From NCBI GenBank assembly GCA_021806645.1, contig JAJZQX010000009.1, forward strand, positions 1-64,000: a DNA stretch of 64,000 nucleotides. Reading direction: 5' to 3'. The notes under the pieces were generated by a model. It did not search any database. It had not been told where the DNA came from and worked only from the letters and a program-made list of their open reading frames with translations. Every line of letters begins with the position of its first letter. The stretch's first letter is position 1. A program made the translations under genes and the position numbers. The stretch comes from Myxococcales bacterium (lineage in GTDB: Bacteria; Myxococcota; Myxococcia; Myxococcales; Anaeromyxobacteraceae). Below are positions 1-64,000 of the stretch, in pieces.

Positions 1-1
1 C

Positions 2-1402
2 GGCAACGTCGCCACCAGCCTGATCGGCTCGGACGCCTTCCAGGAGGCGGACATCACCGGCATCACCATGCCCATCACCAAGCACAACTGGCTGGTGACC
101 GACGTGCAGGACCTGCCGCGCATCCTCAAGGAGGCCTTCTACGTGGCGCGGACCGGGCGGCCCGGCCCGGTGCTGGTCGACATCCCCAAGGACATCCAGA
201 ACACCGAGTTCGAGTTCGAGTACCCCGACTCCGTGTCGATCCCGGGGTACCACCCGCCGGTCCGGGAGGAGCCGCGGCTCAAGGACGCCGCCATGCTGAT
301 CCGGTCCGCGTCGCGCCCCATCATCTACCTGGGCGGCGGCGTGCGGACGGCCGACGCGCACCGCGAGGTGGCCGCCTTCGCCGAGCTGCTGGGCGCGCCG
401 GTGGTCACCACCCTCCACGGCAAGGGAGCCTTCCCGGAGACCAGCCCGCAATGCCTCGGCATGTTCGGCATGCACGGCAGCAAGTTCGCCAACTACGCGG
501 TGCAGAACGCCGACCTGCTCGTCGCCCTGGGCGCCCGCTTCGACGACCGCGTCACCGGCAAGCTCTCGACCTTCGCCCCCGAGGCCAAGGTGGTCCACCT
601 CGACGTCGATCCGGCCGAGATCTCCAAGCTGGTCACCGCCACCGTGCCGCTGGTGGGCGACCTGAAGCGGCTGCTGCCGCAGCTCACCGAGGAGGTGCGC
701 CGCCTCATGGCCGCCCAGGGCCGGACCGACATAGGCCCGTGGCAGAAGCGGGTGGAGGCCTGGAGGGAGAAGCACCCGCTCAAGTACGAGCAGGCCGGGC
801 AGAAGTACCTGCTCCCGCAGTACGTCATCGAGACCCTCTGGAAGAAGACCGGCGGCAAGGCGGTGGTCACCACCGGTGTCGGCGAGCACCAGATGTTCGC
901 GGCCCAGTGGTGGAAGACCTCCGGGCCGCGCCAGTTCATCACCTCGGGCGGTCTCGGCACCATGGGCTTCTGCATGCCGGCCGCCATCGGCGCCCAGCTC
1001 GGGCGCCCCGGCGAGCTGGTGATCGGCATCGACGGTGACGGCTCCTTCCAGATGACGCTGCAGGATCTCGCCACCGCGCGCGACCTGGACCTGCCCATCA
1101 AGATCTTCGTCCTCAACAACCTCTTCCTCGGCATGGTCCGGCAGTGGCAGGAGCTCTTCTACGAGAACCGCTTCGCCCAGACCCCGCTCTCCGACCGCCC
1201 CGACCTCGTGAAGCTGGCCGACGCCTACGGCTGCCTGGGGCTGCGGGCCCGGACCCCGGCGGAGCTGGACCAGGTCATCGACCAGGCCCTGGCCAACCAG
1301 GACGGGCCGACCATCATCGACGTGCGCGTCCGCCGCCAGGAGAAGGTCTTCCCCATGGTCCCGGCCGGCGCGCCCCTCAACGACATGATCGACGGGGAGT
1401 GA
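2..1402 (+). CDS. ilvB: Acetolactate synthase large subunit (5' truncated)
   Basis: Thiamine-diphosphate enzyme that condenses two pyruvates (or pyruvate with 2-oxobutyrate) in the first common step of valine, leucine and isoleucine synthesis. The reading frame is open from the first bases of the window, and the residues before the first ATG at 68 (GNVATSLIGSDAFQEADI) are family sequence, so the gene starts outside. About 466 residues remain; roughly the first hundred are missing. Visible are the end of the N-terminal TPP domain, the central FAD-type domain, and the C-terminal TPP motif GDGSF followed about 25 residues later by NN. The regulatory subunit gene follows after 5 bases, so the two are translated together. 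Identification is secure. Confidence 0.97.
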   Translation, partial: GNVATSLIGSDAFQEADITGITMPITKHNWLVTDVQDLPRILKEAFYVARTGRPGPVLVDIPKDIQNTEFEFEYPDSVSIPGYHPPVREEPRLKDAAMLIRSASRPIIYLGGGVRTADAHREVAAFAELLGAPVVTTLHGKGAFPETSPQCLGMFGMHGSKFANYAVQNADLLVALGARFDDRVTGKLSTFAPEAKVVHLDVDPAEISKLVTATVPLVGDLKRLLPQLTEEVRRLMAAQGRTDIGPWQKRVEAWREKHPLKYEQAGQKYLLPQYVIETLWKKTGGKAVVTTGVGEHQMFAAQWWKTSGPRQFITSGGLGTMGFCMPAAIGAQLGRPGELVIGIDGDGSFQMTLQDLATARDLDLPIKIFVLNNLFLGMVRQWQELFYENRFAQTPLSDRPDLVKLADAYGCLGLRARTPAELDQVIDQALANQDGPTIIDVRVRRQEKVFPMVPAGAPLNDMIDGE

Positions 1403-1407
1403 ACGAC

Positions 1408-2980
<1,573 letters not shown>

Positions 2981-3009
2981 CCAGGGGCTCGACAGGGCTG
3001 GGGCGGGAG

Positions 3010-3040
3010 CCGGCGAGGGGGGTGGAGCCGGCCCCCCGGT
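3010..3040 (+). other. Inverted-repeat hairpin between ilvC and the infC promoter
   Basis: GCCGGC at 3010-3015 can pair with GCCGGC at 3028-3033. An overlapping alternative pairs the G6 run near 3018-3023 with the C6 run at 3033-3038. No clear T tract follows, so it could help end the ilv transcript but is not a convincing intrinsic terminator. Confidence 0.3.
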
Positions 3041-3068
3041 TTGACTTTGCCCGCTAGATCCATATCCT
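3041..3068 (+). promoter_or_regulatory. Predicted sigma-70-type promoter for infC operon
   Basis: TTGACT at 3041-3046 and TATCCT at 3063-3068 are separated by 16 bases, in the only relatively AT-rich stretch between ilvC and infC. The implied start near 3075 leaves a leader of about 65 bases. Confidence 0.6.
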
Positions 3069-3091
3069 ACGCCTTCTTTTCGGGCTGGCCC

Positions 3092-3106
3092 GGGGCGCTT
3101 CGCCCC
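3092..3106 (+). promoter_or_regulatory. GC hairpin in the infC leader
   Basis: GGGGCG (3092-3097), loop CTT, CGCCCC (3101-3106) forms a perfect 6-bp stem about 20 bases upstream of the infC ribosome-binding site. In other bacteria infC-rpmI-rplT leaders carry regulatory structure. A regulatory role here is inference. Confidence 0.35.
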
Positions 3107-3138
3107 GCCTGGCAGGGGGCGACCCCAAGGAGCAAGGT

Positions 3139-3819
3139 CTGAATCAGCGGGATCAGAGGACGAACCGGGACGCTCGCACCAACCGCCGCATCAAGGCGCG
3201 CGAGGTGCGAGTCATCGGTGCGTCTGGCGAGCAGCTTGGCGTCCTGACCATCGATCAGGCGCTGTCCAAGGCGCAGGAGGAGGGGATGGACCTCGTCGAG
3301 GTCAGCCCGCTCGCCAAGCCTCCCGTCTGCAAGATCATGGACTACGGGAAGTTCAAGTACCTCGAGAAGAAGAAACAGAACGAGGCCAAGAAGAACCAGG
3401 TGGTGGTGCTGCTCAAGGAGATCAAGTTCCGGCCCCGCACCGAGGAGCACGACTACAACGTCAAGATCAAGAAGGTCCGCGAGTTCCTCGAGGACTCCAA
3501 CAAGGCCCGCATCACCGTCATGTTCCGCGGCCGCGAGATGTCCCACCGCGAGCTGGGCCAGAAGGTGCTGCAGGAGATCATCGAGGACCTGAAGGACGTG
3601 GCGGTGATCGAGGCGGCGCCCCGCATGGAAGGTCGCCAGATGTTCATGATCCTCGCGCCCAACCCGAAGATGCTCCAGGTGCAGCGCTCCCGCGCCGAGG
3701 CGGCCGCCCGGGCGGCCAAGTTCGCGGCCGAGCCCGACGGCCCGCCCACGCCGGCCACCCCCGCGCAGGTCGAGGCCGCCCCGGCGCCAGCGGCCTCCGG
3801 GCCGGCGGCCGGAACGTAG
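3139..3819 (+). CDS. infC: Translation initiation factor IF-3 (probable CTG start)
   Basis: Binds the 30S subunit and proofreads initiator-tRNA and start-codon choice. No ATG lies in the family-conserved N-terminus. The IF-3 sequence NRRIKAREVRVIG is in frame upstream of the GTG at 3205, so that GTG is internal. AAGGAG at 3127-3132 lies 6 bases before CTG 3139, giving a 226-residue protein that begins LNQRDQRTN. Non-AUG starts are a known hallmark of infC and underlie its self-regulation. Conserved segments include PPVCKIMDYGKF, KEIKFRP and FRGREM. The last 40 or so residues form an Ala/Pro-rich tail beyond the E. coli length. First gene of the infC-rpmI-rplT-pheST run. Confidence 0.9.
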   Translation: MNQRDQRTNRDARTNRRIKAREVRVIGASGEQLGVLTIDQALSKAQEEGMDLVEVSPLAKPPVCKIMDYGKFKYLEKKKQNEAKKNQVVVLLKEIKFRPRTEEHDYNVKIKKVREFLEDSNKARITVMFRGREMSHRELGQKVLQEIIEDLKDVAVIEAAPRMEGRQMFMILAPNPKMLQVQRSRAEAAARAAKFAAEPDGPPTPATPAQVEAAPAPAASGPAAGT

Positions 3820-3875
3820 TCACACCGCCGCGACGTCCGCGGCGCGCAAACCAGGAAGAGAAGAGAGACCGGAAG

Positions 3876-4079
3876 ATGCCCAAGCTCAAGACCAACAGCG
3901 GCGCCAAGAAGCGCTTCGTCGTGAAGAAGTCCGGCAAGGTGAAGTTCCGCCGTGCCGGGTCTCGCCACCTGGCGACCTTCGGCAAGACGCCGAAGCAGAA
4001 GCGCGGCCTCCGCGGCACCAGCCACCTGGCGGCCCCGGATCAGAAGAAGATCAAGGAGTGCTTCCCGTACGGCCGTTAG
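3876..4079 (+). CDS. rpmI: 50S ribosomal protein L35
   Basis: Small basic protein of the large subunit, 67 residues. It begins MPKLKTNSGAKKRFVVKKSGKVK, as expected for L35, and keeps the conserved R-x-G-S-R-H segment and the Gly-rich C-terminal part. The ATG at 3876 follows GGAAGAGAAGAGAG purine-rich sequence. It lies between infC and rplT in the universal infC-rpmI-rplT order. Confidence 0.96.
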   Translation: MPKLKTNSGAKKRFVVKKSGKVKFRRAGSRHLATFGKTPKQKRGLRGTSHLAAPDQKKIKECFPYGR

Positions 4080-4161
4080 GCCCGCGGGTGTTCCACAGCT
4101 GCCAGGCGGGGTCCACAAGCGCGACCAGACGGTCGCCTCCCGCCGGCGAGAGGAGTAGAAG

Positions 4162-5596
<1,435 letters not shown>

Positions 5597-5621
5597 CCCC
5601 CCCCCGGAGGGCGTGGCGCCC

Positions 5622-8021
5622 ATGCGCATCTCACTCCAGTGGCTGTCCGAGTACGTCGACCTCCCCGCGCCGGAAGAGCTGGCGCGGCGGCTCACCGCCG
5701 TGGGGCTCGAGGTCGAGGCCGTCGAGCGGACCGGCCAGGGGCTCGACGGCGTGGTGGCGGCCCGCATCCTCTCGTCGGTGAAGCACCCCGACGCCGAGAA
5801 GCTCTCCGTCACCTCCGTCGATCGCGGCGACGGCCGGCCGCTGCAGGTGGTCTGCGGCGCCAGGAACTACCAGGTCGGCGACCTCGTCCCGCTGGCCACC
5901 GTCGGGACCACGTTGCCGGGCGGCACCAGGATCTCGAAGGCGAAGCTGCGCGGCGTCGAGTCGTTCGGGATGCTCTGCTCGGCGCGCGAGCTGGGACTCT
6001 CCGAGGACGCCAGCGGCCTGCTCATCCTCCCCCCCGACGCCGTGCCCGGCACGCCCATCGCCACCGCGCTCAAGCTCGACGACGTGCTCTTCGAGGTCAA
6101 CGTCACCCCCAACCGCCCCGACGCCCTCTCGCACCTGGGGATCGCGCGCGAGGTGGCCGCCGCGACGGGCACGCCGCTCAAGCGCCCCGCGGCCGCGCCG
6201 CGCGAGGGCGGGCCGCCGGCCGCCGAAGCGGTCAAGGTCCGGATCGAGGCGCCCGAGAAGTGCGCCCGCTACGCGGCCCGCGTCGTCGAAGGCGTCACCA
6301 TCGGTCCCTCGCCGCTCTGGCTGCAGCGGCGGCTGGAGCGGTGCGGCATCCGCGCCATCTCCAACGTGGTCGACGTCACCAACCTGGTGTTGCTCGAGCT
6401 GGGCCACCCGCTCCACGCCTTCGACCTGGACAAGGTCGCGGGCGCCGAGATCGTGGTCCGCGCCGCCCGCCCCGGCGAGCGGATGACCACCCTCGACGGG
6501 AAGGAGCGGGTGCTCGATCCCGACGACCTGGTCATCGCCGATCGCGATCGCTCCAGCGCCCTGGCGGGCGTGATGGGCGGTGGCGACTCGGAGATCTCGG
6601 CCGGGACCAGGCGGGTGCTGGTCGAGTCGGCCTGGTTCCAGCCGGCCACCGTCCGGCGCACCGCCAAGCGCCACGGCCTCCACACCGAGGCGTCTCACCG
6701 CTTCGAGCGGGGCGCCGACCCCGGCATGGTCACGGCCGCCCTCGACCGCTGTGCCGCGCTGATCGCCGAGCTGGCCGGTGGCACGGTGCGGCCCGGAGTG
6801 GTGGACGCGCAGGCCCGGCCGGCCCCCCGGACCACGGTGCGGCTTCGCTGGAAGCGCCCGGGGCAGCTGCTCGGCCTCGAGGTGGCGGCCGGCGACATCC
6901 GGCGCATCCTGGGCGGGCTGGGCTTCACCGAGCGCGACTCGGACGGCGAGGGGGCCACCTGGGAGGTGCCCAGCTGGCGGGTGGACGTGACCATCGAGGA
7001 GGACCTGGTCGAGGAGCTGACCCGGACCCTCGGCTACCAGGTGATCCCGGAGACGCTGCCGCGGCTGGCGCTCGACACGCCGGCCATCGCGCCCCGCCTC
7101 GAGGCGCAGGCCCGCACCCGGGTGGCGTTGGAGGGGCATGGGTTCCGCGAGGTGGTGAGCTACGCCTTCGTGCCGCCGCAGGATCTCGAGGCCTTCGAGC
7201 CGGGCGTCAAGCCGGTGGCGCTCAAGAACCCCATCAGCGCCGAGCTGGCGGTGATGCGGACCAGCGTGGTGCCTTCCCTGCTGCGGACCGCCGCCTTCAA
7301 CAGGCGGCAGGGGCGCGACACCTCGCGGCTCTACGAGCTGGCCAGCGCCTTCTGGCCGCGCGCCGGTGCCGACCGCGACCCGCCCGCCGTCGAGCGGCCG
7401 GTGGTGGCCGCGGTGCTGACCGGCCGGCGCAGCCCGCTCTCCTGGGCCACCACCGGCGAGCCGTCCGACTTCCACGACCTGAAGGGCGCGGTCGAGAGCG
7501 TGCTGGCGGCGCTGGGCGTCGAGGCCGTCTTCGAGCAGGCGGGGCGGGCGGTGGCATGGCTCCACCCGCGCGCCGCCGCGCTGGTCCGGTCGAGCGACGG
7601 CGCCCGGCTCGGCGCGCTGGGCGAGATCCACCCGCGAGTGGCGCTGGCCTTCGACCTGCCGCGCGGCGTGCTGGCCTGCGAGCTCGACGCGGCCGCGCTG
7701 CTGGCGGCGTCGCGGCTGGTCCCGGGCTACCGGCCCATCCCGCGGCTGCCGGCGGTGCTGCGCGACCTCGCCGTGGTGGTGGACGAGCCGGTGGCCGCCG
7801 CCGCCGTCACCGCCCTGGTCCGCGAGGAGCCGCTGGTGGAGGAGGTCACGCTCTTCGACGTCTACCGCGGGGCGCCGCTGGCCGGCGGCCGCAAGAGCCT
7901 GGCGCTGGCGATCCGCTACCGGGCGTCCGATCGGACGCTCACCGACGCCGAGGCCGACGCCGCCCACGCGCGGATCGTCGAGCGGCTGACCCGCGCCGTC
8001 GGCGCCCAGCTCAGGGCCTGA
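5622..8021 (+). CDS. pheT: Phenylalanyl-tRNA synthetase beta subunit
   Basis: Beta chain of PheRS, carrying tRNA-binding, editing and anticodon-binding modules. It has 799 residues, the usual bacterial length. Order: N-terminal domain with MRISLQWLSEYVDLP, an EMAP/OB tRNA-binding domain at about 40-150 (HPDAEKLSVTSVD), B3/B4 editing and B5 domains in the middle, and a C-terminal ferredoxin-fold anticodon-binding domain (AVLRDLAVVVDE onward). I chose ATG 5622, with GGAGG at 5606-5610. The in-frame GTG at 5613 is only two bases from that site. A nine-C run precedes the ribosome-binding site. Confidence 0.96.
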   Translation: MRISLQWLSEYVDLPAPEELARRLTAVGLEVEAVERTGQGLDGVVAARILSSVKHPDAEKLSVTSVDRGDGRPLQVVCGARNYQVGDLVPLATVGTTLPGGTRISKAKLRGVESFGMLCSARELGLSEDASGLLILPPDAVPGTPIATALKLDDVLFEVNVTPNRPDALSHLGIAREVAAATGTPLKRPAAAPREGGPPAAEAVKVRIEAPEKCARYAARVVEGVTIGPSPLWLQRRLERCGIRAISNVVDVTNLVLLELGHPLHAFDLDKVAGAEIVVRAARPGERMTTLDGKERVLDPDDLVIADRDRSSALAGVMGGGDSEISAGTRRVLVESAWFQPATVRRTAKRHGLHTEASHRFERGADPGMVTAALDRCAALIAELAGGTVRPGVVDAQARPAPRTTVRLRWKRPGQLLGLEVAAGDIRRILGGLGFTERDSDGEGATWEVPSWRVDVTIEEDLVEELTRTLGYQVIPETLPRLALDTPAIAPRLEAQARTRVALEGHGFREVVSYAFVPPQDLEAFEPGVKPVALKNPISAELAVMRTSVVPSLLRTAAFNRRQGRDTSRLYELASAFWPRAGADRDPPAVERPVVAAVLTGRRSPLSWATTGEPSDFHDLKGAVESVLAALGVEAVFEQAGRAVAWLHPRAAALVRSSDGARLGALGEIHPRVALAFDLPRGVLACELDAAALLAASRLVPGYRPIPRLPAVLRDLAVVVDEPVAAAAVTALVREEPLVEEVTLFDVYRGAPLAGGRKSLALAIRYRASDRTLTDAEADAAHARIVERLTRAVGAQLRA

Positions 8022-8022
8022 G

Positions 8023-8406
8023 ATGCCTGGTCCGCTCCGACCCGCGCTGATGGCGCTGGCCTTCGCGCTGGCCGCGCTGGTGGCCAGCTGGAGTCCGCTG
8101 GCCGCGCCGTTCGGCCTGCTGACCGGCCTCGGCGCTCTCGCGCTGGCCGTCCGCGCCCGGCGCGAGGGCGGCCGCGTCGCGTGGGTCGCGCTCGCCCTGG
8201 CGCTGCTCGCGTCGGTGGCGTCGGCCTGGGTCCTGGCGCGGACCGCCGGCCTGGGGCGGACCCTGGACGACGCCCCGCTGGTCCCGGCGCACGGCGAGCG
8301 GGAGACCTCGAAGGAGCTCGACGCCGCCGCCGAGCGGAGCCGCGCCGCGCGCGAACGGGCCGAGCAGCAGGTGGATCCGGGGCCAGGCCCACGCACGCGC
8401 AATTGA
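8023..8406 (+). CDS. Small integral membrane protein, unknown function
   Basis: 127 residues, starting one base after the pheT stop, so translation is probably coupled. Three hydrophobic segments are visible at about residues 8-23, 26-43 and 54-72, with a basic patch RARREGGR between the second and third. A hydrophilic C-terminal tail of about 50 residues is rich in Glu and Arg (ETSKELDAAAERSRAARERAEQQ), probably helical and exposed. I recognise no family. The layout loosely resembles small DUF4190-like membrane proteins. The stop codon lies inside the predicted -35 element of the next gene. Confidence 0.7.
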   Translation: MPGPLRPALMALAFALAALVASWSPLAAPFGLLTGLGALALAVRARREGGRVAWVALALALLASVASAWVLARTAGLGRTLDDAPLVPAHGERETSKELDAAAERSRAARERAEQQVDPGPGPRTRN

Positions 8407-8431
8407 CAGGCCCCGGAAAATCGGCTACCGG
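8403..8431 (+). promoter_or_regulatory. Predicted promoter for ihfA
   Basis: A consensus TTGACA at 8403-8408 and TACCGG at 8426-8431 are separated by 17 bases, about 30 bases before the ihfA start. The -35 box overlaps the stop codon of the preceding membrane-protein gene, so ihfA may be expressed separately from pheST. Confidence 0.55.
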
Positions 8432-8461
8432 ATTCAGTAGTTAGCCCGACCTGACCGAGGG

Positions 8462-8803
8462 ATGACCGTGACCAAGGCCGACATCATCGAGAGCGTCTAC
8501 GAGAAGGTGGGCTTCTCCAAGAAGGAGGCCGCCGAGATCGTCGAGATGGTCTTCGACACCATCAAGGGGACGCTCGAGCACGGCGAGAAGATCAAGATCA
8601 GCGGCTTCGGGAACTTCATCGTCCGCGACAAGAAGTCCCGCGTCGGCCGCAATCCGCAGACCGGCGAGGAGATCGAGATCTCGGCCCGGCGCGTGCTGAC
8701 CTTCCGCCCGAGCCAGGTGCTCAAGAACGCGCTCAACGCCTCGGCCGAGGCCGCCGAGGAGGCCCGCCGCGTCGCCGGCGAATCCCCGTCGTCGGTGTCG
8801 TAG
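8462..8803 (+). CDS. ihfA: Integration host factor alpha subunit
   Basis: DNA-bending nucleoid protein of the HU/IHF family, 113 residues. It begins MTVTKADIIESVYEKVGFSK. The DNA-contacting beta arm includes GRNPQTGEEIEISARRV and the conserved Pro, and the C-terminal helix follows FRPSQVLKNAL. The ISARRVLTFRPSQ form and the position next to pheST point to IHF-alpha rather than HU. A Glu/Ala-rich tail of about 20 residues exceeds the enterobacterial length. IHF often assists sigma-54 promoters, and a sigma-54 activator is encoded elsewhere in this window. Confidence 0.92.
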   Translation: MTVTKADIIESVYEKVGFSKKEAAEIVEMVFDTIKGTLEHGEKIKISGFGNFIVRDKKSRVGRNPQTGEEIEISARRVLTFRPSQVLKNALNASAEAAEEARRVAGESPSSVS

Positions 8804-8851
8804 CGTCCGGTCCCGGGGTCTCGCGCCCGGGCGGACGGCGGCGCGCACGGC

Positions 8852-8857
8852 TATAAC
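8852..8857 (+). promoter_or_regulatory. -10-like hexamer just before queD
   Basis: TATAAC lies 6 bases before the ATG at 8864. No Shine-Dalgarno sequence and no good -35 box are seen. If used, it gives a leaderless or nearly leaderless mRNA. Confidence 0.4.
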
Positions 8858-8863
8858 CCACGC

Positions 8864-9256
8864 ATGGCGACCATCGACTACACCGACCGCCGGCGCATGC
8901 GCCTCGACGTGGAGTTCCACTTCGCCGCGGCGCATCGGCTCCCCCGGTACCAGGGGCCGTGCCTCCGCATGCACGGCCACAACTACAGGTTCTTCGTCGG
9001 CCTGGAGGGAGAGGTGGACCCGGCCACCGGCATGATCGCCGACTTCGGCGAGATCAAGCAGGTGGTCAACGAGAAGGTGCTGGCCCGCGCCGATCACCAG
9101 GCGCTCAACGACTTCCTGGAGAACCCGACCGCCGAGAACATCGCGCGGTGGCTCTGGGAGACGCTGGCGCCGCACCTGGCCGGCCTGGCCGAGGTTCGGC
9201 TCTTCGAGATCCCCGACTCCTGCGTCACCTACCGGGGGCCAGGTGCCGCCCCGTAG
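8864..9256 (+). CDS. queD: 6-carboxytetrahydropterin / 6-pyruvoyl-tetrahydropterin synthase family (QueD-like)
   Basis: Zinc enzyme of the T-fold family acting on dihydroneopterin triphosphate, as in the queuosine and pterin pathways. It has 130 residues. Zinc-ligand histidines appear in FAAAHRLP and in HGHNY. The Cys in GPCLRMHGH sits where the catalytic Cys is expected. The segment NPTAENIARWLWETL and the C-terminal EIPDSCVTY are typical. The next gene, GTP cyclohydrolase I, makes its likely substrate and overlaps it by 14 bases. Queuosine versus tetrahydropterin cannot be separated from sequence alone, since no queC, queE or queF lies nearby. Confidence 0.88.
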   Translation: MATIDYTDRRRMRLDVEFHFAAAHRLPRYQGPCLRMHGHNYRFFVGLEGEVDPATGMIADFGEIKQVVNEKVLARADHQALNDFLENPTAENIARWLWETLAPHLAGLAEVRLFEIPDSCVTYRGPGAAP

Positions 9257-9947
9257 GCGGAGGCCGCCGCGGCGGGAGCAGTCCGGCGCGCTGGCAGGGT
9301 CGGTCGGCAGGTTCCTCGACGCGCTCGGCCTGCCGCCCGAGGTCCGGCACGGCGACGATCTCGACAAGACGCCGGAGCGGGTCGCCGAGGCCTGGGCCAG
9401 CGACCTGCTCGACGGCTACCGGCACGATCCGGCCGAGATCCTCGGCGAGTCCATGCCCTCCACCGGGCGCGGGCTGGTGGCGGTCACCGGCATCGACTTC
9501 CACTCCGTCTGCCCACATCACCTGCTGCCGTCGCGCGGGCTGGCCCACGTGGCCTACGTGCCGGGCGGGCGGGTGGTCGGCTTCGGCCAGCTGGCCCGCC
9601 TGGTGGACGCGCTGGCCCACCGGCTGGTGCTGGAGGAGGACCTGGCGCGCCAGGTGGCCGAGGCGCTGATGGTCCACGCCGGGGCGCGCGGCGCCGCCTG
9701 CGTGCTGGAGGCGGAGCAGATGTGCCTGTCGGTTCGCGGCGAGCGGCGGCCCCGGGCCCGGGCCCACGCGCAGTTCTTCGCCGGCGTCATGGCCGAGGAC
9801 GGCGCGCTGGCGCGGCGCTTCCTGGCCGCGGTGGCGCGCGGCGTGCCGGCGGGGGCGCCGGCTCGGGCGCCGGCGAAGGCGCCGGCGAAGGCGCGGGCCA
9901 GCGGCGCGCGCCGCCGCGGTGCTCGCAGCCCGCGGGGAGCGCCGTGA
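9243..9947 (+). CDS. folE: GTP cyclohydrolase I
   Basis: Converts GTP to dihydroneopterin triphosphate, the entry to folate and pterin synthesis. It has 234 residues from GTG 9243, overlapping queD by 14 bases. Zinc ligands are seen as C90-P-H-H93 and C161 (QMCLSVRGERR); the T-fold core spans about residues 15-190. The C-terminal 40 or so residues are an unusual basic Ala-Pro-Lys/Arg tail encoded partly by 12-bp tandem repeats. The conserved MCMxMRGV motif is changed to MCLSVRGE, and the usual strong T-S-x-x-x-G-x-F ending is replaced by RAHAQFF. Activity is likely but the family end is divergent. Confidence 0.88.
   Translation: MPPRRRRPPRREQSGALAGSVGRFLDALGLPPEVRHGDDLDKTPERVAEAWASDLLDGYRHDPAEILGESMPSTGRGLVAVTGIDFHSVCPHHLLPSRGLAHVAYVPGGRVVGFGQLARLVDALAHRLVLEEDLARQVAEALMVHAGARGAACVLEAEQMCLSVRGERRPRARAHAQFFAGVMAEDGALARRFLAAVARGVPAGAPARAPAKAPAKARASGARRRGARSPRGAP
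9843..9890 (+). repeat. 12-bp tandem repeat in the folE tail
   Basis: Four consecutive 12-base units built on GCGCCGGC plus a variable four bases (GGGG, TCGG, GAAG, GAAG) encode the APA-R/K tail of FolE. The last two units are identical. Copy number could vary without breaking the frame. Confidence 0.7.
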
Positions 9948-10618
9948 AGCCTTCCACCGCCATCGTCACCGGCGGCGGCCGCGGCATCGGAGAGGCGGTG
10001 GCGCGCGCCCTGACCGCGCGCGGCCTGGCCGTGACCGTCTTCGCCCGCACCTCGGCCGAGCTGGAGCGGGTGGTGAAGGAGGGCGGGGCGGCGCTGGCCG
10101 TGACCGGGGACGTCTCCAGCGAGGCCGACGTGGCGCGGCTGCTGGCCGAGCACGAGCGGAAGCTCGGCCCCTGCGACCTCCTCGTCAACAACGCCGGCGT
10201 GCTGGTCCGGGGCGCGGTGGACGAGCTCCAGCCCGAGCAGTGGCGCCACTCGATCGAGATCAACCTGACCGGGCCGTTTCTCTGCGCCCGGGCGGTGGTG
10301 CCGGGCATGAAGGCGCGGCGCCACGGCCGGGTCGTCAACGTGGCCTCCATCTCCGGCACGGTCGGAACCCCGGAGGCGAGCGCCTACAACGCGTCGAAGT
10401 GGGGGTTGCTCGGCTTCACGCGGTGCCTCGCCGAGGAGCTGCGCCGGTACGGCGTCCAGGCCATGGCCGTCTCGCCCGGCAGCGTCGACACCGCCATGCT
10501 CCGCCAGACCCCGTTCCCGCCCGACATGACCCCGGACGACGTCGCCAAGGTGGTGGTCTTCGCCGGTCTCGACGCCCCCGACGCCTCCACCGGCGCCAAC
10601 CTCGAGGTGTACGGATGA
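9944..10618 (+). CDS. Short-chain dehydrogenase/reductase
   Basis: NAD(P)H-dependent classical SDR, 224 residues, starting at GTG 9944 that overlaps the folE stop (GTGA). Visible are the cofactor motif TGGGRGIG at about residues 9-16, NNAG near 79-82, the catalytic Ser in VASISG and the YNASK dyad, then the PG segment (SPGSVDTAM). It lies between folE and an FAD oxidase in one overlapping operon. A pteridine-reductase-like job is possible from context, but the core also looks like 3-oxoacyl-ACP reductases. Substrate not assigned. Confidence 0.85.
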   Translation: MKPSTAIVTGGGRGIGEAVARALTARGLAVTVFARTSAELERVVKEGGAALAVTGDVSSEADVARLLAEHERKLGPCDLLVNNAGVLVRGAVDELQPEQWRHSIEINLTGPFLCARAVVPGMKARRHGRVVNVASISGTVGTPEASAYNASKWGLLGFTRCLAEELRRYGVQAMAVSPGSVDTAMLRQTPFPPDMTPDDVAKVVVFAGLDAPDASTGANLEVYG

Positions 10619-12006
10619 GCGGCGCGTGGGAGGTGGCGCTGGCCGAGCTCCAGGCTCGGCTGCCGGCGGGCCGGCTCCTGGCCGGCGACGGCGACGCGCT
10701 CGAGCCCTACGGGCTGGACGAGTCGGACCTGGGCTGCTTCCCGCCCGGGGCGGTGGTGCGAGCCGAGAACGAGGAGGACGTCCGCATCGTCCTCGAGGTG
10801 GCCAGCCGCCACCGCGTGCCGGTGGTGCCGGTGGGGGCGAGGAGCGGCAAGTCGGGCGGCAGCCTGGCCATCCAGGGCGGCATCGCCCTCTCCACCGAGC
10901 GGATGAACCGGATCCTCGAGGTGAGCGGGGAGGACCTGGTGGCCCGGGTCGAGCCGGGCGTGATCCTGGCCACGCTGCAGGCCGAGGTGGAGAAGCATGG
11001 GCTCTTCTACCCGCCCGATCCCAACTCGCTGGAGACCTGCACCATCGGCGGCAACGTGGCCGAGAACGCCGGCGGGCCGCGGGCGCTCAAGTACGGCGTC
11101 ACCCGGGAGTACGTCCTCGGCCTGCGCGCCGTGCTGCCGACCGGCGAGGTGATCAGGACCGGCCACCGATCGATCAAGGGCGTGGCCGGCTACGACCTGA
11201 CCGCCCTGCTGGTGGGGAGCGAGGGGACGCTGGCGATCGTCACGGAGGTGATGGTGAAGCTGCTGCCGAGGCCGCGGCACGTGGCCACCGCGCTGGTGGC
11301 CTTCGCCGACGTGGACGCCGCCGCCCGCGCCGTCTCTCGCGTGCTGGCCCAGGGCGTGATCCCGCGCTGCCTGGAGCTGATGGACGACGTCTCGCTGGCC
11401 GCCATCGCCCGGACCTCGCCCGGTCGCTTCCCCGCCGGCGCCGGCGCGCTGCTGCTGGTGGAGACCGACGGCAACGACGAGGAGCAGGTCTTCGACGAGA
11501 TCGTCCGGGTGGCCGACCTGGTCGCCGCCGACGCGCGGGGCGAGGTGCTGGTGGCGCGGGACGAGGCGCAGCGCCGGGAGATCTGGGAGGTGCGCCGCTA
11601 CCTCTCGGTCAACCTGAAGGCGATCCACCCCCTCAAGCTCTCCGAGGACGTGGCGGTGCCGCGCTCGAAGATCCCGGAGATGGTGGCCCGCGCCAAGGCG
11701 ATCGGCGCCGGGCTCGGCCTCGCCGTGGCCACCTACGGGCACGCCGGCGACGGCAACCTCCACTGCAACGTGCTGTTCGACACCGCGGCGGAGCGGCCCA
11801 GGGTGGACCAGGCCGTGGCGGCCATCCTGCGCGCCGCCGTCGAGCTGGGCGGCACCATCACCGGCGAGCACGGCGTGGGGCTGGCCAAGCGCGACTTCCT
11901 CGAGCTGGAGCAGGGGAAGGAACTGGTGGCGCTGCAGCGGCGGCTCAAGGCTGTCTTCGATCCGCTCGGCATCCTCAACCCCGGGAAAATCTTTCCTCCC
12001 GCTTGA
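10615..12006 (+). CDS. FAD-linked oxidase, GlcD / D-lactate dehydrogenase family
   Basis: Flavoprotein that oxidises 2-hydroxy acids such as glycolate or D-lactate. It has 463 residues and starts at ATG 10615 overlapping the SDR stop (ATGA). The FAD-binding PCMH domain occupies about residues 35-215 (VVPVGARSGKSGG, TIGGNVAENAGGP). The oxidase C-terminal domain ends with the typical YGHAGDGNLHCN, GEHGVGLAKRDF and FDPLGILNPGKIFP. No glcE or glcF partner is adjacent, so it is probably a stand-alone GlcD/Dld-type enzyme. glcD would be too specific a name. Confidence 0.88.
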   Translation: MSGAWEVALAELQARLPAGRLLAGDGDALEPYGLDESDLGCFPPGAVVRAENEEDVRIVLEVASRHRVPVVPVGARSGKSGGSLAIQGGIALSTERMNRILEVSGEDLVARVEPGVILATLQAEVEKHGLFYPPDPNSLETCTIGGNVAENAGGPRALKYGVTREYVLGLRAVLPTGEVIRTGHRSIKGVAGYDLTALLVGSEGTLAIVTEVMVKLLPRPRHVATALVAFADVDAAARAVSRVLAQGVIPRCLELMDDVSLAAIARTSPGRFPAGAGALLLVETDGNDEEQVFDEIVRVADLVAADARGEVLVARDEAQRREIWEVRRYLSVNLKAIHPLKLSEDVAVPRSKIPEMVARAKAIGAGLGLAVATYGHAGDGNLHCNVLFDTAAERPRVDQAVAAILRAAVELGGTITGEHGVGLAKRDFLELEQGKELVALQRRLKAVFDPLGILNPGKIFPPA

Positions 12007-12071
12007 TCCGCTCGCGCCGGCCGGCAGCGCCGCGTGCCGCTGAAGGTCACAAGCGCCCCGATTCACGCCTG

Positions 12072-12124
12072 TTCTGGACGGCCCTCCCCCGTTGGAGGGC
12101 AAAGCGGACGAGTCAGGTCCAGAA
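12072..12124 (+). other. Nested hairpin element between the FAD oxidase and korA
   Basis: Outer arms TTCTGGAC (12072-12079) and GTCCAGAA (12117-12124) pair over 8 bp and enclose an inner perfect 7-bp hairpin GCCCTCC / GGAGGGC (12081-12087 and 12094-12100). It lies upstream of the predicted korA promoter, in the 3' region of the upstream operon. The following bases are only modestly T-rich. It may be a terminator, an RNA element or an operator. Confidence 0.5.
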
Positions 12125-12161
12125 TAAGCCTGTTGTTTCGCTGGTTTGGCGGCGCACCGCG

Positions 12162-12190
12162 TTGACTTCGGGGAGGTGATCCGGCATACA
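12162..12190 (+). promoter_or_regulatory. Predicted sigma-70-type promoter for korAB
   Basis: TTGACT at 12162-12167 and CATACA at 12185-12190 with a 17-base spacer. It sits about 50 bases before the korA ATG and no other good candidate lies in the gap. Confidence 0.6.
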
Positions 12191-12241
12191 GGACCCCCTT
12201 TTTGCAGCTTGGGTCCCCCTCGCAAGGAGATGCAGGGCCAC

Positions 12242-14086
<1,845 letters not shown>

Positions 14087-14110
14087 GGACTCCGGAAAGG
14101 ACACACACAC

Positions 14111-15148
14111 ATGGCTACCGAGAACACGGCGCTGCCCGTCTACAGCAAGAAGGACTTCGAGTCGGGCGTCGACCCCCGCTGGTGCCCCGGCTGCGGCGAT
14201 TTCTCCATCATCAACCAGGTCCAGAAGGTGCTGCCGGCCGTCGGCCGGAAGCGCGAGGACATCGTCTTCATCTCCGGCATCGGCTGCTCGTCGCGCTTCC
14301 CGTACTACATGAACAACTACGGGATGCACACGCTGCACGGCCGCGCCCCCTCCTTCGCCTCGGGCCTCAAGGTCTCCCGCCCCGAGCTGATGGTCTGGGT
14401 GGTGACCGGCGACGGCGACGCGCTCGCCATCGGCGGCAACCACTTCATCCACGCCATGCGGCGCAACATCGACCTGAAGCTGCTGCTCTTCAACAACCGG
14501 ATCTACGGCCTGACCAAGGGCCAGGTCTCGCCTACCTCCGAGCTGGGCAAGAAGACCAAGAGCACGCCGCACGGCTCGCCCGACGCGCCGTTCAACCCGC
14601 CGGCACTGGCCATCGGCGCGGGCGCCACCTTCGTGGCCCGCTCCATCGACGTGGAAGGCGCGCACCTCGGGACGGTGCTCAAGGCCGCCGCCGAGCACAA
14701 GGGCAGCTGCTTCACCGAGATCTACCAGAACTGCCCGGTCTTCAACGACGGCGCCTACGTCTCCATCACCGAGAAGAGCGTCAAGGTCGACGCCCTCCTC
14801 CGCATGGAGCACGGCAAGCCGCTGCTCTTCGGCAAGGACAACAAGAAGGGCATCCGCTTCAACCCGCAGACCGCGGAGCTCGAGGTGGTGGTGGTGGGCG
14901 AGGGCGGCGTGACCGAGAAGGACGTCCTGGTCCACGACGCCAGGCGCGACGACCCGACCCTGGCCTTCATGCTCGCCAACCTGTCGCTCAAGCCGGGGTT
15001 CCCGACCCCCATCGGCGTCTTCCGCGACGTGTCGCGCCCGACCGCCGAGGAGCTGACCTGGAACATGATCAACGCCGCCAAGGGCAAGAAGGGCGACGTC
15101 GACGTCGTCAAGCTCCTGGCCGGCTCGGACACCTGGAACATCAAGTGA
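14111..15148 (+). CDS. korB: 2-oxoacid:ferredoxin oxidoreductase beta subunit (KorB-like)
   Basis: TPP-binding beta subunit partner of the preceding gene, 345 residues. Early Cys pair WCPGCGDFS at about residues 23-31, the ISGIGCSSRFPYY segment, the TPP motif GDGDALAIGGNH with NN about 30 residues later, then YGLTKGQVSPTS, which is typical of 2-oxoglutarate ferredoxin oxidoreductase beta chains. No CxxC 4Fe-4S ferredoxin domain is fused and no delta subunit is adjacent, so this is the two-gene form. It ends 85 bases before a strong intrinsic terminator. Confidence 0.92.
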   Translation: MATENTALPVYSKKDFESGVDPRWCPGCGDFSIINQVQKVLPAVGRKREDIVFISGIGCSSRFPYYMNNYGMHTLHGRAPSFASGLKVSRPELMVWVVTGDGDALAIGGNHFIHAMRRNIDLKLLLFNNRIYGLTKGQVSPTSELGKKTKSTPHGSPDAPFNPPALAIGAGATFVARSIDVEGAHLGTVLKAAAEHKGSCFTEIYQNCPVFNDGAYVSITEKSVKVDALLRMEHGKPLLFGKDNKKGIRFNPQTAELEVVVVGEGGVTEKDVLVHDARRDDPTLAFMLANLSLKPGFPTPIGVFRDVSRPTAEELTWNMINAAKGKKGDVDVVKLLAGSDTWNIK

Positions 15149-15168
15149 AATAGCGTCGGCGCCGAGTC

Positions 15169-15203
15169 GTGCTGGCGCCGGCTGCTGGTGGCGCCAGCGC
15201 AAG
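15169..15203 (+). repeat. Hairpin repeat, left copy (3' of korB)
   Basis: Stem arms 15169-15179 and 15190-15200 (core GCTGGCGCC / GGCGCCAGC) enclose the ten-base loop GGCTGCTGGT and are followed by AAG. The same element occurs inverted at 18652-18686 with 31 of 35 bases matching. One difference pair is compensatory (T-A here, C-G there) and another keeps pairing as T-G versus C-G. It lies between the korB stop and the terminator. Confidence 0.75.
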
Positions 15204-15233
15204 ACGCGAGGAGGCCCTCTTTCCTCGTGACAC

Positions 15234-15268
15234 GGCCCGCACTCCCACCTCGGGGTGCGGGCCTTTTC
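15234..15268 (+). terminator. Intrinsic terminator after korAB
   Basis: GGCCCGCAC (15234-15242) pairs perfectly over 9 bp with GTGCGGGCC (15255-15263) across a 12-base loop, followed at once by TTTTC. It insulates the restriction gene from korAB transcription. Confidence 0.88.
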
Positions 15269-15340
15269 ACGTGCCGCCGCCCCGGCCCCTTCGCTCGCGC
15301 CATTCAACTTGGGCGCCGCCCGCGTCGGACCCCCGCGGTA

Positions 15341-18300
15341 ATGTCCTCAATCATGTCCGACAGCCGTGAGAGAGCGAAAAAGGCGCTTGCCGAACTTGTC
15401 CAGGAGTTCGAGGAACTCGACCGGGGCGCGCACACGGCGGATGTATCGGAGGCGACTGCTCGCTCCTGGGTAGAGAAGCTGCTCACGGTGTTCGGATGGA
15501 ATGCGGCGGACCCCCGCCAGGTGCGGCAGGAGTACACGATCAAGGGGCGCGAAGTCCGCAGGCTTCGGCGTGAGGGGACCAGTCACAGCCGGCCGGACTA
15601 TGCGCTCAAGGTTGCCGGCGAGCGCATCCTCTACATCGACGTCAAGCGTTTCGACGTCTCGATCGAGGACGACGAGAACGTCGCCTTTCAGGTTCGCAGT
15701 TACGGGTGGTCTGCCGGTTTCCGGCTCAGCTACGCCTGCGACTTCGAGGAACTGGCCATCTGGGACTGTAGCCACAAGCCCGAGGCCGACGACGACGCCC
15801 GCGTCGCGCGCCTTCAGTGCCTCCGGTACACCGAGTACGTCGAGAAGTTCGACTTGCTCTGGGACTACCTGTCCAGGGAAGCAATCGTGGCCGGGTCCCT
15901 GCAGCGCCTTCACCCAGAGGAGCAGCGGCCTCGGGGTGCCGAGCCCCTCGACGTCGTCTTCGAGGCCAAGCTCTCCGAATGGCGCGTCGAGTTGGCCAAG
16001 TCGATCCTGCGCCATGGCGGAACGCGCGACCCGGAGATCATCTCCGGCGCGGCCCAGCGGATTCTCGACCGCATCGTATTCCTGCGCCTCTGCGAGGAAC
16101 TGGGGTTGGAGGAGTACGGCTCCTTGAACGCCATGGTCAACGACGGTGACGGCTTCTGGCCGCTGTTCGTCGCGGCCCATGAGAAGCGGTATCGCAAGGT
16201 GTACGACGGCCTGCTCTTCCCAAATAGCGAGGAAGACGACCCGACGCTGGTGGAGCGGCATCTCCGGCAGTGGTGGCTGAAGGGGCGTGTCTTCGAGCAG
16301 ATCGTTCGGGGCCTCTATTTCCCTCAGCCGTATCGCTTCGATGCCGTGCCGATCGAACTCCTCGGAGGCATCTACGAGCGCTTCCTTGGCAAGCGCCTGC
16401 GCGTCGTAGGCAATGACGTGAGGGACGAGTTCAAGCCCGAGTACCAGCGGACGAAAGGCGCGGTCTATACGCTTTCGTGGGTCGTGCGGCGAGTTGTAGG
16501 CCGCACCCTGGGACCGCTCACTGCGGATGCAGATCCCGAGACCATCCTTGGGCTCAGGATCCTCGATCCAGCTTGTGGATCGGCGAGCTTCCTCCTCGGT
16601 GTCTATGATCACCTGGAGGATGCCATCCTCGAGTGGGCCCGGAATAGCTCGAAGGACCGCCGGCGAAGTGGCCTCGTCGTCGATGATGCGGAGGGGCTCC
16701 GGCTCTCGGTCCAGACCTCGCGAAGGATCATCGAAGGGTGTCTGTACGGCGTGGACATCGATCCCAATGCGGTCGAGGTGGCGCGCATGTCCCTCGCACT
16801 GCGCCACCTGGAGCGTTCCGCCGGTGACTTTCCCGAGGAACCGAAGGACCTCCTCGCCGGCATCGGGCGAAACATCCGCCAAGGAAACTCGCTGGTAGGT
16901 CCAGACATCGCCGGCCTCGGGCTTGACCCGGACCGCGTGCGGGCCACCATGCCGTTCGCCTGGAAAGACCGGCTCTTCGGTTTCGGGAAAGTCCTGGATG
17001 AGGGCGGATTCCACGCTGTGGTGGGCAATCCGCCATATATCGAGGTGAAGCGGTACAAGGAGTGGATGCCGGAGATGTACCAGTACCTCAAGGAGGGGGG
17101 CCGGTACGTGACCGCCGACCAGGGCAAGACGGACATCGCCATGCCCTTCATGGAGATGGGGGTCCGGCAGTTGAGGAAGGGCGGTCGTCTCGGCTTCATC
17201 ATCCAGAATCGCTTTTTCAAGACCGAGTACGGCGAGTCCACCCGGCGCTGGCTCCGGAAGGGAAAGCTCCTGGAATCCGTCGAGGACTTCCGGGACATTC
17301 AGGTGTTCCCGGGTCGCACGACTTACACGACCATCCTCGTCCTGCAGGCGGGGTCGGAGTCCTTCGAGTACCGGACCTACGACGGACTCTCCCAGGCCCA
17401 GGCCAACCAGCCGGCGTTGACCGTCCGGTCCAAGGTGGCGCAATTGAACGACGGTCCATGGTCGCTCGACCAGCCCGACCTGCTCGAGGTACACGCAGCG
17501 CTAGCGAAGCAGCATGGCACCATCGGCCAGCACCGCGCGATCGAGATCAGCGTCGGCCTCCAGACCCTGTACGGCAAGCTTTACCAGTTCCGGCCGGTGG
17601 AGGTTACGGCGCGGTCGGTCCGTGGGGTGAACGGCCTCGGCGCAGAGGTCGTGCTGGAGCGCAAGGCGCTCCGGCCCCTGTGCCGGAATCGAGGCTTCTT
17701 CCCGTTTCGCTCCGACAACGCCGACGCCTGGGTGATCTTTCCCTACGACGTCGATGGCGACACTGCGACGGAGATTCGCTGGCCGGAATTCAAACGGCGG
17801 TTTCCCAAGGCGTCGGCCTATCTGGAGCACAATCGGAACACACTGCGTACCGCCGTCGAGTTGCCGGAGGGACGCGAACGATGGCATTTGTATCTGTACC
17901 CGAAGAACCTCGTCCAGCAGACACGTCCGAAAGTACTGTTCCCCTCCACCATCGAGGACACGGTCGCGGCCGTCGACCGCAACGGCGAGGTCTACCAGGA
18001 CAACGTCCGCATCAACTCGCTCAGCATCCAAGGTGGCGCCCTTGAACTCGGGGCAGTTGCCGGCGTGATGAATTCGACGCTCTTCAGCGCACTGGCCAGA
18101 GCCAAGGCGGGACTCAGCGACGGCGGCTGGCGGCAGTTCAACAGGCAGTTTGCGGAGCTGGTCCCCTTTCCATTCAAGGCCTTGTCCACGAGTCCCCTCG
18201 TTCCAAGGTTGTCGAAGCTGAGTTCGCTGATCGAAACCCAGCAGGACCAGCTCCGAAAGGCGCGGAGCGAGGGGCAGCGGAGCGCCGTCCGTGGGGCTCT

Positions 18301-18463
18301 GTCGGCGCTCTGGACCGAGCTCGACGAAGTCGTCGAGAAGCTATACGGGGTCAACGCCGCTCAGCGAAAAGTCATCGCCCGGTATCCACGGAAGGTGGAT
18401 AGAGTCGAACTGCCGTTGCGAGCGGAGCATGCAGAACTGGAAGACGATGGGGGGGAGTCCTAG
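15341..18463 (+). CDS. Type IIG-like restriction endonuclease-methyltransferase (single-chain, Eco57I/MmeI-like)
   Basis: A 1040-residue single polypeptide with a nuclease-like N-terminus, an adenine methyltransferase core and a C-terminal specificity region. A PD-(D/E)xK-like site is seen as P-D86 then D100-V-K102. SAM motif I is DPACGSASFLL near residue 409 and catalytic motif IV NPPY near 563, the gamma-class N6-adenine order. The C-terminal third holds a target-recognition-like part (SIQGGALELGAVAGVMNSTLF, QFNRQFAELVPFPF) and a terminal helical part. Start is uncertain: ATG 15341 or ATG 15353, with no clear ribosome-binding site. No separate specificity or BREX gene is adjacent. Its codon use is less GC-biased than its neighbours, suggesting horizontal transfer. 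The target sequence cannot be read from here. Confidence 0.85.
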   Translation: MSSIMSDSRERAKKALAELVQEFEELDRGAHTADVSEATARSWVEKLLTVFGWNAADPRQVRQEYTIKGREVRRLRREGTSHSRPDYALKVAGERILYIDVKRFDVSIEDDENVAFQVRSYGWSAGFRLSYACDFEELAIWDCSHKPEADDDARVARLQCLRYTEYVEKFDLLWDYLSREAIVAGSLQRLHPEEQRPRGAEPLDVVFEAKLSEWRVELAKSILRHGGTRDPEIISGAAQRILDRIVFLRLCEELGLEEYGSLNAMVNDGDGFWPLFVAAHEKRYRKVYDGLLFPNSEEDDPTLVERHLRQWWLKGRVFEQIVRGLYFPQPYRFDAVPIELLGGIYERFLGKRLRVVGNDVRDEFKPEYQRTKGAVYTLSWVVRRVVGRTLGPLTADADPETILGLRILDPACGSASFLLGVYDHLEDAILEWARNSSKDRRRSGLVVDDAEGLRLSVQTSRRIIEGCLYGVDIDPNAVEVARMSLALRHLERSAGDFPEEPKDLLAGIGRNIRQGNSLVGPDIAGLGLDPDRVRATMPFAWKDRLFGFGKVLDEGGFHAVVGNPPYIEVKRYKEWMPEMYQYLKEGGRYVTADQGKTDIAMPFMEMGVRQLRKGGRLGFIIQNRFFKTEYGESTRRWLRKGKLLESVEDFRDIQVFPGRTTYTTILVLQAGSESFEYRTYDGLSQAQANQPALTVRSKVAQLNDGPWSLDQPDLLEVHAALAKQHGTIGQHRAIEISVGLQTLYGKLYQFRPVEVTARSVRGVNGLGAEVVLERKALRPLCRNRGFFPFRSDNADAWVIFPYDVDGDTATEIRWPEFKRRFPKASAYLEHNRNTLRTAVELPEGRERWHLYLYPKNLVQQTRPKVLFPSTIEDTVAAVDRNGEVYQDNVRINSLSIQGGALELGAVAGVMNSTLFSALARAKAGLSDGGWRQFNRQFAELVPFPFKALSTSPLVPRLSKLSSLIETQQDQLRKARSEGQRSAVRGALSALWTELDEVVEKLYGVNAAQRKVIARYPRKVDRVELPLRAEHAELEDDGGES

Positions 18464-18466
18464 CCC

Positions 18467-18625
18467 ATGCCCTCTGCGGGCGAAGCCCAAGAGGCTATCG
18501 ACCGCGCCCCGACGCCTCGGGGCATGGACTCTGCACCGGAGCCGCTCGAGGACTCGTGCCCGCTTGCCGATGGGTCCGGAGCGGACCCGCACCGCCGGGC
18601 CGCGGCAGGCGCCGTCACGCCATGA
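18467..18625 (+). CDS. Possible 52-residue ORF after the restriction gene
   Basis: ATG 18467 starts 3 bases after the restriction gene stop. A G-rich GGGGGGAG stretch at 18450-18457 is suitably spaced as a ribosome-binding site. The product is Ala/Pro/Asp/Glu-rich (MPSAGEAQEAIDRAPTP...), has no hydrophobic core and resembles no family I know. In this GC-rich DNA such short frames arise by chance, so it may not be a gene. Confidence 0.25.
   Translation: MPSAGEAQEAIDRAPTPRGMDSAPEPLEDSCPLADGSGADPHRRAAAGAVTP
18506..18588. other. Two hairpins downstream of the restriction gene
   Basis: GCCCCGA / TCGGGGC (18506-18512 and 18517-18523, loop CGCC) and GGGTCC / GGACCC (18572-18577 and 18583-18588) lie in the 225-base gap between the convergent restriction and TPR genes. 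Neither has a T tract. They may slow or end transcription from either side. Confidence 0.35.
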
Positions 18626-18651
18626 CGCAGGCCACCAGACCGTGCTCGATG

Positions 18652-18686
18652 CTTGCGCCGGCGCCACCAGAAGCCGGCGCCGGCGC
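18652..18686 (-). repeat. Hairpin repeat, right copy (3' of the TPR lipoprotein gene)
   Basis: Inverted copy of 15169-15203. Stem arms 18655-18665 and 18676-18686 form an 11-bp perfect stem around a ten-base loop. Read on the minus strand it directly follows the stop of the TPR lipoprotein gene, just as the left copy follows korB on the plus strand. Confidence 0.75.
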
Positions 18687-18688
18687 GA

Positions 18689-19486
18689 TCAGTCCGCGCA
18701 GGCCTCGGCGCCGCGCCGGCTCACCCGGCAGGCCTCCGCCGCCGGGTCGAGCGCGAGGCAGCGGTCGCATGCCGCGACCGCCTCGCCGCACCGGCCGAGC
18801 CGGACCAGGGAGAGACAGAGCCCGAGCAGCCGGTCCGGAGAGGGCGCCAGCTCGGTGGCGCGCCGGTAGCCGCGCTCGGCCGCCGCGAAGCGGCCGGCGA
18901 CGTAGTCCATGAAGGCGAGGTCGGTGTGGGCCGCCGGGGAGTCCGGCACCGCCTCCAGCAGGTGCAGGTACTCGCGGCGGGCCTCCCGCCAGCGCGCTGC
19001 GCGGCCGGGCGCGTCGGCCAGCCCCTGGCGCAGCAGCGCCCGGGCCAGGTTCTGCCGGGCCGCTGCGAGATCGGGGTCGATCCGCAGGGCGGCGCGGAGC
19101 TCGCCGACGGCCTCGGCGGGCCGGTCCAGCGCGAGCAGGGCCTCGCCGAGGTTGGCGTGCCCCTCGGCGAAGTCAGGCGCGAGCCGGACGGCATGGGCGA
19201 ACCGTTTCCGGGCGGTGACGTCGTCTTCCCGGCCGCGGGCCACCACGCCGAGCCCGTTCCAGCCCTCGGGCAGGTCGGGCGCGAACTCCAGCGCATGCTC
19301 GAACGCAACCTCGGCCCGCTCGGCGTCGCCGGCCTCGAGGTGGGCGTACCCGCGGCGCAGCTCCTCGGCGGCGCGGGGGTGGACCAGCGGCGAGGCGAGG
19401 CAGCCGGCGGCGACGAGGAGCAGGACGGGGGTCACGCTGGCCTGGAGGACGGCCGGGGCGGGACCCGTGGTGATGCGGGAGCGCAT
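18689..19486 (-). CDS. TPR-repeat lipoprotein
   Basis: 265 residues. An N-terminal hydrophobic segment ends in the lipobox LVAAGC with Cys at about position 29, so it is probably a lipid-anchored periplasmic or outer-membrane protein. The rest is four to six tetratricopeptide repeats (for example AEVAFEHALEFAPDLPEGWNGLG and PAEAVGELRAALRIDPD pattern) ending in a Cys-containing stretch (CGEAVAACDRCLALDP). TPRs bind proteins, and the partner is unknown. A GTG at 19495 would add three residues. It is divergent from the next gene with only about 30 bases between starts. Confidence 0.8.
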   Translation of the reverse strand: MRSRITTGPAPAVLQASVTPVLLLVAAGCLASPLVHPRAAEELRRGYAHLEAGDAERAEVAFEHALEFAPDLPEGWNGLGVVARGREDDVTARKRFAHAVRLAPDFAEGHANLGEALLALDRPAEAVGELRAALRIDPDLAAARQNLARALLRQGLADAPGRAARWREARREYLHLLEAVPDSPAAHTDLAFMDYVAGRFAAAERGYRRATELAPSPDRLLGLCLSLVRLGRCGEAVAACDRCLALDPAAEACRVSRRGAEACAD

Positions 19487-19518
19487 GGTGAGCACGGACC
19501 TTGCTCCGGTCGTGCCAC

Positions 19519-19998
19519 ATGCGAACCCTCGCCCCCGCCATCATCGCGCAGCTGCTCGCCGTTCCCACCCTGGCCACGGCGCTGGCCCCGCCGGTCGGTT
19601 TCTCCTTGGAAACCGCGGTGGTCGCGGCGCCCAGCAGGGCGGCCGGGCGCCTCACCGCCGTCGCCTCCTGCTGGCTCGACGGGGACCTGGAGGCCGAGGC
19701 GCGGCTCGGCTTCGGGTCCGTCGATCGGCCGGGCGGCCGCCGTGCGGACGCGGTGACGCCGGCGCTCGGCCTGCGCTGGGGCCCCGACGCCGGCCGCTGG
19801 CGCCCGGTGATCGGGGTCGAGGCGGGGACGCGACTCCTCGCGACGGAGCGTGGCGCCGCCCTAACCGCCGCGGCGCGCGCCGGCGTCGAGTTCCTGGCCC
19901 GGCGGGATCTCTCGCTGACCGTGGCGCTCGGCTGGCGCTGGACGTCCGGCGCCGGTTCGGGGGCCGAGGCGATCGTCGGCCTCGGCTACCACCCGTGA
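19519..19998 (+). CDS. Small exported protein, possible outer-membrane beta-barrel
   Basis: 159 residues with a hydrophobic signal-like N-terminus (MRTLAPAIIAQLLAVPTLATALA). The mature part alternates polar and hydrophobic residues in short strands (AEARLGFGS, PVIGVEAGTRLL, LTVALGWRW, AIVGLGY), which suits a small eight-stranded barrel. No family is recognised. ATG 19519 is preferred; a TTG at 19501 is in frame. The stop touches the stop of the convergent lipoprotein gene with no base between them. Confidence 0.6.
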   Translation: MRTLAPAIIAQLLAVPTLATALAPPVGFSLETAVVAAPSRAAGRLTAVASCWLDGDLEAEARLGFGSVDRPGGRRADAVTPALGLRWGPDAGRWRPVIGVEAGTRLLATERGAALTAAARAGVEFLARRDLSLTVALGWRWTSGAGSGAEAIVGLGYHP

Positions 19999-20610
19999 CT
20001 ACCGCTTCGGCGCGGCCGCGCCCTCGGGAGCCGGTGCGGTCTTGCGGGTCTCCCAGCGATCGACCTGGCCGTCACCGTCGAGGTCGACGCCGACGCGATC
20101 GACCTCGCCATTCTCCCAGTACTCCCAGGTGTCGACCTTGCCGTCGCCGTTGCCGTCCCGCTCCTTCCGCACCAGCTTGTTCTTCTCGTAGTAATTGGAG
20201 CTGTGCGGGACGCCGTCGAAGCCGAAGGCGTAGTCCTTGCGGACCAGCTGGTCCTTCTCGAAGTAGAGCGTGACGTCCGGCTTGCCGTCGAAGTCCATGT
20301 CGTAGGTCAGCTTGGCGACGGTGCCGCCCGGCCCGTTCTCCTCCCAGCTGTCGATCTTGCCGTCGTTGTTGAGGTCCTTCTCCTTTCGGGCCACGACCTC
20401 CTTCCCGTCGGCGCCGCTCACCGTGTAGGACCAGACGTCGGGGTGGCCGTCGTGGTTCAGGTCGTACTCGTGGACGGTCTCGCCCGGCCTGGGCGTGCCG
20501 CCGACGGCGGCCGGCATGTCCTCTCGGCCCGGCGCGGGCGGGAGGACCTTCTGCTTTGAGCCGCAGGCGGTGCAGAGCAGCAGGGCGGCGACGACGGCGA
20601 TTCGACGCAT
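19999..20610 (-). CDS. EF-hand-like repeat lipoprotein
   Basis: 203 residues. A lipoprotein signal ends at Cys 16 (LLLCTAC), so the protein is probably membrane anchored on the cell envelope. The mature protein carries at least five short acidic D-x-N/D-x-D-G-x-x-D loops (DLNHDGHPD, DLNNDGKID, DMDFDGKPD, DGNGDGKVD, DLDGDGQVD), interspersed with W/Y residues. This resembles calcium-binding loops of dockerin or thrombospondin-3 type. Calcium binding is inferred. The start is set by the lipobox and by the GAGGATC ribosome-binding site. A promoter is predicted at 20640-20669. Confidence 0.8.
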   Translation of the reverse strand: MRRIAVVAALLLCTACGSKQKVLPPAPGREDMPAAVGGTPRPGETVHEYDLNHDGHPDVWSYTVSGADGKEVVARKEKDLNNDGKIDSWEENGPGGTVAKLTYDMDFDGKPDVTLYFEKDQLVRKDYAFGFDGVPHSSNYYEKNKLVRKERDGNGDGKVDTWEYWENGEVDRVGVDLDGDGQVDRWETRKTAPAPEGAAAPKR

Positions 20611-20639
20611 GTCGGAGATCCTCGGGGGCTTGAACCGGC

Positions 20640-20669
20640 ATTGTAGCGCCGGCGCGACGGCCCACTCAA
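20640..20669 (-). promoter_or_regulatory. Predicted promoter for the EF-hand lipoprotein gene
   Basis: On the minus strand TTGAGT (20664-20669) and TACAAT (20640-20645) with an 18-base spacer, about 30 bases upstream of the ATG at 20610. It is divergent from the promoter at 20687. Confidence 0.5.
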
Positions 20670-20686
20670 GGTTCAGTGCCGCGGGT

Positions 20687-20715
20687 TTGACAGCACCCCC
20701 ACGCTCACCTACCTT
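20687..20715 (+). promoter_or_regulatory. Predicted promoter for the RHH-uxs operon
   Basis: TTGACA at 20687-20692 and TACCTT at 20710-20715 with a 17-base spacer. The next gene begins at 20732, leaving a very short leader. Confidence 0.6.
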
Positions 20716-20731
20716 CCCCGGCGGACCCGCC

Positions 20732-20926
20732 ATGGCGCGAAAGAAGATCTCCACCACCGTCTACATCACGCCCGAGCAGGGCGAGCGGTTGAAGCTGCTC
20801 CACGCGCGGACCCGGGTGCCCGTCGCCGAGTACATCCGGCAGGGGATCGACATGGTGCTGGAGAAGTACCGCGGCGCGCTCCCCGGGCAGTTGACGCTGG
20901 ACGACCTGGGACGGGAGAAACGTTGA
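20732..20926 (+). CDS. Ribbon-helix-helix DNA-binding protein
   Basis: 64 residues. The beta strand [17 protein letters not shown] followed by two helices ([19 protein letters not shown]) matches small Arc/MetJ/CopG-type RHH proteins, which bind DNA as dimers. It overlaps the start of the UDP-glucuronate decarboxylase gene (TTGA), so it may regulate this sugar-nucleotide operon or its own promoter; this is inferred from position. No toxin-like partner is next to it. Confidence 0.8.
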
Positions 20927-21879
20927 CCACGGGCAGGCAGCGCTCCGTCATCCTCGGTGCAGCGGGATTCATCGGAAGCCACCTCGCCGACCGGTTCCTC
21001 GCCGAGGGCTGGGACGTGCTCGGCGTGGACAACCTCGTGACCGGGACCCTCGACAACCTGGCCCACCTGGCCCGCGAGCCCCGCTTCGAGTTCCTGGAGC
21101 AGGACATCTGCCGGCCCTTCGAGGTGACCGGCCCGGTGGCGGCGGTGCTCGACTTCGCCTCGCCGGCGTCGCCCATCGACTACCTGGAGAAGCCGTTCGA
21201 GACCATGCACGTCGGCTCGATCGGCGTCGATCTCTCGCTCCAGCTGGCCGAGCGCAAGGGGGCCCGCTTCCTGCTCTCCTCGACCAGCGAGGTCTACGGC
21301 GATCCGCTGGAGCACCCGCAGCGCGAGAGCTACTGGGGGAACGTGAACCCCATCGGGCCGCGCTCGGTCTACGACGAGGCCAAGCGCTTCGCCGAGGCCA
21401 TCACCATGGCCTACCGGCGCTACAGGAAGGTGGAGACCCGCATCGCCCGCATCTTCAACACCTACGGGCCGCGCATGCGGCTCGACGACGGCCGGGTGGT
21501 GCCGACGCTGGTGGGGCAGGCCCTGCGCGGCGAGCCGCTCACCGTCTTCGGCGACGGCTCGCAGACGCGCTCCTTCTGCTACGTCTCCGACAACGTCGAG
21601 GGGATCTGGCGCCTCCTCGGCTACCCGTACGCGGAGCCGGTCAACATCGGCAACCCGGTGGAGATGACCATCCTCGACTTCGCCAAGGCCGTGCAGCGCC
21701 ACGTCGGCTCGGCCTGCCCCATCGTCTTCAAGCCCCTGCCGCAGGACGACCCGCGGGTGCGCCGCCCCGACATCGGCCGTGCCCGGGAGGTGCTGGGGTG
21801 GGAGCCGGCGGTGGACTTCGAGGCCGGGATGCGCCTCACCGTCCCCTGGTTCCGGGAGCAGGTCGCCTCGCAGGGCTGA
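20923..21879 (+). CDS. UDP-glucuronate decarboxylase (UDP-xylose synthase) family
   Basis: Extended SDR of 318 residues that probably makes UDP-xylose from UDP-glucuronate for surface polysaccharide. Visible are the NAD motif GAAGFIGSH near residue 12, the family segment [11 protein letters not shown], the catalytic STSEVYGDP and Y-D-E-A-K, and NTYGPRM with DDGRVVP further on. The PASP and YGDPLEHPQ features are typical of decarboxylases rather than epimerases. TTG 20923 is the apparent start, overlapping the RHH stop with GGGAG upstream. Substrate call is fairly confident. Confidence 0.87.
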
Positions 21880-21943
21880 GCCGCCCGGCGGCCAGTGGCC
21901 GGACACCCGCCAGTGAGGGCCCGCGCGGGCCCCGGAGGAAGAC

Positions 21944-22876
21944 GTGGCCAAGAAGATCCTGATCACCGGTGGGGCCGGCTTCATCGGCTCGACCATCGCC
22001 GACGCCTTCGTGGGCGCCGGCTGGGACGTGGCCGTCCTCGACGACCTCTCGTCCGGCCGGCGCGAGAACGTCCCCGCGGCCGCGCGCTTCTACCCATGCG
22101 ACGTCCGCAGCGCCGCCGCCGCCGAGGCGGTCGAGCGGGAGCGGCCCGACGTGCTCTGCCACCACGCCGCGCAGATCGACGTGCGACGGTCCATGAGCGA
22201 CCCGCGCTTCGACGCCGACGTGAACCTGGGCGGGCTCCTCAACCTGATGCAGGCGGCGGTGCGCGCCGGCTCGGTCAAGCAGGTGCTCTTCGCCTCCAGC
22301 GGCGGCGCCACCTACGGCGACACGCCGGTCATCCCCACCCCGGAGACCCACCCTCAGCTCCCGCTCTCCCACTACGGGGCCGCCAAGGCGGCCAGCGAGC
22401 TCTACCTCGGCGTCTTCAAGGCCAACTACGGGATCCCATACGCCGCGCTCCGCTACGCCAACGTCTACGGGCCGCGGCAGGACCCGCACGGCGAGGCCGG
22501 GGTGGTGGCCATCTTCTGCGGGCGGCTGCTCGACGGGAAGCCGTGCACCATCTACGGGGACGGCACGCAGACCCGGGACTACGTCTTCGTGGGCGACGTG
22601 GCGCGTGCCAACCTGCTGGCGGCGCAGCGGTCGTTCGCCGGTGCGCTCAACATCGGGACCGGCGTGGAGACCGACGTCATGCAGCTCCACGCCGGGCTGG
22701 CCAGCGCGGCGGGCTCGTCGGCGCCACCGGTCCACGCCGCGGCCCGGCTCGGCGAGCAGCGTCGCTCCTGCATCGACCCGGCGGCGGCCGGCCGGGCGCT
22801 CGGCTGGAAGGCCGAGGTTGGCCTCGAGCTGGGGCTGGCCAGGACCTTCCAGCACTTCAAGGCGAAGCGCGGGTAG
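21944..22876 (+). CDS. NAD-dependent UDP-sugar epimerase (UDP-glucose 4-epimerase-like)
   Basis: Extended SDR of 310 residues. The NAD motif GGAGFIGSTIADAF lies at residues 9-22, followed by the catalytic ASSGGATYG and YGAAK, then ALRYANVYGPRQDPHGEAGVV. This form is common in GalE-like epimerases of polysaccharide clusters. GTG 21944 follows GGAGGAAG. It works with the upstream UDP-xylose synthase on UDP-sugars; exact substrate is unknown. Its last 20 bases overlap the convergent transglycosylase gene. Confidence 0.85.
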   Translation: MAKKILITGGAGFIGSTIADAFVGAGWDVAVLDDLSSGRRENVPAAARFYPCDVRSAAAAEAVERERPDVLCHHAAQIDVRRSMSDPRFDADVNLGGLLNLMQAAVRAGSVKQVLFASSGGATYGDTPVIPTPETHPQLPLSHYGAAKAASELYLGVFKANYGIPYAALRYANVYGPRQDPHGEAGVVAIFCGRLLDGKPCTIYGDGTQTRDYVFVGDVARANLLAAQRSFAGALNIGTGVETDVMQLHAGLASAAGSSAPPVHAAARLGEQRRSCIDPAAAGRALGWKAEVGLELGLARTFQHFKAKRG

Positions 22877-23924
22877 GGGCAGGTTCGACCGGCGCCGGCG
22901 GCGTCCCTGGTGCGGCCGGCGGCGGCTCCGCGCCGGCGGGAGGTTCGGAAGCCGGCGCCGCCTCCGACCCGTTCGCCGGAGACCTCGCCGGTCCCGGGGG
23001 TGGCGCGTCGGCGGGTGTTCCGGCAGGCGCCTCGGTGGGCGCCTCGGCAGGCGCCTCGCCCTGCGCTTCCTGCGACGCCTCGGCCGGCGCCGCCGGCGGC
23101 GCCTCGTCGGGCGGCGGCTCGGCCTCCTCTTCGCCCGGAGCCGCCGCCGGGGCGGTGCCGACGTACCGCTCCAACTCGGCGAGCGCGACCGCGTGCTCGG
23201 GGGGCTCGATCACCCCCTCGGCGAGGAGCCGGTCGAGCAGGCCGCGAGAGCGGACGGCGAGCCATCTCGGCGCCGGGGAGAGCGAGACCCGGCGTGGCGC
23301 CGGTAGCATCGACGCCAGCAGCACCGCCTGGGCCGTGGTGAGCGAGGCGGCGCTGGTCCCGAAGTAGTGGCGGGCGCCGGCCTCGGCGCCGAAGACACCG
23401 TTCCCCCACTCGGCCACGTTGAGGTAGAGCGCGAGGATTCGCCGCTTGCCGAGCCGCCACTCCAGCTTCGCGGTCAGGAGCGCCTCGCGCACCTTCCTCA
23501 GCAGGCTCTTCTCGGTGCCGAGGGCGAGGTTCTTGGCCAGTTGCTGCGTGATGGTCGAGGCGCCCCGGGCGTAGCGGCCCCGCGCGAGGTCGAGGCGAAT
23601 GGCCTGGCGGAGCGCCTCCCAGTCGAAGCCGTCGTGGTCGAAGAACTTGGCGTCCTCGGACGCCACCACCGCGTCCACGAGCCGCTTCGAGATGCTCCGC
23701 AGCGGGAGCCACTCCATGGCAGGCCGGAAACGCCGGCCGGCGGCCCTGGCCTCGGCCCGGCGCTGCTCGACGAGGGCGGTGGTGGTGGGGTCGGCCCTGG
23801 ACCAGGCGGCCGGGTCGGGGACGCTGAACCAGAGCGCGGCGAGCCCGGCCACCGGCAGGAGCAGGGCGATGAGGGCGCCCCGGACGAGACGCCGCGGGTG
23901 GGCGGCGCTGGGCTCCGTGTTCAT
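22857..23924 (-). CDS. mtgA: Monofunctional peptidoglycan glycosyltransferase with long acidic tail
   Basis: Membrane-anchored GT51 enzyme that polymerises lipid II into glycan strands without a transpeptidase domain. It has 355 residues. One N-terminal membrane helix is at about 14-34. The catalytic Glu 90 lies in SEDAKFFDHDGFD, followed by GASTITQQLAKNL and LALYLNVAEWGNGVFG. The last 95 or so residues are an Ala/Pro/Glu low-complexity tail (EAPAEAPTEAPAGTPADAP) not found in the E. coli enzyme. The start codon has TATAGC 6 bases upstream, so the mRNA may be leaderless. The 3' end overlaps the convergent epimerase by 20 bases. Confidence 0.9.
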   Translation of the reverse strand: MNTEPSAAHPRRLVRGALIALLLPVAGLAALWFSVPDPAAWSRADPTTTALVEQRRAEARAAGRRFRPAMEWLPLRSISKRLVDAVVASEDAKFFDHDGFDWEALRQAIRLDLARGRYARGASTITQQLAKNLALGTEKSLLRKVREALLTAKLEWRLGKRRILALYLNVAEWGNGVFGAEAGARHYFGTSAASLTTAQAVLLASMLPAPRRVSLSPAPRWLAVRSRGLLDRLLAEGVIEPPEHAVALAELERYVGTAPAAAPGEEEAEPPPDEAPPAAPAEASQEAQGEAPAEAPTEAPAGTPADAPPPGPARSPANGSEAAPASEPPAGAEPPPAAPGTPPAPVEPAPTRASP

Positions 23925-23980
23925 GAGGCAGCTATAGCACCGGTCCGGCGGGGCGGTTGGCCGCCGCCCCGAAGGATGCC

Positions 23981-24009
23981 TTGACGCGGCACCCCGCCGG
24001 CAATATCGC
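23981..24009 (+). promoter_or_regulatory. Predicted promoter for superoxide dismutase
   Basis: TTGACG at 23981-23986 and TATCGC at 24004-24009 with a 17-base spacer, followed by a leader of about 48 bases containing the GGAGGG ribosome-binding site of the gene. Confidence 0.6.
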
Positions 24010-24063
24010 ACGGTGAAACAACCGTGCACCCGGGCCAGTCGGCCCGGCGCCACCGGAGGGATC

Positions 24064-24669
24064 ATGGCAGACGTGAAGAAGTACGCCCCGCACGACTTCT
24101 CGAAGGTCCGGGGGCTGGCCGGCATCTCCAACGACCAGGTCGAGGAGCACCTCAAGCTCTACGAGGGCTACGTCAAGCGGACCAACGCCCTGACCGAGAA
24201 GCTCTTCGCTCTGGCCAGCGAGGGCAAGGCCTCCGGCGCCGATCCGGTCTACGCCGAGCTGACCCGCCGCCTCGGCTTCGAGTACGGCGGCATGGTCAAC
24301 CACGAGTACTATTTCGACAACCTCACCCCGGGCGCGCAGGCCGAGCCACCGGCCGGCTCCAGGTTCCGCAAGGCCGTCGAGGCCAGCTACGGCAAGTACG
24401 ACCTGTGGCTGGCCGACTTCAAGGCCGTGGCCGGCATGCCGGGCATCGGCTGGGCCATGACCTTCCAGGACCCGAAGACCGGCTGGCTCTCCAACCACTT
24501 CGTCACGCTGCACGAGAACAACGTGCCGGCCGGCTTCGGCGTCGTCGTGGCGCTCGACGGCTGGGAGCACGCCTTCATGCGCGACTACAAGGCCTTCGAG
24601 CGCGGCAAGTACGTCGAGGCCTTCCTCAAGAACGTCAACTGGGAGGCGATCGACAAGCGGGTGAGGTAG
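24064..24669 (+). CDS. Iron/manganese superoxide dismutase
   Basis: Dismutates superoxide; 201 residues of the Fe/Mn SOD fold. Metal ligands read as H29 (EEHLKLYEGYV), H80 (MVNHEYYFDNL), D165 and H169 (ALDGWEHAF). The usual HxxHH helix region and the metal-specificity positions differ somewhat from E. coli SodA/SodB, so Fe versus Mn use is not called. ATG 24064 is placed right behind GGAGGGATC. It is probably a single-gene unit with its own promoter. No signal peptide, so it is cytoplasmic. Confidence 0.92.
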   Translation: MADVKKYAPHDFSKVRGLAGISNDQVEEHLKLYEGYVKRTNALTEKLFALASEGKASGADPVYAELTRRLGFEYGGMVNHEYYFDNLTPGAQAEPPAGSRFRKAVEASYGKYDLWLADFKAVAGMPGIGWAMTFQDPKTGWLSNHFVTLHENNVPAGFGVVVALDGWEHAFMRDYKAFERGKYVEAFLKNVNWEAIDKRVR

Positions 24670-24903
24670 CCCCGCCACGCCGCCACGCCTCGCCCGGTTG
24701 GGCTGGGCCTCTGTTGGGCCACCTCCTTGGAGGGCGGGTCAGCTCGGCGTCTCCTCCGCCGTCCGGACGCTGTTGGCCAGGCTTGCAGCGCCACAGAGGC
24801 GGCCAAGAGCCCGAAACTTGGGGGGAGGGCTTGGCAAACGGCGCGTGTTCGGCTACCTTGCGCAACCCGTCGCGCCTGATTCGTCCGTCGAGAGGGTTAA
24901 GGC
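24670..24903. other. Gene-free gap upstream of rpsL
   Basis: This is the upstream part of the 343-base intergenic region before rpsL. I see no plausible coding frame, tRNA fold or strong terminator in it. A short palindrome CCTCCTTGGAGG lies near 24723. The strong rpsL promoter begins right after it. Confidence 0.6.
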
Positions 24904-24931
24904 TTGACTCACAGAGACGGATCCGTATAAT
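24904..24931 (+). promoter_or_regulatory. Strong sigma-70-type promoter of the str operon
   Basis: TTGACT at 24904-24909 and a perfect TATAAT at 24926-24931, 16-base spacer, the best match to consensus in the window. It drives rpsL-rpsG-fusA-tuf and possibly genes beyond. Confidence 0.85.
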
Positions 24932-24937
24932 CCGCCG

Positions 24938-24988
24938 CCCTCAACCCGAGGGTTCCAGTTCGCCCGCCGCTCCGTCGACGGGCGATTT
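24938..24988 (+). promoter_or_regulatory. Structured rpsL leader, attenuator-like
   Basis: Two hairpins follow the promoter: CCCTC / GAGGG (24938-24942 and 24948-24952) and CGCCCG / CGGGCG (24961-24966 and 24979-24984). The second is followed by ATTTTG, like a weak intrinsic terminator before the first gene. Attenuation or ribosomal-protein feedback is possible, but unproven. Confidence 0.45.
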
Positions 24989-25012
24989 TGCTGAAGAAAG
25001 AGTTCGTAACCG

Positions 25013-25384
25013 ATGCCGACGATCAGCCAGCTCGTGCGCAAGGGGCGCGAGAAGCTCGCCGTGAAGAAGAAGGCTCCGGCCCTCAAGGAGTCGCCGCAGA
25101 AGCGCGGAGTCTGCACCCGCGTCTACACGACGACCCCCAAGAAGCCCAACTCGGCCCTCCGCAAGGTGGCCCGGGTCCGGCTCACCAACGGCTTCGAGGT
25201 GACCAGTTACATCCCCGGCGTCGGCCACAATCTCCAGGAGCACTCGGTGGTGCTCATCCGCGGGGGCCGCGTCAAGGACCTCCCCGGCGTCCGCTACCAC
25301 ATCGTGCGCGGCACCCTCGACGCCGTCGGCGTCCAGGGGCGCAAGCAGAGCCGCTCGAAATACGGCGCGAAGCGCCCGAGCTAA
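25013..25384 (+). CDS. rpsL: 30S ribosomal protein S12
   Basis: Decoding-centre protein, 123 residues. It keeps [12 protein letters not shown] and [12 protein letters not shown], the sites where streptomycin-resistance changes are known; both look wild type. First gene of the str operon. The last 20 bases of the gene and the stop codon are part of a 28-bp tandem duplication that runs into the gap before rpsG. Confidence 0.98.
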
Positions 25385-25445
25385 ACGGCACGGCGCGAAG
25401 CGCCCGAGCCAAACGGAACGGCGCCCAGCGCCCCAGCAGTAGGAC
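25362..25445 (+). repeat. 28-bp tandem repeat spanning the rpsL stop
   Basis: Three head-to-tail units at 25362-25389, 25390-25417 and 25418-25445. The first two differ at two positions, while the third matches well only in its first half. Unit 1 contains the rpsL C-terminus and stop codon; units 2 and 3 fill the rpsL-rpsG gap. The period of 28 shifts the frame, so the extra copies are not coding. Confidence 0.85.
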
Positions 25446-25456
25446 AAGGGTTTTCG

Positions 25457-25927
25457 ATGCCTCGTCGTCGCGTAGTCGAGAAGCGCAAGATCCTCGCCGA
25501 TCCCAAGTTCCAGGATCGGCTGGTGGCCAAGTTCATCAACGACCTGATGCGGCAGGGGAAGAAGTCCACCGCCGAGCAGATCTGCTACGGCGCCTTCGAC
25601 CAGGTCGAGGCCAAGCTCAAGGACGACCCGCTCAAGGTCTTCAAGAAGGCCCTCGACAACGTCAAGCCGGTCGTCGAGGTGAAGAGCCGCCGCGTCGGTG
25701 GCGCCACCTACCAGGTCCCGGTCGAGGTTCGCCAGGACCGCCGCGTGGCCCTGGCGATGCGCTGGCTCATCGAGTACTCCCACGCCCGCGGCGAGAAGAC
25801 GATGACCGAGAAGCTGGCTGGCGAGATCATGGATGCGGCCTCGAACCGCGGCAACGCGGTGAAGAAGCGCGAGGACACGCACAAGATGGCCGAGGCCAAC
25901 AAGGCCTTCGCCCACTATCGTTGGTAG
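25457..25927 (+). CDS. rpsG: 30S ribosomal protein S7
   Basis: 16S rRNA-binding assembly protein of the 30S head, 156 residues. It begins [22 protein letters not shown] and ends [11 protein letters not shown], the canonical length without the longer enterobacterial tail. In E. coli S7 represses the str operon; a binding site is not evident here. Standard place between rpsL and fusA. Confidence 0.98.
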
Positions 25928-25954
25928 AGGTACAGAGGAGGCTTTTGGAGAGCG

Positions 25955-25969
25955 GCCGGCTGGGCCGGC
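25955..25969 (+). other. Hairpin in the rpsG-fusA gap
   Basis: GCCGGC (25955-25960), loop TGG, GCCGGC (25964-25969). It lies in the 152-base gap before fusA, in which no other gene is seen. S7 feedback acts in this gap in E. coli. A link here is only a guess. Confidence 0.3.
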
Positions 25970-26079
25970 ACGGTTCGACTGGAACCCGCTTCGCTCTTTG
26001 ACAGCTCGGTTTGGTCGTGAGCGCCGCCCCCGGGGCGGCCTCGTTTCGCGCACGCACGAAGATCCAGGAAGAGAAGATC

Positions 26080-28173
<2,094 letters not shown>

Positions 28174-28215
28174 CCGCAGCACCTCAACGGATCGTCGGGA
28201 AGGAGAGCGCGCACC

Positions 28216-29406
<1,191 letters not shown>

Positions 29407-29499
29407 GAAGTCCGCCTGGCGGACGGCGGCGAGGGGCTCGCCATGGTAGACGAGCCTCCCATCACCGCGCAGCGCCGAGCAGAGAGAGAAGGCTTTTCG

Positions 29500-29805
29500 A
29501 TGGCGACGCAGAAAATCAGGATCCGGCTCAAGGCCTACGACTACAAGCTGCTCGACCAGTCGGCCAGCGAGATCGTGGAAACCGCCCGTCGGACCGGAGC
29601 CAAGGTGGCCGGTCCGATCCCGCTGCCCACCAGGATCAACAAGTTCACCGTCCTGCGCAGCCCGCACGTCGACAAGAAGTCGCGGGAGCAGTTCGAGATC
29701 CGGACCCACAAGCGGCTCCTCGACATCCTCGAGCCGACGGCCCAAACGCTCGACGCGCTCATGAAGCTCGACCTGTCGGCCGGCGTGGACGTCGAGATCA
29801 AGTAG
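29500..29805 (+). CDS. rpsJ: 30S ribosomal protein S10
   Basis: 30S head protein that also acts as NusE in transcription antitermination. It has 101 residues, with [22 protein letters not shown] and the conserved [21 protein letters not shown] 29500 was chosen; a frame extending 57 bases upstream does not look like S10. It opens the S10 operon 93 bases after tuf. The next gene should be rplC, but it is not there. Confidence 0.98.
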
Positions 29806-29833
29806 CAGAGGGCACCATGTAGTTGAGGACACC
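29806..29833 (+). other. rpsJ-rplD junction with no rplC; ATG-TAG minimal frame
   Basis: Only 28 bases separate the rpsJ stop from the rplD start. They contain GAGG (29808-29811), then ATG 29817-29819 followed at once by TAG 29820-29822, then TTGAGGA and the rplD ATG. This is what would be left if the whole rplC (L3) coding sequence between start and stop codons were removed. No L3-like sequence is present anywhere else in the window. Confidence 0.8.
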
Positions 29834-30454
29834 ATGGCCAAGTTCGACATCTACGACCTCGAGAAGAAGAAGGTGGGTGAGCTGGAGCTCGCCGACGCCG
29901 TCTTCGCCGGCGAGGTGAACGAGCATCTCTTCTACGAAGTGGTCAAGGCGAAGCTGGCCTCGGATCGCTCCGGAACGCACGCGGTCAAGAACCGCTCCCT
30001 GGTGTCCGGCGGTGGCAGGAAGCCCTGGAAGCAGAAGGGAACGGGCCGCGCCCGCCAGGGCTCGACCCGCGCCTCCCACTGGGTGGGGGGCGGCAAGTCC
30101 ATGGGGCCGAAGCCCCGTGACTACGCCTACGACGTGCCCAAGAAGGTCCGCAAGGCGGCCCTGCGCTCGGCGCTCTCGCTGCGCGGAAACGACAAGAAGC
30201 TGCTGATCGTCGAGAAGTGGGAGCCGGGCGCTCCCAAGACGGCGGCGGCGGCCAAGGTGCTGGCCAAGCTGGGCGGCAAGAAGACCCTGGTGGTTGACGC
30301 CGGCGCCAACGTCGCCCTCGCCAGGTCGGTCCGCAACCTGGCCGGGGCGGACTTCCTCGCCGTCGAGGGGCTGAACGTCTACGACATCCTGAAGCACGAC
30401 ACGCTCGTCCTCACGGCGGCCACCGCCAAGCAGATCGAGGAGACCCTGTCATGA
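29834..30454 (+). CDS. rplD: 50S ribosomal protein L4
   Basis: Large-subunit protein lining the exit tunnel, 206 residues. The extended loop with [19 protein letters not shown] is intact, as is the C-terminal [14 protein letters not shown] segment. In E. coli L4 also represses the S10 operon. It is immediately preceded by the rplC-less junction and overlaps rplW by 4 bases (ATGA). Confidence 0.97.
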
Positions 30455-30750
30455 TCATCACGGTCGAGGAAGTCGTGAAGCGCCCGCTCATCACCGAGAA
30501 GGCCGAGCGAAACCGCGAGGCGAGCCGCTCCTTCGCCTTCGAGGTGCACCGCGACGCCACCAAGATCCAGGTGAAGCAGGCCGTCGAGAAGCTGTTCAAC
30601 GTCCACGTGCTCGCCGTTCGAACCGCCATCGCGCGGGGCAAGAACAAGCGGGTTGGCAAGAACGCCGGCCAGCGGCCCAATTGGAAGAAGGCCTTCGTGA
30701 CCCTCAGGGACGGCGAGACCATCGCCCTCTTCGAGGGGACCTCGGCCTAA
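30451..30750 (+). CDS. rplW: 50S ribosomal protein L23
   Basis: Tunnel-exit protein where trigger factor and SRP dock, 99 residues. It shows [40 protein letters not shown] split in the normal way and a basic loop [18 protein letters not shown]. Start overlaps the rplD stop. Confidence 0.97.
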
Positions 30751-30762
30751 CCGGGAGACATC

Positions 30763-31611
30763 ATGGGCCTCAAGAGCTACAAGCCGACCAGCGCCGCCCG
30801 GCGCCACATGACGGTGGCCGACTTCGCCGAGATCACCAAGGCGAAGCCGGAGAAGAAGCTGACCAGGACGGTCAAGCGGACCGGCGGGCGCAACAACCAC
30901 GGTCACATCACCACCCGCCACATCGGCGGCGGCCACAAGCGCCGCTACCGCGTCATCGACTGGCGGCGTGACAAGGACGGCGTGCCGGCCAAGGTGGCCG
31001 CCATCGAGTACGATCCCAACCGGACCTCCCGGCTGGCGCTGCTCCACTACAGGGACGGCGAGAAGCGCTACATCCTCGCGCCGGTCGGGGTGGCGGTTGG
31101 CGACGTGCTCATGTCGGGCGACACGGTCGACGTCCGCCCCGGCAACACCCTGCCTGTCAAGAGCATCCCGCTCGGCACGGTCATCCACAACGTCGAGAGC
31201 CAGCCCGGCTCCGGCGCCAAGATGATCCGCTCGGCCGGCTCCTTCGGCCAGCTGATGGCCAAGGAGGGCGAGTACGCCCAGATCCGCATGCCGTCCGGCG
31301 AGGTCCGGCAGGTTCAGCAGGACTGCAAGGCCACCGTGGGCCAGCTCTCCAACATCGAGAGCTCCAGCGTCCGCGCGGGCAAGGCTGGCAAGAGCCGCTG
31401 GAAGGGCATCCGCCCGACCGTCCGCGGCCTCGCCATGAACCCGGTCGACCACCCGCACGGTGGCGGCGAGGGCAAGTCGGGGCAGGGCAATCCGCACCCG
31501 GTTTCGCCCTGGGGTCAGAAGACCAAGGGCCTCAAGACCCGCAACAACCGGCGCACCGACAAGTTCATCGTCTCGCGGCGCAAGCCGGGCGTGCGCAACA
31601 CGCCGCAGTAG
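30763..31611 (+). CDS. rplB: 50S ribosomal protein L2
   Basis: Core protein of the large subunit near the peptidyl transferase centre, 282 residues. It contains [19 protein letters not shown], the OB/SH3-like middle, and the conserved C-terminal [18 protein letters not shown] with the universally conserved His. Normal length. Confidence 0.98.
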
Positions 31612-31635
31612 CCTGCGAGAAGGGACCAGCGAAAA

Positions 31636-31932
31636 ATGGCGCGTTCAATCAAGAAGGGCCCGTTCGCCGACAAGCACCTGACCAAGAAGGTCGAGGACGC
31701 GAACAAGGGCAACAAGAAGTCGGTCATCAAGACCTGGTCGCGGCGGAGCACCATCCTGCCCGACTTCGTGGGTCACACCTTCGCCGTGCACAACGGCAAG
31801 AAGTTCGTGCCCGTCTTCGTGACCGAGAACATGGTCGGGCACAAGCTCGGCGAGTTCGCTCCGACCCGCACCTTCGCCGGTCACTCGGCGGAGAAGAAGG
31901 TCGCGACGACCTCCGCGCCGCCCAGGAAGTAG
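31636..31932 (+). CDS. rpsS: 30S ribosomal protein S19
   Basis: 30S head protein, 98 residues. [20 protein letters not shown] at the start and the conserved [27 protein letters not shown] core are present, with a short Ala/Pro C-terminal end. Standard position between rplB and rplV. Confidence 0.97.
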
Positions 31933-31944
31933 CGAGGAACGGAC

Positions 31945-32379
31945 ATGGCCGAGACAGAGATCAAGAAGACCGTGAAGCGTGAGCGGCGGGCCCCGCCGCT
32001 GCCGCGTTCCCGCCCGAACCGCCCGGCGCCGCCAGCGCCCGGGCCGCATGCCAGCCTGCGCTTCCTGCGGCTGGCCCCGCGCAAGGTCCGCCTGGTGGCC
32101 GACACCATCCGCGGCATGCCGGTCGGCGCCGCGCTGGCGGACCTGAAGTTCCGCCCGCAGTCCGCCGCCAAGCCGCTGGCCAAGCTGCTCCGCTCGGCGG
32201 TCGCCAACGCGGAGGGGAAGGGCGGGCGGGTCGACGTCGACGCGCTCGTCGTCAAGACCCTCACCGTGGACCAGGGGCCGAAGATGCGGCGCTTCATGCC
32301 GCGCGCCATGGGGCGCGCCTTCAAGATCGAGAAGAAGACGAGCCACGTGTACGTGGAACTCGGGACCGCTGGCCGCTAG
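31945..32379 (+). CDS. rplV: 50S ribosomal protein L22 with N-terminal extension
   Basis: Tunnel protein of 144 residues, about 30 longer than E. coli L22. The extra part is an N-terminal basic, Pro-rich stretch ([20 protein letters not shown]). The conserved core starts at [18 protein letters not shown] and ends with the [20 protein letters not shown] beta hairpin that lines the tunnel. Confidence 0.96.
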
Positions 32380-32396
32380 CGGCCAAGGAGACGAAC

Positions 32397-33071
32397 GTGG
32401 GTCAAAAAGTCCATCCTATCGGTTTCCGCCTCGGGGTCATCCGGACCTGGGACTCCAAGTGGTACGAGGAGCGGAACTACGCCAAGTGGCTGCACGAGGA
32501 CATCCACCTTCGTGAGTTCGTGAAGGAGAAGCTCGGCGCCGCCGGCGTCTCCCGCGTCGAGATCGAGCGGGCCGCCAACAAGGTCAAGATCAACGTCCAC
32601 ACCGCCCGGCCCGGCATCGTCATCGGCAAGCGCGGCGCCGGGATCGAGACCATCAAGAAGGAGATCCAGGCCCTCACCCAGAGCGAGGTCTACCTGAACG
32701 TCGTCGAGGTCCGGAAGGCCGAGACCGACGCGCAGCTGGTGGCGGAGAACATCTGCACCCAGCTCGAGCGCCGCATCGCCTTCCGCCGCGCGATGAAGAA
32801 GGCGGTCCAGACCGCGCTCAAGTTCGGGGCCAAGGGGATCCGCGTGGCCTGCTCGGGCCGGCTCGGCGGCGCCGAGATCGCGCGCTACGAGTGGTACCGC
32901 GAGGGGCGAGTCCCGCTGCACACGCTCCGCGCCGACATCGACTACGGCTTCGCCGAGGCGAAGACCACCTACGGCAAGATCGGCTGCAAGGTCTGGATCA
33001 TGAAGGGCGAAGTGCTGCCGCAGTCGGCAGCCAACCGCGCTCCTCGCGCCAGCCGCAGCGATCGCGCTTAA
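32397..33071 (+). CDS. rpsC: 30S ribosomal protein S3
   Basis: mRNA-entry protein, 224 residues from GTG 32397 with AAGGAG upstream. [16 protein letters not shown] at the start, a KH domain with the [13 protein letters not shown] motif, and the C-terminal domain ending [23 protein letters not shown]. Normal length. Confidence 0.98.
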
Positions 33072-33092
33072 GGCCAAGGACAGGAGACGGAC

Positions 33093-33509
33093 ATGCTTCA
33101 GCCCGCTCGCACCAAGTACCGCAAGATGATGAAGGGCCGAATGCGGGGCAAGGCCTACCGCGGCTCGGACCTCGCCCAGGGCGAGTACGGCCTGCAGGCC
33201 ACCGAGTGCGGTTACCTGACCGCCCGCCAGATCGAGGCGGCCCGCGTCGCCATCACCCGCTACGTTAAGCGCGGTGGCAAGCTCTGGATCCGGGTCTTCC
33301 CGGACAAGCCCATCACCAAGAAGGCGGCCGAGACCCGCATGGGCACCGGCAAGGGCAACGTGGAGTACTACGTCGCCGTGGTGAAGCCGGGCCGCATGCT
33401 CTACGAGATGGAGGGCTGCGACGACGCCACCGCCAAGAAGGCGTTCGGCCTGGCGGCCCACAAGCTCCCGGTGTCCACCAAGCTCGTCAAGCGCGGCGCG
33501 ACGCTGTAG
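33093..33509 (+). CDS. rplP: 50S ribosomal protein L16
   Basis: Large-subunit protein near the A and P sites, 138 residues. [19 protein letters not shown] at the start, then [21 protein letters not shown] and [18 protein letters not shown]. Normal length and place. Confidence 0.98.
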
Positions 33510-33522
33510 GAGAGGGGATCTC

Positions 33523-33741
33523 ATGGCCACGGTGAAGGAGCTGGGTTCGCTGTCGAAGCAGGAGCTGGTCGCTCGCGCGGCCGAGCTCAAGAAGAGCCTC
33601 TTCGAGCTCAAGAACAAGGCGTCGACGGGCGTGCTCGACTCGACCGCCGAGCTGACCAAGACCCGCCGCGAGGTGGCCCGCTGCCTGACGGTGGCGCGTG
33701 CCAAGGACCTCCCGGCCAAGGCCAGGAAGGCGAAGGAGTGA
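33523..33741 (+). CDS. rpmC: 50S ribosomal protein L29
   Basis: Small helical tunnel-exit protein, 72 residues, two long helices. [20 protein letters not shown] and the conserved [14 protein letters not shown] are seen. Its last codons contain the AAGGAG site used by rpsQ. Confidence 0.95.
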
Positions 33742-33746
33742 CGGAC

Positions 33747-34007
33747 ATGGAGCGCGGAAACCGGAAGTCCCGGGTCGGTGTGGTGCTGTCCAACAAGATG
33801 ACCAAGACGGTGGTCGTCAAGGTGGAGCGCCGCGTGCCGGACCGGAAGTACGGAAAGATCGTCACCCAGGCCAAGAAGTTCAAGGCGCACGACGAGAAGC
33901 AGGAGTGCCACCCGGGCGACAAGGTCCGGATGGTCGAGACTCGTCCGATGTCGAAGGACAAGCACTGGCGGGTCGTCGAGATCATCGAGAAGGCGACGGA
34001 GGTGTAG
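33747..34007 (+). CDS. rpsQ: 30S ribosomal protein S17
   Basis: OB-fold 16S rRNA-binding protein, 86 residues from ATG 33747, with AAGGAG 9 bases upstream. A GTG at 33738 overlaps rpmC but abuts that site and adds residues not typical of S17. Core [23 protein letters not shown] and the [23 protein letters not shown] segment are as expected. Confidence 0.96.
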
Positions 34008-34009
34008 CC

Positions 34010-34378
34010 GTGATCCAGATGCAGACGATCCTCGACGTGGCCGACAACTCCGGCGCCAAGAAGGTGATGTGCATCAAGGTGCTCGGCGGGTCGAAGCGGC
34101 GGTACGCTTCGCTCGGCGACGTCATCGTGGTGTCGGTCAAGGAGGCCATCCCGCAGGCCAAGGTGAAGAAGGGCGAGGTGGCTCGCGCCGTCATCGTCCG
34201 CACCGCCCGCGAGGTGAAGCGGCCGGACGGCAGCTACATCCGCTTCGACGGCAACAGCGCGGTCCTCATCAACAAGGACCTGGAGCCGGTCGGCACCCGC
34301 ATCTTCGGCCCGGTCGCTCGCGAGCTGCGGGCCCGCAAGTTCATGAAGATCATCAGCCTGGCGCCGGAGGTCCTGTAA
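34010..34378 (+). CDS. rplN: 50S ribosomal protein L14
   Basis: Large-subunit interface protein, exactly the usual 122 residues from GTG 34010, two bases after the rpsQ stop. [20 protein letters not shown] at the start and [24 protein letters not shown] (conserved end) are clear. Confidence 0.97.
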
Positions 34379-34380
34379 CC

Positions 34381-34695
34381 ATGCCTGTCATCCGCAAGGG
34401 CGACACCGTCAAGGTGATCGCCGGCAAGGAGAAGGGGAAGACCGGGAGCGTGCTGGAGGTCCTCCGCGAGGAGGGGCGCGTCCGGATCGAGAAGCTCATG
34501 ATGGTGAAGCGCCACGTCCGGAAGGGCCGCAGCCAGGCCAGCCCGGAGGGCGGCATCGTCGAGAAGGCCGGCACCGTCGCCATCTCCAACGTGATGGTGG
34601 TGGCCGGCGACAAGCCGGTCCGCCTCGAGAAGGTGGCCCGCGAGCTGGGCGCCAAGGAAAAGGCCCGCCTGGCCAGGCGCCAGGCGGCCAGGTAG
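34381..34695 (+). CDS. rplX: 50S ribosomal protein L24
   Basis: Assembly-initiating large-subunit protein, 104 residues. The KOW motif lies at the N-terminus ([20 protein letters not shown]). Start is two bases after the rplN stop, so translation is coupled. A 64-base gap follows before rplE. Confidence 0.96.
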
Positions 34696-34759
34696 GCAGT
34701 CCAACGCATCGCCCGGCACTCACGCAGGCGCCGGCCGAAGGCAAGAGGAGAGACGAACC

Positions 34760-35302
34760 ATGGCAGCGCGATTGAAGGAGCGGTACGAGAAGGAAGTCCG
34801 CCCCGCCCTGATGAAGGAGTTCGGGTACGGCAACCCGATGCAGGCCCCTCGCCTCGAGAAGATCGTGGTGAACATGGGGCTGGGCGAGGCCATCAACAAC
34901 GGCAAGATCATCGACGCCTCGGTGGCCCAGCTGGCCTCCATCACCGGCCAGAAGCCGGTGGTGACCAAGGCGCGGAAGTCGATCGCCAACTTCAAGCTGC
35001 GCCAGGGCCAGAGCATCGGCGCCATGGTCACGCTGCGCGGTGACCGGATGTACGAGTTCTTCGACCGCCTGGTCTCCATCGCTCTGCCACGCGTCCGTGA
35101 CTTCAAGGGCGTGTCGCCCAAGGCCTTCGACGGCAAGGGCAACTACACGCTGGGCGTCCGCGAGCAGATCATCTTCCCCGAGATCAACTACGACCAGGTC
35201 GAGAAGATCAAGGGGCTGAACATCACCGTGGTGACGACGGCCCGTGACGACGAGGGGGGGCGCGCCCTGCTCCGCTTCCTCGGCATGCCGTTCCGCACCT
35301 AA
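34760..35302 (+). CDS. rplE: 50S ribosomal protein L5
   Basis: 5S rRNA-binding protein, 180 residues. [20 protein letters not shown], the [11 protein letters not shown] segment, the conserved Arg-Gly-rich [14 protein letters not shown] and the C-terminal [10 protein letters not shown] are present. Start behind AAGAGGAGAG. Confidence 0.98.
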
Positions 35303-35326
35303 GCCGCAGGGGATCAGGAGAACACC

Positions 35327-35512
35327 ATGGCCAAGCTTTCCAAGATGGCGCAGGCCAAGCGCAAGCTGAAGTTTCCGGTGCGGCAGTACAACCGCTGCCC
35401 GCTCTGCGGCCGGCCGCGCGCCTTCCTCCGCAAGTTCCAGATGTGCCGGCTCTGCTTCCGCAAGCGGGCGCTGCAGGGCGAGATCACCGGCGTCATCAAG
35501 TCGAGCTGGTAA
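35327..35512 (+). CDS. rpsZ: 30S ribosomal protein S14, zinc-binding type
   Basis: 61-residue short S14 with two Cys pairs ([10 protein letters not shown] and CRLCFRKRA), the zinc-ribbon form rather than the longer Cys-free form. A zinc-free paralogue elsewhere in the genome is possible but not visible here. Normal place between rplE and rpsH. Confidence 0.95.
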
Positions 35513-35524
35513 GGGAGATCTTCG

Positions 35525-35923
35525 ATGAGCTTTACCGATCCCATTGGCGACATGCTGACGCGTATTCGCAACGCCTCGTCGGCACGTCACGAGAAGGTGC
35601 TGATGCCGGCCTCGGGCCTGAAGCTGCGCCTGGCGGAGGTCCTCAAGAGCGAGGGCTTCATCCAGGACTTCGTCCGGCACGAGGATGGCGTCCAGGGCAC
35701 CATCACCATCATCCTGAAGTACGGTCCGGACCGCGAGCCGGCCATCAGCGACATCAAGCGGGTCAGCAAGCCCGGCCTGCGTCGCTACGTGGCCACCGAG
35801 GGGATTCCTCGCGTCCTCAACGGCCTCGGCGTCGCCATCCTGTCCACCAGCAAGGGACTGATGGTTGACCGGGAGGCTCGCAAGCAGAAGGTCGGCGGCG
35901 AGCTGATCTGCACGGTTTGGTAA
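35525..35923 (+). CDS. rpsH: 30S ribosomal protein S8
   Basis: Central-domain 16S rRNA-binding protein, 132 residues. [22 protein letters not shown] at the start and the C-terminal [26 protein letters not shown] end are typical. In E. coli S8 represses the spc operon at rplE; no such site was identified here. Confidence 0.98.
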
Positions 35924-35933
35924 GGGAGCCGAC

Positions 35934-36476
35934 ATGTCCCGCATCGGCAAGCTGCCAGTCAAGATTCCCGAGAAGGTCAAGGTGGCCGTCACCGGCACCA
36001 CGGTCAGGGTCGAGGGGCCCAAGGGCAAGATGTCCCTGGCCTTCAACCCGGTGATGAAGGTCGAGGTCGGCAACGGCGAGGTGCGGGTTTCGCGCCCCGA
36101 CGACAGCCGCCTCGCCAAGGGGCTGCACGGCCTCACCCGCACCCTGGTGCGCAACGCCATCGACGGCGTCACCAAGGGCTACGAGCGCACCCTGGAGATC
36201 AACGGCGTCGGCTACAAGGCCGAGGGCAAGGGGAAGGAGATCAACTTCACCCTGGGCTTCTCGCACCCGGTGGTCTTCAAGCTCCCCGAGGGGGTGACCG
36301 CCGAGGTGGACCCCAAGCAGACCCGCGTGGTCATCAAGGGGGTCGACAAGCACCTGCTCGGCCTCACCGCCGCCAAGATCCGCGCGCTTCGCCCGCCCGA
36401 GCCGTACAAGGGCAAGGGCATCAAGTACGCGGAAGAGATCGTCCGTCGCAAGGAAGGCAAGACCGGCGCGGCGTAA
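35934..36476 (+). CDS. rplF: 50S ribosomal protein L6
   Basis: Large-subunit protein near the GTPase centre, 180 residues with two similar alpha-beta domains. MSRIGKLPVKIPEKVKV at the start, and the conserved RPPEPYKGKGIKYAEE segment at the end are clear. Confidence 0.98.
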   Translation: MSRIGKLPVKIPEKVKVAVTGTTVRVEGPKGKMSLAFNPVMKVEVGNGEVRVSRPDDSRLAKGLHGLTRTLVRNAIDGVTKGYERTLEINGVGYKAEGKGKEINFTLGFSHPVVFKLPEGVTAEVDPKQTRVVIKGVDKHLLGLTAAKIRALRPPEPYKGKGIKYAEEIVRRKEGKTGAA

Positions 36477-36535
36477 GCCCCGCCCCCCACCACTCATGCG
36501 GCGGCTGAGCCGTCGCCGCCGCAAGGAGGAGCAAC

Positions 36536-36895
36536 ATGGCACAGAAGGTGACGTCGCGCGAAAAGCGCAAGGCCCGCATCCGCAGGAAGATCTCCGGCAC
36601 CGCGGCGCGTCCGCGGCTGACGGTCTACCGGAGCCTCAAGCACATGTACGCGCAGCTGGTGGACGACGTGGCCGGGACCACCCTGGTCAGCATCGGCAGC
36701 ACCACCAAGGGGCTCAAGGACGAGGTCTCCGAGGACGACAAGACCGCCGCCGCCAAGAAGGTCGGCACGGCGCTCGCCAAGGCCGCCCTGGCGAAGGGGA
36801 TCACCGCCGTGGTCTTCGACCGCAACGGCTTCGACTACCACGGCCGCGTCGCGGCCATTGCCGCCGGCGCGCGCGAGGGTGGGCTGCTCTTCTAG
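36536..36895 (+). CDS. rplR: 50S ribosomal protein L18
   Basis: 5S rRNA-binding protein, 119 residues. Basic N-terminus, then [20 protein letters not shown] and the C-terminal [33 protein letters not shown] ribosome-binding site precedes the ATG. Confidence 0.97.
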
Positions 36896-36922
36896 GCACC
36901 CGCCAGCAAAGGATCGGAACTC

Positions 36923-37426
36923 ATGGCTGCTCCCATCAACGCGAACGATCTGGATCTCTCCGACCGTGTCGTCCACATCAACCGTGTCGCCAAGGTCGTC
37001 AAGGGCGGCCGGCGCTTCAGCTTCTCGGCGCTGGTCGTGGTCGGCGACGGGCAGGGGCACGTCGGCGTCGGTCTCGGCAAGGCCAACGAGGTCCCCGAGG
37101 CCATCCGCAAGGGCGGAGACCAGGCCAAGAAGCACCTCTTCAAGGTCCCGCTCTTCGGCACCACCATCCCGCACGAGGTGCTCGGGCACTTCGGCGCCGG
37201 CTGGGTGCTGCTGAAGCCGGCCGGCGAGGGCACCGGCGTGATCGCCGGCGGCGCCGTCCGCGCCGTCCTGGAGGCGGCCGGGGTCCGCAACGTGCTCACC
37301 AAGTGCCAGGGTTCGCGCAACCCGCACAACGTCCTCAAGGCGACCGTGGCCGGCCTGAAGCGGCTCCGCACCGCCGAAGACGCCGCCAGGCGTCGCGGCA
37401 AGACCCTCGCCGAGATCCAGGGTTAG
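36923..37426 (+). CDS. rpsE: 30S ribosomal protein S5
   Basis: Decoding-fidelity protein, 167 residues. [29 protein letters not shown] opens the double-stranded RNA-binding fold, and [23 protein letters not shown] with [12 protein letters not shown] closes the conserved region. Confidence 0.98.
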
Positions 37427-37434
37427 GAGCAACC

Positions 37435-37668
37435 ATGGCTGCCATCAAGGTGAAGCTGGTCAAGGGGCTGTCCGGAATCTCGGCCGACCACCGGGCCACG
37501 GTCGTGGGGCTCGGCCTCAAGAAGACCAACTCGGTGAAGCTCCTCCCCGACACGCCCCAGACCGTGGGGATGATCTCCAAGGTGTCCTACCTGATCGAGT
37601 GGGAGCGTGTCGACGCTCCCGCCCCGGCCGGCCGCAAGGCCCGCAAGAAGGCGGCGGCGCGCTCGTAG
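37435..37668 (+). CDS. rpmD: 50S ribosomal protein L30
   Basis: Small large-subunit protein of 77 residues, about 18 longer than E. coli L30. The core [28 protein letters not shown] is conserved, followed by a basic Ala-Lys tail ([12 protein letters not shown]). The ATG follows GGAGCAACC eight bases after rpsE. Confidence 0.94.
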
Positions 37669-37698
37669 CGCGGCCCCGTGCTAGAAGGAGAATTCCCC

Positions 37699-38196
37699 AT
37701 GTCGCTCAATTCACTGAAGGTGCCGAAGGGCGCCACCAAGGTCCGCAAGCGCGTGGGTCGTGGCCAGGGCTCCGGCCTCGGCAAGACGGCCGGCCGCGGC
37801 GCCAAGGGCCAGAAGGCCCGCACCGGCAACATGCGCTTCGCCGGCTTCGAAGGCGGCCAGATGCCGCTGCAGCGGCGCCTCCCCAAGTTCGGGTTCAAGA
37901 ACGTCTTCCGGCGAGTCTACGCCGAGGTCCAGGTCGGTGACCTCGAGGGGCTCACCGGGGTGGTGGACGAGAAGGCCCTCAAGGCGGCCAGGCTCGTCCA
38001 CGGCCGCTTCGACGGCGTGGTGGTGCTCGGCAGCGGCGAGCTGACCAGCAAGGTCACCGTGAAGGTGGAGCGGGTCACCGCCGGGGCGCGCGCCATCATC
38101 GAGAAGGCCGGCGGCTCCGTGGAGCTGGTCCCGGCGCCGGTGACGAAGCACGAGAAGGCCAAGGCGGCGAAGCGGGCCGCTTCGGTCAAGGCGTAG
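37699..38196 (+). CDS. rplO: 50S ribosomal protein L15
   Basis: Late-assembly large-subunit protein, 165 residues. Gly/Arg-rich N-terminus ([25 protein letters not shown] split normally), then [17 protein letters not shown]. The ATG at 37699 follows AAGGAG. A TTG-like upstream extension was rejected. A Lys/Ala tail adds length. Confidence 0.97.
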
Positions 38197-38223
38197 GACC
38201 GGGGCGGGAAAGAGGGGATCCGA

Positions 38224-39558
38224 ATGGCGAGCGGGCTGACCAACATCTTCCGGATTCCCGAGCTGCGAAAGCGGCTCCTCTTCTCGCTCGGGATGCTGGC
38301 CGTCTACCGGCTCGGCATCTTCGTGACCACCCCGGGCGTGGATCGGGTCGCCATGCGGCGGGTGGTCTCGCAGGGCAGCCTGCTCGGCCTGCTCAACTTC
38401 TTCTCCGGCGGTGCGCTCGAGCAGCTCTCCATCTTCGCCCTCGGCATCATGCCGTACGTCTCCGCCTCCATCATCCTGCAGCTGCTCACGGTGGTGTACG
38501 CGCCGCTCGAGAAGCTGCAGAAGGAGGGGGAGCTTGGGCGCCGCAAGATCACCCAGTACACGCGCTACGGCACGGTGGTCCTCTCGGCCATCCAGGGCTA
38601 CGGCATCTCCACCTACCTGGAGACGCTGCGTGACTCGACCGGCCTCTCGGTGGTCGCCGAGCCGGGCTGGGGCTTCCGGCTCATGACCATGGTCTCGCTG
38701 GCCGCCGGCACCGCCTTCATCATGTGGATGGGCGAGCAGATCACCGAGCGTGGCATCGGCAACGGCATCTCGCTGGTGATCTTCGCCGGCATCGTGGCCC
38801 GCGTCCCGGCCGCCGCCTACCAGACCTTCATGGCCTACCGGGCTCCCGGATCGCAGGTGACCGAGCTCGGCCTCCTCATCCTCGCCATCGTGATGATGGT
38901 GGTCATCGGCGTCATCGTGTTCGTGGAGCGCGGCCAGCGCCGCATCCCCATCCAGTACGCCAAGCGGGTGGTGGGCCGGAAGGCGTACGGCGGGCAGTCG
39001 ACGCACCTGCCGCTCAAGGTCAACACCTCGGGCGTCATCCCGCCCATCTTCGCCAGCTCGCTGCTGCTCTTCCCGGCCACGCTGGCCGGCTGGTTCCCGT
39101 TCCTCGGCGCGCTGCAGACGGCGCTCTCGCCGGGGACCTGGATCTACAACGTGGTCTACGTCGGGCTGATCATCTTCTTCGCCTACTTCTACACGGCGGT
39201 GACCTTCAACCCGGTAGACGTGGCCGACAACCTCAAGAAGAACGGTGGCTACATCCCGGGCATCCGGCCGGGCAAGAACACCGCCACCTACATCGACCAC
39301 GTCCTGTCGCGCATCACCTTCGGCGGGGCGATGTACCTGGCGGTCATCTGCGTGCTGCCGACCATCATCACCAGCGAGTTCGGCGTCACCTTCTACTTCG
39401 GCGGCACCTCGCTGCTCATCGTGGTCGGCGTGGCTCTCGACACCGTGCAGCAGATCGAGGGGCACCTCATCACGCGGCACTACGAGGGGTTCACCGGGCC
39501 GCGCGGCCCCCGCATCCGTGGCCGACGTCTCGGGGCCGACCAGCCCGCCAGCGCCTGA
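38224..39558 (+). CDS. secY: Preprotein translocase subunit SecY
   Basis: Channel protein of the Sec translocon, 444 residues with the ten expected membrane helices. Conserved features include the plug region near the N-terminus, the cytoplasmic loop with [10 protein letters not shown], and the [23 protein letters not shown] segment. Its usual neighbours rplO and adk flank it. The C-terminus ([18 protein letters not shown]) is slightly longer and basic. Confidence 0.98.
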
Positions 39559-39607
39559 TCCGTCCGGGCCCGCTCCCGGGCTGCGGCGGCAACGCGAGAG
39601 GGAACAC

Positions 39608-40252
39608 GTGATCCTGATCCTGCTCGGACCTCCCGGCGCCGGGAAGGGGACCCAGGCCAAGCTGCTGGCCTCGGCCCTCGGCATCCCGCACATCTCCACC
39701 GGCGACATGTTCCGCGACCACAAGGCGCGTGGGACGGAGCTCGGCAAGAAGATCCAGGCCATCATGGACTCGGGTGGCCTGGTCACCGACGACATCACCA
39801 ACACCATGGTCGACGAGCGGCTCTCCCGCGCCGACGTGATGTCCGGCTGCATCCTCGACGGCTACCCCCGCACCGTCGGACAGGCCGAGCACCTCGACGG
39901 GCTGCTGAAGAAGCTGGGGCGCACGGTCGGCAAGGTGCTCTCCTACGAGGTGTCGGAGGACGCGCTGGTGGATCGCATTGGCGGTCGCCGCACCTGTCCG
40001 ACCTGCGGCGCCGTCTACCACCTCACGCAGAACCCGTCGAAGTCGGTGGGGCGCTGCGACAAGGAGGGCGCGACGCTGGTGCAGCGCGAGGACGACAAGC
40101 CGGCGAAGATCCGGACGCGCATGCAGGAGTACGCCGTCAAGACGGCGCCCCTCAAGGCCCACTACGCCTCGCGTGGGCAGGTGATCGAGCTCGACGGGCT
40201 CGGTGCCCCCGGGGCCATCCTCGCAGAGACGCGCCGCCGGCTCGGCCGCTGA
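39608..40252 (+). CDS. adk: Adenylate kinase
   Basis: Interconverts ATP, AMP and ADP; 214 residues from GTG 39608 preceded by GAGAGGG. P-loop GPPGAGKGTQ at residues 7-16 and DGYPRTVGQA are clear. It has the long lid form with Cys ligands in RTCPTCGAVYH and CDKEGA, so it probably carries a structural zinc with Cys3-Asp ligation. Confidence 0.96.
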   Translation: MILILLGPPGAGKGTQAKLLASALGIPHISTGDMFRDHKARGTELGKKIQAIMDSGGLVTDDITNTMVDERLSRADVMSGCILDGYPRTVGQAEHLDGLLKKLGRTVGKVLSYEVSEDALVDRIGGRRTCPTCGAVYHLTQNPSKSVGRCDKEGATLVQREDDKPAKIRTRMQEYAVKTAPLKAHYASRGQVIELDGLGAPGAILAETRRRLGR

Positions 40253-40270
40253 CCGGTTCACGAAACGTCA

Positions 40271-41077
40271 ATGGACGCGCGCTCGGGCGAACGGATCGTG
40301 GTGAAGTCTCCCGAGGAGATCGTGCTCCTGCGCGCCGCCTGCCGCGTGGTGGCCGAGGTGCTCGCCGAGCTGCGCTCCGCGATCGCACCCGGAGTCACGA
40401 CGCTCGAGCTCGACCGGCTCGCCGAGGCCGGCGCGCGGAGGCGCGGCGCCGAACCGGCCTTCAAGGGCTACCACGGCTACCCGGCCTCGCTCTGCGCGTC
40501 GGTCAACGAGGAGGTGGTGCACGGCATCCCGTCGGCGGCCAGGGTGCTGCGCGTGGGCGACGTCATCGGCCTCGACTTCGGCGTGGTGCTCGACGGGTTC
40601 TACGGCGACGCCGCGATCACCGTGCCCGTGGGCCGGGTCAGCGAAGAGGCGCGCCGGCTGCTGGAGGTCACCAGCGAGGCGCTGGCGGCGGCGGTCGAAG
40701 AGGCCCGGCCCGACCGGCGGGTGGGCGACCTGGGCGCCGCGGTGCAGCGCTGCGCGGAACGGCACGGCTTCTCGGTGGTGCGCGACTTCGTCGGCCACGG
40801 CATCGGCCGCCGGCTCCACGAACCGCCCCAGATCCCCAACTTTGGCACTCCCGGCACCGGGCCAAGGCTGCGGGCCGGAATGGCCCTGGCCATCGAGCCG
40901 ATGGTCAACGCCGGTGGGTTCGAGGTCGACACCCGCGATGACGGCTGGACCGCCTACACCGTCGACGGGGGGCTGTCCGCCCATTTCGAGCACACGGTGC
41001 TCATCACCGAAAAAGGTCCAGAAATCCTTACGTTGACTCCAGATGCCTCCTCGGGGGCACCTGGCGGCACGGGTTGA
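40271..41077 (+). CDS. map: Methionine aminopeptidase, type I
   Basis: Removes N-terminal Met from new proteins; 268 residues. Metal ligands: two Asp in GLDFGVVLDGFYGDAA, His in FVGHGIGRRLHEPPQIPN, Glu in LAIEPMV and Glu in FEHTVLIT. ATG 40271 is used; a good ribosome-binding site is not clear. It is the last gene before the gap where infA would be expected. Confidence 0.95.
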   Translation: MDARSGERIVVKSPEEIVLLRAACRVVAEVLAELRSAIAPGVTTLELDRLAEAGARRRGAEPAFKGYHGYPASLCASVNEEVVHGIPSAARVLRVGDVIGLDFGVVLDGFYGDAAITVPVGRVSEEARRLLEVTSEALAAAVEEARPDRRVGDLGAAVQRCAERHGFSVVRDFVGHGIGRRLHEPPQIPNFGTPGTGPRLRAGMALAIEPMVNAGGFEVDTRDDGWTAYTVDGGLSAHFEHTVLITEKGPEILTLTPDASSGAPGGTG

Positions 41078-41304
41078 GCCGTTGGGGCTGATTCCCGGTT
41101 CAAGGCGGTCGCTTGCACCAGAAAAAGCCCTGTGTTAAAGAGCCGCCTCCGCAAAGCCGCGTGCAGGACGCGGCCCATCCGGGAAAACCCGGAGAATTTC
41201 GGGCGGTTTGACAGCGAGAGCGCGAAGGCTCTCACCGCCGATCCCGCCGGATGCCGCGGCGGGGTTTTCGTCCTCAGATGGCGCAGTCCAGGGAGGCGTC
41301 GGTC
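41078..41304 (+). other. map-rpmJ gap: hairpins, no infA
   Basis: 227 bases with no plausible infA frame. In order: a hairpin CCGGG-AAAA-CCCGG (41179-41192), a TTGACA at 41208-41213 without a good -10, a hairpin GAGAGC / GCTCTC (41216-41221 and 41228-41233), then an intrinsic terminator at 41243-41268. This suggests transcription is interrupted or controlled between the spc part and rpmJ-rpsM. Confidence 0.6.
41243..41268 (+). terminator. Intrinsic terminator or attenuator before rpmJ
   Basis: CCCGCC (41243-41248) pairs with GGCGGG (41258-41263) across a nine-base loop, followed by GTTTTC. It lies about 37 bases before rpmJ and downstream of a TTGACA box, so it may be an attenuator of the alpha operon. 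Confidence 0.7.
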
Positions 41305-41421
41305 ATGAAGGTCCGCGCGTCGGTCAAGAAGATTTGCGACAAGTGCAAGGTCATCAAGCGCAAGGGCACCGTGCGGATCATCTGCCCGGCCAACCCCCGT
41401 CACAAGCAGCGCCAGGGCTAG
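41305..41421 (+). CDS. rpmJ: 50S ribosomal protein L36, zinc-binding type
   Basis: 38-residue protein, [20 protein letters not shown] at the start. Zinc ligands C11, C14, C27 and H33 are present, so this is the C+ form. GGGAGG at 41291-41296 supports ATG 41305; an in-frame ATG at 41278 would add nine residues foreign to the family. Confidence 0.95.
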
Positions 41422-41448
41422 CCCGGCGCGAGACTGGAGAGTAGACGA

Positions 41449-41838
41449 ATGGCTCGCATCGCTGGCGTCGACCTTCCCCGCGAGAAGCGGATCGAGGTCA
41501 GCCTGCAGTACATCTACGGAATCGGCCGGACCACCGCGGCGGCGCTGCTCGACCGCGCCAAGGTAGACGTGGCCACCCGCACCAAGGACCTGACGGACGA
41601 CGAGGTCCGCCGCATCCGCGAGGCCATCGAGCAGTCGCTCAAGGTGGAGGGTGACCTCCGCCGCGAGATCTCGATGAACATCAAGCGGCTCATGGACCTC
41701 GGCTGCTACCGCGGCCTGCGTCACCGCAAGGGGCTGCCGGTCCGCGGCCAGCGCACCCACACCAACGCCCGCACGCGCAAGGGCCCGAAGAAGGGGCTGG
41801 TCCGCAAGGCCCCCACCGCGGCGCCGGCGCCGAAGTAG
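41449..41838 (+). CDS. rpsM: 30S ribosomal protein S13
   Basis: 30S head protein bridging to the 50S subunit, 129 residues. [26 protein letters not shown] at the start (helix-two-turn-helix), and the conserved [23 protein letters not shown] segment. The C-terminus ends in a Lys/Ala/Pro tail. Confidence 0.98.
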
Positions 41839-41868
41839 CGCCGCCTTTCAATCATCGGAGAACGACGA

Positions 41869-42381
41869 GTGGCCGACGAGAAGCAGACGACCGAGAAGCC
41901 CGCCAAGAAGCCGGAAGTGGCCGCGGCGCCCAAGGCCGAGGAGAGCACCCCCTCGGTTCCGAACCTGAGCGGCATCGAGCCCATCACCGCTTCGCCCGTC
42001 ACCCCGAAGAAGGGGAAGAAGCGGGTCAAGAAGAACATCGCCAGTGGCATCGTGCACATCGCCGCGAGCTTCAACAACACGATGATCACCATCACCGACG
42101 CCACCGGGAACGTCATCTCCTGGTCCAGCGCCGGCGCCCGTGGCTTCAAGGGCTCGCGCAAGTCGACCCCGTTCGCGGCCCAGGTCGCCGCCGGCGACGC
42201 CGCCGCCAAGGCCATGGAGCACGGCCTGAAGAGCGTCTCGGTGGTCGTGACTGGTCCGGGCGCTGGCCGCGAGTCGGCGCTACGCGCGCTGGCCGCCGCC
42301 GGTCTCAAGATCTCGCTCATCCGGGACGTCACCCCGATCCCGCACAACGGCTGCCGGCCGCCCAAGCGCCGTCGCGTCTGA
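41869..42381 (+). CDS. rpsK: 30S ribosomal protein S11 with N-terminal extension
   Basis: Platform protein near the E site, 170 residues from GTG 41869. The first 40 or so residues are an acidic/basic extension ([22 protein letters not shown] pattern) absent from E. coli S11. The core starts around [15 protein letters not shown] and includes [34 protein letters not shown]. It ends with [13 protein letters not shown]. Confidence 0.96.
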
Positions 42382-42394
42382 TCAGGAGAACACC

Positions 42395-43021
42395 GTGGCT
42401 CGTTACTGCGAAAGCGTCTGCCGGCTTTGCCGCCGGGAAAACCTGAAGATGTACCTCAAGGGCGACCGTTGCTACACGGACAAGTGCGCCATCGAGCGCC
42501 GCCCGTACCCGCCTGGCCAGCACGGCCAGGGGCGCGTGAAGTTCTCGGAGTACGGCGTCCAGCTCCGTGAGAAGCAGAAGGTGAAGCGGATGTACGGCCT
42601 CCTCGAGGCCGGCTTCCGTCACGCCTACGCCAACGCCGCGGCCTCCAAGGGCAAGACCGGCGAGAACCTGCTGCAGGCCCTCGAGCTCCGGCTCGACAAC
42701 GTGGTCTTCCGCATGGGCTTCGCCGACACCCGCAACGAGGCGCGGCAGCTGGTCCGCCACGGCCACTTCAAGGTGAACGGCCGCAAGGTCAACATCGCCA
42801 GCTACGTGTGCCGGGTCGGCGACGTCGTCGAGCTGAAGGAGCGCTCGAAGAAGGTCGCGCGCATCGTCGAGGCGCTCGAGGCGGTGGACCGCCGCGGCGT
42901 GCCGGCGTGGCTGGAGCTGGACAAGGCGGCCCAGAAGGGCACGGTCCGGACCTCACCGGCGCGCGAGGACATCACCATGCCCATCCAGGAGCAGCTGATC
43001 GTCGAGCTGTACTCGAAGTAG
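42395..43021 (+). CDS. rpsD: 30S ribosomal protein S4, zinc-binding type
   Basis: Primary 16S rRNA-binding protein, 208 residues from GTG 42395. The N-terminal Cys cluster ([18 protein letters not shown]) indicates the zinc form. An S4 RNA-binding domain covers about residues 100-160 ([22 protein letters not shown]). In E. coli S4 represses the alpha operon. Confidence 0.97.
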
Positions 43022-43158
43022 CGGCAGCCGTTCCAACACGACGCGTGCCCGGCCGAGGCTTGGGTCCGCGCCGTCAACGGCCGCGCGTCCCACGGTGCCC
43101 CGAACCGCCAGGCTGGGCGGTGCCGGGGAGGGGGCGGCGGCGCAAGGAGACAGCCCAC
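43022..43158 (+). other. rpsD-rpoA gap with a hairpin
   Basis: 137 bases without a gene. ACCGCC and GGCGGT near 43106-43123 can pair over six bases with a six-base loop, upstream of the AAGGAG site of rpoA. No T tract follows, so rpoA is probably co-transcribed. Confidence 0.3.
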
Positions 43159-44178
43159 ATGGCATCCGACGCGATCACCACCAAGAACTGGCGCGATCTC
43201 ATCAAGCCTCGCGGCCTGACCATCGACCAGGAGTCGCTCTCCAACACCTACGGCAAGTTCGTGGCCGAGCCGCTGGAGCGTGGCTTCGGCATCACGCTCG
43301 GCAACACGCTGCGCCGCGTGCTCCTCTCGAGCCTGCAGGGCGCCGCCATCACCTCGATCAAGGTCGAGGGGGTCGAGCACGAGTTCATGACCATCCCCGA
43401 GGTGGCCGAGGACGTCACCGACATCATCCTCAACCTCAAGGAAGTGCTGCTCCAGATCCACACCAACGAGGTGAAGACGATCCGGATCGAGGCCGACGGC
43501 CCGAAGGAGATCAAGGCCGGCGACATCATCGCCGACGGCCAGGTCGAAGTGCTCAACCCCGGGCACCACATCCTCACCATCAGCGAGGGTGGCCGGGTCC
43601 GGATGGAGATGACCGCCCGCCGCGGCCGCAGCTACGTCCCGGCCGACAAGAACAAGGTGCCGGGCGCGCCGCTGGGGACCATCCCAATCGACGCGCTCTT
43701 CAGCCCCATCCGCAAGGTCAACTACCAGGTCACCAACGCCCGCGTCGGCCAGCAGACCGACTACGACAAGCTGACGCTGGAGGTCTGGACCGACGGCTCG
43801 GTGACGCCGGCCGACGCGGTGGCCTTCGCCGCCAAGATCGTCAAGGAGCAGCTCTCCATCTTCATCAACTTCGACGAGACCGAAGAGCCCGTCGAGGAGG
43901 TGAAGCCGGTGGAGGAGCACAAGCTCAACGAGAACCTCTTCCGCTCGGTGGACGAGCTGGAGCTCTCGGTCCGCAGCGCCAACTGCCTCCAGAACGCCAA
44001 CATCAAGACCATCGGCGACCTGGTGCAGAAGACCGAGGCCGAGATGCTGAAGACCAAGAACTTCGGCCGCAAGTCGCTGAAGGAGATCAAGGAAATCCTC
44101 GCCGAGATGGGCCTCTCGCTCGGGATGAAGCTCGAGAACTGGCCGCCGAAGACCGCCCCGGTCGCGCCGAAGGTCTAG
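43159..44178 (+). CDS. rpoA: RNA polymerase alpha subunit
   Basis: Assembly scaffold of RNA polymerase, 339 residues. N-terminal dimerisation domain ([23 protein letters not shown]), flexible linker rich in Glu ([17 protein letters not shown]) and C-terminal domain with helix-hairpin-helix ([27 protein letters not shown]). ATG 43159 follows AAGGAGACAG. Confidence 0.98.
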
Positions 44179-44205
44179 CGCCGCGGGTCCGAAAGGAAGA
44201 ACCAG

Positions 44206-44676
44206 ATGAAGCATCGGATTGTCGGCCGCCGGCTCGATCGCACCACCGAGCACCGTACGGCCATGTTCAAGAACATGGTGACCTCGCTGATCCGTCACGA
44301 GAAGATCGTCACCACCACGCCCAAGGCCAAGGAGCTGAAGCGGATCGCCGACAAGGCCATCACCATGGCCAAGCGCGGGACCCCGCACGCCCGGCGCCTC
44401 CTCAATCGCGACATCCGCGATGTCGAGGTGCTGGTGAAGCTGTTCGGCCCCGTGGCCGAGCGGTTCAAGACGCGGCCGGGCGGGTACACCCGCATCATCC
44501 GGGTCGGGCGCCGGGCCGGCGACAACGCCGAGATGGCGGTGATCGAGCTGGTCGATCGCGTCGCGGCGGCCGAGGCCGCGGGCGACGCCAAGGGCGAGAC
44601 CAAGGTGGCGGCCAAGACCCCGCCCAAGGGCGAGACCAAGGCCACGAAGGCCAAGACCAAGAAGGCCGCGGAGTAG
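44206..44676 (+). CDS. rplQ: 50S ribosomal protein L17
   Basis: Tunnel-exit protein, 156 residues. [28 protein letters not shown] is diagnostic, and [24 protein letters not shown] is the core end. The last 30 or so residues are a Lys/Ala/Thr tail ([20 protein letters not shown]). It ends the classic alpha operon. Confidence 0.97.
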
Positions 44677-44727
44677 CGGTCGTTATCCGGCGCCCGCCAT
44701 CGCGCGGGGTCGAGGAGTGAGGTTCAC

Positions 44728-44988
44728 ATGGCGGTTGTTCTGCGGCTGTCCCGTGCGGGTACGCACAAGGCGCCCTTCTATCACGTGGTGGCGACCGACT
44801 CGCGCAAGCCGCGCGACGGCAAGTACCTCGAGGACGTCGGGATGTACGATCCGACGCGGAAGCCGGTGCTGATCCAGTTCAAGGCCGAGCGGGTCCAGCA
44901 CTGGCTGGCCGCGGGGGCGCGTCCCAGCCAGACGGTGGCGATGCTCCTCAAGCGTGCCAAGCTGGCCAAGCCCGCTGTCGAGAAGTAG
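44728..44988 (+). CDS. rpsP: 30S ribosomal protein S16
   Basis: Small 30S assembly protein, 86 residues. AVVLRLSRAGTHKAPFYHVVATDSRKPRDGKYLEDVG pattern is typical. It opens the rpsP-khpA-rimM-trmD-rplS group only 51 bases after rplQ, so the two operons are effectively joined. Confidence 0.97.
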   Translation: MAVVLRLSRAGTHKAPFYHVVATDSRKPRDGKYLEDVGMYDPTRKPVLIQFKAERVQHWLAAGARPSQTVAMLLKRAKLAKPAVEK

Positions 44989-45002
44989 GCCGGGGCACGC
45001 CG

Positions 45003-45233
45003 GTGCGCGATCTCGTCCTCTGGCTCGCCCGTGAACTCGTGGAAGACAAGGGCGCCGTGACCGTGGAGACCATCGAGCGCGATCGTTCGATGGTCTTCGA
45101 GCTCACCGTTGCCCCCGACGATCTAGGGCGCGTCATCGGACGCGGTGGCCGGACCGCCAAGGCCTTCCGCACCGTCCTCGACACCGCGGCCCGCCTGCAG
45201 GGCCGGCGCGCGGTGCTCGACATCCTCGACTGA
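45003..45233 (+). CDS. khpA: KH-domain RNA-binding protein (KhpA/YlqC family)
   Basis: 76-residue single KH domain with the GxxG loop in RVIGRGGRTAKAFRTVL, from GTG 45003. Proteins of this family bind RNA and in some bacteria pair with KhpB (Jag). Its position between rpsP and rimM is conserved in many bacteria and supports the call. Confidence 0.93.
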   Translation: MRDLVLWLARELVEDKGAVTVETIERDRSMVFELTVAPDDLGRVIGRGGRTAKAFRTVLDTAARLQGRRAVLDILD

Positions 45234-45236
45234 GCC

Positions 45237-45749
45237 GTGGCGCTCGTCCCCATCGGCAAGGTGGTGCGGGCGGTCGGGCTCAAGGGGCTCGTGGGCGTGG
45301 GCGGCACGGATGGTGGCCTGGCGCGCCTGGGCCAGGTGGTGCTGGAGCGGTCGGGCCAGCAGCGGCGGCTGGCGGTGCTGGAGGCGAGGCCGCAAGGCAA
45401 GGTCTGGGCGGTGCGGCTGGAGGGGATCTCCGACCGGACCGCCGCCGAGGGGCTGGTCGGCTCCGCGGTGCTGGCCGAGCGGGAGGAGCTCGGCGAGGCC
45501 GGTGAGGGTAGCCACTACTGGGCCGACCTCGAGGGGCTGCCGGTGGTGACGGTGGGCGGTGAGCGGCTGGGCACGGTGACAGGGTTGTACGAGACCGGTG
45601 GGGTGGACGTGCTGGTGGTGACGGGCGAACGCGGAGAGGCGTTGATTCCGCTCGCGCCGTACGTCGAGGTGGACTTGCTGGCGAAGCGGATCGTGGTGGA
45701 CCCGCCGGAGGGACTGCTCGACGGGCCAGGAGGAGCTGGAATACCCTGA
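45237..45749 (+). CDS. rimM: Ribosome maturation factor RimM
   Basis: Helps maturation of the 30S head and binds S19; 170 residues from GTG 45237, three bases after khpA. N-terminal RimM barrel (IGKVVRAVGLKGLVGV) and C-terminal PRC barrel (YYWADLEGLPVVTV-like, then ETGGVDVLVVTGERGEALIP). Divergent but clearly assigned by position and motifs. Confidence 0.92.
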   Translation: MALVPIGKVVRAVGLKGLVGVGGTDGGLARLGQVVLERSGQQRRLAVLEARPQGKVWAVRLEGISDRTAAEGLVGSAVLAEREELGEAGEGSHYWADLEGLPVVTVGGERLGTVTGLYETGGVDVLVVTGERGEALIPLAPYVEVDLLAKRIVVDPPEGLLDGPGGAGIP

Positions 45750-45764
45750 CGACGAGGTGTGGGC

Positions 45765-46511
45765 GTGGCTGGGAAGCTGGAGGTCGAGATCCTGACGCTG
45801 TTTCCCCGCATGTGCGCGGGGTACCTCGGGGAGAGCATCCTCGGGAAGGCGCAGGAGAGCGGGCTCCTGACGGTTTGGGTGGAGGACATCCGCGAGCACG
45901 CCGAGGGCAAGCACCGGGTCGCCGACGACGCGCCATATGGCGGCGGGGCCGGCATGGTGATGAAGCCCGAGCCGCTCACGGCCGCCATCGAGGCGGCCAG
46001 GGCGCGGCTGCCAGGGGCGCTGGCGGTGCTGATGAGCCCGCGCGGCGTCCGGTTCGACCAGGGGCAGGCGCAGCGGCTGGCCGGCCACGGGAAGCTGATC
46101 CTGGTCTGCGGGCGGTATGAGGGGGTGGACGAGCGGGTGCTGGGCTCGATCGACCTGGAGCTGTCGGTCGGCGACTTCGTGCTGACCGGCGGGGAACTGG
46201 CGGCGCTGTGCGTGGTGGACGCGGCGGCGCGGTTGGTGCCCGGGGTCCTCGGAAACGAGGCCTCGGCCGGAGACGAGAGCTTCGCGGGGCAGGACGGGGT
46301 GCTGGAACACCCACACTACACCCGTCCCCCGGTATTCCGCGGGAATGAGGTGCCGGCGGTCCTCCTGTCGGGGGACCACCGGCGGATCGAGCGGTGGCGG
46401 CGGCGCGAGGCGCTGCGGGCCACCCGGAAGCGGCGGCCGGACCTCCTCGAGGGGGCCCTGCTGACGGAGGAAGATCGACTCCTCCTCGACGCCGGCGACG
46501 ACGAGTTGTAG
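45765..46511 (+). CDS. trmD: tRNA (guanine-37-N1)-methyltransferase
   Basis: SPOUT methyltransferase that makes m1G37 and prevents frameshifting, 248 residues. [23 protein letters not shown] at the start, [18 protein letters not shown], and the trefoil-knot segment [30 protein letters not shown] are present. GTG 45765 with GAGG eight bases upstream is preferred over GTG 45759. Confidence 0.96.
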
Positions 46512-46540
46512 AAGAGCGGTTCCAAGGAGAAGGACAGGCC

Positions 46541-46924
46541 ATGCTGCGTGACGCGATTGCCCACATCGAGGCGAAGTACACGAAGTCCAACGTCCCCGCG
46601 CTCCGCGCCGGCGACCAGGTGAAGGTCCACACCAAGATCAAGGAAGGCGACAAGGAGCGCATCCAGGTCTTCGAGGGTGTGATCATCGCCAAGCGCGAAG
46701 GGGGCCCGCGGGGCAATTTCACCGTCCGCAAGGTGAGCTACGGCGTCGGGGTGGAGCGCATCTTCCCGACCCACAGCCCGCGCATCGACAAGATCGAGGT
46801 GGTGAACCATGGCGACGTCCGCCGTTCCCGCCTCTTCTACCTGCGCGACCTGAAGGGCAAGGCCGCGCGCCTGACCCACGACGAGGGCGCCGGCGTCGTC
46901 GCCGTCACCCCAGGGCCGGCGTAG
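46541..46924 (+). CDS. rplS: 50S ribosomal protein L19
   Basis: Subunit-interface protein, 127 residues. [32 protein letters not shown] and [19 protein letters not shown] are diagnostic. AAGGAGAAGG precedes the ATG. Last gene of the ribosomal supercluster. Confidence 0.97.
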
Positions 46925-46955
46925 CTCCGTCCTTCCAGTTGGGCGGCGTCGGCGC

Positions 46956-46961
46956 TACCAT
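46956..46961 (+). promoter_or_regulatory. -10-like TACCAT before the SMC-like gene
   Basis: TACCAT ends 8 bases before GTG 46970, with no ribosome-binding site and only a poor -35. The TACCATCGCCCG string is the same as before the 88-residue gene at 59613. This suggests a leaderless transcript. Confidence 0.4.
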
Positions 46962-46969
46962 CGCCCGGC

Positions 46970-48829
46970 GTGCTACTCCTCGAGTTCGCAGCCCAGGGTA
47001 TCCGTGGCGTGGCGCCGAGCGGCGGCCGCGCCACGCTCCGCACCGGTTACAACGTGGTGGCGGCCGATGGGGCCGCCCTGCGCCGGCTGCTCGAGGCGCT
47101 CCTCTACCCCGATCCTCGCGACGTGGACGCCCTGGCGCGTGCCCAGGGCGCGCCCGGCGTCGGGCCGGCGCGAGCCGGCTTGACCCTGGTCGGCGACGAC
47201 CGAGTCACCTACCGGCTGGTGCGCGACTTCAACGCCGGCTGCCAGCTTCACCGCTTCGATCCCGAGAAGCGCGCCTTCGCGCCCGTGTCGCAGGACCTCG
47301 CCGAGATCGCCGGGCTGTTGCGCGGCCCCATCGGCGTCCCCTCGGCGCAGCGGCTGGCGGCGCTGCTCTCGCTCGCCACCTCGGAGCTGCCCTCCAAGGC
47401 CAGCGGTGGCCTCGGGACCAGCCCGGCCATTCCGGCGGCGGTGCGCCCCGTGCTCAGCGGCGAGCAGGCCCGCAAGCGGCTCGAGGAGCTGCGCGTGGAG
47501 CTGGCGCGGGCCAAGGTCGCCGGGAAGCTGCAGGAGCGGCTCGACGCACTCCAGCAGCGCCTCTTCAAGCTCGAGGAGGCGCTGAAGAGCGGCCAGCGGG
47601 TCCAGGACGCGCTGGCCGCCGCGGGCGCCGAGCGCGCGGCGCTGGAGCCGGTGGCGGCGGCGGCGACCTCGCTGGGCGACCCGCAGGCGCGGTTCGGGGC
47701 GTACGAGAAGTCGGCCGCCAGGCGGGCCGAGGCCGATGCCCGGATCGCCGCCGAACGGGAGGCGATCGTCGAGGCGCGGGCCCTGGGAGCGCCGCAACCG
47801 ATCTGGGCGTCGCCGCCGTTCCTGGCGGGCGTGGTGGGCGGGCTGGCGCTCCTGGTGGCTGGGCTCGCGGCCGGTGACTCCGACCTGCGCTACCTGTCCC
47901 TGCTCGACATCCCGGCCTTCGGCTGGTCGGCCTGGCTGGCGCTCCACTGGATCGACGCGCAGGAGGCGTGGGGGCGGATCGGGCGGCGCGGCCAGGTGGT
48001 CGATGCCTGGGAGGCCAAGGTGCAGGCGCAGTTCGCTCGCGACGGCGGGGCGGTCAACGCGGCTCTCCAGGCCCTGGGCTTCACCAAGCCGTCCGAGCTC
48101 AAGGACGCGCTCGAACGGCTGGCGGCGGCCGAGCAAGGGGTGGTCGAGGCCAGGCAGCGGCTGACGGAGTGGGAAGCCGACGCGCAGACCACCGACGCGC
48201 TGGCCGAGCACCGGAAGGTCGAGGAGGAGATGCGCGAGGTGGAGACCAGGCTTTCCGAGCAGGCCGGCGGCTTCGTGCGCGACGTGCAGGCGGTGGAGGC
48301 CGAGCTGGCGAGGGTGGAGGCCGAGGCGGCGGCGCCGCCCCGGGTCCCGGCACCGGGGATGGACCCGCCACCCACGCGCCCGGCCGCCGCCGGCCCGGCC
48401 GGCGAGCCGCTGCGCGGCCTGCTGGAGCGCGCGGCGGTGGAGCTGGGCGGGAGCCCGGCCTCGGTGGCGCGCGCGGTGGCGGCCAAGGCCTCCCAGGCGG
48501 TGGCCGCCTTCACGCTCAACCGGTTCACCGTAGTGAGCTCCGACGATCGCGGGAACGTGCAGGTGGTGAGCGGGGGACGGCCGGTGCCGGCCATGACCTT
48601 GCCGCCGGCCGAGCGTGATCTCGTCTTCCTGGCGCTGCGGCTGGCGCTCCTGGAACAGGCGCTGGCCTCCGACAGGTCGGTGGCCATCCTCGAGGACGTC
48701 TTCGCCGGGCTCTCCGACACCGTGCGGCGCACCGCGGGCCGGATGCTCAAGGCGATGGCCAAGCAGGGCCAGGTGATCCACGCCTCGGCGGACCCGGCCT
48801 TCCGCGAGGCGGCGGACCACCAGTCGTGA
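46970..48829 (+). CDS. Membrane-anchored SMC/RecF-like protein lacking Walker A
   Basis: 619 residues, no assigned function. The first 50 residues look like the N-lobe of an SMC/RecF/YhaN ATPase, but where the P-loop should be there is TGYNVVAADGAALRRLL, without GxxxxGK[S/T]. A helical coiled-coil arm spans about 160-270, two hydrophobic segments lie at about 275-300 and 305-328, and a second coiled-coil arm at about 375-460. The C-terminal part keeps an ABC-like signature region (PPAERDLVFLALRLALLEQAL) and a Walker B-like AILEDVF (E575-D576). It starts 45 bases after rplS and overlaps yraN (GTGA). ATP binding is doubtful; a structural or scaffolding role is possible. Confidence 0.7.
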   Translation: MLLLEFAAQGIRGVAPSGGRATLRTGYNVVAADGAALRRLLEALLYPDPRDVDALARAQGAPGVGPARAGLTLVGDDRVTYRLVRDFNAGCQLHRFDPEKRAFAPVSQDLAEIAGLLRGPIGVPSAQRLAALLSLATSELPSKASGGLGTSPAIPAAVRPVLSGEQARKRLEELRVELARAKVAGKLQERLDALQQRLFKLEEALKSGQRVQDALAAAGAERAALEPVAAAATSLGDPQARFGAYEKSAARRAEADARIAAEREAIVEARALGAPQPIWASPPFLAGVVGGLALLVAGLAAGDSDLRYLSLLDIPAFGWSAWLALHWIDAQEAWGRIGRRGQVVDAWEAKVQAQFARDGGAVNAALQALGFTKPSELKDALERLAAAEQGVVEARQRLTEWEADAQTTDALAEHRKVEEEMREVETRLSEQAGGFVRDVQAVEAELARVEAEAAAPPRVPAPGMDPPPTRPAAAGPAGEPLRGLLERAAVELGGSPASVARAVAAKASQAVAAFTLNRFTVVSSDDRGNVQVVSGGRPVPAMTLPPAERDLVFLALRLALLEQALASDRSVAILEDVFAGLSDTVRRTAGRMLKAMAKQGQVIHASADPAFREAADHQS

Positions 48830-49218
48830 GCTCTCCAGAGGGCATGAAGCGACGGGACCGGGGGCGGGAGGCCGAGGCGCTGGCCGAGCGCTACCTGGCC
48901 GGGCTCGGCTACCGGACGCTGGCGCGCAACCACGCCACGCGGCTGGGCGAGGTGGACCTGGTCTGCCGCGACGGTGACGTCATCTGCTTCGTGGAGGTTC
49001 GCAGCCGCACCAGCGCCGCGCAGGGCTCGCCGCTGGAGACGGTGGGGACCACCAAGGCGCGCCGGGTGGTGGCGGCCGCCACCGACTGGGCCACGCGGAA
49101 CGGCGCGCTCGAGCAGCCGCTCCGCTTCGACGTGGTGGCCGTGCTCCTGGACGGCCGGGAGCCCCGGTTCGAGCTGGTCCGTGGCGCCTTCGACGCGTCG
49201 GGGCGGGCCTGCCCGTGA
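48826..49218 (+). CDS. yraN: YraN/UPF0102 family putative nuclease
   Basis: 130 residues of the Holliday-junction-resolvase-like fold. RDRGREAEALAERYLAGLGY, LGEVDLVCRDGDVICFVEVRSR gives the E-x(n)-D-x(n)-E-V-R/K active-site pattern. The family's true substrate is not settled. GTG 48826 overlaps the SMC-like gene stop and its own stop overlaps rsmI. The usual neighbour rnhB is absent here. Confidence 0.9.
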   Translation: MSSPEGMKRRDRGREAEALAERYLAGLGYRTLARNHATRLGEVDLVCRDGDVICFVEVRSRTSAAQGSPLETVGTTKARRVVAAATDWATRNGALEQPLRFDVVAVLLDGREPRFELVRGAFDASGRACP

Positions 49219-50078
49219 GCGGACCGGGCGGCGGGACGACGCGGGGGACGCTCTACGTCCTGGCCACCCCCATCGGCAACCTCGGCGACCTCAGCCCGCG
49301 CGCCGCCGAGGTGCTCCGGTCGGTGCGCGCGGTGGCCGCCGAGGACACGCGGCGCACGGCGCGGCTCTTCGCCCACCTCGGCGCCGGCGCACCCACGCTG
49401 ATCTCGCTGCCGGCCTTCGACGAGCGTGGCCGGCTCGAGCCGATCCTGGACCGGCTCCGGTCCGGGCAGGAGGTCGCGCTCTGCACCGACGCCGGGACCC
49501 CTGGGGTCTCCGATCCCGGCGTGGCGCTGGTGGCGGCGGCGTGGGAGGCCGGGGCCCGGGTCATCCCCATCCCGGGGCCGTCGGCGGCGCTGGCGGCGCT
49601 GATGGCCTCCGGGCTGCCGGCGGACCAGTTCTTCTTCACCGGGTTCCTGCCGCGAAAGGGGGGCGGGCGGACGGAGCGCCTGGCCTTCCTGCGCGGGCTG
49701 CCGGCCACGCTGGTGCTCTACGAGGCCGGCAACCGGACCGCGGCGACGCTCCTGGACCTGGCCCAGGCCCTGGGTGACCGACCGGCGGTGGTGGGGCGCG
49801 AGCTGACCAAGCTGCACGAGGAGCTCGTCCGCGGGCGGCTCAGCGAGCTGGCGGCCCACTTCGCCGGCGAGGTGAAGGGGGAGGTGACCATCGTGGTGGC
49901 GGGGGCCGACGAGGCACCGGCCCAGGTGGCCGTCGAGCCGCTCGACCAGGAATTGAGGCGTCGGCTGGCGGCGGGCGAGGCGCCCAGCGTGACCGCGCGC
50001 GAGGTGGCCAGGGCCCGCGGCCTGAAGCGTGGCGAGGTCTACGACGCGCTGGAGCGGCTCAAGCGCGAGCCCCCGTGA
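49215..50078 (+). CDS. rsmI: 16S rRNA 2'-O-ribose C1402 methyltransferase
   Basis: Methylates the decoding-centre residue C1402; 287 residues from GTG 49215, overlapping yraN by four bases. LYVLATPIGNLGDLSPRAAEVL, the EDTRRT segment, CTDAGTPGVSDPG and IPIPGPSAALAALMASGLP are diagnostic. A short C-terminal part ends with a helix-turn-helix-like segment (SVTAREVARARGLKRGEVYDALERL). Confidence 0.95.
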   Translation: MSGPGGGTTRGTLYVLATPIGNLGDLSPRAAEVLRSVRAVAAEDTRRTARLFAHLGAGAPTLISLPAFDERGRLEPILDRLRSGQEVALCTDAGTPGVSDPGVALVAAAWEAGARVIPIPGPSAALAALMASGLPADQFFFTGFLPRKGGGRTERLAFLRGLPATLVLYEAGNRTAATLLDLAQALGDRPAVVGRELTKLHEELVRGRLSELAAHFAGEVKGEVTIVVAGADEAPAQVAVEPLDQELRRRLAAGEAPSVTAREVARARGLKRGEVYDALERLKREPP

Positions 50079-50103
50079 CCGGTCGCGGCCGGCGGGTCCC
50101 AGG

Positions 50104-51408
50104 CTAGAAGTTGAGGATGCCGGAGATCTGGAGCGAGAAGACGCTGGCGCTGGTGATGCGGAAGCGGCGCCCGGGGGCGTCCCAACGCCAGTCGAAGTTG
50201 GGGTTCTGCGCCGCGGTGTTGATCCCCGCGGCGTCGGTGCCGAGCGGCTCGCCGGTCAGCAGGTGCGGCGACTCCCAGGCGTAGCCGGCGTCGCCCTGCA
50301 CCGCCACGTACCTGGAGGCGCGGAAGAGGAACGAGAGCTGCCCGCCGACCTGCATGTAGCCGGCGGTGTGGAGCAGCTTGCCGGTGGCGTCGGTCAGCTC
50401 GTTGTACCAGCGCGCCTTCGACGTGTACTCGGCGCTGAGGCGGAGATCGATGACCATCCGCTGCCCCTCGACCTTGTCCTCGAGCGGGACGAACTCGGTG
50501 CCGAAGACGAGGCCGGTGTTCCAGGGCAGCTCGGCCCCGGCGGCGTCCTTCCACCGCGGCAGGGCGCAGTTGCTCGGCGTCATGGCAGAGGGCGGTGGGC
50601 TGATGGCGTCGTTGACGTGGTCGCAGTTGGAGTAGGTGGACGAGAAGCGGCGCGGCAGGGTCAGGTGGGCCTTGAAGTACGGATCGATCGGCCCCATCCG
50701 CTTCGAGAGCGCGGTCTGGAGGTCGAACTTCCAGATCTTCTGGCCGACGCCGGCCGGGTGCGCCGCGTTCATCGCCGGGGAATTGAAGTTGTTGCTCGAG
50801 ACTCGCCCCGCCCACGGGTCGTAGAGGGTCGAGGTCGGGAAGGTTATGTCCACCCCCACCAGCCAGAACGGCTTGGTGTCGTCCTTCACGTCGGAGAAGA
50901 TGCCCCAGGCCAGCCCGGCCTTCAGGTCGCCGGCCACACCGCCGTGGTAGACGGTGGTGTCGCGCGGGCCGGCGGCGAAGAGCTGGCAGCTCGGGCAGGC
51001 GTTGCCATTGACGTCGACGCCGGGCGTGCTGATGGCGCTGTCGGCCGCCAGGGTGATCCCCTTGGCGTACTTCCAGGCCACGTCCTGCCCCAGGTAGTAG
51101 GGCATCTCGAAGTGCAGCTCGACGTCCTGGTAGAGCCCGGCCGCCACCCGCGGGACGACCACGTTGGTGATCTCGCTGTAGCTCAGCTCCGGCACGTCGT
51201 CGACGCGCTGGAAGGGGGTCGAGCCGGTGGCCTTCTCGCGGGTGATGGTGGCCCGCTTCTGCGTCCGCTCCCACCGGAGGGAGAGGTCGAGGCTGAAGGC
51301 GTTGTCCGGCTCGGCCGCCGTGGCGACATGGGTGATCTCGGCCGCCCGGGTCGGGGTGGCCAGCGCGAGCATCGAAGCGGCGGTGACGACGGCGGAAAGC
51401 CGGCCCAT
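50104..51408 (-). CDS. Predicted outer-membrane beta-barrel protein
   Basis: 434 residues with a signal peptide (MGRLSAVVTAASMLALATPTRAAE, cleavage after TRA). The mature protein is rich in alternating strands with aromatic girdle residues and ends in ILNF, the terminal Phe common in outer-membrane barrels. Two internal Cys pairs (CPSC, CDHV...CALP) may form disulfides in loops. No family is recognised. GGAGGAG precedes the ATG. It lies 90 bases downstream of the two-component genes on the same strand, so it may be their target or output. Confidence 0.75.
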   Translation of the reverse strand: MGRLSAVVTAASMLALATPTRAAEITHVATAAEPDNAFSLDLSLRWERTQKRATITREKATGSTPFQRVDDVPELSYSEITNVVVPRVAAGLYQDVELHFEMPYYLGQDVAWKYAKGITLAADSAISTPGVDVNGNACPSCQLFAAGPRDTTVYHGGVAGDLKAGLAWGIFSDVKDDTKPFWLVGVDITFPTSTLYDPWAGRVSSNNFNSPAMNAAHPAGVGQKIWKFDLQTALSKRMGPIDPYFKAHLTLPRRFSSTYSNCDHVNDAISPPPSAMTPSNCALPRWKDAAGAELPWNTGLVFGTEFVPLEDKVEGQRMVIDLRLSAEYTSKARWYNELTDATGKLLHTAGYMQVGGQLSFLFRASRYVAVQGDAGYAWESPHLLTGEPLGTDAAGINTAAQNPNFDWRWDAPGRRFRITSASVFSLQISGILNF

Positions 51409-51498
51409 GAAGCTCCTCCGGAGGGGTGAAGGGACGCTAGCAGCGGCGCCCGAGCGGGGTCAAGGCGAAGGGGAAGCGAACCGGGCGGCCGGGGGCCC

Positions 51499-52914
<1,416 letters not shown>

Positions 52915-52972
52915 GATGAAGGTGGTAGCACGGATCGCCCCGGGAAGGCAGGTCGGGGCCTGGGGCGGGGCA

Positions 52973-55213
52973 CTATGAGCCGCGGCGGCTCTTGCGCCGG
53001 CGCAGCCGCGCCTCGGCGCGTTCGCGGCGCCGCTGGCGGGCCTGCAGGTCCTCCGGGGTGGCGGCGCGACCGGGCTCGGTCCGCTCGTCGCGGAAGGCGG
53101 GCAGGGCGACGATGAACTCGGCGCCGCCGCCGGGCGGCGACCGGACCACGATGGTCCCCTGGTGGGCCTTGACCAGCCGTAGGCAGATGGCGAGGCCGAG
53201 TCCGGTCCCCTTCTCCTTGGTCGTGAAGAAGGGGACGAAGATCCGCTCGCGCTCGTCCTCCGGGATGCCGGGCCCGGTGTCGCTGAACCGGATCTCCACC
53301 TGGTCGGGGCGGCGCGCCCCTTCTCGCCAGAAGGCCAGCTCGTCGCGGACCACGGTGGTGGTCACGGTCAACCTGCCGCCGCCCGGCATGGCCTGGAAGG
53401 CGTTCTGGGCCAGGTTGATGAAGACCTGCCTCAGCTGCTCGGCGTCGCAGAGGACGCGCTGCGGCTGCCCGGTCAGGTCGGCCACCAGCTCGATGCCGTG
53501 CGGCACGGTGCTCTGCAGGAGCTTCAGGGTGCGAGAGAGCACCTCGTTGACGTCGGTGGGGACCAGGGCGGTCTTCAGCGGGCGGGAGTAATCGAGGAAC
53601 TGGCTCACCACGCCGTTGAGCCTGTTCACCTCGTCCACGACGATCTCGAGGAACTCGCGGTCCTCGACGGGGAGCTTGGAGGGGTCCAGGTACTGGATGG
53701 CCCCCTTGATGGCGGCGAGCGGGTTCCGGATCTCGTGGGCGAGGCCGGCCGACATCTCGCCGATGGCGGCGAGCCGGTCGCGCTCCTTCATCTGCTGGTA
53801 GAGCTTGGAGTTCTCGATCACCAGGGCGCAGCGGTCGGCCACCTCCAGCAGCGCCGCGATCTCGTCGGAGGCGAAGGCCTCCGGGACCCGTTCGTCCCAG
53901 CAGGCGAAGAAGCCGACGGGCCGGTCGCCGGCCGCCAGCGGCATGCAGATGCCGGCCTTCATCGAGGCCATCACGGCGCGCGCGTCGCTGAGCCGCTTCA
54001 GCTCGGCCTCGACGGCCGCCAGCGCCATGCGGCCGGAGCGGGCCACCGCCTCGGCGGGGCCGGCGGGGAGGAGGCGCTGCAGCTCGGCCATGCGGCGAAC
54101 GAGGTTCTCCAGCAGGACCGCCTTCTGTCCGGCCGCGACCGCGGCCATGAGCGCCCGGGCCGCCGCCGGCTCGAGGAAGGCGGCGGGGGCCGGCCCGCGC
54201 GACTCGATGGGGCGAAAGCCCGGCCGGTCCTCGGCGAGCAGCCAGAGCGAGGCGTGGGTGACGCGGCGGGTCTCGACCAGGGCGTCGAGCACCGTCACGG
54301 CCAGCTCGGCGGGGTCGATGACCGTGGCGGTCCGGTCGCGGATCAGCTCCAGCTTCCGGACCAGCTCGTACCGTTCGTTGAAGAGCGTGGCCACCACCCA
54401 CTCCTCGACGCGGTGGCGGAGCGGTTCGAAGAGCGAGAGGATCACGAAGGAGGCGACCACGGTGTTGAAGTAGAAGAGCTCCCGCCGGTCGCCCACCCAG
54501 GAGACCAGGCCCCCGTACACGGTCGCCAGCACCAGGCCGAGCGCGGTGACCACCACGATCTTCCCGAGGAACTCGTGCAGGTCGAGCAGCCGGTGGCGCA
54601 GCAGCGTCTGCGACAGGAAGAACATGTAGATGGTGAGGCTGATGGAGCCGAGCCCTTCGACCGGGTAGTTGACGCTGGCGGGCAGCAGCACCTCGGCGGC
54701 GGAGAGGACCATGGCGACCAGCGCGCCGACGAGCAGGTAGCGGAGGCGGGCCCGCTCCACTCGGGTGGCGGCCGAGCCGAGCCTGTTGAGCAGGACCGAG
54801 ATCACCACCGCCAGGCCGAAGAGGACGTAGGCGGCCACCGCGAAGCGGGCCAGCCTGACGTGGATGAGCGGGGAGGCGGCAACCACCAGTCCGCCCAGCG
54901 AGCCGGCCAGCATGGCGTTGCGGGCGCGCCGGGCGGGGCGGCGGGCCACGCCGAGGAACTCGAGGTAGAAGGCGAGCGCCGCCGAGGGGATGAGCGATCC
55001 GGAAGCGACGGCGAGCCGGTTCCACCAGGTCTCGGCGAAGCCGAACTCGGGCCACCGCAGGAAGCAGATCGCGACCGAGAAGAGCGAGAGGTCGATGGCG
55101 AGGATGGCGAAGACGGTGAAGACGCGCGAGCGGTTCTCGCGCAGCAGCGCCGCCACGGCGAGCGCCAGCGTCACGATGGCGGCGAGCAAGGCGGCCTGGG
55201 TCCGGATGTCCAC
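52973..55213 (-). CDS. Membrane sensor histidine kinase (GAF-HisKA-HATPase)
   Basis: 746 residues from GTG 55213. Eight or so hydrophobic helices fill the first 250 residues, like the 7TM-type input domain of histidine kinases. A GAF-like region follows at about 290-455 (THASLWLLAED, ICMPLAAGDRPVGFFACW). H493 in GLAHEIRNPLAAIKG is the phosphorylated His, then ATPase motifs NLAQNAFQAM, FSDTGPGIP and GTGLGLAICLRLV. The Arg/Lys tail at the end is unusual. It probably phosphorylates the adjacent NtrC regulator. The signal sensed is unknown. The start codon lacks a strong ribosome-binding site. Confidence 0.93.
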   Translation of the reverse strand: MDIRTQAALLAAIVTLALAVAALLRENRSRVFTVFAILAIDLSLFSVAICFLRWPEFGFAETWWNRLAVASGSLIPSAALAFYLEFLGVARRPARRARNAMLAGSLGGLVVAASPLIHVRLARFAVAAYVLFGLAVVISVLLNRLGSAATRVERARLRYLLVGALVAMVLSAAEVLLPASVNYPVEGLGSISLTIYMFFLSQTLLRHRLLDLHEFLGKIVVVTALGLVLATVYGGLVSWVGDRRELFYFNTVVASFVILSLFEPLRHRVEEWVVATLFNERYELVRKLELIRDRTATVIDPAELAVTVLDALVETRRVTHASLWLLAEDRPGFRPIESRGPAPAAFLEPAAARALMAAVAAGQKAVLLENLVRRMAELQRLLPAGPAEAVARSGRMALAAVEAELKRLSDARAVMASMKAGICMPLAAGDRPVGFFACWDERVPEAFASDEIAALLEVADRCALVIENSKLYQQMKERDRLAAIGEMSAGLAHEIRNPLAAIKGAIQYLDPSKLPVEDREFLEIVVDEVNRLNGVVSQFLDYSRPLKTALVPTDVNEVLSRTLKLLQSTVPHGIELVADLTGQPQRVLCDAEQLRQVFINLAQNAFQAMPGGGRLTVTTTVVRDELAFWREGARRPDQVEIRFSDTGPGIPEDERERIFVPFFTTKEKGTGLGLAICLRLVKAHQGTIVVRSPPGGGAEFIVALPAFRDERTEPGRAATPEDLQARQRRRERAEARLRRRKSRRGS

Positions 55214-55283
55214 GCGGGGGGAGCTTACCCTGTCCCAGGGCCGCTTGACCCGCCCACCGGTCCGTCGCAGGCTCGAGCGGCCC

Positions 55284-57524
55284 ATGTCACCGTCACCCGT
55301 CCTGCTCTCGTTCCTGCTCGCGGTTCCAACCGCGTCCGGAGCCATCGGTGAGCGCGACCTGGCGCCGCTGCTGCAGGGGAGGCCGGCCGAGGCCGGCCGA
55401 CTCCTCTCGGACGGGAAGGCGGCCGAGGCCCTCGCGGCACTCGGGGGCGACAGGCGCCCCGAAGCCCGCTTCCTGCGCGCCCTGGCCGAGGAAGCGACCG
55501 GCGCCTGCGCCGAGGCGCTGGTGAGCCTCGACGGCCTGGTCAGGCCCCTCCCGGACATCGCGGGACGCATCCATCGGGTTCGGGGGCGCTGTCTTGCCGC
55601 GCTCGGCCGCCCCGGCGAGGCGGCGGCGGCCTTCGCCAGCGTGCCGCTCGAGTCGGTCGCCCACGGTGACTCCGTGGTCCGCCGCGCCCGCGCCCTCGCG
55701 GCGGCGGGAATGCCGTTGGCCGCCCTGACCGCCCTGGGCGCGGTACTCGACCAGCCGCCGCCGGCGGATCCGGCCCGGCCCGACCCGGCCGCGGCCGCGC
55801 TCGCCCTGGCCGGCCAGCTGCGCGCCCAGGGCACGCCCCCCGACGCGACCGGCGCACGCGTCGCGCTGCTCCGCTGCTGGGCCGACCACCCCATCGCGCC
55901 CGAGGCGCCCGGCTGCCTCGCCGCGCTCGAGGCGCTCCCCGGAGACGCCGGCGCCGCTCCCGACGCCGAGACCGCGGTTCGCCGCGCCGAAGGGCTGGTG
56001 GAGCGGAACCGGAACGCCGAGGCCATCGCGCTGCTGGAGCCGATCGCCAGGGCCGGTCCGCCGCCAGCCGCCGACCAGCCGCTCGCCTGCCGCGCGCACG
56101 CGGCCATGGGACGGGCGCTCAAGCGCGACCGGCAGAACGGCCGGGCGGCCGAGGTGTTGCGGCCCGTGGCGGAGCGGTGCGCCGATCCGGCCATCCGGAC
56201 GCGCGCGCTCTACGTCCTCGCCACCGCGGTCCAGGCCCAGGGCTCCCGCGACGAGGCCATCGCCCTCTACCGGCGCTTCGCGCGCGAGCAACCGTCCAGC
56301 TCGCTGGCCGACGACGCCCTGGTGGCCTCCGCCGAGTTGCTGGCGCGCGCCGGCCGCGCAGCCGAGGCGAAGCAAGCGCTCCTGGAGATCGTCCGCCTCC
56401 ATCCCGGCGGCGACAAGTTCGACGAGGCCCGCTTCCGGCTGGCCTGGCTGGCGCGCCGGGAGGGTGACGCGGCCGGGGCCATCGCGGCCCTGCTCGCCAT
56501 CGAAGAGGACCGGCGCGAGGTCGATCCCTACGAGCACGCCCGGGCCGCCTACTGGCGCGCCGCGCTCCTCTCGACGCGAGGTCCCGGAGGGAAGGCGGCC
56601 GCCCAGGCCATCTGGCGCGACCTCACCGCGGCGGAGCCGGCCGGTTTCTATGCGCTGCTCTCGCGGGCGCGGCTGGAGGGGAGGGTCGGCGTCGCGCTCC
56701 CGGCGCCCCTGCCGGCCGCGGCCGAGGAGCCGTGGCCCATCGATCCGGGTCCACTTCGCGACGACCCGCACTTCCGCGCCGGCCTGCTGCTGCTCCGGCT
56801 CGGCCTGGCGCGTGCCGCAGACGAGGAGCTGCTGGCCATCGACCGGAGCCGTTTCACCCTGGGTAGAGGTGAGCCCTCCCCGCAGGCGGTGCTGCTGGCC
56901 GCCCTGCTGGCGCGTGCCGGCGACCACCGCGAGGCGCACCAGGTGCTGAGGGTCGAGGCCAGGGCGGTGCTGCGCCGGCCTCCCGACGGGGCGGGGCGGG
57001 CCATCTGGGCGCTGGCCTACCCGTCCGCCTACGCGGGGTACGTGAAGCAATACGCCGCGGCGTCGGGCGTCCCGCCCAGCCTGTTGCTGGCGTTGATGCG
57101 CGAGGAGAGCGCCCTCGACCCCGAGGCGGTCTCGGCGTCCGGCGCCATCGGGCTGACGCAGCTCATGCTCCCCACGGCGCAGCAGGTGGCGCGCCGGCTC
57201 AAGCTGCCGAAACCGGACCGGAGGGCGCTCACCGACCCGGAGACCTCGATCCGGATCGGCGCGGCCTACCTCGGCCAGTTGCTCACGGCCTACGGCGGCG
57301 CGCCGGCGCAGGCCCTGGCCGCCTACAACGCCGGGCAGGGGGCGGTGAGGCGGTGGCGGGCCGGCGGGCGGGACGCCGACCTGGACGAGTGGGTGGAGGA
57401 GATCCCGTTCGACGAGACGCGCGGCTACGTGAAGCGGGTGCTCCGGTCCGATGCCTCCTACCGGCTCCTCTCCGGTCGGGACGCCTCCGCGGCCACGGCG
57501 AAGGTGACGGCGCCGCCGCGGTAG
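55284..57524 (+). CDS. Soluble lytic murein transglycosylase (Slt family)
   Basis: 746 residues with a signal peptide (MSPSPVLLSFLLAVPTASGA). A long alpha-superhelical TPR-rich body (about 25-560) like Slt70 leads to a C-terminal lysozyme-like domain with catalytic Glu 608 in MREESALDPEAVSASGAIGLTQLM and the AYNAGQGAVRRW motif. It cleaves peptidoglycan glycan strands to anhydromuropeptides in the periplasm. The MFS gene at the window end resembles AmpG, which recycles those products. It diverges from the kinase gene, with 70 bases between starts. Confidence 0.92.
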   Translation: MSPSPVLLSFLLAVPTASGAIGERDLAPLLQGRPAEAGRLLSDGKAAEALAALGGDRRPEARFLRALAEEATGACAEALVSLDGLVRPLPDIAGRIHRVRGRCLAALGRPGEAAAAFASVPLESVAHGDSVVRRARALAAAGMPLAALTALGAVLDQPPPADPARPDPAAAALALAGQLRAQGTPPDATGARVALLRCWADHPIAPEAPGCLAALEALPGDAGAAPDAETAVRRAEGLVERNRNAEAIALLEPIARAGPPPAADQPLACRAHAAMGRALKRDRQNGRAAEVLRPVAERCADPAIRTRALYVLATAVQAQGSRDEAIALYRRFAREQPSSSLADDALVASAELLARAGRAAEAKQALLEIVRLHPGGDKFDEARFRLAWLARREGDAAGAIAALLAIEEDRREVDPYEHARAAYWRAALLSTRGPGGKAAAQAIWRDLTAAEPAGFYALLSRARLEGRVGVALPAPLPAAAEEPWPIDPGPLRDDPHFRAGLLLLRLGLARAADEELLAIDRSRFTLGRGEPSPQAVLLAALLARAGDHREAHQVLRVEARAVLRRPPDGAGRAIWALAYPSAYAGYVKQYAAASGVPPSLLLALMREESALDPEAVSASGAIGLTQLMLPTAQQVARRLKLPKPDRRALTDPETSIRIGAAYLGQLLTAYGGAPAQALAAYNAGQGAVRRWRAGGRDADLDEWVEEIPFDETRGYVKRVLRSDASYRLLSGRDASAATAKVTAPPR

Positions 57525-57608
57525 GCCGAGCAGGCCGCCGGCCTGGCGGGCCGGCCTCGCCGCGGTCGGTCCCGGAGCCTGGAGCCGTGCTCCACCGGCG
57601 CGCGGTTC

Positions 57609-57638
57609 TTGGACGTCTCCGGGAGCCGGGCGTAAGCT
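57609..57638 (+). promoter_or_regulatory. Possible promoter for the MinD-like gene
   Basis: TTGGAC at 57609-57614 and TAAGCT at 57633-57638 with an 18-base spacer, 8 bases upstream of the ATG. The resulting leader would be almost nil. Confidence 0.4.
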
Positions 57639-57646
57639 CACCGCTC

Positions 57647-58669
57647 ATGGGTGACGGACCGATCCTCAAGCTGGTGCAGCCGCCCGGGCCGGCGACGGAG
57701 TCCCCGCCGCCCCCGGCGACGCGGGGGGGGCCTCGCGGGAAGCGCGCCGACCAGCGCGCCAAGCGCATCCTCTCGATCGGAGGCGGCAAGGGCGGCATCG
57801 GCAAGAGCCTGATCTCCGCCAACCTCGCCATCGCGCTGGCCCGCCGTGGCAAGCGGGTGGTGCTGATCGACGCCGACCTCGGGGGCGCCAACCTTCACAC
57901 CACCCTCGGGCTCGACCTGCCGCGCCGCACCCTCTCCGACTTCATCCTTCGCAAGGTCGAGCGGCTCGAGGACGTGGTCTCCCCCACCGGGATCGAGAAC
58001 CTCGGCCTGGTCTCCGGCGCGCTCGACAACCTCGAGGCCGCCACGCCCAAGCACGCCCAGAAGGTGAGGCTGCTGCGCCACGTGCAGGCGCTGGACGTCG
58101 ACTACGCCATCCTCGACCTGGGCGCGGGCACCCACACCAACGTGCTCGACTTCTTCCTCATCTCCGATCACGGCATCCTGGCGCTGATCCCCGAACCCAC
58201 CGCGGTCGAGAACGCCTACCGGTTCGTCAAGGCCGCCTTCTGGCGGCGGGTGCGGAACGTGTCCCAGGTCTTCGGATACGAGGCGCTGCTGCGGGGCGTG
58301 ATGGACGGCGCCAGCTTCCGCAGCCCGGTCGAGCTGGTCGCCACGGTGGTGGAGCGCGACCCGGAGGCCGGCGCCAACCTGGCCCACCAGCTGGCCGCCT
58401 TCCGGCCGCGGCTGGTGGTCAACCAGGTCCGCTCGCCGCAGGACGCCGAGATGGGCCACGCCGTGGTGGCGGCCTGGCGCAAGTACTTCGGGCTGGAGAT
58501 GGAGTTCCTCGGGGCCATCGACTACGACGACGAGATGTGGCGCGCGGTCCGCCACCGGAGGCCGTTGCTGATCGAGCGGCCGGACGCCCCGGCGGGCCGC
58601 GCCTTCGAGCGGATCGCGGAGCGGCTCCTGCTCGCCGACGCGGCTGGACTGGCAGCGGACCCGGCGTGA
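57647..58669 (+). CDS. MinD/FlhG/ParA-like P-loop ATPase
   Basis: 340 residues. The first 35 residues are a Pro-rich, low-complexity stretch. The ATPase core has the deviant Walker A GGGKGGIGKS at about 44-54, the DADLGGANLHTTLG segment, and DLGAGTHTNVLDFFLISD where a Walker B DxGxG is seen. No C-terminal membrane-targeting helix is obvious. The class includes FlhG/FleN and cell-pole positioning ATPases. It overlaps a J-like/HTH protein gene (GTGA), a likely partner. A run of eight G at 57723-57730 lies in the N-terminal coding part. Confidence 0.88.
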   Translation: MGDGPILKLVQPPGPATESPPPPATRGGPRGKRADQRAKRILSIGGGKGGIGKSLISANLAIALARRGKRVVLIDADLGGANLHTTLGLDLPRRTLSDFILRKVERLEDVVSPTGIENLGLVSGALDNLEAATPKHAQKVRLLRHVQALDVDYAILDLGAGTHTNVLDFFLISDHGILALIPEPTAVENAYRFVKAAFWRRVRNVSQVFGYEALLRGVMDGASFRSPVELVATVVERDPEAGANLAHQLAAFRPRLVVNQVRSPQDAEMGHAVVAAWRKYFGLEMEFLGAIDYDDEMWRAVRHRRPLLIERPDAPAGRAFERIAERLLLADAAGLAADPA

Positions 58670-59553
58670 AGCGGCTCTCGGACCAGACCCTCTACGAGAT
58701 CATCGAGATCTCGGCGGACGCTCCGAAGGAGGAGGTCGAGCGGGCCTGCGATCGGGCCGCCGCCACCTACGGCGCCGGGTCCCTGGCGACCTACACGCTG
58801 GCCTCGGCGGAGGAGACGGCGCTGCTCAGCAGCCGGATCGAGGAGGCCCGGGCGGTCCTGCTCGATCCGGGCGCGCGCGCGCGCTACGACGAGCGCATCG
58901 GCGTTCGTCCCGCGACGCCGTCGCCCGAACCCGACCGCCCGCCCGGACCGACCCTGGTGCCCACGCCGGCGCGGGCCCCGTGGCCATTGCCCGAAGCGGA
59001 GCCGACCACGGACCAGCCGCGCCCCATCTCCCCCGGCCTCCCCGTGGTGGCCCAATCCTCGCCTCCCGTCGAGCCGGGAGCCGCCGCCACGGCCGGACCG
59101 CCCCAGACGCCTCTCGCTGGGCTTGCGCCGGCCCCGCCCGCGGCGTCCGCGCCGTCGACCGCACCAGCTCCCGCGCCCATCCCGCTCACCGTGCCGGCGG
59201 CGCCTGGGCCCATCGCGCTGACCAGGACGGTCGCTCCCATACTCCTCGACCGGGAGGTGGTCGCGCCAGGCGAGCTGACGGTGCCTGACGGGAGCGCCTG
59301 GACCGGTGAGATGCTCCGCCGGGTCCGCGAGTCGCGCGGGATCACGGTGCAGCAGATGGCGGAGCGGACGCGAATCACCCGCCATCACCTCGAGAACATC
59401 GAGCAGGACAGGTTCACGGCGCTGCCCGCTCCGGTCTACCTGCGCGGCATCATCGTGAGCCTGGCCCGTGAGCTGCGGCTGGATGGCCAGAAGGTGGCAC
59501 GCTCCTACCTGGATCGGATGGGAGCCGGGACCGACGGCCAGCCCGGGCGGTAG
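58666..59553 (+). CDS. J-domain-like plus RodZ-type HTH fusion protein
   Basis: 295 residues. The first 75 resemble a DnaJ domain in order (LYEIIEISADAPKEEVERACDRAA, then ARAVLLDPGARARYDERI) but lack the HPD motif needed to stimulate DnaK. A linker of about 130 residues rich in Pro and Ala follows. The C-terminal 80 residues are a RodZ-like HTH_25 domain (LRRVRESRGITVQQMAERTRI, YLRGIIVSLARELRLD). No membrane helix is seen, unlike RodZ. GTG 58666 overlaps the MinD-like ATPase stop, so the two probably act together. The role is unknown. Confidence 0.8.
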   Translation: MKRLSDQTLYEIIEISADAPKEEVERACDRAAATYGAGSLATYTLASAEETALLSSRIEEARAVLLDPGARARYDERIGVRPATPSPEPDRPPGPTLVPTPARAPWPLPEAEPTTDQPRPISPGLPVVAQSSPPVEPGAAATAGPPQTPLAGLAPAPPAASAPSTAPAPAPIPLTVPAAPGPIALTRTVAPILLDREVVAPGELTVPDGSAWTGEMLRRVRESRGITVQQMAERTRITRHHLENIEQDRFTALPAPVYLRGIIVSLARELRLDGQKVARSYLDRMGAGTDGQPGR

Positions 59554-59575
59554 CGCTCCGCACGGGGCAGGTTCG

Positions 59576-59604
59576 TTGACCGGACCCGCGGCCTCTCGTA
59601 CCAT
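59576..59604 (+). promoter_or_regulatory. Predicted promoter of the 88-residue gene
   Basis: TTGACC at 59576-59581 and TACCAT at 59599-59604, spacer 17. The ATG at 59613 follows only 8 bases after the -10 box, so the mRNA would be leaderless. Confidence 0.6.
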
Positions 59605-59612
59605 CGCCCGTC

Positions 59613-59879
59613 ATGGCGCTCATCGAGGCTCCCGAGCAGGCGATGCGGCTGGCCCGGGCCATCTGCTCGGACATCTCGCTCTACAACGAGGAGAAGATCG
59701 TCCGCAGCATCCAGCAGGACAACTTCTTCGACGCGCTCAGGGAGGAGCTGGCCGAAGGGCGGGACCTGTTCAGGTCGAGGGTCACTCCCGACATCTTCGG
59801 CCGCGTCAACTTCTTCGACCGCGCCGTGGTGGACGTGATCCTGAAGCCCAAGGGGCGCATCCGGTCGAAGATCTGGTAG
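59613..59879 (+). CDS. Conserved-looking 88-residue protein, unknown function
   Basis: No family recognised. It looks alpha-helical with charged helices (EEKIVRSIQQDNFFDALREELAEG) and a basic C-terminus (LKPKGRIRSKIW). There is no signal peptide or membrane helix. Codon use matches neighbours and it has its own predicted promoter, which argues for a real gene. It ends 4 bases before the pseudouridine synthase start. Confidence 0.7.
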   Translation: MALIEAPEQAMRLARAICSDISLYNEEKIVRSIQQDNFFDALREELAEGRDLFRSRVTPDIFGRVNFFDRAVVDVILKPKGRIRSKIW

Positions 59880-59883
59880 TGAA

Positions 59884-60915
59884 GTGCCCCGCCCCAGGCA
59901 AGATGGCCAGAGCGAGCGCCAGGTCCCCGACGGTCTCGCCGGGCTGCGGCTCGATCTCGCGCTGGTCCGGCTCTGGCCCGAGCTGACGCGCGCCCGGGCC
60001 CAGCGGCTCATCGACGAGGGCCATGTGATCGTGTCGGGGCGGGAGGCGCGAGCCTCGGCGCGCCTTCGCGGTGGCGAGTCCGTCTCGCTGACGCTGCCGC
60101 GACCCGAGCCGTCCGGGCTGGTGGCGCAGGACCTCCCGCTCTCCGTGCTCCACGAGGACGCCGACCTGCTGGTGCTCGACAAGGCTGCCGGGATGGTGGT
60201 CCACCCGGCGCGCGGCACGCCGGCCGGGACCGTGGTCAACGCGCTGCTCCACCGGTTCGGCGACGGGGCGCCAGGCGGCGAGCGGCTCGGGCTGGTCCAC
60301 CGGCTCGACAAGGAGACCTCCGGCTGCCTCGTGGTGGCGAAGCGCGAGGCGTCGCTGGCGGCGCTGCAGGCCGCCTTCAAGGCGCGCACGGTGGAGAAGA
60401 CCTACCTCGCCCTGGTCCACGGCGCGCCGGCGGACGAGGGGCGGCTCGACACGCCCTACGGTCGCCACCCGCGTGACCGGCTTCGCTACACCGGCCGGGT
60501 CGCCAGCGTGCGGCGGGCCGTCACCGGGTGGCGCGTGCGCGAGCGGTTCGGTGACGCGGCGGCGCTGCTGGAGGTCGCGCTGGAGACGGGCCGGACGCAC
60601 CAGATCCGCGTCCACCTCGCCGAGGCGGGCCACCCGCTGCTGGCCGACGCCGTCTACGGAGGACGGCGGCGCGAGGCGCGGCTCGACGCCGGCGATCCGG
60701 TCCGGCGGGCGGCCGAGGCGATCGGCCGGCAGGCGCTCCACGCCTGGCGCCTGGCGTTCGACCACCCGCGCACCGGGAAGCCGCTGCGCTTCGAGGCGCC
60801 GCTCCCCGCCGACCTGAAGGCGGGGCTGGCTATCTTGCGGAAGGCGGCGAAGAGGTCGGCGAAGGGTCCGGCGGCATCCGGCACTGGACGCGGATCTGGC
60901 GCAGGCGGTCCTTGA
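59884..60915 (+). CDS. rluD: RluD-family pseudouridine synthase
   Basis: 343 residues from GTG 59884. N-terminal S4 RNA-binding domain (about 18-80: LRLDLALVRLWPELTRARAQRLIDEGHVIV) and the catalytic domain with D142 in HRLDKETSGCLVV. The ETGRTHQIRVHLAEAGHPLLAD segment is typical of the RluA/RluC/RluD family. RluD-type 23S rRNA modification is likely; the exact uridines are not certain. The C-terminal 25 residues are basic and low complexity, and the gene's last 86 bases overlap the convergent peptidase gene. Confidence 0.88.
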   Translation: MPRPRQDGQSERQVPDGLAGLRLDLALVRLWPELTRARAQRLIDEGHVIVSGREARASARLRGGESVSLTLPRPEPSGLVAQDLPLSVLHEDADLLVLDKAAGMVVHPARGTPAGTVVNALLHRFGDGAPGGERLGLVHRLDKETSGCLVVAKREASLAALQAAFKARTVEKTYLALVHGAPADEGRLDTPYGRHPRDRLRYTGRVASVRRAVTGWRVRERFGDAAALLEVALETGRTHQIRVHLAEAGHPLLADAVYGGRRREARLDAGDPVRRAAEAIGRQALHAWRLAFDHPRTGKPLRFEAPLPADLKAGLAILRKAAKRSAKGPAASGTGRGSGAGGP

Positions 60916-62335
60916 ACGCCTGGCGGGCCGCCTGGCCGGATCGTTCCGGCAGCACCTCCAGCGCCCGCTGTTGCACCTCGGCGGCCTGGGCGCATCGCCC
61001 GAGATCCGCCAGCACCGCGGCATAGCCGTCGAGCAGCGGCGGGCTCCACGGCGCCAGCCGGACCGCCTCGCGGGTCACCGGGAGGGCCTCGCCGCTGCGC
61101 CCCTGGGCCAGCAGCTCGATGGAGAGGTTGTGGAGCGCGGCGGCGTTTCCTTCGGCCAGCGTGGCCGCGGTCCGGTAGGCGAGCAGCCGCTCGGCGTCGT
61201 TCTCCTCGCCCTTCAGGGCGAAGGCCAGGAAGGTCCAGGCTCGCGGGTCGTCCGGGTGGCCGCGAACCGCACGCCGGGCCAGCGGGATGGTCGGCTCACC
61301 GGTCAGGGTGGCCTTCAGCTGGAGCGCCAGCGGGTGGTCCGGGTCCTCGGAGAGGGCCTCGCTCACCTCGGCGCGGAGTGCGGAGGCCCCCTTGTCCGGC
61401 CCCTGGTTCCAGAGCGCCAGCCGGATGGCGTGGACCTCGGCGGGGACGATTGCCCGCACCGCCGGCTCCTGGTGCCAGGTCTCCGGCACCTGCCGGTAAC
61501 GGGTCTGGGCCTCGGCGCCCAGGTAGGTCTCGAGCGCCAGATCGAGCGCCTCCAGCGCGCGCGGCCTGGCCGGATCCCAGTCGGGGTAGGCGCCGCGCCA
61601 TGCGGCCTCGGGAGACTCGCCTCGCACCAGCCGCCGCTGCAGCTCGGCGAACCGCTCCGGCGTGCGGTAGGCGAGGTAGTGGACCAGCAGCCAGCTGGCA
61701 CCGTAGTAGTCGAGCGCCGGGTGGGTCGCGGTCTGCCCGCCTTCCCACACCAGCAGCTCGCGGGTCGTGACCCGATAGGCGCTGTTCCGCAGCCGGGCCA
61801 GCCGGGAGGCCGGCGCCTGCCCGACCTTCAGCAGCGGCCCGTCCCCCTGGTCCCCGACCGGCTCCATCAGCGTCGCCAGCCCTTCGGAGAACCAGCGCGG
61901 CTGGCGCAGGAAGACGCTGGACAGGTAGTGGTGCGTCAGCTCGTGCGCCAGCATGGCCCGCTGGCGGCTGTCGAGCTGGCCCGACAGGACGATCCGAGGT
62001 GGTCCGCCCGCCGAGCGCAGGTAGTAGGCGTCAACGCCCGGCGGCGCGAAGGCCCGGTACTCCGCCTCGGTCCGGAAGGCCACCACCTCGACGCCGCTCC
62101 GCGAGGCCGGGACCTCGTCGAAGAGCGCGGAGACGACGGCGGTGCGGAGCCGCTCGAGTCGCGCCAGCAGCTTCGAGGCGTCCCGGACCTCGAGATCGGT
62201 CCGGAGCACGAAGTGGTCGCTGCCGACGTCGCGCCAGGCAGGGCCCCCGCGGGCCGGGCAGAGGAAGGCGGTGCCGGTGGCGCACCCGGTCGCCGCCACC
62301 AGGACGGCCATCACCGCCGCGTTCGGGAGCCGCAT
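60830..62335 (-). CDS. Lipoprotein with gluzincin peptidase and TPR domains
   Basis: 501 residues. Lipobox VAATGC with Cys 18. A zinc-peptidase site H131-E-L-T-H135 with a further Glu 151 (WFSEGLATLM) suggests the gluzincin peptidase-MA-like family; three ligands fit HExxH...E. Residues from about 330 onward form tetratricopeptide repeats. Expected location is the periplasm or outer membrane. ATG 62335 is preceded 8 bases upstream by TAGCAT, so it may be leaderless. The substrate is unknown. It converges on rluD with an 86-base coding overlap. Confidence 0.83.
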   Translation of the reverse strand: MRLPNAAVMAVLVAATGCATGTAFLCPARGGPAWRDVGSDHFVLRTDLEVRDASKLLARLERLRTAVVSALFDEVPASRSGVEVVAFRTEAEYRAFAPPGVDAYYLRSAGGPPRIVLSGQLDSRQRAMLAHELTHHYLSSVFLRQPRWFSEGLATLMEPVGDQGDGPLLKVGQAPASRLARLRNSAYRVTTRELLVWEGGQTATHPALDYYGASWLLVHYLAYRTPERFAELQRRLVRGESPEAAWRGAYPDWDPARPRALEALDLALETYLGAEAQTRYRQVPETWHQEPAVRAIVPAEVHAIRLALWNQGPDKGASALRAEVSEALSEDPDHPLALQLKATLTGEPTIPLARRAVRGHPDDPRAWTFLAFALKGEENDAERLLAYRTAATLAEGNAAALHNLSIELLAQGRSGEALPVTREAVRLAPWSPPLLDGYAAVLADLGRCAQAAEVQQRALEVLPERSGQAARQAFKDRLRQIRVQCRMPPDPSPTSSPPSAR

Positions 62336-62534
62336 CTGGCCGATGCTAGCCTCGTGGCGGTGGCCGTGCCAGCGGGGCCGCCCTGGCCTCGCCGCACGGC
62401 GCTCTGCCCTTGCCTCGGGCGGCACCGCCGTGCGAGTCTCCGCGCCCTCGCGCCCCGGCCAGCGGCTTCAAGGGGCCTCCACTCCGACGGGCGTCCTCCA
62501 CGAGGGCGCCGTCCTTGCCGAAGAGGGTCACACC

Positions 62535-62723
62535 ATGACGGATCTCAAGGACCTGACCGGGCTCGCCGCCCAGGTGCAGGGGCTGATGAACGGGTACCTC
62601 AAGCTGCGTGACGAGAAGGTCCAGCTGGAGGCCGAGCTCTCCACCCGCCGCGAGGACCTTCGCCGGCTGGAGAAGCTGGTGGCCTCCCAGAACGCCGAGA
62701 TCGACAAGCTCAAGGCCAAGTAG
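62535..62723 (+). CDS. Short coiled-coil protein, ZapB-like
   Basis: 62 residues, nearly all one heptad-patterned helix (LAAQVQGLMNGYLKLRDEKVQLEAELSTR pattern, LRRLEKLVASQNAEIDKLKAK). The length and composition resemble ZapB-type cell-division coiled coils, but such helices are weakly diagnostic. ATG 62535 has AGAGGGTCACACC upstream. A 199-base gap before it has no other gene. Confidence 0.65.
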   Translation: MTDLKDLTGLAAQVQGLMNGYLKLRDEKVQLEAELSTRREDLRRLEKLVASQNAEIDKLKAK

Positions 62724-62731
62724 CGACCTGC

Positions 62732-64000
62732 GTGGCCAACGCCCGCCACACCCCGCCGCTGGTCTTCGCCTTCACCATCCTCCCGTTCGGCGCCGCGGTC
62801 GGCTACGTCTCGATCGCCGCTCCGTTCTGGCTGGACGCGCAGGGGGTGTCACTGGCCGCCATCGGGACCATCTCCGGCATCGCCAACGCGCCGCACGCCT
62901 TCAAGTTCCTCTGGGCGCCGCTGGTCGACCTGGGTGGGCACCGCAAGCGCTGGTTCTTCGCCACCACCGCGCTCACCGCCGTGGCCCTGGCTGTGCTGGC
63001 CTTCCTCCCCGATCCGGGCCACCACCTGGTCACCTACACGGTGCTGGCGGCCATCGCCCAGGTGGCCGGGACCACCTCGGCCGCGGCGGCCGACGGGCTG
63101 ATGGCGCTGACGACGCGCGACCAGGACAAGGGGAAGGCCGGCGGCTTCCGCATGGCCGGAAACGTCGGCTTCACCGGCGTGCTCGGGGCGCTGGCGCTCT
63201 GGGTCGCCAAGGTGAGCGGCTCGGTGCCGGTGGCTGGCATGGCGCTGGCCGGTGTGACGCTGCTGGCGCTGTTGCCGGCGCTCCGGATCCAGGAGATGGC
63301 CGCCGCGGCGGTGACCAGCGGCCAGGGCTGGCTTCACGACGTTGGGCTGAAGCTGGGCCACGTGCTGCTCGACGTCTGGCGCACCATCACCAGCCGCGAC
63401 GGCTGGACGGGCCTCGTCATCTGCGCCGTGCCGGTCGGGGCGGGCGCGCTCACGAACCTCTTCACCGCGATGGCGAGCGACTACCACGCGTCCGCGAACG
63501 TGGTGGCCATGGTCAACGGGCTGGGCGGCGGCGTGGTCGGCGCGCTCGGTGCGCTGGTGGGCGGCGTGCTGGCCGACCGGATGAACCGGCGGTTGGCCTA
63601 CGCCTTCTCCGGCGCGCTCACCGCCGGGACGGCGCTGGCCATGTACTTCGCGCCGCTCGATGCCACCACCTACACCTGGGGCGTGCTGGCCTACTCCTTC
63701 GCCAATGGCATCGCCTTCGCGACCCTGGCCGCCTTCATCCTTGAGATCTGCGGCCACGGCGCCGGCGCCGCCACCAAGTACACGACCTTCATCGCCGTCG
63801 CCAACCTCGCCTCGGGCTACGTCACCACGCTGGACGGCTGGGGCTCCCGGATGCCTGGCCTCGGCGTGCGCGGCAGCATCCTCGCCGACATCGCGCTGAC
63901 GTCCGTCGGGGTCGTCGTGTTGCTCGCCATGGTGGCGGTGACGCGGCGGCGGGTCGCCTCCTCCTCCGGACCACCTCCCGCGTCCGGCGCCACGGGCCCG
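62732..64000 (+). CDS. MFS transporter, AmpG-like (3' truncated)
   Basis: 423 codons open to the window end without a stop, from GTG 62732. About 12 hydrophobic segments are visible. The N-terminal FTILPFGAAVGYVSIAAPFWLDAQGVSLAAIG and the following KFLWAPLVDLGGHRKRW (loop 2-3, K/W-A-P-x-x-D) match muropeptide permeases of the AmpG type. A lytic transglycosylase gene nearby would supply anhydromuropeptides. The Ala/Pro end suggests the stop is close beyond the window. Confidence 0.85.
   Translation, partial: MANARHTPPLVFAFTILPFGAAVGYVSIAAPFWLDAQGVSLAAIGTISGIANAPHAFKFLWAPLVDLGGHRKRWFFATTALTAVALAVLAFLPDPGHHLVTYTVLAAIAQVAGTTSAAAADGLMALTTRDQDKGKAGGFRMAGNVGFTGVLGALALWVAKVSGSVPVAGMALAGVTLLALLPALRIQEMAAAAVTSGQGWLHDVGLKLGHVLLDVWRTITSRDGWTGLVICAVPVGAGALTNLFTAMASDYHASANVVAMVNGLGGGVVGALGALVGGVLADRMNRRLAYAFSGALTAGTALAMYFAPLDATTYTWGVLAYSFANGIAFATLAAFILEICGHGAGAATKYTTFIAVANLASGYVTTLDGWGSRMPGLGVRGSILADIALTSVGVVVLLAMVAVTRRRVASSSGPPPASGATGP

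Follow-up and report, generated by a model that had tools for sequence, protein, structure and literature searches.

On the forward strand of the window (the whole stretch of DNA analysed, 64,000 nucleotides), the genes run in the order rpoA-rplQ-rpsP-KH-rimM-trmD-rplS-X-yraN-rsmI, where X denotes the gene under study. Below, labels beginning with f stand for taxonomic groups (f4 a family, f11 a class), those with L for loci and those with G for genomes. The features of the locus are as follows.

46540..46924, + strand: rplS, conserved upstream neighbour of X (start approximate)
46970..48829, + strand: whole gene X, a Rad50/YhaN-like, membrane-anchored putative pseudo-ATPase of 619 aa, with a GTG start kept in relatives
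46970..47398, + strand: N-lobe, residues 1-143, with the conserved YRLVRD strand (residues 81-86); residues 6-133 align to Rad50 3qf7 through the family profile, and the model has strands at 68-107
47045..47110, + strand: position of the lost Walker A motif, residues 26-47, from alignments
47459..47794, + strand: coiled-coil arm 1, residues 164-275 (164-271 in the model), with a conserved LQ..LD.LQ close to its base
47807..47959, + strand: predicted membrane hairpin of two helices, residues 280-330, with the motif RYxxLLDIPAFG, from hydropathy and consensus
47960..48334, + strand: coiled-coil arm 2, residues 331-455 (315-454 in the structure model)
48404..48826, + strand: C-lobe, residues 479-619, from a Rad50 C-lobe fold match and YhaN profile matches
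48599..48622, + strand: degenerate signature motif LPPAERDL, residues 544-551 (YhaN counterpart LSRGTREQ)
48680..48703, + strand: degenerate Walker B motif VAILEDVF, residues 571-578 (YhaN counterpart LIVDDVLV)
48826..49218, + strand: yraN (UPF0102, PD-(D/E)XK family; PF02021, E=2.2e-23), downstream of X, with a start at GTG 48826 or ATG 48844

Single-protein searches found homologs of X in 163 of the 195 genomes of its phylum and in 55 of 60 near relatives, the named relatives being Anaeromyxobacter sp., and full-length homologs share 27-75% identity with the window protein. Distribution was counted within the phylum; beyond it, plasmids and one narrow genome scan were covered. A dN/dS of 0.29 against the nearest relative, a GC3 of 0.94 and the spread of homologs across the phylum rule out a chance open reading frame, and by these measures the gene is intact and under purifying selection. 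X is not an isolated case: its family spans the phylum and retains Walker A in one class, and the presence of X in 131 of the 149 good-quality genomes argues that it is functional without an ATP motif. As a single sequence, the window protein stays below the cut-off of every curated Pfam and NCBIfam family (SMC_N, E=0.03), and our literature search found no paper tying this gene, or any YhaN lacking Walker A, to a function. A promoter and terminator scan from rplS to rsmI, uninformative at this G+C, returned no site. In three family f4 genomes of 2.1-2.7 Mb (G153, G152 and G042; loci L135, L136 and L137), X was undetected and trmD had no recognisable rplS behind it.

Profiles and structure models identify X as a Rad50/SMC-superfamily protein, laid out as an N-lobe, a coiled-coil arm, two mid-arm membrane helices, a second arm and a C-lobe. 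An SMC-type plan of this kind had been proposed in an earlier sequence-only reading of the window, and it was confirmed by hydropathy (the membrane hairpin is seen in 25 of 26 sampled members), by profiles and by the model, with YhaN as the nearest counterpart. Queried alone with phmmer, the window protein reached Rad50 C-lobes at 6e-4, and a 36-member family profile matched Thermotoga Rad50 (3qf7) at E=3.6e-12 with both lobes aligned, the SMC matches of the same profile being weaker (best 4e-5 to 2e-4 in the PDB search). A profile from the 27 members without Walker A alone still matched Rad50 C-lobes at 1.5e-8. Modelled with AlphaFold2 (pLDDT 69 and 68, from three-sequence alignments each), the window protein and the ortholog at L032 both consist of arms plus a Rad50-like C-lobe, with low confidence for residues 1-34, where the Walker A region begins. 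The best PDB matches in Foldseek were Mre11-Rad50, SMC heads and JetABC. A fold unrelated to ABC/SMC proteins, named in the sequence-only reading as the outcome that would overturn it, was not what emerged, as VIA-align superposed the window model on the Rad50 C-lobe with Z 12.8 (2.9 A over 123 residues) and the L032 model with Z 14.7 (2.1 A over 121 residues); both lobes of the latter also align to whole heads.

Within the superfamily, the C-lobe profile of the loop-less members matched nine YhaN proteins from myxobacteria at E 1e-14 to 9e-11 (45-57 bits), compared with a non-significant 3 bits for SbcC and at most 18 bits for RecF-like proteins (the SMC fragments in this comparison were without C-lobes). 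With YhaN as the query, in turn, the X of G068 was found at 1.2e-5. By profile similarity, YhaN (SbcE) is the nearest known relative of X. It is a separate, longer gene found mainly in family f4, where it coexists with X. The AAA_27 family (PF13514, cut-off 22) does not match the window protein and gives 17 and 15 bits for two f11 members.

Among the loop-less members, the best conserved N-lobe positions are D77, R82, R85 and L93, together with P141-S142, followed through the rest of the protein by the LQ..LD of the arm base, G291 and LLDIPAFG of the hairpin and, in the C-lobe, an R-S-Q-Y/F-ALT stretch, a DL..LALRLAL.E helix and an invariant Q601. Judged from this pattern, selection maintains the head core and the hairpin but not the nucleotide site. 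The second membrane helix (47884-47926 in the window) carries the conserved (R)Y-x-x-LLDIPAFG, which places an acidic residue in or beside the membrane; this motif did not occur in the YhaN hairpins examined.

The absence of a P-loop, noted at first from the window protein by itself, holds in alignment: no GxxxxGK[ST] is present, the Walker A position reads GYNVVAADGAALRRLLEALLYP, and the stretch of the family profile opposite the Rad50 P-loop is 'pGynvlvapsaekatlvrlllalL'. The loop is absent from all 56 homologs sampled outside f11, and among the 65 aligned members GxGK[ST] at these columns is confined to the nine of f11. A sequencing error or a wrong start hiding a P-loop, raised in the sequence-only reading as a possible refutation, was excluded, since both the start and the missing motif are common to all sampled relatives outside f11. 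The degeneration extends to the other motifs. The signature reads mostly LPPxxxDL across the family. A glutamate and an aspartate had been described as remaining in the C-lobe, and both are indeed present, as E575-D576 (ILEDVF); however, they do not form the canonical D-E pair (D-D in YhaN), and the signature has degenerated as well. The first Walker B aspartate is kept in 9/9 f11 proteins versus 26/56 elsewhere (glutamate in 25, the window protein included), which suggests that Walker B was relaxed along with the loss of Walker A. As aligned, all the nucleotide motifs of X are degenerate, beyond Walker A alone, so ATP binding and hydrolysis have most likely been lost. Nucleotide binding without canonical motifs does occur in some pseudo-enzymes.

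ABC proteins with asymmetric heads, in which one site is degenerate, exist elsewhere, and the partly retained Walker B-like acids would fit an X that acts as a partner-dependent ATPase, lending its degenerate head to a composite site with an intact Rad50/YhaN-type protein. However, with Walker A, signature and Walker B all degraded there is little left for X to contribute, and the window's genome has no YhaN and nothing above the AAA_27 cut-off to serve as partner, which makes such an arrangement very unlikely.

The nine genomes of f11, a separate class of the phylum, carry their genes downstream of rpsP-KH-rimM-trmD-rplS, and these genes are considered orthologs of X because of this same rplS-adjacent position. 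All nine are Walker A-positive, with variants including GGPGSGKTS, GGPGTGKST and GPSGAGKSS (alanine replaces the first glycine in two), and three pass the AAA_23 cut-off. Their signature is altered too, without the canonical Ser/Gly, so that their own ATPase activity is doubtful. Retention of the Walker A core at the same locus argues that the X family had an ATP-binding, YhaN-like ancestor and subsequently lost the loop. In a tree built with the Walker A columns masked and rooted with a YhaN/SbcC outgroup, each taxonomic family with at least two rows forms a single clade, and the sister of f11 is the loop-less group f10, with SH-aLRT 97 unrooted and 88 rooted. This topology suggests two or more losses of Walker A, with a weak root support of 73 that is also compatible with a single loss. 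From the aligned motifs, it looks as if the signature decayed first and Walker A next, with Walker B drifting.

Several neighbouring observations belong here. Taxonomy places group f10 (L088 and L089) in the same class as the window, but the X of f10 has that of f11 as its sister, which may reflect transfer or a taxonomy problem; at L088, rnhB lies behind X. The f11 genome G061 encodes, at L120:3421-5883, an 821-aa YhaN-type protein with GPNESGKTT that matches the C-lobe profile of X (3.8e-9) and may be a further intermediate between YhaN and X. At the f11 locus L057, a 787-aa open reading frame without a Pfam match (7610-9970) is situated between rnhB and an APH-family gene.

The sequence-only reading had X in the usual place of rnhB, which is right in outcome: genomes without X show either rplS-rnhB-yraN (L138, L139 and L143) or rplS-yraN-rsmI (L141, L142 and L144), X is followed by rnhB in members of f10, f11, f13, f14, f24 and f25, and the rnhB of the window's genome is on another contig. 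The simplest account would be that X inserted at the rplS-rnhB junction and that rnhB departed later in the window's lineage. In class f11 (L056, L057, L066, L067 and L083-L087), rnhB comes directly after X, and in several of these loci yraN is on the opposite strand. The translational coupling to yraN proposed at the outset stands only in part. The two genes overlap by 4 nt if yraN starts at GTG 48826, but the overlap disappears with ATG 48844, a start behind AGAGGG and 14 nt after the X stop that is, from its sequence context, at least as likely. Coupling as evidence of function is weakened by this alternative start and by the rplS-yraN order of genomes without X.

These arrangements bear on whether X is a membrane-anchored regulatory or scaffold subunit of a YraN nuclease, forming a pair comparable to YhaN-YhaO or SbcCD. 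Rad50-type proteins are usually paired with a nuclease, and at most loci of f1-f9, f15, f28 and f31 X and yraN are direct neighbours on one strand. YraN is moreover a predicted PD-(D/E)XK nuclease (PMC1189080). However, yraN follows rplS or rnhB in genomes that have no X, rnhB follows X in members of the six groups listed above, yraN is inverted in several f11 loci, and the GExD...EVR motif of YraN is unchanged with or without X. The adjacency of X and yraN is largely inherited gene order, which as such is no argument for joint function and lends weak support to a nuclease partnership; we consider the pairing unlikely. In the yraN genes of 68 loci (48826-49218 in the window), nearly all read EVR where the predicted catalytic motif has been described as EVK.

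The reading we favour, with a probability of roughly 0.6, is that X is a shortened YhaN-type pseudo-ATPase, taking together its fold, its origin, the loss of the ATP cycle and a structural or tethering role. From an ancestral head with Walker A, as retained by class f11, the protein would have kept antiparallel arms that bring the two lobes together into a Rad50-like head, probably cytoplasmic, whilst the arm tip, going by sequence and model, would sit in the inner membrane as a hairpin of two helices, like that of YhaN, at the place taken by the zinc hook in Rad50 and by the hinge in SMC. Without an ATP cycle, the contacts of the head would be constitutive or set by a partner, and X may act as a fixed membrane-anchored rod that keeps a cargo at the membrane, be it DNA, a nuclease or some other protein. 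A role with DNA, taken alone, is a tentative proposal, and the specific version in which X works without ATP to anchor DNA at the inner membrane or to organise it there, while a sister class still uses ATP, is rather doubtful. It is also possible, if somewhat unlikely, that X is purely an envelope or cytoskeletal protein in which the Rad50 head now serves for protein-protein contacts and has nothing to do with DNA. The hairpin is among its better conserved parts, the ATP cycle is lost and the locus consists of translation rather than repair genes; however, no positive evidence points to an envelope partner, and conservation of the head core and of the YRLVRD strand indicates a continuing role for the head surface.

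Engagement of the heads, driven by ATP, is seen as central to SMC/Rad50-type machines, and over most of a phylum X is maintained with no ATP loop. With loop-less proteins and Walker A-bearing orthologs at one locus, the roles of arms, head and anchor alone become testable, and the series allows one to ask which motif decayed first. The analysis also suggests what function to seek for a gene that is conserved across the myxobacterial phylum and whose product in the window passes no curated Pfam or NCBIfam cut-off. A survey of an archaeal SMC-related family dropped candidates without Walker A, or without Walker B and signature (PMC9389158), and a family like X could escape surveys of that type.

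Among known systems, X has a weak resemblance to the defence ATPases of Lamassu (LmuB) and MADS (mad3), and might be a domesticated SMC-type anti-phage or anti-plasmid protein of this kind. PADLOC gave weak matches for the window protein (mad3 at 7.7e-9, LmuB at 7e-5), but these are limited to the arm and C-lobe and are expected from common membership of the superfamily. In contrast to these systems, X is vertically inherited across the phylum, each family forming one clade, and has a membrane hairpin and no Walker A; its ribosomal and tRNA-modification locus is fixed, no partner effector gene accompanies it, and a plasmid search with an f11 query, bearing on a mobile origin, returned no match. 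Membership of a defence system was rejected, and a defence origin is highly improbable. SMC and MukB share the superfamily plan with X, but their profile matches are weaker, X gives no Pfam hinge match, and its short arms, membrane hairpin and missing Walker A set it apart. By profile and by fold, Rad50/SbcC and X both have an ABC head whose two lobes are separated by a coiled coil. However, X has a single cysteine (residue 91) and no CxxC zinc hook, its arm tip being a hydrophobic hairpin, the Walker A, signature and Walker B motifs for ATP hydrolysis are not matched in the window protein, and where Rad50/SbcC has the Mre11/SbcD nuclease gene alongside, the conserved neighbours of X are rplS, rnhB, yraN and rsmI.

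The closest comparison is with YhaN, also known as SbcE, whose partner nuclease is YhaO/SbcF. The SbcEF pair has been implicated in double-strand-break repair and is poorly characterised (PMC6452273). YhaN and X are alike in C-lobe sequence, in the order of their parts and in the two membrane helices at the arm tip, and a YhaN-like Walker B of the D-D type is found in the f11 orthologs of X. The two differ in size (X mostly 580-710 aa, YhaN about 1000-1230), in the Walker A GPNEAGKS/T of YhaN, which is missing from the window protein and from sampled X outside f11 and takes the form GxGK[ST] in f11, in the signature LSxGTxxQ (LSRGT), which X replaces with LPPxD/E (LPPAERDL in the window), and in locus, X lying beside rplS as a gene independent of YhaN.
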